DNA from: a virus
DNA length: 31,107 nt
Virus record (IMG/VR): IMGVR_UViG_3300030103_001165
Location: 1-31,107 of that record
Reading direction: 5' to 3' (one strand)
The position numbers and the translations under genes were made by a program. Below the pieces are notes generated by a model. That model saw only the letters and a program-made list of their open reading frames with translations. It was not told the origin of the DNA and ran no database searches. Shown here piece by piece: positions 1 through 31,107 of this stretch; position 1 is the first letter of the stretch, and each line of letters starts with the position of its first letter.

Positions 1-1
1 A

Positions 2-193
2 ATGGAAAGATTAAAACCAGGAACTAAAGTTGGTGTAGTAGGTGAATCTGCTATATGGGACGGACCATTAGATCAGGTAGGAAGATTACATGGTTCTGGT
101 TCAAGTTCAGGTATAACAGGTATGCAAGTGTTAAAAGACATTGCTCCATATATTCCAGGACCAATAACGCAAATAGCAAAAGTATACAAATAA
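2..193 (+). CDS. Small ORF or 3' end of a longer gene, unknown function
   Basis: This is an open frame of 63 codons starting with ATG at base 2 and ending in TAA. The window begins one base earlier, so it may be the C-terminal part of a longer gene. The protein is rich in Gly and Pro, with a low-complexity Gly-Ser stretch near the middle (GSGSSSG) and a Pro-rich end (APYIPGPITQIAKV). It has no recognisable domain, signal peptide or membrane segment. It is followed 15 bases later by the next gene in the same direction, so it probably belongs to the same late transcript. No function can be assigned. Confidence 0.5.
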   Translation: MERLKPGTKVGVVGESAIWDGPLDQVGRLHGSGSSSGITGMQVLKDIAPYIPGPITQIAKVYK

Positions 194-208
194 AAACAAA
201 CAATTAAA

Positions 209-703
209 ATGGCACAAAATCAACCAACACACGCGGTAGTAGTTGTTCCTAGTGATACAATTAACATACCTGAACCAGGTATAATTACTTCTGGGACAAA
301 TACATCTGGCGTAGCTACAACTTTAACAGACGCTGGAAATGACTTTCGTAATTCTGTAACTAACTTAGATGGTTATAATATTAGAGGCGGAGATGTAGTA
401 ATAGATTTAGCAGGAGCAATATGTGAGATAGTATCAGTAGATGATGCTAATAATATTACTTTAGCAGCACCAGGTATTGCAGCTGGAGCTTACAATATAT
501 ATAAAGGTAATTACACTGTAACAGATGGTTTTTCTGAAGGATATAGCCTATTCGTTGGAAACGGTGGAAGTTTATCCGTTATAACAGTAGGAGGAGAGCA
601 AGTGACTTTATTTAACGTAGGAAACGCTAGTTTTATTCCTTTGCAAGTTCAAAGAGTAAATCAAACAGGAACAACAGCTAGCTCTATACTAGCATTACAA
701 TAG
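209..703 (+). CDS. Beta-rich probable structural protein (164 aa), unknown
   Basis: The 164-residue protein is rich in Gly, Thr, Val and Ile with few charged residues and alternating hydrophobic/polar stretches, as in all-beta virion proteins. The start is an ATG after an A-rich leader (TAAAAACAAACAATTAAA), the type of ribosome-binding context used in Bacteroidota phages, with no Shine-Dalgarno motif. It sits upstream of a 54-aa ORF and the S74 fibre gene, so a fibre, neck or head-decoration role is plausible. I do not recognise the family, and the structural role rests on composition and context. Confidence 0.7.
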   Translation: MAQNQPTHAVVVVPSDTINIPEPGIITSGTNTSGVATTLTDAGNDFRNSVTNLDGYNIRGGDVVIDLAGAICEIVSVDDANNITLAAPGIAAGAYNIYKGNYTVTDGFSEGYSLFVGNGGSLSVITVGGEQVTLFNVGNASFIPLQVQRVNQTGTTASSILALQ

Positions 704-707
704 CATT

Positions 708-872
708 ATGCCAACTATATTAGGAAACGCAAATGCAATTTTAGCTGTACCTAACATAGCGGGTACTGGCGGAACACCACCAACTGATTTCATTATACAA
801 GAAAACAACGTTGGACCTGGTACATTTAGAATGCTTACAGAAAGTGGACTAGACCTAATGGTTAGAGAATAA
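708..872 (+). CDS. Microprotein (54 aa), unknown
   Basis: The ATG at 708 lies four bases after the preceding stop, and the frame ends at a double stop (TAATAA) just before the leader of the fibre gene. The 54-residue product starts MPTILGNANAILAVPNIAG and ends LDLMVRE. It contains a Gly-Thr-Pro-rich turn and no Cys. It fills exactly the gap between two longer genes on the same strand, which supports it being translated. A 63-codon ORF on the opposite strand over the same bases (695-886) is probably its shadow. The function is unknown; proximity suggests a small tail or fibre component. Confidence 0.55.
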   Translation: MPTILGNANAILAVPNIAGTGGTPPTDFIIQENNVGPGTFRMLTESGLDLMVRE

Positions 873-888
873 TAAACAAAAAACAAAA

Positions 889-2007
889 ATGGCAGATATT
901 AAATTTTCAGCTTTTACAGCTGAAGCAAATCCCGCAGCAGTAGATTTCATAGTAGGTTATGCTGGTGGGAATAACGTAAGAATTAGTCCTTCAGATTTAA
1001 ATTCAGGAGGAGTTACTAGTGTAGCATTAACAATGCCAGCTGCGTTTAGTGTAGCAGGTTCTCCAATAACAGGAGCTGGAACTTTTGCGGTAACTGGTTC
1101 TGGAGCAGTAACAGATTATATAGATGGTACAGGAGCTTTACAAGTATTCCCTACTAGTCTTATAACAGGTACAGTAACTTCTGGTGAAATACCATATGCT
1201 TCAGGAGCAAATGTTTTATCAAGTTCTAATCAATTCACTTTTGATTTAACCGGTGGTTCAAGTGGTAGTGGACCAACTATAGGTATTGGCTTAGCGGGAG
1301 CAGCTAACACTAAAGGAGCTGTTGAAATAGAAAGTTTTGTAGACTATAATAGTGGAGCTCCATTTGATTATTTCTTATACACTGGTGCTGGTGGTCCTTT
1401 CTTAAACTTTGCTGGAACAGGCGCTTTTGCAATATCTGTTCATACAGCAGGTAGATTTATGGGCTCAGGTATACATATATATTCTGATGAAAGAGTTAAA
1501 AAAGATATATCAGTAAGTGATTCTGAAAAAGATTTAGAAACTATATCTAAAATTGAAATATCTAACTATAAACATATTGATCAAGCTCACGGTGATAGAG
1601 TTCATAAAAAAGTAATAGCACAACAAGTTGTTAAACATTATCCAGAAGCAGTAGCTATAGGTAAAGAAGTTGTCCCATGTATTTATGAAAAGTCTACAAT
1701 TAAAGATGGAGTTATTGATTTAAAAATAGAAACATGTGGATCAGACGGATGCTGCAAGGTAGAAGATAAAATAAAACTAATATACCCTGATGGGTCAAAA
1801 GAATTAGTTAACATAATAGAATCAGACGGAAATTCAATCAAAGTTGATTCAGATAAATCAGGCGAAGTATTTGTATACGGTAAAGAAGTTGATGATTATC
1901 ATTCAGTTGATTATGATGCTTTAGCAATGCTAAACATATCAGCCACTCAAGAGCTTTATAAAATAATAAAAGAGTTACAAGAAGAAATAAAACAATTAAA
2001 AAAATAA
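889..2007 (+). CDS. Tail fibre/spike protein with C-terminal Peptidase S74 self-cleaving chaperone
   Basis: The 372-aa protein has two parts. Residues 1 to about 198 are Gly/Ser/Thr-rich and beta-like, as in trimeric fibre shafts and tips. From residue 199 comes SDERVKKDI, the hallmark start of the intramolecular chaperone (Peptidase_S74, endosialidase type). Ser199 and Lys204 have the same five-residue spacing as the Ser911-Lys916 dyad of endosialidase NF. In that family the chaperone trimerises the fibre and then cuts itself off before the Ser-Asp bond. The C-terminus (DYDALAML, then a Glu/Lys/Gln helix) fits the family's coiled coil. Between these lies an insert of roughly 90 residues containing a Cys cluster (ETCGSDGCCKVEDK). 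The leader is A-rich (AATAAACAAAAAACAAAA). The likely role is host recognition. The mature part would be short, about 198 residues. Confidence 0.88.
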   Translation: MADIKFSAFTAEANPAAVDFIVGYAGGNNVRISPSDLNSGGVTSVALTMPAAFSVAGSPITGAGTFAVTGSGAVTDYIDGTGALQVFPTSLITGTVTSGEIPYASGANVLSSSNQFTFDLTGGSSGSGPTIGIGLAGAANTKGAVEIESFVDYNSGAPFDYFLYTGAGGPFLNFAGTGAFAISVHTAGRFMGSGIHIYSDERVKKDISVSDSEKDLETISKIEISNYKHIDQAHGDRVHKKVIAQQVVKHYPEAVAIGKEVVPCIYEKSTIKDGVIDLKIETCGSDGCCKVEDKIKLIYPDGSKELVNIIESDGNSIKVDSDKSGEVFVYGKEVDDYHSVDYDALAMLNISATQELYKIIKELQEEIKQLKK

Positions 2008-2016
2008 CAAACAACT

Positions 2017-3366
2017 ATGGAAAAAGGACATTACGGTGAATACAGCGGAAACGCTAAACACTCAAGAGTGACAGCATCTAATTATAAAGCAACTGAAAGA
2101 GATGACGCGGCTCATATTGATTACTTAAAAAGAGACGTGAACTATGATGCTAAACATGGTCATAATAATATAAATATGACAGCTGATGAAAAGCATATAT
2201 CTAAATTAGCAGGTGACATGAAATATGATAAAAGACATCATGGAATGTCAAGAAAAGAAAATCGTCAAGAAAAGCACCTGAGACAACAAGTAGAAAACTA
2301 CCCAAAACCAATGCCGGCTAACGCTCCAAGAGCATTTTTACAAACAGCTCCTAAGCGTTTATTTCAGTCTTATAGATCAGAAGGAAACCAGGGTTGGCCT
2401 ACTCAGGAATATTTACAAGGTAAATATGAAGATTATATGGGTTATGATGAAGAAAATCCAAACGCTCCTGGATTTAGCGCAAGAGATCTAGCTCCGTCTA
2501 GAAAAAGTAAAAGCGATAGACTTAGAGAAAGAGCAATGAAAAGATCTGAAAGAACTGGTGCTGAATCGGGTGATTATGATTATGAAGATGAAAAGGTTCA
2601 AAAACTACTTGAAAAAGCTAGAATGGCTGAAAGAACTGGAGATATGAAGATGACAAAAGAGATGACAACAAAGCCAAAAATGAAAGCTAATGAATATATC
2701 GAAGAACAACGTGATAGAGAACTAAACAAAATGATGGACGAACGTGATGGTATGTCTAGAATGAGTAAATTTGGTGGAAACATGCATGATTATCACAGAC
2801 ACATGGACGCACAAGGTCATATGACTAAAGATGGTGTTGTTGGTGGTGGTAAATACGGTAAAGGTGGTCACTATAAAGATTACGAAGGTATGTCTAGAGA
2901 TTCTTATGGTATGGATAGAAAATCATGTGGAACTAAATATACTGGTGTTGGCAGATATTCATCTGCATTACTTAATACTGGTTGGTCAGGTTTTAATTAT
3001 AATAAAGCATCTGATGAACTAAACTACATGCCAATTGAAGATGATATGAAAAGAGGTATGTCAAGAAAAGGTTCTAAACCAGATTATATCGATATAGATA
3101 ATGACGGTAATACAAAAGAATCAATGAAAGAAGCAGCTGATGGTATGTCAAGATATAAATCAAAAAAAAAAGGACTTTCTAGACTAGCGTCTCCATTAAA
3201 TGCTAAAGGAGATAAATGTCCAGAAAGTGGATGTGTACAAGAAAAAGGTAATGGAAAATGGGGAGTAATTAGTGGTAAAACTGGTAAATGGTGGGATGCT
3301 AATTATGATTCAAAAAGCTCTGCAGAAGCAGGATTAAGAGCTTATTTCGCAAACGGAGGAAACTAA
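2017..3366 (+). CDS. Highly charged GMSR-repeat protein (449 aa), unknown
   Basis: The protein is strongly hydrophilic, rich in Lys, Arg, Asp, Glu, Met, Tyr and His. The tetrapeptide GMSR occurs near residues 76, 245, 291, 347 and 376, with a GLSR variant near 389. Residues 356-368 (DYIDIDNDGNTKE) hold a DxDxDG loop like those that bind calcium. The last 50 or so residues form a more ordered region with two Cys (CPESGCVQ) followed by NGKWGVISGKTGKWWDA, which reads like a small beta domain. No signal peptide or membrane segment is present. The gene overlaps the next one by a single base (TAATG). I recall similar DxDxDG and GKWG motifs in uncultured marine phages but cannot give a function. A processed internal or scaffold-type protein is possible. 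Confidence 0.75.
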   Translation: MEKGHYGEYSGNAKHSRVTASNYKATERDDAAHIDYLKRDVNYDAKHGHNNINMTADEKHISKLAGDMKYDKRHHGMSRKENRQEKHLRQQVENYPKPMPANAPRAFLQTAPKRLFQSYRSEGNQGWPTQEYLQGKYEDYMGYDEENPNAPGFSARDLAPSRKSKSDRLRERAMKRSERTGAESGDYDYEDEKVQKLLEKARMAERTGDMKMTKEMTTKPKMKANEYIEEQRDRELNKMMDERDGMSRMSKFGGNMHDYHRHMDAQGHMTKDGVVGGGKYGKGGHYKDYEGMSRDSYGMDRKSCGTKYTGVGRYSSALLNTGWSGFNYNKASDELNYMPIEDDMKRGMSRKGSKPDYIDIDNDGNTKESMKEAADGMSRYKSKKKGLSRLASPLNAKGDKCPESGCVQEKGNGKWGVISGKTGKWWDANYDSKSSAEAGLRAYFANGGN

Positions 3367-3842
3367 TGAACATGCTAGATAAAATAAGAGGTAAATTTTT
3401 TAACACAAAGTCTTTTAATGTAGGTTTTAATAATAGATCTCCATTAAGCTATATAAGTAGTACTGGACCTAGTGTACCTTCATTTGCTGACCCTGGTTTA
3501 AAATCATTTGAACCTTCGGATTGGAAAGGAGCTTATGATACTTCAGATGCAGTAAGAGCAGAAACTCAAGCAGAAATTGCTAAAGGTGAAGGTGTTGGTG
3601 GTGCTATTTGGGGTGGAGCTAAAATGCTAGCTGGAGCTATAGGTGGTGGAAAGTTAGGTGATAAAGGCGGAGCATTTAGTGGAAAAGGACAAGAAATAGG
3701 AAACACAGGTGTGCTAACTACAGAAGCAAATAGAAATACGCAACTAATGGATAACATTGAGGGTATTTTTGGTGGACAAGCAGCACCACCTAGAAATAAG
3801 TTACAAGAATATAAAGATCTTAAAGAAGAATTAGGATTATAA
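3366..3842 (+). CDS. Gly-rich hypothetical virion-module protein (158 aa)
   Basis: The ATG overlaps the upstream stop by one base (TAATG), which implies translational coupling. A second in-frame ATG follows at 3372, so the first two residues are uncertain. The product has a basic N-terminus, a Ser/Pro-rich stretch, and around residues 75-100 a Gly/Ala-rich moderately hydrophobic segment (GGAIWGGAKMLAGAIGGG) that could insert in a membrane or pack as a helix. The C-terminus is charged (KLQEYKDLKEELG). There is no recognisable family. A minor virion or ejection protein would fit the composition, but this is only inferred. Confidence 0.65.
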   Translation: MNMLDKIRGKFFNTKSFNVGFNNRSPLSYISSTGPSVPSFADPGLKSFEPSDWKGAYDTSDAVRAETQAEIAKGEGVGGAIWGGAKMLAGAIGGGKLGDKGGAFSGKGQEIGNTGVLTTEANRNTQLMDNIEGIFGGQAAPPRNKLQEYKDLKEELGL

Positions 3843-3913
3843 TAAAACAGTCATGGATCTGTATAAAACCAAAGAAATAAAAAACAAACATTAACATTTA
3901 AAAACAAAAAATC
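3843..3913 (+). promoter_or_regulatory. A-rich intergenic leader before the 133-aa gene
   Basis: This gap of 71 bases holds no gene longer than 13 codons. Its second half is almost free of G and repeats A-runs broken by single C or T (AAAAAACAAACATTAACATT, then TTTAAAAACAAAAAATC) up to the ATG at 3914. Similar ACAAA-type leaders precede the genes at 209, 889 and 2017. In Bacteroidota, initiation commonly uses A-rich unstructured leaders instead of a Shine-Dalgarno sequence. I see no clear promoter or hairpin here. Confidence 0.45.
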
Positions 3914-4315
3914 ATGGCAAATTGGATTAATTTCAACGTAGTAGGTGGATCTAACGCAGATGGATCTGTTTTAGCTCCTGAGCAAGATGGAGATAACTTA
4001 TTATTAGCAGAAAGCGTAATAGGTATTTCTACTAACACATCAGCTACAGCTCTTGCAGTAGTTATGCAATTAACAGGTGGATTAACAGCTACAGCTCTTG
4101 TTTCAACTTCCCCAGATGCAGCAGATGCTCCTGAAGGTGGAGTTCCTGTTTCAGCAGGATATGCAGCAAAAGTAAAAGGTGCAGTTAACAGAGCTCTTAC
4201 AGGTAACCCAGGTGGTGTAAAATCTAACTGTGTATTACCTCAAGATCAAGCTGATAACACTGCTCCATACGATCCAGCACTTAAAGTGTACTGGAGAAGT
4301 TTCGTAGTAGCATAA
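3914..4315 (+). CDS. Probable small structural protein (133 aa), unknown
   Basis: The 133-residue protein is Ala/Gly/Thr/Val-rich with few charges and a Trp near each end (MANWINFNV and KVYWRSFVVA). This composition and the strong A-rich leader upstream suggest an abundant beta-sandwich virion component such as a decoration or fibre-base protein. No catalytic motif, signal peptide or transmembrane segment is visible. It stands two bases from the next small gene. I do not recognise the family. Confidence 0.68.
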   Translation: MANWINFNVVGGSNADGSVLAPEQDGDNLLLAESVIGISTNTSATALAVVMQLTGGLTATALVSTSPDAADAPEGGVPVSAGYAAKVKGAVNRALTGNPGGVKSNCVLPQDQADNTAPYDPALKVYWRSFVVA

Positions 4316-4317
4316 TT

Positions 4318-4473
4318 ATGAAAGCTAGAGGATTAGGCGATTCTATCGCACAATTCACAAAAAAAACAGGTATTAAGGCTGTAGTCGGTAAAATGGCTAA
4401 CAGCCTTAATAAACCCTGTGGCTGTCAACAAAGACAAGATTATTTAAACAAAAAATTTCCTTACAAACAATGA
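4318..4473 (+). CDS. 51-aa CGC-motif microprotein, conserved-looking, unknown
   Basis: The ATG at 4318 follows the preceding stop by two bases. The gene ends in TGA that overlaps the next ATG (ATGA at 4470-4473), a classic coupled arrangement that strongly supports translation. The product starts MKARGLGDSIAQFTKKTG, carries a Cys-Gly-Cys at residues 34-36 followed by QQRQ, and ends LNKKFPYKQ. I recall small phage proteins with the same GLGD...CGC/GGC...LNKxFP pattern in Bacteroidota phages, but no function. Two Cys in CxC could bind a metal as an oligomer or take part in redox chemistry. Its coupling to a HExxH protein hints at shared function. Confidence 0.7.
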   Translation: MKARGLGDSIAQFTKKTGIKAVVGKMANSLNKPCGCQQRQDYLNKKFPYKQ

Positions 4474-4814
4474 GAATAAATTTAAGTAAAAGATTTACAA
4501 TGGATTCTCCATTGAAAATGGATAACACTCCTGTGTATCAAGTTGATTTGGATGAGGGTATTTTAGGTAAAGGAAATAAAAACGGTACTATATTAGTATC
4601 TGATAAGATAACTGATCCTGAAGAAAGAGAAAGCATTATAAAACATGAAAGAATTCATGTTGACCAAGTAAAAAGAGGCGACTTAGATTATGACGATGAA
4701 AACGTTTATTGGAAAGGTAAAACATATCCAAGAAGCGAAATGAACGAAGGTAGTCCAGATTTACCTTGGGAAAAAGAAGCATATAGTAAAACTGATCCGT
4801 TCGAAAAATATTAA
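4470..4814 (+). CDS. Putative small zinc metallopeptidase-like protein (HExxH)
   Basis: The 114-aa protein contains HERIH at residues 59-63, an exact HExxH zinc-peptidase motif, placed in a predicted helix after EERESIIK. About 40 residues downstream, WEKEAY (Glu101 and Glu103) offers a Glu as third zinc ligand, as in gluzincins. Between them lies an aromatic/acidic stretch (DYDDENVYWKGKTYPR). The gene starts inside the stop of the CGC microprotein. There is no signal peptide. Possible roles are cleavage of a virion protein during maturation, action on host envelope or peptidoglycan crosslinks, or attack on a host factor. The motif is seen directly; activity and substrate are not known. With no recognised prohead protease or endolysin in the window, either role remains open. 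Confidence 0.72.
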   Translation: MRINLSKRFTMDSPLKMDNTPVYQVDLDEGILGKGNKNGTILVSDKITDPEERESIIKHERIHVDQVKRGDLDYDDENVYWKGKTYPRSEMNEGSPDLPWEKEAYSKTDPFEKY

Positions 4815-4820
4815 TACAAT

Positions 4821-6002
4821 ATGGAATCACCAATTTTAAATAAAAGATTTAACTTAAAAAATCAACTTATTAAAGATGAGTTTGCTAGATTAAAAAATTT
4901 TAATTTATCAGATGAAAGATCTTCTGAACCATCGATGTCTGAAGGTTTAGCTAATCAAATGGCTACTGGAACAGATGAAAGTAGAGGTACTGAGTCAAAA
5001 GGTAGAGCGTTCGGTGATTATAGCAATAGACTTGGTGACAGTAAATTTTATGGAGAATATGATCAATTTGGTACTGCTAGAAGAGATATAGGAGCTGATC
5101 CAAGAACTGGAGACTTAGTAGTTAAAGGAGATTCTTATGCTCTAAGAGATTTTAATGTACCTTTTAATGAAGCAGGTGGAGGAACTAATAAGAAAATGAG
5201 AAAAAAATATCCTCTTATATCAAGTTATGCTGATCCAAGACCTGACGAAATAAACCCTATGTATATAAACCCAAGTGAAGGGCTGGGGCGTGAGTATGTT
5301 TCTCAGCAAATTAGAAATAGAGATGCTGGTGTTGATTATGATGAAAACGCTATTTCAAGTTTTCAACAAGGAAGTGGAACTCAGTACTACATGCCTCAAC
5401 AAATGAATACTTTTGAAAGTACTATAGGAAGAGATCCATCAACAAGAACTAACCGTGGTGGTGCAGATTACGTTATGGGTACAGGAACTGGTGATACAAT
5501 GGACAAGCGAGAACAAGAAGCAAGATATGCAGTTAACGCTAGAGATACAGCTACTCAGTCTGTACAAAACGCTATTAATTCAGGAAATTTTGATGAAGCT
5601 CAAAATATATTAAATTCAGGTTTTAATACAATAAACGAGGATATTAGTTATACTCAAAGACCAAACAGAGCATGGCAAGGAACTTCGTATGGTAGTAGAA
5701 CAAGAGGAGGTGAAGAAGGAGCTCCTAGAATGGATGAAAGACCATCACTATCTAACCCAGGTATATTTTATGGTGCTAGAGTTAGAGATAATTTAGAGTA
5801 CAGAATGAATACTGCTGCTGACAATTATAATACTGATTATTTACCTACTAGATCAGAAGAAGTAGATAAAGAAGCTTATGACAGATTGACAAAACAAAGA
5901 TTTAGAAACGTAGGTAATAGAGGTAACACGTTTATGCAAAATAGAAATCCTTTAACATCTTCTGATGCAAGAACTGGAGATATAAATTTTGGTGGACAAT
6001 AA
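4821..6002 (+). CDS. Hypothetical hydrophilic protein (393 aa), possible minor virion protein
   Basis: The ATG at 4821 lies six bases after the previous stop. The 393-residue product is hydrophilic, rich in Arg, Asn, Asp, Gly and Tyr, and has no membrane segment, signal peptide or Cys. Its N-terminus (MESPILNKRFNLKNQL) weakly echoes that of the HExxH protein (INLSKRFTMDSPL). The rest looks loosely ordered, with repeated R-D/T-G turns (ADPRTGD near 92-98, DARTGD near the end). I recognise no family. Position between the metallopeptidase-like gene and the holin does not settle its role; it could be an internal virion protein or a substrate of the protease. Confidence 0.68.
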   Translation: MESPILNKRFNLKNQLIKDEFARLKNFNLSDERSSEPSMSEGLANQMATGTDESRGTESKGRAFGDYSNRLGDSKFYGEYDQFGTARRDIGADPRTGDLVVKGDSYALRDFNVPFNEAGGGTNKKMRKKYPLISSYADPRPDEINPMYINPSEGLGREYVSQQIRNRDAGVDYDENAISSFQQGSGTQYYMPQQMNTFESTIGRDPSTRTNRGGADYVMGTGTGDTMDKREQEARYAVNARDTATQSVQNAINSGNFDEAQNILNSGFNTINEDISYTQRPNRAWQGTSYGSRTRGGEEGAPRMDERPSLSNPGIFYGARVRDNLEYRMNTAADNYNTDYLPTRSEEVDKEAYDRLTKQRFRNVGNRGNTFMQNRNPLTSSDARTGDINFGGQ

Positions 6003-6003
6003 A

Positions 6004-6456
6004 ATGGCTAAAAAATTTAAAGATACTACAGTTGGACAATTACTGTTTGGTGCAGCGTCTATAATAAATCCTACACTAGGAAATGTATTACAAGGCGTAA
6101 CATCTCCTAAAGAAGCTATTGCTGTAATTGCAAAATCAGATGTTTCTTTAGATGATAAAATAAAATTACAACAATTAATATACGAACAACAGAATAAAGA
6201 GATAGAAGCTATTACTTCTAGATGGAAGTCAGATTCTATGTCAGATTCTTGGATGTCAAAAAACGTACGTCCATTAGTTCTAATATGGTGTATTGTTGTA
6301 TTTTCTTTTGCAGGAATATTAGATAGTGTTGAAAGCATACCTTTTACAATACATGATAATTGGAATTCAACTTTTGAAGCAGTTATGATGGCGGTTGTTT
6401 TAGCCTATTTCGGAGGACGCACAACTGAAAAAGCTGCTAGCATGTTTAAAAAGTAA
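6004..6456 (+). CDS. Probable holin, 3TM type (GTA_holin_3TM-like)
   Basis: The ATG at 6004, directly after the upstream stop, is preferred over an in-frame GTG at 5989 that would overlap the previous gene. The 150-aa product has a weakly hydrophobic N-terminal segment (about 10-31), a charged amphipathic stretch with SRWKSDSMSDSWMSKNVRP (72-90), a clear transmembrane helix (90-106) and a second one (123-137), then a basic tail. The order amphipathic EAITSRW...SDSW, RPL, helix, W, helix, AYFGGR is what I know of the 3TM holin family linked to release of gene-transfer agents and phages. Its role would be to permeabilise the inner membrane at lysis. No endolysin is recognisable beside it. Confidence 0.75.
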   Translation: MAKKFKDTTVGQLLFGAASIINPTLGNVLQGVTSPKEAIAVIAKSDVSLDDKIKLQQLIYEQQNKEIEAITSRWKSDSMSDSWMSKNVRPLVLIWCIVVFSFAGILDSVESIPFTIHDNWNSTFEAVMMAVVLAYFGGRTTEKAASMFKK

Positions 6457-6511
6457 AAGTTACTAGAAATAAGTGATTATACTTTAGAACAATTAAATTA
6501 AATAAAATATT
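6457..6511 (+). promoter_or_regulatory. Short AT-rich gap before the secreted-protein gene
   Basis: These 55 bases hold no ORF. They include TATACTTTAG, which only loosely resembles the Bacteroidota -7 element TAnnTTTG, and no convincing -33 TTG at the right spacing. The last bases (AAATTAAATAAAATATT) form an A/T-rich unstructured leader. I treat this as a translation leader and not as a demonstrated promoter. Confidence 0.25.
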
Positions 6512-6862
6512 ATGAAAAAATTATTAGTAAGCATTTTTATGTTTATGAGCGTTTTAACTTATGCTCAAGAAATTCCTGGACTAGAAGGTTTATGGAAAGG
6601 TAAGAACTCAACTTATTACGTGGCTATTTTATGGGATGGTGATAAGTATACTTTTAGTAATTTTTCTTTTGACGTAGGTAAAACAGCAAAAGAAATAGTT
6701 TATGAAAAAGGTGAAGATTATATTATAACAAACATACATACTCAAAGAAACAAACATAGTGTTAATATTAAATACACTGTGTTAGATAAAGAAACATTAT
6801 TATGTGAATTTTCAGGATCTAATGATAATGTAAGTGAATATAAACGAATAAAATTAAATTAA
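6512..6862 (+). CDS. Secreted/periplasmic protein with flavobacterial-type signal peptide (116 aa)
   Basis: Residues 1-18 form a typical Sec signal peptide: MKK, a hydrophobic core (LLVSIFMFMSVL) and TYA, with predicted cleavage A18|Q19. A Gln after the cleavage site is frequent in Bacteroidota exported proteins. The mature part of about 98 residues is beta-rich (LEGLWKGKNSTYYVAILWDG...) and reads like a small lipocalin- or META-type barrel, though I cannot name a family. It lies just after the holin and touches the next gene (TAAATG). It could act in the periplasm at lysis, in superinfection exclusion, or be a captured host gene. The export signal is clear; the function is not. Confidence 0.75.
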   Translation: MKKLLVSIFMFMSVLTYAQEIPGLEGLWKGKNSTYYVAILWDGDKYTFSNFSFDVGKTAKEIVYEKGEDYIITNIHTQRNKHSVNIKYTVLDKETLLCEFSGSNDNVSEYKRIKLN

Positions 6863-7102
6863 ATGGCTGAAAACAAAGTAACAGAAAAAGAGTTAAAAGA
6901 AATACAAGATTTACAAGCAAATCTTTATAAATTAACCACTGATATAGGAGTTTTAGAAACTCAAAAGCATGCGGTTTTACATGAACTAGCAGGTGTTAAT
7001 CAGAAACAAGAAGAATTTAAAAAAGTACTAGAAGAAAAATACGGTTCAATAAATATAAATTTAGAGGACGGTACTTTTGAAGTACAAAAAGAAAATGAGT
7101 AA
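6863..7102 (+). CDS. Small coiled-coil protein (79 aa)
   Basis: The gene starts at the base directly after the upstream stop and overlaps the next start by eight bases. The product is nearly all helix: residues 5-58 are Glu/Lys/Leu/Gln-rich with heptad-like spacing of Leu, Ile and Val (ELKEIQDLQANLYKL...LETQKHAVLHELAGV). A short acidic beta-like tail follows (ININLEDGTFEV). Proteins of this kind are common in marine phages next to virion genes, but their role is not established. It may act as a spacer, chaperone or minor structural protein. No catalytic residues stand out. Confidence 0.7.
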   Translation: MAENKVTEKELKEIQDLQANLYKLTTDIGVLETQKHAVLHELAGVNQKQEEFKKVLEEKYGSININLEDGTFEVQKENE

Positions 7103-7322
7103 TGTTATAAGAAAAATCAGTATTGGTGCTGATTATAAGAATGAAGCTATGCATTATTCTATAGGACAACAGGTTTATGGTGGTCATGAAATATCACATA
7201 TACTGTTAGACGAAAAAGATAATTCTTATAATATACATATAAAGAAAAGCAATGAGATATTGCCATGGAAGAAATTTAACTCTAACATGGCTATATCTAT
7301 TGAGTACGACTTAGAGTATTAA
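7095..7322 (+). CDS. Small conserved-looking phage protein (75 aa), unknown
   Basis: The ATG at 7095 is preferred; a longer frame from a TTG at 7077 would overlap the coiled-coil gene further. The stop overlaps the next ATG (TAATG at 7320-7324). The product MSNVIRKISIGADYKNEAMH continues into a beta-rich body (YSIGQQVYGGHEISHILLD) and a basic segment ending in acidic residues. I recall phage proteins with the same ISIGxDYK...AMHY...GQ pattern but no assigned function. No Cys, membrane helix or catalytic motif is visible. Tight coupling to both neighbours places it in the same translation unit as the GroES-like protein. Confidence 0.7.
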   Translation: MSNVIRKISIGADYKNEAMHYSIGQQVYGGHEISHILLDEKDNSYNIHIKKSNEILPWKKFNSNMAISIEYDLEY

Positions 7323-7927
7323 TGAAAAGTCTTTACGATTTTATTGTAGAACCTTTAGGTGAGAGATACGCAAACACTAAAAAAATAGGCGAAAAGAAAT
7401 TAATTTTAAATACTAAAATTGAATCTTGGAAGTTTGTTAATAGATTTGCTTTAGTTTTAGAAACACCACTAGCTATAAAAACCCCTATTAAAAAAGGAGA
7501 TATTATAGTTGTGCATCAAAATGTTTTTAGAAGATTTTACAATATGCAAGGTAAACAAAGTAACAGTAGATCTTATTTTAAAGACAACATGTATTTTGTA
7601 GGTATGGATCAAGTTTATCTATATAAAAATAATGACACATGGAAGTCTTTTGGTGATCGTTGCTTTATAAAACCAATTAAAAACAGTTCTTCTCTAGAGA
7701 ACAGAAAAGAAAGTCCTTATATTGGAATAGTTAAAATTGGTAATAATAAGTTAGAGGTATCTAAAATTAACCCAGGAGACAAGATAGGGTTTAAGCCAGG
7801 TGCTGAATGGGAGTTTGTCGTTGACGACGAACGTCTTTATTGTATGAAATCAAATGATATAGTTATAAAATATGAGCACAAAGGAAACGAAGAAGAATAT
7901 AATCCAAGCTGGACAGTTAGCAGTTAA
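7322..7927 (+). CDS. Protein with two tandem GroES (Cpn10)-like domains, putative
   Basis: The 201-aa protein appears to contain the GroES plan twice. Copy 1 (residues 8-103) begins IVEPLGERY, like the GroES opening PLGDRV, then KLILNT for the GIILP strand, KKGDIIVV (58-64) for the vkvGDkVlf strand, and QVYLYKNN near the end. Copy 2 (110-185) begins FGDRCFIKPI, then YIGIVKIG, INPGDKIGF (149-157), and ends RLYCMKSNDIVIKYE, like the GroES end YxxmrexDIlavie. An insertion of about 30 residues in copy 1 sits where the mobile loop or roof would lie. If correct, it could replace or modify the host co-chaperonin during capsid folding, as phage T4 gp31 does. This is inference from the strand pattern. 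The gene overlaps the next by 56 bases. Confidence 0.55.
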   Translation: MKSLYDFIVEPLGERYANTKKIGEKKLILNTKIESWKFVNRFALVLETPLAIKTPIKKGDIIVVHQNVFRRFYNMQGKQSNSRSYFKDNMYFVGMDQVYLYKNNDTWKSFGDRCFIKPIKNSSSLENRKESPYIGIVKIGNNKLEVSKINPGDKIGFKPGAEWEFVVDDERLYCMKSNDIVIKYEHKGNEEEYNPSWTVSS

Positions 7928-8150
7928 AGAATTAATTAAAGTTGCTAAAGAACCTATTATAGATTTTGGACCAGACATTTCCGCGGATAGATTAAAGAAC
8001 GCAGCTGCTACTAAAAAACTATGTATATTTGATGCTTTTGAAATATTAAATAGAATAGAAGAAGAAAAAAACTTATTAGAAGATAAGCCAAAAGTAGAAG
8101 AAAAAAAAGAAACTACATTTCGTGGTTTTGCTGAAGGAAGGTCTAAATAA
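7872..8150 (+). CDS. Candidate small terminase subunit (92 aa)
   Basis: The ATG at 7872 lies inside the end of the previous gene in another frame, giving an unusually long 56-base overlap. The stop overlaps the TerL start (TAATG). The product is helical: KKNIIQAGQLAVKELIKVAK, then FGPDISADRLKNAAATKK, a DAFEILNRIEEEKNLLE helix, and a basic-aromatic tail TFRGFAEGRSK. Its position directly before the large terminase, its small size and its helical content fit a TerS-like DNA-recognition or packaging-accessory subunit. No clear helix-turn-helix can be claimed. An alternative is an unrelated packaging accessory protein. Confidence 0.55.
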   Translation: MSTKETKKNIIQAGQLAVKELIKVAKEPIIDFGPDISADRLKNAAATKKLCIFDAFEILNRIEEEKNLLEDKPKVEEKKETTFRGFAEGRSK

Positions 8151-10366
8151 TGTATACGCAAACTTTATATAATATATTAACAGACCATATTAAACCAAAA
8201 GTTCTTAAGCGAAATAACAAATATAAGAAATGGGAATATGGTTATAATGAAGAGTATGACTTTATAGTTATAAGCAAAGATGGAACTGTAGGAGATATAT
8301 ACGAGATACAAGGTTTAAAAATTGGAGTTCCTAGTAAACCTAAAGATATACATACTTTTGAAAATAATAAATGGACAAGAACACCATTACCTAAAGTTCT
8401 TAAAAAAATTAAAAGTGTTTTTGAATGGGATAAATATCCTGAAGATTTTAAAGAAAGATGGTATGATTTTATTGATATAGAATTTACCAGACGTGAAGAA
8501 GGTTTTTGGTTTAAAAACGATGATAGAGATATTTATTTAACAGGAACACATTACATGTACTTACAATGGAGTAAGATTGATGTTGGACCACCAGACTTTA
8601 GAGAAGCGAATAGATTGTTCTTTTTATTCTGGGAAGCATGTAAAGCAGATAATAGATGCTATGGTATGTGTTATCTAAAAAACCGTAGATCTGGTTTTTC
8701 ATTTATGGCTTCAGGAGAAGTTGTTAATTTAGCTACAATATCAAGTGATTCAAGATACGGGATATTATCTAAAACAGGACCAGATGCTAAAACTATGTTT
8801 ACAGATAAGGTTGTTCCAATATCAGTTAATTATCCTTTCTTTTTTAAACCGATTCAAGATGGTATGGATCGACCTAAAACAGAGTTAGCATATAGAGTTC
8901 CAGCTTCAAAATTTACAAGAAGAAAAATAGTAAGTGGAGAAGTAGAAGCAGAACTACAAGGTCTAGATACTACTATTGATTGGAAAAATACTGGTGATAA
9001 TAGTTATGATGGTGAAAAATTAAAACTATTAGTACACGATGAATCAGGTAAGTGGGAAAGACCTAATAATATATTAAACAACTGGAGAGTTACAAAGACA
9101 TGTTTAAGGTTAGGTTCTAGAATTATTGGTAAATGTATGATGGGTTCAACATCTAACGCTTTAGATAAAGGTGGTGGTAATTTTAAAAAATTATATGAAA
9201 ACTCAGATGTTAATAAAAGAAATGCCAATGGACAAACACGTAGCGGACTCTATAGTCTGTTCATTCCTATGGAATGGAATTACGAAGGATACATTGATTC
9301 TTATGGCATACCTGTATTCGAAACACCCGAAAAACCTAAAGAAGATCCTCATGGACAAAAAATTAGATTAGGAGTATTAGATTACTGGAAAAATGAAGTA
9401 GATGGTTTAAGTGAAGATCAAGATGCTTTAAATGAATTTTATAGACAATTTCCACGTACAACTAAACATGCTTTTAGAGATGAGTCTAAGAACTCTTTAT
9501 TTAACCTTACTAAGATATATCAACAAATAGACTGGAATGCAGATATAAAGCATAGCAGTGTTGTAACACAAGGTTCATTTAAATGGGTTGGAGGTATAAA
9601 AGATACTCAAGTAATGTTTGTACCAAACAAAAGTGGTAGATTTTTTGTTTCATGGGTTCCACCAGTTCATTTACAAAACAATGTAATTAAAAAATTAGGT
9701 AAAAAATATCCAGGTAATGAAAGCTTAGGAGCGTTTGGTTGTGATAGTTATGATATATCAGGAACAGTAGATGGTAGAGGTTCTAATGGATCTTTACACG
9801 GTTTAACTAAATTTAGCATGGAAGATGTTCCTCCTAATCATTTCTTTTTAGAATATATTGCTAGACCACAAACTGCTGAAATATTTTTTGAAGATGTTCT
9901 TATGGCTTGTATATTTTACGGAATGCCAATATTAGCAGAAAATAACAAACCTAGATTATTATATCATTTTAAAAGAAGAGGTTATAGGTCTTACGCAATG
10001 AATAGACCTGATAAGATTTACAATAAACTATCAGTAACAGAAAGAGAAATAGGTGGAATACCTAACTCAAGCGAAGACATAAAGCAAGCTCACGCTGCTG
10101 CTATAGAAACTTATATTGAAGAACGAGTTGGATTATTAGAAGATCTTACTTATGGAGACATGTATTTTCAAAGAACATTAGAAGACTGGGCAAAATTTAA
10201 TATAAACAATAGAACAACTCATGATGCTTCTATTAGCTCAGGTCTAGCTATCATGGCTTGTAACAAACATAAATATAGACCAGTTCCTAAGTTGATTAAA
10301 CAAAAGTATGATTTAGGTATAAAAAAATATGACAATAGTGGTTCATTATCAAAAATTATAGATTAA
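8150..10366 (+). CDS. terL: Terminase large subunit (TerL)
   Basis: The 738-aa protein is the DNA-packaging motor. An N-terminal extension of about 170 residues precedes the ATPase. Residues 177-184 (KNRRSGFS) form a divergent Walker A, and LLVHDES with Asp297-Glu298 forms Walker B. The C-terminal RNase H-like nuclease shows an acidic triad: Asp532 in GCDSYD, Glu597 in LAENN, and Asp692 in THDASIS. These cut the concatemer at headful or end sites. The length is at the upper end for TerL and is like that of crAss-like and related large-genome podoviruses. The gene is coupled to the candidate TerS by TAATG and is followed without a gap by the portal gene, the usual packaging order. Confidence 0.92.
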   Translation: MYTQTLYNILTDHIKPKVLKRNNKYKKWEYGYNEEYDFIVISKDGTVGDIYEIQGLKIGVPSKPKDIHTFENNKWTRTPLPKVLKKIKSVFEWDKYPEDFKERWYDFIDIEFTRREEGFWFKNDDRDIYLTGTHYMYLQWSKIDVGPPDFREANRLFFLFWEACKADNRCYGMCYLKNRRSGFSFMASGEVVNLATISSDSRYGILSKTGPDAKTMFTDKVVPISVNYPFFFKPIQDGMDRPKTELAYRVPASKFTRRKIVSGEVEAELQGLDTTIDWKNTGDNSYDGEKLKLLVHDESGKWERPNNILNNWRVTKTCLRLGSRIIGKCMMGSTSNALDKGGGNFKKLYENSDVNKRNANGQTRSGLYSLFIPMEWNYEGYIDSYGIPVFETPEKPKEDPHGQKIRLGVLDYWKNEVDGLSEDQDALNEFYRQFPRTTKHAFRDESKNSLFNLTKIYQQIDWNADIKHSSVVTQGSFKWVGGIKDTQVMFVPNKSGRFFVSWVPPVHLQNNVIKKLGKKYPGNESLGAFGCDSYDISGTVDGRGSNGSLHGLTKFSMEDVPPNHFFLEYIARPQTAEIFFEDVLMACIFYGMPILAENNKPRLLYHFKRRGYRSYAMNRPDKIYNKLSVTEREIGGIPNSSEDIKQAHAAAIETYIEERVGLLEDLTYGDMYFQRTLEDWAKFNINNRTTHDASISSGLAIMACNKHKYRPVPKLIKQKYDLGIKKYDNSGSLSKIID

Positions 10367-12763
10367 ATGAAGATAAATTATAATACTAATAGTACATTTC
10401 CTAGCCAAGTTGTTAGTGACGCTGAAAAAGCTACTTGGGAATATGGTACGCAGGTTGCACAAGCTATAGAGCAGGAATGGTTTAATCAAGGTAGAACTAA
10501 TGGTAATAGATACTTAACTACTTGGAACAACTATAATAGATTAAGGTTATACGCAAGAGGTGAACAGCCTGTAGATAAATATAAAGATGAATTGTCTATT
10601 AATGGTGATTTGTCTTATCTTAATTTAGACTGGAAACCAGTTCCTATTATATCTAAATTCGTGGATATATTAGTTAATGGTATTTCTAATAAAAATTATG
10701 AAATAAATGCATTTGCTCAAGATCCTGAATCTTTAGAAAAAAGAACTAACTACGCAGAAATGTTAGCTCAAGATATTTTTGCTAGAGAAACAATGCAACA
10801 AATAGTCGAGAAACTTGATTCTTCTTTATTTAACACTGCAATTCCAGAAAGTAAATTACCTGCAGATGAAACTGAGTTGGAATTACATATGCAACTTAAT
10901 TACAAGCAGGCTATAGAAATAGCAGAAGAAGAAGTTATTAATCAAGTATTAGATATTAATAAATGGGAACTAACTAAACGAAGAGTTAATTATGATTTAG
11001 TTACATGTGGGATTGGTGCTTGTAAAACTAATTTTAATCTTTCTAATGGTATAACGGTTGATTACGTTGATCCAGCTTACTTAATATATTCTTATACAGA
11101 AGATCCAAATTTTGAAGATATATATTATGTAGGTGAATTAAAACCAGTTACTTTACCTGAAATAGCAAAACAATTTCCAAGATTAGATGATGCTACATTA
11201 GAAAAAATACAACAGCAACAAGGTAATAGAACTTATATGTATGGATATGGTAATGGTCCATGGGATCAAAACACTATTCCATTATTATATTTTGAATACA
11301 AAACTTACAGTGAACAGGTATTTAAAATAAAAGAAACAGAATATGGATTAGAAAAAGCATTAGAAAAACCTGATACTTTTAATCCACCAGAAAATGATAA
11401 TTTTGATAGAGTAGGTAGAACTATAGAAACTCTTTACAGAGGTGTTAAAGTTTTAGGTACTGATATAATGTTAAGATGGGAAATGTGTCCTAACATGACT
11501 AGACCAAAAGCTGATACTACAAAAGTAGAAATGAATTATGCTATTTGTGCGCCACGTATGTACAAAGGTAGAATAGAATCTACAGTAGGTAGAATTACTG
11601 GTTTTGCTGATATGATACAAATAACTCATCTTAAACTGCAACAGGTAATAGCTAGAATGGTACCAGATGGTGTTTTCTTAGATATGGACGGTTTAGCAGA
11701 AGTTGATTTAGGTAATGGTACTAATTATAATCCAGCTGAAGCTTTAAACATGTACTTCCAAACAGGTTCTGTTGTTGGTAGATCTTTAACACAAGATGGT
11801 GATATAAATAGAGGTAAAATACCTGTACAAGAATTATCAACAGGTTCAGGACAAGCGAAAATACAAAGCTTAATATCTACATATAATTATTATTTACAAA
11901 TGATAAGAGATGTGACAGGTTTAAGTGAAGCTAGAGATGGTTCTGTACCAGATAGAGATACATTAGTAGGTTTACAAAAAATGGCTGCTAATGCTTCTAA
12001 TATTGCTACTAAGCATATTAACAATAGTAGTTTATTCTTAACTTTAAGAATGTGCGAGAACATATCTAAAAAAGTTAGTGATATGTTAGACTATCCTTTA
12101 ACAGCTAATGCTCTTAAAAATAGTATAACTACTTTTAACAGTATGACATTGCAAGAAGTTGAAAACCTAAATCTACATGATTTTGGTATTTTCTTAGATC
12201 TTGAACCAGATGATGAAGAAAAACAACAGTTAGAACAAAATATTCAGGTTGCATTAGGAAGTGGTGGTATTGATTTAGAAGATGCTATAGAGATACGTCA
12301 GATACGTAGTTTAAAATTAGCTAATCAAATGCTAAAAGTAAAACGTAAAAAGAAACAAGCGTACGAAAGACAAATGCAAGCAGATATGGCTCAACAACAG
12401 TCTGCAGCTAATACTCAAGCTACGCAAGCAGCTGCTGAATCTGAAGTACAAAAACAAGAAGTTTTAACTAATCAGAAAATAAACTTTGAACAAGCTAAAT
12501 CTCAGATGGAAATAGAACGCATGAGAACTGAATCAGAGATAAAGCGTGCGTTAATGGCTGAAGAATTTAATTATCAAATTCAGTTAGAGCAAATGAAAAC
12601 GCAAAGAGAAAGTATGCGTGAAAAAGAAATAGAAGATAGAAAAGATAAAAGAACAAGAATAGCAGGATCACAGCAAAGCGCTATGATAGATCAAAGAAAT
12701 AATAATTTGATGCCTACTAATTTTGAAAAACAAAGTGAGCAAGGTTCAATGCCTACAGCTTAA
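10367..12763 (+). CDS. Portal protein
   Basis: The 798-aa protein starts at the base after the TerL stop. Its size, its place between TerL and scaffold/capsid, and its layout fit a podoviral portal, the dodecameric ring at the unique head vertex through which DNA passes. A core segment near residues 231-258 (VDYVDPAYLIYSYTEDP) resembles the wing region seen in crAss-like and marine phage portals. A stem-to-crown region follows with long helices. The last 150 residues are a Gln/Glu/Lys/Arg-rich coiled coil (about 640-770), as in barrel-forming podoviral portals. No frameshift is visible. The assignment rests on position, size and segment resemblance. Confidence 0.85.
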   Translation: MKINYNTNSTFPSQVVSDAEKATWEYGTQVAQAIEQEWFNQGRTNGNRYLTTWNNYNRLRLYARGEQPVDKYKDELSINGDLSYLNLDWKPVPIISKFVDILVNGISNKNYEINAFAQDPESLEKRTNYAEMLAQDIFARETMQQIVEKLDSSLFNTAIPESKLPADETELELHMQLNYKQAIEIAEEEVINQVLDINKWELTKRRVNYDLVTCGIGACKTNFNLSNGITVDYVDPAYLIYSYTEDPNFEDIYYVGELKPVTLPEIAKQFPRLDDATLEKIQQQQGNRTYMYGYGNGPWDQNTIPLLYFEYKTYSEQVFKIKETEYGLEKALEKPDTFNPPENDNFDRVGRTIETLYRGVKVLGTDIMLRWEMCPNMTRPKADTTKVEMNYAICAPRMYKGRIESTVGRITGFADMIQITHLKLQQVIARMVPDGVFLDMDGLAEVDLGNGTNYNPAEALNMYFQTGSVVGRSLTQDGDINRGKIPVQELSTGSGQAKIQSLISTYNYYLQMIRDVTGLSEARDGSVPDRDTLVGLQKMAANASNIATKHINNSSLFLTLRMCENISKKVSDMLDYPLTANALKNSITTFNSMTLQEVENLNLHDFGIFLDLEPDDEEKQQLEQNIQVALGSGGIDLEDAIEIRQIRSLKLANQMLKVKRKKKQAYERQMQADMAQQQSAANTQATQAAAESEVQKQEVLTNQKINFEQAKSQMEIERMRTESEIKRALMAEEFNYQIQLEQMKTQRESMREKEIEDRKDKRTRIAGSQQSAMIDQRNNNLMPTNFEKQSEQGSMPTA

Positions 12764-12771
12764 TTATTAAT

Positions 12772-12794
12772 TATTTAATTATATTATATTATGG
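12772..12794 (+). repeat. 23-base leader repeat, copy 1 (before scaffold gene)
   Basis: The 23 bases ending in the start codon and one G are identical to 15534-15556 before the 275-aa gene. The core is TTTAATTATATTATATTATG. No other start in the window carries this exact sequence. It contains no G before the ATG and has no Shine-Dalgarno motif. It may be a phage promoter or a translation-enhancing leader for genes flanking the capsid gene. Confidence 0.7.
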
Positions 12795-14005
12795 GAGACC
12801 AAAAAAAGACCGAAGAGGTCAAACAAGAGGGTGACTTTAAAATTAAGTCAAAACCTAAGCGTAAAGCTAAAGATCTAGGACATGTAACAAATGCTCCAGC
12901 AAAAATTGATTTAACAGCTCCAGAAGCTACAGGAGAAATAGTTCCTGACGTAGTAAAACTGGATTTAACTAAAAAACCAGAAGAAAATGCCGTTCAAGAG
13001 CGAAAAACAGAGGAAGTTTCTGTGGAAGAATTACCCGGAGATAGCAAAAAGATGGACGAAGAAGTACGGGTCAGCAATACAGATGATAAAAAAGAACCTG
13101 AACTCCAAGTAATTGAAGAAATTACTGAAGATGTTAAAGAAGTAAAAGAAACAAAACAAAAACCTCAATTAATTAAAACACCTGAGTTACCAGAAAATGT
13201 AGAAAAACTGGTTGCGTTTATGAATGAAACAGGTGGAACAGTAGAGGATTATGTAGAACTTAATAAAGATTATTCTAAATTAGACAATGATCAATTATTA
13301 AAAGAATACTTAAGAAAGAATAAACCTCATTTAGATAATGATGACATCGAACTTATAATGGAAGATTATAAAATAGATGAAGATTTAGACGAGGAAAAAG
13401 AAATACGAAAAAAGAAGTTAGCATACAAAGAAGCTGTTGCTAATGCGAAAAAGGATTTAGAAAATAAAAAATCTCAATACTATGCTGAGATTAAACAACG
13501 TCCTGGAGTAACACAAGAACAGCAAAAGGCTATGGACTTTTTTACTCGTTATAATAAACAGCAAGAAACTATAAAGCAATCACAAGAAGCTTTTAAAGAA
13601 AAAACTAATAATTTATTTCAAACTGATTTCAAAGGTTTTGATTACAATGTAGGAGATAAAAAATTTAGGTATAAAGTAAAAGATCCTGTGAAAATAGCTG
13701 AAAGTCAATCTAATCTTAAAAACTTTACTGACAAGTTTGTCGATAAAGAAGGAAACATTAGTGACACGGCAGGTTATCATAAAGCTTTATATGCTGCGAT
13801 GAACACAGATAAACTAGCCTCTCATTTTTATGAGCAAGGTAAAGCGGATGGTATTAAAACTTTAGTACAACAATCTAAAAATCCAAGTGCAGAAGCACCA
13901 AGGCAGGTTGCCAGTGGGGACGTCTTTGTAGGAGGTTTTAAGGTTAAAGCGGTAAGTGGAGCTGATTCATCAAAATTGAAAATCAAAAAACGAAAGTTTA
14001 ACTAA
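12791..14005 (+). CDS. Probable scaffolding protein (404 aa)
   Basis: The protein lies between portal and capsid, the usual scaffold position. It is very rich in Lys and Glu with no Cys and no membrane segment. Residues 1-130 look disordered (charged, Pro-containing). The middle (about 135-290) is predicted helical, including an acidic to basic helix EEKEIRKKKLAYKEAVANAK. The C-terminus is compact and basic, ending KLKIKKRKFN, as expected for a segment that docks on the inner capsid surface. Scaffolds shape the procapsid and then leave or are degraded. No serine protease motif is visible, so a fused maturation protease is unlikely. The gene begins after the 23-base repeated leader. Confidence 0.75.
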   Translation: MGDQKKTEEVKQEGDFKIKSKPKRKAKDLGHVTNAPAKIDLTAPEATGEIVPDVVKLDLTKKPEENAVQERKTEEVSVEELPGDSKKMDEEVRVSNTDDKKEPELQVIEEITEDVKEVKETKQKPQLIKTPELPENVEKLVAFMNETGGTVEDYVELNKDYSKLDNDQLLKEYLRKNKPHLDNDDIELIMEDYKIDEDLDEEKEIRKKKLAYKEAVANAKKDLENKKSQYYAEIKQRPGVTQEQQKAMDFFTRYNKQQETIKQSQEAFKEKTNNLFQTDFKGFDYNVGDKKFRYKVKDPVKIAESQSNLKNFTDKFVDKEGNISDTAGYHKALYAAMNTDKLASHFYEQGKADGIKTLVQQSKNPSAEAPRQVASGDVFVGGFKVKAVSGADSSKLKIKKRKFN

Positions 14006-14020
14006 TTAAAAACTAAAATT

Positions 14021-15478
14021 ATGGCTTTAACCCCACAGTTTGGAAGTTTAGTACCTTCTCAAACTCAACAATTGCTAGCTACTAATTATTTGCAATGGAC
14101 AAATAATGGTGGTGGTGCGGGTATCCCAGCTAATTTCAGTGATTTTGCTGCGCAATATTTACCTGAAATTTACGAACAAGAAGTAGAAAGATATGGTAAC
14201 AGAACGTTATCTGGTTTCTTAAGAATGGTCGGTGCTGAATTACCAATGACAAGTGACCAAGTAATCTGGTCTGAACAAAATAGATTACACATTGCATATG
14301 ATAACTGTACGTTTGTATCTGCTACAGGAGTTGTAACTATTAACCCAGGTGCTGTCGCAGGTGTAACTAACGTTATTTCTGTTAACGCAACTGTAGTTAT
14401 TATGGATGACTTTGGTGCAGAAGCAAAATGTTTTGTAAGTGCTAGTACTCCTGGTGCTGCTGGAACAATTACTGTACAACCTTACACAGCTGCTAACTTA
14501 GCAGGAGCTGGATTAGTAGGTGCTGTAAAAGTATTTGTATACGGTTCTGAATACGCAAAAGGATCAACAACACCTAACTACAACGCTGCTACAGCGCCTG
14601 CTGGTTACATTAGTGTTACTCCTTCATTTACTCAATTTTCTAACAACCCATTAATCATTAGAAGTAAATATACTGTTAACGGTTCTGACACTGCTCAGAT
14701 CGGTTGGGTAGAAGTTGCTACTGAAGATGGAACAGGTGGTTATTTATGGTACCTAAAAGCTGAGTCTGAAACAAGACTAAGATTTGAGGATTACCTAGAA
14801 ATGATGTGTGTTGAAGGTGAGATCGCTGCTGCTGGTTCTGCTGCATTAGCAAATGGACAAATCGGTACTCAAGGTATGTTTGCTGCTATCCAAGCAAGAG
14901 GTAACGTACAAGTTGGATTCAGTGCTGCTACTGGAATAAGTGACTTTGATGATATTCTTAGAAACTTAGATACTCAGGGAGCTATTGAAGAAAACATGTT
15001 ATTCTTAGATAGACAAACTGCTCTAGATTTTGACGATATGTTAGCTCAAATCTCTGCTGGTTCTGCTGGTGGTACTGCTTATGGATTATTTGAAAACTCA
15101 GAAGAAATGGCTTTAAACTTAGGTTTTAGTGGTTTCAGAAGAGGTTCTTATGACTTCTATAAAACAGACTGGAAATACTTAAACGACGCTTCAACGCGTG
15201 GTGGTATGACTGGACCTGCTTCTATTGAAGGAGTATTAATCCCAGCTGGTACAACAACTGTATATGATCAAATTTTAGGAACTAACATCCGTAGACCTTT
15301 CTTACACGTAAGATATAGAGCGTCTCAAGCTGATGATAGAAGAATGAAATCTTGGTTAACAGGATCTGTTGGTGGAGCGTTTACTAGTGATCTTGATGCT
15401 ATGGAAGTTAACTTCCTATCTGAAAGATGTTTAGTAACTCAAGCTGCTAACAACTTCGTATTATTCCAAGGAGTATAA
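14021..15478 (+). CDS. Major capsid protein
   Basis: The 485-aa protein is placed directly after the scaffold and is followed by a strong terminator, both typical of the major capsid gene. Composition is balanced, Ala/Gly/Thr-rich, without low-complexity tails. The region around residues 60-90 (RTLSGFLRMVGAELPMTSDQ) reads as an N-arm/E-loop entry. A beta-rich Gly/Ala/Val insert at about 100-190 could be a surface domain. The later part (EDYLEMMCVEGEIAAAGSAA, then NMLFLDRQTALDFDDML) fits the HK97-fold spine helix and P-domain. Its size is near that of crAss-like capsid proteins. The family assignment comes from context and size. Confidence 0.85.
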   Translation: MALTPQFGSLVPSQTQQLLATNYLQWTNNGGGAGIPANFSDFAAQYLPEIYEQEVERYGNRTLSGFLRMVGAELPMTSDQVIWSEQNRLHIAYDNCTFVSATGVVTINPGAVAGVTNVISVNATVVIMDDFGAEAKCFVSASTPGAAGTITVQPYTAANLAGAGLVGAVKVFVYGSEYAKGSTTPNYNAATAPAGYISVTPSFTQFSNNPLIIRSKYTVNGSDTAQIGWVEVATEDGTGGYLWYLKAESETRLRFEDYLEMMCVEGEIAAAGSAALANGQIGTQGMFAAIQARGNVQVGFSAATGISDFDDILRNLDTQGAIEENMLFLDRQTALDFDDMLAQISAGSAGGTAYGLFENSEEMALNLGFSGFRRGSYDFYKTDWKYLNDASTRGGMTGPASIEGVLIPAGTTTVYDQILGTNIRRPFLHVRYRASQADDRRMKSWLTGSVGGAFTSDLDAMEVNFLSERCLVTQAANNFVLFQGV

Positions 15479-15488
15479 TACATTAATT

Positions 15489-15528
15489 AAAGGTAAGGGT
15501 GCTTCGGCACCCACTACCTTTATTTTTA
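15489..15528 (+). terminator. Rho-independent terminator after the capsid gene
   Basis: A GGGTGC / GCACCC stem (15497-15502 with 15507-15512) closes a TTCG tetraloop. It is extended, across a small internal loop, by AAAGGTA / TACCTTT (15489-15495 with 15515-15521), and a T-rich run ATTTTTAT follows. The hairpin is the most GC-rich intergenic element seen and sits 11 bases after the capsid stop. It should limit read-through or protect the 3' end of the capsid mRNA. Confidence 0.9.
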
Positions 15529-15533
15529 TAAAC

Positions 15534-15556
15534 TATTTAATTATATTATATTATGG
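15534..15556 (+). repeat. 23-base leader repeat, copy 2 (before 275-aa gene)
   Basis: These bases are identical to 12772-12794 and also end in the start codon plus G. This copy begins only six bases after the T-run of the capsid terminator, so it lies just where transcription would have to restart. That favours a promoter role, or a promoter plus leader, over a chance AT-rich match. No known host promoter motif is present in it. Confidence 0.7.
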
Positions 15557-16380
15557 CTAAAAAAGCTAAAGCAGAAAATGTTGAGGTTGCACCTCAAGAG
15601 GTTGTAGTTAAAGCTGCACCTACAGTAAACCCAGTAAAAAAACAAAGCTGGGAAGTAAAAAATAGAACTTACGTACTTACAGGAGGAAAAGAACCGTTAA
15701 CGTTTACAATTCCAGGCAAGCACAGTAGAAGACATCCATTACTTTGGTTTGATAAAAAAACCCAAACACAAAGAGAATTAAGATATGCTACTAATCAATC
15801 TTCACCGTTTAAAGATGAACAAAATGGAGAAGTTACATTAGGTCATATAACTTTTAGAGACGGAGTTTTAACTGTACCAGCTCAAAATGTACAATTACAA
15901 AAGTTACTTTCTTTATATCACCCTTATTTAGGACAAAGATATATAGAACATGTACCATCTGAAATAGCTGCTGATCAAGTAGAAGAAATCGAATGGGAAA
16001 TTCAAGCATTGAATCTAGCAAAATCTATAGATATTGATTTAGGAGAAGCAATAGTAAGAGTAGAAATAGGATCTCAAGTAAACAACATGTCTACTAGAGA
16101 AGTTAGAAGAGACTTGTTATTATTAGCTAAAAGAAATCCTAAGTTATTCTTAAGTTTAGCTGCTGATGAAAATGTACAGTTAAGAAACTTTGCAATTAAA
16201 GCAGTTGAGAATGACATTGTAATACTATCACCAGATCAAAGAACCTTTACATGGGGATCTAATGATAGAAAACTAATGACAGTTCCTTTTGATGAAAACC
16301 CTTACTCAGCATTAGCTGCGTGGTTTAAAACAGACGAAGGTGTTGAAGTATTTAAGTCAATAGATAAAAGACTAAATTAA
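15553..16380 (+). CDS. Virion-module protein after capsid (275 aa), unknown
   Basis: The gene is isolated between two UUCG-loop terminators and is driven from the repeated leader. The N-terminus is Lys/Ala/Val/Pro-rich and flexible (about 1-32). A beta-rich domain follows (WEVKNRTYVLTGGKEPLTF, HSRRHPLLWFDKK) and then helical segments (STREVRRDLLLLAKRNPKLF; ENVQLRNFAIKAVENDI) ending in a compact region with FTWGSNDRKL. There is no catalytic motif, membrane segment or Cys. Similar proteins next to capsid genes in other phages are usually head-associated, for example completion or decoration proteins. This is a context assignment only. Confidence 0.7.
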   Translation: MAKKAKAENVEVAPQEVVVKAAPTVNPVKKQSWEVKNRTYVLTGGKEPLTFTIPGKHSRRHPLLWFDKKTQTQRELRYATNQSSPFKDEQNGEVTLGHITFRDGVLTVPAQNVQLQKLLSLYHPYLGQRYIEHVPSEIAADQVEEIEWEIQALNLAKSIDIDLGEAIVRVEIGSQVNNMSTREVRRDLLLLAKRNPKLFLSLAADENVQLRNFAIKAVENDIVILSPDQRTFTWGSNDRKLMTVPFDENPYSALAAWFKTDEGVEVFKSIDKRLN

Positions 16381-16387
16381 AAATAAT

Positions 16388-16414
16388 AAGGGCGGATTCG
16401 TTCGCCCTTTTATT
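16388..16414 (+). terminator. Rho-independent terminator after the 275-aa gene
   Basis: AAGGGCG (16388-16394) pairs with CGCCCTT (16403-16409). The stem can extend by a G-T and an A-T pair around a TTCG loop (16397-16400), and the sequence runs into TTTTATT. It lies eight bases after the stop and shares the TTCG loop with the capsid terminator. The next gene starts 15 bases later, so part of the transcription must read through or restart. Confidence 0.88.
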
Positions 16415-16428
16415 AAAATAAAAATATA

Positions 16429-17193
16429 ATGGTAAACGTAAACGCAGTATATCAAACGGTGTTATTAATATTAAACCAACAGCAAAGAGGTTATATAACT
16501 CCTGATGAATTCAATAAGATAGGTACTCAAGCTCAATTAGCAATGTTTGAAGGCTATACTAGTGACTTGAACCAACAATATCGCGTTTCACAAAACGATA
16601 CTGAATATTCAAATAGAGTAAAAAATATACAAGAAAAGCTACAATACTTTCAACGTACTGCTACACCGGTATATAACGTAGTAACTAATAAATTTGATAT
16701 TCTAGACTTTGCTACTTATAACCTTAATCCTAATCAAGAATATCCTTTTGTATTCAACCCAAGTAGTGGTGCTGATGAGGTTTTATATAGATTAGGTACG
16801 GTTTTTTATAAAGATTATGATTTAGGTCAATACACACAAAGAAATGAGTTAAGACAATTATTACTTTCCCCTTTAACTCAACCAACAACTAATTTCCCTA
16901 TATATTTATATGAGAATGATACGTTGCAAGTATTTCCAAATACAATACAAGCAGATATAACTATATCTTATCTTAAAAGACCTGATAATGTATTATGGAA
17001 TTTTACTACAAATGCGGTTGGTGCATATGAGTATGCTCAAGGAACATCAGTTCAATTTGAATTAGATCCAACTGAACAAGATGAATTAATACTTAGGATA
17101 TTAGCTTATGCGGGTGTTATAATTCAAGACCCAACTATAATACAAGCTGCTTCACAACAAGTTGCAGCACAAGATAACAACGAAAAACAATAA
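16429..17193 (+). CDS. Head-tail adaptor / ring protein 1-like
   Basis: The 254-aa protein opens MVNVNAVYQTVLLILNQQQR and continues GYITPDEFN (21-29). I recognise this helix plus NxxQRGYxTPDEFN as a signature of ring (adaptor) proteins below the portal in crAss-like and related Bacteroidota podoviruses. The middle is beta-rich (YPFVFNPSSGADEVLYRLGT) and the C-terminus is helical and Gln-rich (DPTIIQAASQQVAAQDNN). The expected role is a dodecameric ring joining portal and tail. It starts after the second terminator and stands three bases from the next gene. The family link is from memory of the signature. Confidence 0.75.
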   Translation: MVNVNAVYQTVLLILNQQQRGYITPDEFNKIGTQAQLAMFEGYTSDLNQQYRVSQNDTEYSNRVKNIQEKLQYFQRTATPVYNVVTNKFDILDFATYNLNPNQEYPFVFNPSSGADEVLYRLGTVFYKDYDLGQYTQRNELRQLLLSPLTQPTTNFPIYLYENDTLQVFPNTIQADITISYLKRPDNVLWNFTTNAVGAYEYAQGTSVQFELDPTEQDELILRILAYAGVIIQDPTIIQAASQQVAAQDNNEKQ

Positions 17194-17196
17194 CAT

Positions 17197-18456
17197 ATGC
17201 CAATGCCAAATGGTGGATTAATCACCGAAACTAACAGTCAATATTACGCGGGTGCGCAGGGATTTGTAGTAACAGCGGTAGCGGGACAAACTGATTTTAT
17301 ATTTAACTTTAACACTCCTTTAAAGTTTGGAAATTGGGATCCTAACGAAACTGATTATGCTTTAAATAATTTTAAACTTTACTCAAGCGCAGATGGTATT
17401 ACATATACAGAATACATTTTAGCTTACGATGTAAAGGTACAGCAGAACGGTGATAGCTTAGTTCAAATAGCTGCAGTAGGAGGTATTCCACAAAACAATG
17501 TATTAGTATGTCAATTAAAGACTATTGATGGTGGAAGCTTTGGAGCTAGAGATGCTTATGGTACAACAACAGAACAAAACTACGGTAGTTATTCTTATTT
17601 AAAATTAAAAGACGTAATAAATAACTTTATAGTAGGTTATGTAGGTAAAGATAAATTAATACCAGATGTTAAAAGAAGTGATATAATATTTCACGCTAAA
17701 AGAGGATTACAAGAATTTAGCTATGATACTTTAAAATCTGTTAAGTCTCAAGAACTAACTGTGCCTCATACTCTTAGTGTTATATTACCACAAGACTATG
17801 TTAACTATGTTAGAATATCTAGAATAGATCAGTTAGGTGTACAAAGAATAATATATCCAGCTAACAATCTTACTGATTCTCCTTATGAATTACCTATACA
17901 AGATAATCTTGGTGTACCAACACAGGATAATTTTGAAGATAACTTAGAAAGTACTTCTATAACAGAAGAAAGATGGAAAAATGCTAACACAAACCTTATC
18001 AGTCAGAACTATAACTGGACTTTATATAATGAAGGTTTTGAATGGGCTGGTTACAACTGGGGTCAAGGAGGAATGTGGTACTGGAATTGGGGTGAACAAT
18101 ATGGAATGTCACCACAGTATGCTCAATACAATGGTTGGTTTAATATGAACGAAAGAGAAGGTAAAGTTTCTTTTTCTAGTAATTTAGTAGGTCAATTAAT
18201 AATATTAGAATACATCTCTGATGGACTTGCTTATGACTTAGATAGTAGAATACCAAAGTTAGCAGAAGAAGCTTTATACGCATACATATTACATGCTATA
18301 ATATCTACTAGAATAAATCAACCTGAGTACATAGTACAAAGATTAAAACAAGAGAAAAGTGCTAAGCTTAGAAACGCTAAAATTAGATTATCTAATGTTA
18401 AGTTAGATGAAATAGTACAAGTAATGCGTGGAAAAGCTAAATGGATAAAACGATAA
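17197..18456 (+). CDS. Tail tube/ring protein 2-like, with Trp/Tyr-rich loop
   Basis: The 419-aa protein has a beta N-terminal domain (about 1-125), a helical core at 134-183 (LKLKDVINNFIVGYVG, then RGLQEFSYDTLKS), and a C-terminal helical part ending RLSNVKLDEIVQVMRGKAKW. The C-terminal pattern YISDGLAYDL and NAKIRLSN is one I associate with tubular or ring proteins of marine Bacteroidota phages. Residues about 272-320 form an aromatic stretch (NWTLYNEGFEWAGYNWGQGG, MWYWNWGEQYG) with seven Trp. The likely role is a second ring or tube layer between adaptor and nozzle. An in-frame ATG two codons in (17203) is an alternative start. It couples to the next gene with a three-base gap. Confidence 0.72.
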   Translation: MPMPNGGLITETNSQYYAGAQGFVVTAVAGQTDFIFNFNTPLKFGNWDPNETDYALNNFKLYSSADGITYTEYILAYDVKVQQNGDSLVQIAAVGGIPQNNVLVCQLKTIDGGSFGARDAYGTTTEQNYGSYSYLKLKDVINNFIVGYVGKDKLIPDVKRSDIIFHAKRGLQEFSYDTLKSVKSQELTVPHTLSVILPQDYVNYVRISRIDQLGVQRIIYPANNLTDSPYELPIQDNLGVPTQDNFEDNLESTSITEERWKNANTNLISQNYNWTLYNEGFEWAGYNWGQGGMWYWNWGEQYGMSPQYAQYNGWFNMNEREGKVSFSSNLVGQLIILEYISDGLAYDLDSRIPKLAEEALYAYILHAIISTRINQPEYIVQRLKQEKSAKLRNAKIRLSNVKLDEIVQVMRGKAKWIKR

Positions 18457-18459
18457 TAC

Positions 18460-21400
18460 ATGCCACAAGTAACTAATACTTTTATAAGGTCTAAAATGAA
18501 TAAAGACCTTGACAATAGATTACTGCCAAACGGAGAATACAGAGATGCTCAAAATTTACAATTAAGTAGATCAGAAGGATCAGAAGTAGGAGAGTTTGAG
18601 AATGTCTTGCAAAACGAAGAGTTAACTTATTTGTATACAGGTAAAAGAACTACAGGAGGTGCAGTTGTTTATACTAGTAAAATAATAGGACAGTTCACTG
18701 ATGAAACTACTGAAAACATATACATATATAGCGCTGGCTATGATGGATCTGTAAGATGTCCTAGAGATATACAAGTTTTTGCCGCACCAGGTCTACCAGC
18801 TACTACTAGTACGGTTTGGCAACTGTATGATACTGCTGGTAATCCACTAGATCCTACTACTCTTGGATTAGAAGAAGATATGGTGTTGTGGGGTGACAAC
18901 TGGAATGGGCAACCGTCTGGCGCTGGTGGTCAAGAAAAAGATCCAGTTATTATTTCAATTACATCTAGTACAATAACAATTAGCCAATCAATTACACTAA
19001 GTGGCTCTAATGCTATAAACATAGGTTTTACTAACACTATACATAGGTATAATCCTACAACTAATATAACTACATTATTAGTTAGAGGATCTTTTCTTAA
19101 CTTTAATAAAAACTTTAGAATATACGGTATAAATCTACTAGATGATTTATTGTTCTGGACAGACAACCGTAATCAACCAAGAAAAATTAATGTTGAACGA
19201 GCTAACCCTACATCTTTAATTACACCAGTACATTATGTAAATGAAGATCAAATATCTGTGGCTAAGTACTATCCATATGAAACTCCTTTAGTTTTACAGC
19301 AGTCTAACTTAGAAGCTGTTAGTGGTACTTTTCCTCCTGCTCAACCTATAAAAGGATATCAAATTGAAACAAATCAATTTGTAGGAGATTATAATGTTAA
19401 AATAGGAGATATAGTTACTGGTTTTCCTGGTCAAGCCGACAATGAAGTTTGGCAAGTTTTATGGATAGAACCAACTGGTGGTAATAACGAAGTGATTATT
19501 TATAATAACTTTTTGTTATTTCCTGGAACTACTGGTGTTGCTTGGGCTGGAGGTAATTTAAACTTTTCTAGATCATCATCTACAGATTCTGCTGATAGAA
19601 AATTAACTAGAGGTTTTGATACTACATGTAAAACTGCTGGTGGTTTTCTCACAGGTGCTGTGTTAGATATAAATTATTTCTATACAAGTACTATAGATGA
19701 TCCTAGTGGTAATCCTACTCCTCAAATAGGGGATTTTATTACTAGTAAAACTATGGAAATTACTGGGTCAGGAGTAGTAGGTATTACTTTAGCTGATGAA
19801 GTATGTATACAAGAAGTTACTACTATAACAACAGGTCCAACTGGATCTATGGAATTAAAATTGACTCAACCGGTTACTGTTAATGTTGTTGGAGATGATA
19901 TAACTGTTTCTGCTAATCCTAACTATAGTTTAGGTCAAACGCCTTCAGAAGATTTTACAGGTGATCCTGATTTAATAGAAGAAAAATTTGTTAGATTTAG
20001 TTACAGATTTAAGTTTGAAGACAATGAGTATTCTTTATCTGCTCCATTTACACAAATATGCTTTATACCAGAACAACAAGGTATTTTTGGCAACGGACCT
20101 AACAACCAAACACAAGATCAAATAAATGCTTATGATTCAAGCATCGTAGAATGGTTTGTTAATTCTATTGATACTATAGATTTAAAAATTCCTTTACCAG
20201 ATGGAGGAGCAACAGCTAGCGATGCTGTTACTAATTTAATTGATGGGTATAAGGTAACTGATATAGAAATATTATATAAAGAATCTAATGCTACTTCTGT
20301 GAAAATACTAGAAGTAATACCTGTTACTAGCGGCTTAGCTTCTTTTGTTGAAGAAATTCCTTTAACATTTGCTGGTAGTGGTCCACAGTGGTATTATAAT
20401 TTTGATTATAAATCTATAAAACCTTATAGAACATTACCTACAAATCAACAAAATAGAGTGTATGACAATGTCCCTTTAAAGGCATTAGGTCAAGAGATTA
20501 GTGCAAACAGAGTTATATATGGTAACTTTTTACAACAACATACTCCACCAGCTAGTTTAGATTATGAAGCTTTAAATGCAGATAAATCCTTAGAGTATAA
20601 CAACTATGCACAATACCCTAATCATTCTTTAAAACAAAACAGAAACTATCAAGCTGGTTTTGTATTAGCTGATAGATACGGTAGAGCTTCTAGCGTTGTA
20701 TTATCTTCTAATGATAGTATACCTACAGCTCAAGGTTCTACACTGTATACGCCTTATAAAAGTTTTAGTGAAGTAGATAATATAGATGAAACAACCTACA
20801 AATGGTTAGGAAATGTTTTAAGAATAAAAGTAAACAATGGATTAACACCAGCTCAACAAGTTAATAACGAAAATACAGGTGAACCAGGTTTATATAAAGC
20901 AGAAAATGACACTAGCATTGATCAATTAGAAATAACTAATGGTGGTGGTGGTTATGTTGTTGGTGATATAATAAATCTTAGATACGGAATAGGTAATCAA
21001 GGTTTAGGACAAAACGCGGCGGTAGAAGTTACAGCTGTAGCTGCTGGTGTAGTTACTGGAGTTAATTTAATAAATAGAGGTACAGGATACGTTAACGGCA
21101 CGGCGTTAATTCAAAGCACAACTACTGGTGTAGGTGTAGGTTTTGAATGTACAGTAGAAGTTTACCCTGCTAATCCTACTGGTTGGCAATCATATAAGAT
21201 AGTTGTTAAACAACAAGAGCAAGAGTATTACAATGTTTATTTACCTGGTTATGTTTCTGGTTACCCAGTTATAAGTAATAGAGATTATGGTAGAGTAGCT
21301 TTTGCTGCTTTGCTAGGAGATAATATAAACAAAGTTCCTAGAGATTTAAATGAAGTAGGACCAACTCAATCTGAGTTTTCTGCGTCAGTCAAGTTATTTG

Positions 21401-23451
21401 GTAGAGTAAATAATCCAAATATAAATAATAATCAAAAAGCACTACCAGCAACATTTTATTACTATGAGAATAGACAATTTGCTTGGAATACTCAGTATTT
21501 TCCAGGTAGAATAAATGATGAAACAGTAACTATAGGACCAATTGGATCTGGTGGTTTAGAACTTGCTAACTCTCCGTTTCAAACACCCGCATCTCAAGGG
21601 GCTTTTGATAACTTTGGACCATCTGTACCATGGGGAACTATTCCTAATGGTCAATTACAAAGTTTTTACAATGTAGAACAAAATCCTTTAGCTATAGGAC
21701 TAGCTGTTGGAGCTGAGGAATCTCAACCTCAATTAACTCAACCAGTTTCTCCACAGTTAAATACATTAGGAGCAAAAGTTTCTGACCAAGGAATACCTGC
21801 ACCTACAAATAGAATAGGTTGTATGATACCGTTTTTAAGTGTATCAGAAACAGAGCCAGTTGAAAGTTTGTTAGAAATATTTTATGAATCATCTACGTCA
21901 GGTAATTTTGTAGAATTAAATAGAGCTGTAGTAGCTGGATATGGAGGTGTTGTAAGTTCTACATCAACAGCAACAGGGTTTGATGAAGATACTGCTAATG
22001 GAACTGTTATTTTAACAGCTTTTAGTTTTATTGATTCTGCTGGTAACGAATTAACTTTAACATCTGTACCAACGATAACAACTATAGTTGATGGTAATGG
22101 TGTTGATGTAACTGGATCTTTTACAATTGAATCAACTGGTGGTGGTGGATCTTTAATAGATTTTGATTTAAAAACAAACCAATTGTTTGCTTACTTATCT
22201 CAAACCACTCAATCAAATCAGTATTTCATATCTTTTGAAACTCGATACGATGATGGTGTAAATCCTGTTTTTGTAGATACCCTTACTAATCAAATAACTG
22301 TAACTTTAAATAATGTACAACCATCAATAAATGGGTTTACTCCAGCTTATGGAGACGATGCTGGAACAGAAGTTGCTTGTGGTTTTCTTGGAGGAGTGAC
22401 AGGTTTTACTACTTCTGATACAGGTGTATTTGGACAATTTACAAATGCTAAAAATGGAAGTGCTGACCCAACACAAGAGACTGATGAACTGTGTTATTCA
22501 CTAGCTGTAAGTTCACCTGTTGGATCAACAGCTGTATTTTCTATAGATCAAACTGGAACAGTCACTTTAGACGCTGGAACAACTGTTGATAAAACTTATA
22601 CTTTTACATGTACAGTTACTGATGCTTCTCCGTCTTGTGTTAACGATGCTAACAGTCTTAGTGTAGATTGTGTTATAGATGTTGTATTAGGAACACCTCC
22701 AGTAGATAGAGTGTTATGTTATGGTCCTACAAATGTTATGAATACTTTAGTAACAGAATGTGGTCCTTCATTAGGTGCTGGAGAACCTTTAGAGGTATTT
22801 TTTGGAATAAGCAGTGCTGTTAATTCAGGTATTGTAGGAACAGTTGGTCCAAAAATCGGTAGTGGTACACAAACATTATTAGCTAATATAGATACTGCTT
22901 TAGGTAGTCCATCAAATGGATATAGTTTAACATCTAACAATAGTCAAGATTTAGCTTACTACAATGTTTTAAACGAAGGAAGATTTGGAGCAAGTCCTAT
23001 ACAATGTGGAGGTGTAACTGAACCATTTACAACAGGAGCGTTAACTCAAGGTCAAGTACAAATAGTACCTACACTAACTAAAAGTGTCACTGCAGCAAGT
23101 CCATCAGAATATAGAACTAATTTTACAATACTATACAGAGCAACACCAACTGATCCTTGGCAATTAGCAACATGTGATGTTGGATCACCCGCTCAACCAG
23201 CTGGTGGAGTAGTAGGTAACTTTAACTTATTAACAGTATTAGGAGCACCTGGAGCTGTAGCTGCATTAGCTTATAATTTTTCAACACCAGGAGAGTATGC
23301 TGTAAGAAATAACGGAGTATATAGTGTTGGTTGTACTGGGTGTAATACATGTGCTAGATTTGATGTTGATTACTATGACGCAAACTCAGTTGGCCCTGCA
23401 CCTGGAGTATGTCCAACTTCATTAGGATTTCAATGTGTTGGACCACTGTAA
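18460..23451 (+). CDS. Large tail nozzle/stabilisation-type protein with adhesin-like C-terminus (1663 aa)
   Basis: The largest complete gene here. The N-terminus (NTFIRSKMNKDLDNRLLPNG, EYRDAQNLQ) and the segment near 510-540 (FVRFSYRFKFEDNEYSLSAP) match a family I recall from marine and crAss-like phages, where repeated beta blades build the tail nozzle. Other core segments lie at about 728-750 (NYQAGFVLADRYGRASSV) and 905-930 (NPTGWQSYKIVVKQQEQEYY). A Gly-rich block at roughly 815-904 (GGGGYVVGD; NRGTGYVNGTALI) appears inserted between core segments. After about residue 1155 comes a long extension with cadherin/Ig-like beta repeats and 14 Cys, ending GCTGCNTCARF and a Cys-containing tail. 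The extension may bind the cell surface. No membrane segment or enzyme motif is seen. Confidence 0.72.
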   Translation: MPQVTNTFIRSKMNKDLDNRLLPNGEYRDAQNLQLSRSEGSEVGEFENVLQNEELTYLYTGKRTTGGAVVYTSKIIGQFTDETTENIYIYSAGYDGSVRCPRDIQVFAAPGLPATTSTVWQLYDTAGNPLDPTTLGLEEDMVLWGDNWNGQPSGAGGQEKDPVIISITSSTITISQSITLSGSNAINIGFTNTIHRYNPTTNITTLLVRGSFLNFNKNFRIYGINLLDDLLFWTDNRNQPRKINVERANPTSLITPVHYVNEDQISVAKYYPYETPLVLQQSNLEAVSGTFPPAQPIKGYQIETNQFVGDYNVKIGDIVTGFPGQADNEVWQVLWIEPTGGNNEVIIYNNFLLFPGTTGVAWAGGNLNFSRSSSTDSADRKLTRGFDTTCKTAGGFLTGAVLDINYFYTSTIDDPSGNPTPQIGDFITSKTMEITGSGVVGITLADEVCIQEVTTITTGPTGSMELKLTQPVTVNVVGDDITVSANPNYSLGQTPSEDFTGDPDLIEEKFVRFSYRFKFEDNEYSLSAPFTQICFIPEQQGIFGNGPNNQTQDQINAYDSSIVEWFVNSIDTIDLKIPLPDGGATASDAVTNLIDGYKVTDIEILYKESNATSVKILEVIPVTSGLASFVEEIPLTFAGSGPQWYYNFDYKSIKPYRTLPTNQQNRVYDNVPLKALGQEISANRVIYGNFLQQHTPPASLDYEALNADKSLEYNNYAQYPNHSLKQNRNYQAGFVLADRYGRASSVVLSSNDSIPTAQGSTLYTPYKSFSEVDNIDETTYKWLGNVLRIKVNNGLTPAQQVNNENTGEPGLYKAENDTSIDQLEITNGGGGYVVGDIINLRYGIGNQGLGQNAAVEVTAVAAGVVTGVNLINRGTGYVNGTALIQSTTTGVGVGFECTVEVYPANPTGWQSYKIVVKQQEQEYYNVYLPGYVSGYPVISNRDYGRVAFAALLGDNINKVPRDLNEVGPTQSEFSASVKLFGRVNNPNINNNQKALPATFYYYENRQFAWNTQYFPGRINDETVTIGPIGSGGLELANSPFQTPASQGAFDNFGPSVPWGTIPNGQLQSFYNVEQNPLAIGLAVGAEESQPQLTQPVSPQLNTLGAKVSDQGIPAPTNRIGCMIPFLSVSETEPVESLLEIFYESSTSGNFVELNRAVVAGYGGVVSSTSTATGFDEDTANGTVILTAFSFIDSAGNELTLTSVPTITTIVDGNGVDVTGSFTIESTGGGGSLIDFDLKTNQLFAYLSQTTQSNQYFISFETRYDDGVNPVFVDTLTNQITVTLNNVQPSINGFTPAYGDDAGTEVACGFLGGVTGFTTSDTGVFGQFTNAKNGSADPTQETDELCYSLAVSSPVGSTAVFSIDQTGTVTLDAGTTVDKTYTFTCTVTDASPSCVNDANSLSVDCVIDVVLGTPPVDRVLCYGPTNVMNTLVTECGPSLGAGEPLEVFFGISSAVNSGIVGTVGPKIGSGTQTLLANIDTALGSPSNGYSLTSNNSQDLAYYNVLNEGRFGASPIQCGGVTEPFTTGALTQGQVQIVPTLTKSVTAASPSEYRTNFTILYRATPTDPWQLATCDVGSPAQPAGGVVGNFNLLTVLGAPGAVAALAYNFSTPGEYAVRNNGVYSVGCTGCNTCARFDVDYYDANSVGPAPGVCPTSLGFQCVGPL

Positions 23452-23481
23452 TAATTAAAGAAAACAAGTAATAATAAATAT

Positions 23482-24936
23482 ATGGCGACTACATTAGAGG
23501 TATCATATTTTAACACCTTCTGGTTAAAAAGATTAAAAAACATTAATCAATATCAGCAAAGAGATGGAGACGGAACAATTCCAGTTGCACCTATAGCTGG
23601 TCAGTTAGGTGGTGGTATAACTACTGGTACACCTACTAATCCAGAAAGTGACTTAGGATATGTTATTAGTAATGACACTTCTTCTATTGAAGTACCTGGT
23701 AGTGCGAATGTATTTGAAGATTGGTATATTGAAGAAGCTAGAATAAAAGGTGGATTTAATAATACCTCTGTAGACTTTGGAGTCAAAGCTTATATTGTAG
23801 AAGAAGAAGCTAGTCAAACTAGAAGACAAAACTCGTTAATATATTCAGGTGTATATAATGCTAAAAATGGTATTAACAATACTAATGAGTTTCCAATAGG
23901 TGAAGATATAACTAGAAGTGTAGACCCTGCTTCTGGTAGTATACAAAAGTTATATGCTGAAAATACTAATTTAATAATATTTCAAGAAAGAAAAGTTAAT
24001 AGAGCTCCTATAGATAAAGATGTTATATTTACTCAAGAAGGTCAACCTTTAAATAGTAATAGTAGATTAGTTATAGGAACACCTAGTGCTTTTGAAGGTA
24101 ATTTTGGTATCTCTAGAGATCCAGGTTCTTTTGCTGTTTATGGTTATAATAAATTTTTTACCGATAGAGATAGATCTGTCGTAATGCAGTTAGGACCTAA
24201 TGGTTTAAATGAAATATCTAACTATGGTATGATAGATTATTTTAGAGATCAACTATCACAAGAAGGAGAAATAGTGGGTGGTTACGATGTATATAATAAG
24301 AACTATGTTTGTACAATCGCATCGTCTACAGTAGTGTTTGATGATTTAATAAATGGTTGGGTTAGCTTTATGCAATACATACCTGAATTATCAACTAGTT
24401 TAAGAGGTAATTATTACACTTTTAAAAATAACGCTGTTTGGAAACACAATGATTTCGGTGGATATAATAAATTTTATGGACAAGAAGTTAAGTCAAGCGT
24501 TACCTTTGTATTTAATCCACAACCTAATAGAACTAAAACTTTTAAAACAATAGATTACACTGGTAGTAATGGATGGGAAGTACTTAGTATAGTTTCTGAT
24601 TACACAGGAACAGATACAAATCCACAACAACCTTTATTAGGTGATACAACTCATGTTGATCTTGCATCTCCAATATTAAGTTATGATGAAGGTTATTACG
24701 TAGATCCTAATAGTAATATACAGTATAGAGCTGGTTTTGATAGAAAACAAAACAATTATTATGCTTCTATTAAAAATGCTTCATCTACTTTAGCTGAAGA
24801 AGTAATAACACCAGGTAACTTATCTAGTGGAATAAAAGGACAATATGCTGTTGTAACTATAAAACAAGACGAAACAACAGATCCAAGAGGCGCAAAACAA
24901 TTGTTTAGTGTCGGTACTGTATACAACAATAGATAA
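23482..24936 (+). CDS. Tail stabilisation/nozzle companion protein (484 aa)
   Basis: The 484-residue beta-rich protein has a segment at about 205-260 (FEGNFGISRDPGSFAVYGYN; DRDRSVVMQLGPNGLNEISN; YGMIDYFRDQL). In the tail nozzle or stabilisation proteins of related phages I recall this as a beta-propeller-like blade. Here it is a separate gene after the 1663-aa protein, so two genes may share the work of one larger protein elsewhere, or the two may stack. No Cys-rich tail, signal peptide or helix bundle is present. It ends four bases before the GNAT-like gene. Structural role inferred. Confidence 0.68.
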   Translation: MATTLEVSYFNTFWLKRLKNINQYQQRDGDGTIPVAPIAGQLGGGITTGTPTNPESDLGYVISNDTSSIEVPGSANVFEDWYIEEARIKGGFNNTSVDFGVKAYIVEEEASQTRRQNSLIYSGVYNAKNGINNTNEFPIGEDITRSVDPASGSIQKLYAENTNLIIFQERKVNRAPIDKDVIFTQEGQPLNSNSRLVIGTPSAFEGNFGISRDPGSFAVYGYNKFFTDRDRSVVMQLGPNGLNEISNYGMIDYFRDQLSQEGEIVGGYDVYNKNYVCTIASSTVVFDDLINGWVSFMQYIPELSTSLRGNYYTFKNNAVWKHNDFGGYNKFYGQEVKSSVTFVFNPQPNRTKTFKTIDYTGSNGWEVLSIVSDYTGTDTNPQQPLLGDTTHVDLASPILSYDEGYYVDPNSNIQYRAGFDRKQNNYYASIKNASSTLAEEVITPGNLSSGIKGQYAVVTIKQDETTDPRGAKQLFSVGTVYNNR

Positions 24937-24940
24937 TTAT

Positions 24941-25345
24941 ATGATATTAAATGCGAGAAAATTAACTGACAAAGATTATAATTGTTTAGTTGATTGGTGG
25001 AAATGGTGGCGTTGGCCAGCTATTCCACAAAACTTTTTACCAGATAATGGTACTGGTGGAATAATGATAGAAAAAGATAACACACCTATAGTAGCAGGGT
25101 TTATATATTACACTAACTCTGATGCTGTATTTGTAGAGTGGATAATATCTAATCCTCAATACAAAGATGAAGATAGAAAAGAAGCAATAGAGCTGTTGTT
25201 AAAAACAATTGAAGCTATATGCAAAGAACAAGGTAAAAAATACATGTTTTCTATAGGTAGAAATCAACATTTAATAAACACACATAAGAAATTAGGATGG
25301 GATGTAGACAATAAACCATCTTATGAGATAGCAAAAAAAATATAA
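24941..25345 (+). CDS. GNAT-like acetyltransferase-fold protein (134 aa)
   Basis: The ATG at 24941, four bases after the previous stop, is preferred over a GTG at 24908 that would overlap the upstream gene by 29 bases. The order of elements fits a compact GNAT fold: a helix with DWWKWWRWP (18-26), paired strands (GIMIEKDNTPIVAGFIYYT, 40-58), a strand AVFVEWIIS (62-70), a long helix (RKEAIELLLKTIEAICKEQ) and a final HKKLGW-type segment (115-120) typical of GNAT ends. The usual acetyl-CoA P-loop Q/RxxGxG/A is not clear; KDEDRKEA stands in its place. It could be a true acetyltransferase acting on a host or virion protein, or a fold reused structurally. Location among tail genes is unusual for an enzyme. 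Confidence 0.6.
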   Translation: MILNARKLTDKDYNCLVDWWKWWRWPAIPQNFLPDNGTGGIMIEKDNTPIVAGFIYYTNSDAVFVEWIISNPQYKDEDRKEAIELLLKTIEAICKEQGKKYMFSIGRNQHLINTHKKLGWDVDNKPSYEIAKKI

Positions 25346-25347
25346 TA

Positions 25348-26031
25348 ATGGGTAAAAAAATAGGTAGAATCATTGGCGCAAAAAAAGCCTCAGCTAAAGC
25401 AAAAGATGAGCTTAACAATGCTAGAAATAGGACTAGAGCTGCTGAAGCAAACATGGATGATGCTTTAGAATCTCGTCAAGATATAATTAATCCTTATGCT
25501 GGTATAACTGATTTATCTGGTTTAGCTAGAGATTTAACTAGTCAAATAACTAATCCATTTAATAATTTAACTGTATCTACTGCAGCTGCTAAAATGCAAG
25601 CAGAAGAAACTGATGTGGCGTTAGCGAATACATTAGACACATTAGAACAAACAGGAGCTAGTGCAGGTGGAGCTACAGCTTTAGCAATGGCTGCTTTAAA
25701 ATCAAAACAAAATGTTGCTGCTACAATTGAAAAACAAGAAGCAGCTAATGATCAACTGCAGGCGCAAGGTGAAGCTCAAATGAATAGAGAAAAAGTAGCA
25801 GCTAGTCAAGCGTATGATCAAGCTACTATTCAATTAAAAGGTAGAAAAGAAGAAGCAGATGCTAAAGGAGAAATATTTGAATTTCAAGCTCAAGAGGCAA
25901 GAACAAACGGAGATATAAACAGATATACATCAATGTATTTAGGTGCTCAACAAGCTGAGAACGAAATAAGAAAAGCAGCAGCAGAAGCAGAAAGCGAAGT
26001 TGGAAACGCTTGGGGTGGATTATTCGGATAA
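25348..26031 (+). CDS. Helical internal-virion-type protein (227 aa)
   Basis: The gene starts two bases after the previous stop. The product is Ala/Gln/Glu-rich and nearly all helix, with basic ends of helices near the N-terminus (KKIGRIIGAKKASAKAKDEL) and a long coiled region (SKQNVAATIEKQEAANDQLQ). A central Gly/Ala patch (GASAGGATALAMAALKSKQN, 103-122) sits before the coil. I recall the same NPFNNLTV...ADxALANTLDTL...GGATALA pattern in putative internal or ejection proteins of marine phages. It would lie inside the head, or at the portal, and leave with the DNA. No membrane segment is strong enough to call. Confidence 0.65.
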   Translation: MGKKIGRIIGAKKASAKAKDELNNARNRTRAAEANMDDALESRQDIINPYAGITDLSGLARDLTSQITNPFNNLTVSTAAAKMQAEETDVALANTLDTLEQTGASAGGATALAMAALKSKQNVAATIEKQEAANDQLQAQGEAQMNREKVAASQAYDQATIQLKGRKEEADAKGEIFEFQAQEARTNGDINRYTSMYLGAQQAENEIRKAAAEAESEVGNAWGGLFG

Positions 26032-26046
26032 AATAAATTAAAAAAA

Positions 26047-27597
26047 ATGAATATAGTATTAAAAGGTCATAATGATAAAATGAATAGATTAGTTAATGTT
26101 TCTAAAAAACGTAGAAGCAAAGAGCTAAACTTTTTTACTGACGCTAGTAACAAATATAGAGGTTACATGAGCAGTTCGTCTTCGGAAAATCCATATGAAG
26201 ATAACACTTTAGCTAATATAATAAAAGATTATTTTATTGATTTAGCTCAAAGACCTGTTGAAGGTGTTATTGCTAGACAAACAAAACTTAATTTAGAAGT
26301 TAAAAACTTAGGTCAAAAAGAAATTAAAGAAGATAAAAAATTTATAAAAGAATACTTTAGTAGATTAGACAAATGTATTACGTTAGGTGGTTATTTAGCT
26401 CAAGCAATAGATACTACATCTCCTCAAAACTTACCATCATTTATAAGTAATTACAGATCTATAAATATAAATGGAACTAATGAAAGAGATAAAGATAAGA
26501 ATATGTTTTCTATGGCAGCTTGGTCTAATCTTTTTGATTATTACAGAGATGTGAAAGTTGATAAAAACTTTTACTTTAGAGAAACAGCAAGCGAAGAACT
26601 AGTCGTGTTTACGCAAAGCATAGAGTTTTTAGTTAAAGGCGAAACTTTTAGAAAGTATCTTCATAACGTCCCTTATGTAATGGATGATTTTTTGAAAAAA
26701 AGAAATATTAAATATGATCAACATGGTAACATGTTTTATATCGTATATAATGAAATTGATTCTTCTCAGTTAGACAATGATGAATTATTATCTTTGTTTA
26801 TTAGTCAAGTTCCTGAAGCTATGGATCTACAAGCTACTTTTGAACAAGCTGGTATAACTAAAAATGCTACGTTACAGCCACAATTTTTCTTAGGTGGAAC
26901 TATTCCTTCAGAAGATCCTAATGATGTAGCAGAAGACACTTCTATAAAAATACCTATATACTCTGTAAATGAAAATAAAGTTAAAAAATACTTAGTAAAA
27001 CCTATTGTAACAGAATTTATAGATAATAACCCTGCTTATAACGCAGAAGTAAGAGCTCATATTGCTGGTTTATTTGCTGTTGCAAGTGGAAACATATCTG
27101 TATTATCTGGCTATTCTAATAAAAGATTAGGTATTGATTTACCATTAGGTATAAACGAAGAGGTAACTCCTGGTTTAATAAAACTTTATGACAACATGGA
27201 TCCAGAAGGTAAAGCTGGATTTGTAGGTAATAGATATGCTTTTAATAAAACAGGTTATGGAGATCAAGCTGTAGCATTAGTTGATGCTCAAAGAGCTTAT
27301 ATGATGAGTACTGTTTTACAAAGTAATTTAGATAGAAAACTACCTCAAAGCAATATAGCAAATGAACCTAGTATAATAAAAGAAACATTAAGTGACGAGA
27401 AAAAACAAGGCAAAGATTTAATCAAGGCGCTTAATGATAATGAAATGCCAATACCAGAATTTTATAGAAACATGTTAGGTATTAAAGAGTGGCAAGCAGG
27501 AATGACTTTATTTTATCAAAAGCTACCAGAAGAAGTTAGAGATTTACCTATGGAACAGTCACCAGAGATTGTTGAATTTGTAGAACAATATTCGTAA
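26047..27597 (+). CDS. Hypothetical virion-associated protein (516 aa)
   Basis: The 516-aa protein follows the helical protein and precedes the giant gene, so it is probably part of the same internal-virion set. The N-terminus is basic (NKMNRLVNVSKKRRSK in part), the body is mixed helix and strand with many Asn/Lys/Tyr, and no membrane, Cys cluster or enzyme motif is visible. A second in-frame ATG lies 33 bases downstream (26080), so the first 11 residues are uncertain. The motif YAFNKTGYGDQAVALVDAQ (near residues 398-416) hints at a defined domain, which I cannot name. Confidence 0.65.
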   Translation: MNIVLKGHNDKMNRLVNVSKKRRSKELNFFTDASNKYRGYMSSSSSENPYEDNTLANIIKDYFIDLAQRPVEGVIARQTKLNLEVKNLGQKEIKEDKKFIKEYFSRLDKCITLGGYLAQAIDTTSPQNLPSFISNYRSININGTNERDKDKNMFSMAAWSNLFDYYRDVKVDKNFYFRETASEELVVFTQSIEFLVKGETFRKYLHNVPYVMDDFLKKRNIKYDQHGNMFYIVYNEIDSSQLDNDELLSLFISQVPEAMDLQATFEQAGITKNATLQPQFFLGGTIPSEDPNDVAEDTSIKIPIYSVNENKVKKYLVKPIVTEFIDNNPAYNAEVRAHIAGLFAVASGNISVLSGYSNKRLGIDLPLGINEEVTPGLIKLYDNMDPEGKAGFVGNRYAFNKTGYGDQAVALVDAQRAYMMSTVLQSNLDRKLPQSNIANEPSIIKETLSDEKKQGKDLIKALNDNEMPIPEFYRNMLGIKEWQAGMTLFYQKLPEEVRDLPMEQSPEIVEFVEQYS

Positions 27598-27606
27598 TAA
27601 AATTAA

Positions 27607-30600
27607 ATGGAAGAAGAAAACATACTACCAGAAGGCGCAACATCATTTACACCTTTAAATTTAGATATTGATGCGCAGTTATTCCCAGATGAATCTGATG
27701 ACGATGAAAAAGATAAAAACTTATCTAAAGAAGTTAATGTTTTTGGTACTGGAAATATTGCTATAGATGAAATATTATTTCCTGTAAATCCAAGCTTAGC
27801 TACTATTGTAGCTGGTGACGATGTTCAAGCTACTGATGAAGAAGGTAATGTAATGTTAGGTGCAACTGGTGATCTTGAAGATGATGGTCAAGATGCTAGA
27901 AATCTACAGTTAAGCATGCAAACTAAAAAATCTTTAGCTACACAAGATGATGCTTATATTAAACAAAGAACTCAAAAATTTGAAGATGTTCAAAATGCTA
28001 TAAATGAAATTGAAACTGAGGTTAAGGTTTATGATTATAAAATGACTCTTAAAAATCAGAAAATGCAAGTACCTGTTACAGCTAGCAATTTCAATGAGAT
28101 TTATCAAGCTTTAGATGCTTATGAAGAAGCTTCAATAAAAGAAACTGGTGTAGGTTTAGGTATGTATTCTACTCAAAATACTGAAGAGACTGAAAACCTA
28201 TTAATGCAAATGAGTAACAATGCTGGTATATTAGATTTTAACTCAGCAAGTACTCTTAATGTAATGGGTGATTATAACATTGCAACTGATGGTTATTTTA
28301 ATCCTGATGGAAAAATACCAGAAATAAACTGGAACCCTACTGACAAAGAATTAACAGTTGCAAGAGAAACTAAATATAATTGGGATAACTTAAAAGACTT
28401 ATCTCCAGAAGATATTGACAAAATAAAATTAGATCCAGCTTTTGAAGCATACGCAATAAGTAAGATGCTAGAAGGACAAGGCGAGGGCGCAAACATGAGA
28501 GACGTGTTTCAACAAGAAGGAATGGATGATTACGCTACATTTATGACATGGGCTTCAGAAAGTTTTAAAAGAATTAAGCTTGCTGATCCAACGTTAGCTG
28601 GTTGGCGTAAAGTAATTCAATCAAAGGTTGATCAAGAGTGGTATGGTGGTAAAAGATTAGAATTTGAAAAACAATTTATAGAACCTTGTGCAAAAGAAAA
28701 CGATGGAGTTGCTACAGAAGATTGTTTATTAAGACATCAAGAAGCTGCGTCCGCGTGGTGGAATGCTAGATATAATAAATTGTACAACGAGAATGAATAC
28801 ATTCAAGCTAATGATAGGCAATATGCTATAGGTTTTAGTAAGTTAATGAACAAACTACGTGAGCCTTATTTTAGAACTAAAATTGACGTATACAGAGAAT
28901 TAGATAATCAATTCGAGCAAGATGGTATGACTTTTACTAATTTTGCAAAAGACGCTATGGCTAAAGTAGGTTTTAGTATGGATCAAACTAAAGGCTTGAT
29001 AAGTATGATGTACACCAACAGTGGTGTTACTGGTACTACAGCAAGAAATGAATTAATTCAAAATTATAATTCTCCTGGCTTCCAAGATTTTGCTGAAGAG
29101 TCTGGTATTTATGATCAAGCAATTAAAACGTTTAGAGGTGGTGGTGGAGCTGAAACAGGATTTGGAGAAGGTGGATATTTACAAGGAAACTTATTAAACT
29201 TAAGTAATACTTTTAATATAGTAGGTAATAAAATAACAAAGTCCACTTTAGGTACTCCTGAGCAAGGAGATTTTTATTACGCTAATAAAGTACCAGGCGG
29301 TGTAGAATATGTATTACATGGAGGTTCTGGAAATTTAGCTGATAGAGAAGGTACTATAAAACTTGATAAAGATAATTTCTTAGAATACTTTGATTTACCA
29401 GAAGATTTTAATGTTAGAGATTTAAACAAAGTAGGAGCAAGAGCAGCTTGGGAAATGGTTAAACAACATGGCCAAGCTTATTATTCACCTATTAAAGTAC
29501 AAGAATTTTCTCAAGCTAAAAAAGTAATAAACGGTATAGACAAATGGGTTGTAGCTGGTAAAGCGAAAAACTGGTTTAACCAAAGTGCTGTAGCTAGAAT
29601 GTACGGTGGAACAGGTTGGAGATATGGAGACATGACTATTAGAGACGTGTTTGAAGGTAGAGATGCTACTGAAGAAGAGCAAATGGTTTCTAGTGTTTTA
29701 GATTACGATATAGAGCAGACTGGAGTTTTACTTAATAAAACAGCTGAAATGCTTGAAGCTGAACAAGCTGCTCAGTTTGCTTTAGATCCTGATGTTGAAT
29801 TTGATGATTTAACAAGTTTAATAAGACATATAATAGGTCAAGGTGATACCATGGTGCCAATGTATCTTGGAGGTATATTACAAGGTACAGGTAAAGTTGT
29901 TTCTAAAGTTCCTGGTTATGGAAAAGCAGTTGGATACACTATGGAAGGTTCGGGTAAAGTGCTATCGATTTTAGGTAGTTTAAACATGATGGGTAAAGAA
30001 TATACTCAAAATGTTGTAGAAGCCTGGAGACAAATTATAATGGCAAATAATGGAGGCAAACCTCCTACAGTAGAAGAGTTTGCTGCTATGGCTAGTGATC
30101 CTGCTAGTGATGAAATAATTCTTAAAAGTATGGGTGGAGCTGTAATCTCTAGTCTTAGTGAAAAGGCAGGGGTTAGTTCTACAATGCTTGGTTTTAAACC
30201 AGGAGCAAAGCAATTAGCTTCTTTATATAGAAAACAATTTGCTGAATTTTTTAAACAAACACCAAAATGGGTTTTAACTACAGCTCTTGGTGCTGGTGGT
30301 GAAGGTATTACAGAGGCTTTTCAAGGAAAAATACATGAGACTACTGTTAACTGGTCATTAGGTATGGGTCTTGGAGAAAGCTGGAACAACTCTAATTGGG
30401 ATGAAGATGGTTTTCAAGTTGGTTGGAGAATTGGTTTAGCTTTACCGGTAGCACAATCTACTGTTTCACAAAGTTTAGTTGAAATAAACCAAGTGGGTAT
30501 GGAGGTAGCTAGTAAGTTAATAATGGATCCTAGTAAATCTAATAGTATTTTTGCTCCTATGGCAGCAGCTAATAATTTCTTTAAAGAAGCTATAGCTGAT

Positions 30601-31107
30601 GTACAAAAAAGAATAGACAACAACAATATACCTAAAGAACAAGGTTTAAATGCCATAGCTGATCTTTCTAGTCTTAGAACTAATGGTATGAAAATACCTA
30701 CTACAATGCCTGTTGAGCAAAGAAAAGAATTTTTAGAATTATTACTAGCTCAAAGCAATTTAAAACAAAAAATAAAAGAAACTAACAACAAAGAGATAAG
30801 CGAAGGCAACGGAGATCTTGCTGCTTTGGATCTTGTAAATGCAGAAATAGTTTCGTTAACTGAACAAGAAGTTACTAGAGAACTTTACATGAAAAACATG
30901 GGTAACGTTCAGAACATAGTAGATCAAACTTCTAAAGGTAAAGTAAAAATATTTAGAGAGAAAAACACTGAATCTATAAATAGTAGAATTGAAGAGTTAA
31001 ATAACAGTGGTTGGAAGATTAAAAAACAAAGCAAATCTAATGCTGGTTATGGTAGTATATATCAAAAAGGTGATCAACAAATAATACTTCTTAATGAACA
31101 AGAAATA
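27607..31107 (+). CDS. Giant virion/ejection-type protein, 3' end beyond the window (at least 1167 aa)
   Basis: An ATG at 27607, seven bases after the double stop of the previous gene, opens a frame that stays open for 1167 codons to the last base. The N-terminus is acidic (DESDDDEKDKN near 28-38). Middle parts are mixed helical, with aromatic patches (WWNARYNKLYNENEY). Around residues 749-795 and 888-905 lie Gly/Ala/Val-rich weakly hydrophobic stretches (YLGGILQGTGKVVSKVPGYG; WVLTTALGAGGEGITEAF), as found in ejection proteins that form a trans-envelope channel. Large genes at this position in podoviruses encode internal proteins, lytic transglycosylases or virion RNA polymerases. I see no DxDGD-type polymerase motif or transglycosylase motif in this part, so the function stays open. 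Confidence 0.7.
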   Translation, partial: MEEENILPEGATSFTPLNLDIDAQLFPDESDDDEKDKNLSKEVNVFGTGNIAIDEILFPVNPSLATIVAGDDVQATDEEGNVMLGATGDLEDDGQDARNLQLSMQTKKSLATQDDAYIKQRTQKFEDVQNAINEIETEVKVYDYKMTLKNQKMQVPVTASNFNEIYQALDAYEEASIKETGVGLGMYSTQNTEETENLLMQMSNNAGILDFNSASTLNVMGDYNIATDGYFNPDGKIPEINWNPTDKELTVARETKYNWDNLKDLSPEDIDKIKLDPAFEAYAISKMLEGQGEGANMRDVFQQEGMDDYATFMTWASESFKRIKLADPTLAGWRKVIQSKVDQEWYGGKRLEFEKQFIEPCAKENDGVATEDCLLRHQEAASAWWNARYNKLYNENEYIQANDRQYAIGFSKLMNKLREPYFRTKIDVYRELDNQFEQDGMTFTNFAKDAMAKVGFSMDQTKGLISMMYTNSGVTGTTARNELIQNYNSPGFQDFAEESGIYDQAIKTFRGGGGAETGFGEGGYLQGNLLNLSNTFNIVGNKITKSTLGTPEQGDFYYANKVPGGVEYVLHGGSGNLADREGTIKLDKDNFLEYFDLPEDFNVRDLNKVGARAAWEMVKQHGQAYYSPIKVQEFSQAKKVINGIDKWVVAGKAKNWFNQSAVARMYGGTGWRYGDMTIRDVFEGRDATEEEQMVSSVLDYDIEQTGVLLNKTAEMLEAEQAAQFALDPDVEFDDLTSLIRHIIGQGDTMVPMYLGGILQGTGKVVSKVPGYGKAVGYTMEGSGKVLSILGSLNMMGKEYTQNVVEAWRQIIMANNGGKPPTVEEFAAMASDPASDEIILKSMGGAVISSLSEKAGVSSTMLGFKPGAKQLASLYRKQFAEFFKQTPKWVLTTALGAGGEGITEAFQGKIHETTVNWSLGMGLGESWNNSNWDEDGFQVGWRIGLALPVAQSTVSQSLVEINQVGMEVASKLIMDPSKSNSIFAPMAAANNFFKEAIADVQKRIDNNNIPKEQGLNAIADLSSLRTNGMKIPTTMPVEQRKEFLELLLAQSNLKQKIKETNNKEISEGNGDLAALDLVNAEIVSLTEQEVTRELYMKNMGNVQNIVDQTSKGKVKIFREKNTESINSRIEELNNSGWKIKKQSKSNAGYGSIYQKGDQQIILLNEQEI

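Follow-up and report, generated by a model that had tools for sequence, protein, structure and literature searches.

The window analysed here, 31,107 nucleotides of the IMG/VR virus record IMGVR_UViG_3300030103_001165, encodes a 114-amino acid protein that very probably belongs to the gluzincin-type zinc peptidases. This class assignment is well supported, with zinc binding and catalysis predicted, and would place the protein among the smallest predicted metallopeptidases. Its gene, judged from gene order to be late, belongs to the core set of a marine podovirus clade that occurs in hundreds of metagenomic contigs, and it carries no assigned function in the libraries searched. The protein adds a new, tiny and widespread member to the phage gluzincin-like proteins, and its setting is unusual. 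The relevant features of the window are as follows.

2017–3366, + strand: 449-aa cassette protein with GMSR repeats and LSRLASPLN at residue 392 (SPLN carrier)
3366–3842, + strand: 158-aa cassette protein with FNNRSPLS at residue 25 (FSNRSPLN in relatives)
4318–4473, + strand: 51-aa CGC microprotein (PCGC), conserved, usually directly upstream of the HExxH gene, with a weak match to phrog_32048
4470–4814, + strand: 114-aa HExxH protein, predicted gluzincin-type zinc minipeptidase (ATG start; reading frame, conservation and predicted fold)
4506–4517, + strand: SPLK, residues 13–16 of the HExxH protein, an imperfect match to the cassette motif
4644–4658, + strand: codons of HERIH (HExxH), residues 59–63, in predicted helix 50–69
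4770–4772, + strand: codon of E101, the predicted third zinc ligand, in the WExEAY motif and predicted helix 99–107
4821–6002, + strand: 393-aa variable cassette protein with the N-terminus MESPILN, between the HExxH gene and the holin
6004–6456, + strand: holin (phrog_3427, E 6e-18)

The initial annotation had singled out an exact HExxH sequence and a downstream WEKEAY (residues 100–105) in this small protein, and both were confirmed in the reading frame. A single scan of IMG/VR identified 356 stretches encoding relatives and an alignment-based scan of IMG/VR at least 469, while 84,980 prokaryote species genomes yielded ten, which all lie in metagenome-assembled bins and are probably contigs of viral origin. 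Each of the 152 loci initially examined encodes HExxH, the xx positions being variable. When 96 diverse members were aligned (30–96% identity, with 30% as the lowest identity to the window protein), E60, H63, Q66 and E101 showed no variation (96/96), H59 and W100 were each conserved in 95 members, and E103 in just 84. With hundreds of relatives in IMG/VR, the open reading frame and its motif are not a chance occurrence. Either E101 or E103 had been put forward as the third zinc ligand; because E101 is invariant and E103 varies, E101 is the likely one. The single aligned member lacking H59 represents a subclade with EExxH (L194:2800–3171, L200:2483–2854 and L225:3271–3642) that has lost the first histidine but kept E60, H63 and E101, and no second HExxH copy was found in these three contigs.

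The family protein is a separate unit of 101–125 residues rather than part of a multidomain protein. In L089:1321–3336 and in L132, L142, L147, L155 and L160, however, the HExxH domain continues into a long fused C-terminal extension, giving proteins of up to 671 aa. PHROG families 10499 and 16532, both of unassigned function, match residues 54–109 (E ~5e-7); these are longer families (138–149 aa), whereas the clade of the window forms its own close-knit group.

An AlphaFold model built with the 96 sequences has a mean pLDDT of 88.9, with values of about 92 or more for residues 21–110 and lower ones at both ends. It places HExxH on helix 50–69 and E101 on helix 99–107, two consecutive helices with short strands before and between them, which is the arrangement expected of a gluzincin. 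From this pattern and from the structural neighbours we infer that H59, H63 and E101 would converge on one site. The nearest PDB structures found by Foldseek were IrrE/PprI (3dti), abylysin (4jiu) and selecase, with probabilities up to 0.9 but E values of at least 0.3; CapP was also among the nearest folds. A Foldseek search against predicted viral structures gave 12 matches at E 0.001 or better, several of them named SprT-like. PDB sequence searches with the protein returned nothing relevant. When 17 members were compared with Pfam, the matches at the motif were mainly to metallopeptidases (DUF6782, M76, M56, M91 and M78) and all fell below cut-off: DUF6782 (PF20573) matched eight members, at best with 4e-4 and 17.7 bits against a curated cut-off of 27, and PF06114 (M78, IrrE/ImmA) matched one member below cut-off at E 0.23. 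The proposal of a minimal HExxH and glutamate metallopeptidase encoded among phage late genes is therefore supported by the conserved motif and the predicted two-helix layout.

Among the closest known counterparts are the minigluzincins abylysin (4jiu), jannalysin (4jix) and selecase (4qhi), which are likewise stand-alone HExxH proteins of ~105–115 residues with a downstream glutamate helix. About 52 residues, roughly half of the protein, superpose on them (TM ~0.37–0.40, E 0.3–3), with no match in sequence; the minigluzincins are archaeal gene products whereas this is a phage late gene, and no zymogen form is shown here. IrrE/ImmA peptidases (M78) have the HExxH motif and glutamate helix in common with the protein, and IrrE 3dti is a top fold match, but the HExxH protein has neither an HTH nor a GAF domain and its genomic setting differs. 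The zincin metallopeptidases of polyvalent proteins, to which we infer that DUF6782 belongs, are also phage zincins with HExxH and a glutamate on the next helix; here, by contrast, the protein is separate and small, and every DUF6782 match lies below the curated cut-off. A giant late protein truncated by the end of the window (27607–31107) has a counterpart of 3,859 aa in MW202828 (741–12320) with a weak match to the DUF6782 metallopeptidase.

Across a terminase tree covering 124 genomes, 88 of the 90 members of one podovirus clade carried the HExxH gene, and none of the 33 members of its sister clade did; the former count rose to 89 of 90 when a relocated copy was found for L317. In that contig (L406, 3331–3681) the HExxH and CGC cassette has moved within the genome, and another motif, MM(N/K)PGS(K/R)E.NTPG(T/S)F, is common to two proteins. 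Among annotated relatives, MW202828 has the closest terminase (63% identity), followed by the Flavobacterium elemo and Cellulophaga phages. Two further HExxH phage contigs, L082 and L087, lie within archaeal bins (labelled Woesearchaeota and Euryarchaeota) and are probably mis-binned, because their terminases place both in the same phage clade. The HExxH gene lies upstream of the terminase, between the tail-fibre and cassette genes and the holin, and the usual order is CGC protein, HExxH protein, an optional variable protein and holin. The slot of the 393-aa protein is occupied by a different protein, or by none, in many phages. Long, charged, low-complexity proteins with repeated GMSR(K/Y/Q) units also occur near the HExxH gene (window 2017–3366; L074; L055:6930).

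The CGC microprotein, with the conserved pattern GLGD..TKATGIK..PCGC..R..LN..FP, precedes the HExxH gene. The start of the HExxH frame overlaps the stop of the CGC frame in a 4-base ATGA, as had been noted initially, and the coupling of the two genes proved real and common (the CGC gene immediately precedes the HExxH gene in 121 of the 134 loci with both) but not obligatory. An obligatory pairing was rejected, as the CGC protein occurs without the HExxH protein in MW202828 and other genomes.

The most surprising part of our findings is a short sequence, SPLN, often in the form (M/L)SRKxSPLN, that is common to many cassette proteins with otherwise unrelated bodies. It was found in 32 protein clusters (6.6 expected) and lay within the first 30 residues in 79 of 161 cases (24 expected). 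When all 4-mers were counted with none selected beforehand, SPLN was the one most often shared by different proteins of the same genome, in 27 of the 83 HExxH genomes, and it was not among the top shared words in 30 genomes without HExxH. In genomes with SPLN, the cassette contains 91 occurrences against 1.0 expected, and the terminase and downstream genes contain none. The terminase and downstream proteins are also poor in SP[LFAIM], with 15 occurrences where 46 were expected; an interpretation of this as site avoidance was not used, because few protein families are involved.

The fuller form is an N-terminal tag in which M.Y.Q precedes either NNPLSRKSSPLN, FGxSRxSPLN or a variant of these, summarised as MxYxQ..SRKSSPLN. 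It is carried by 87 of 1368 cassette (upstream) proteins, in 23 unrelated body clusters, and by 0 of 132 downstream proteins; outside the HExxH genomes it was detected in 2 of 367 proteins, both unrelated and membrane-like. Two or more proteins with the MxYxQ tag were found in 24 of the 83 HExxH genomes, most genomes being without two. Examples of MxYxQ..(NP/FG)xSRKSSPLN are seen in L055:4573–7832, L273:4084–6599, L111:3743–5286 and L127:3397–5545, among others. A Pfam scan of the tagged proteins found only DUF6321, and a limited literature search met no earlier description of the tag, although one may exist. The motif is less pronounced in the window, where the 449-aa protein has SPLN, the 158-aa protein SPLS, the HExxH protein itself SPLK and the 393-aa protein SPIL. 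Many members of the HExxH family begin with MAFKMKxSP[FY], which resembles the tag; in the 96-member alignment P14 is kept in 85, and residue 13 is mostly proline, not serine.

An initial count gave 165 SPLN in HExxH loci and none in CGC-only loci. The idea of perfect co-occurrence was weakened by terminase-based sampling, in which 11 genomes without HExxH had one SPLN each, all in one homologous protein of 156–161 aa, and by the finding that about half of the HExxH genomes are without SPLN. For the latter reason, and because the clades differ by what is essentially a single event, the co-residence of tag and enzyme is only suggestive of a link between them. The EExxH phages are without the tag, but this does not discriminate because some phages with an intact HExxH are without it too.

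According to the reading that we tentatively favour, the protein may be a small soluble peptidase of the gluzincin type that cuts phage proteins of its own cassette, the putative substrates, during virion assembly. Zinc would be bound by H59 and H63 from one helix together with E101 from the following one, and E60 would activate water. The HExxH protein would be translated together with the CGC microprotein, from a gene placed before the holin, and the peptidase would act on cassette-encoded proteins as virions assemble. The candidate substrates are the unrelated cassette proteins with SPLN or the MxYxQ..SRKSSPLN tag, whose processing would compare with propeptide removal in T4. In that phage, propeptides containing capsid-targeting sequences are common to divergent internal proteins and are removed by gp21 (PMC9026906), and the zincins of phage polyvalent proteins have been predicted to process virion proteins, P1 DdrB being processed before packaging (PMC5512222). 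We favour processing of tagged virion proteins because it fits the presumed late expression and cytosolic nature of the protein, its core status and these two precedents. Counting against it, the position before the holin fits a function in lysis equally well, the Foldseek E values against PDB are at least 0.3, and we found no proteome for a phage of this kind.

The tag is reminiscent of the T4 capsid-targeting propeptides: in both cases a short N-terminal sequence stands on unrelated phage proteins and may be removed by a protease. The T4 protease gp21 is, however, unrelated and has its own cleavage logo, and packaging or cleavage of the tagged proteins is here hypothetical. A more specific form of the processing model, in which the N-terminal signal of at least 23 unrelated cassette proteins would send them into the virion, with the 114-aa gluzincin removing the signal or cutting at it, as gp21 does but with an unrelated zinc enzyme, strikes us as doubtful. 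If the HExxH protein processes the tagged proteins, phages would have a second, independently evolved way of targeting and maturing proteins inside their heads, and the tag would predict which uncharacterised small phage proteins are handled together.

Lysis offers an alternative context that we judge rather unlikely, in which the protein would assist the M15 endolysin and the holin: released by the holin, it would cut envelope or lipoprotein targets and so help the cell to burst. The holin is indeed within 2.5 kb downstream of the HExxH gene in 212 of the 225 loci with both, and an M15 peptidase lies 0.4–3.1 kb upstream of it in 19 loci and co-occurs with it in long contigs. However, the M15 gene is distant in some contigs (L048), the HExxH protein sequence shows no apparent signal peptide or membrane segment and no sign of membrane or envelope targeting was seen for it, its fold neighbours are intracellular regulators and minigluzincins, and the neighbouring tagged proteins do not resemble lysis proteins.

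ImmA/IrrE-type peptidases cut repressors. By analogy, the protein could be a protease, cytoplasmic or ejected, with a regulator or defence protein of the host as its target, which would agree with IrrE/PprI and CapP being among the nearest folds. T4-like and jumbo phages (XacN1, Melnitz) carry distant homologues in their accessory regions, one of them annotated as ImmA/IrrE, and zincins of polyvalent proteins have also been proposed as effectors (PMC5512222). Against this, the gene is a near-universal late gene of its clade, located between virion and holin genes rather than in an accessory early position, and no regulator gene is paired with it; we consider a host-directed function unlikely. 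It is more improbable that the protein retains the fold as a non-catalytic, zinc-binding structural component or chaperone. The EExxH subclade, which retained the gene after losing the first histidine, and the CGC partner, which suggests metal or disulfide chemistry, point in that direction, but E60 is the catalytic base and not a ligand, and a purely structural zinc site would not require it to be invariant.

The initial annotation had argued from a missing enzyme: neither an endolysin nor a prohead protease was visible, so the small protein might stand in for one. Such a replacement is very improbable, since, although neither enzyme was found among the window proteins scanned, the window is only a 31-kb genome fragment, the HExxH gene does not adjoin portal, scaffold or capsid genes, and an M15 endolysin and the HExxH gene occur together in at least eight long carrier contigs (L048, L054, L122, L130, L141, L143, L157 and L161), so that the HExxH protein would not be the only muralytic enzyme of these phages. 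Mutual exclusion of M15 and HExxH, as expected of endolysin substitution, was tested and failed. Peptidase_M15_3 (PF08291) was detected in 21 of 47 long records, and MW202828 and the elemo phages carry an M15 peptidase or D-Ala-D-Ala carboxypeptidase in their late region. The genomes of the annotated relatives are ~60 kb. The L130 contig (IMGVR_UViG_3300047157_000162) has 129.5 kb and contains two M15 and two HExxH copies; as both genes are duplicated ~62–64 kb apart, it is probably an assembled genome dimer.
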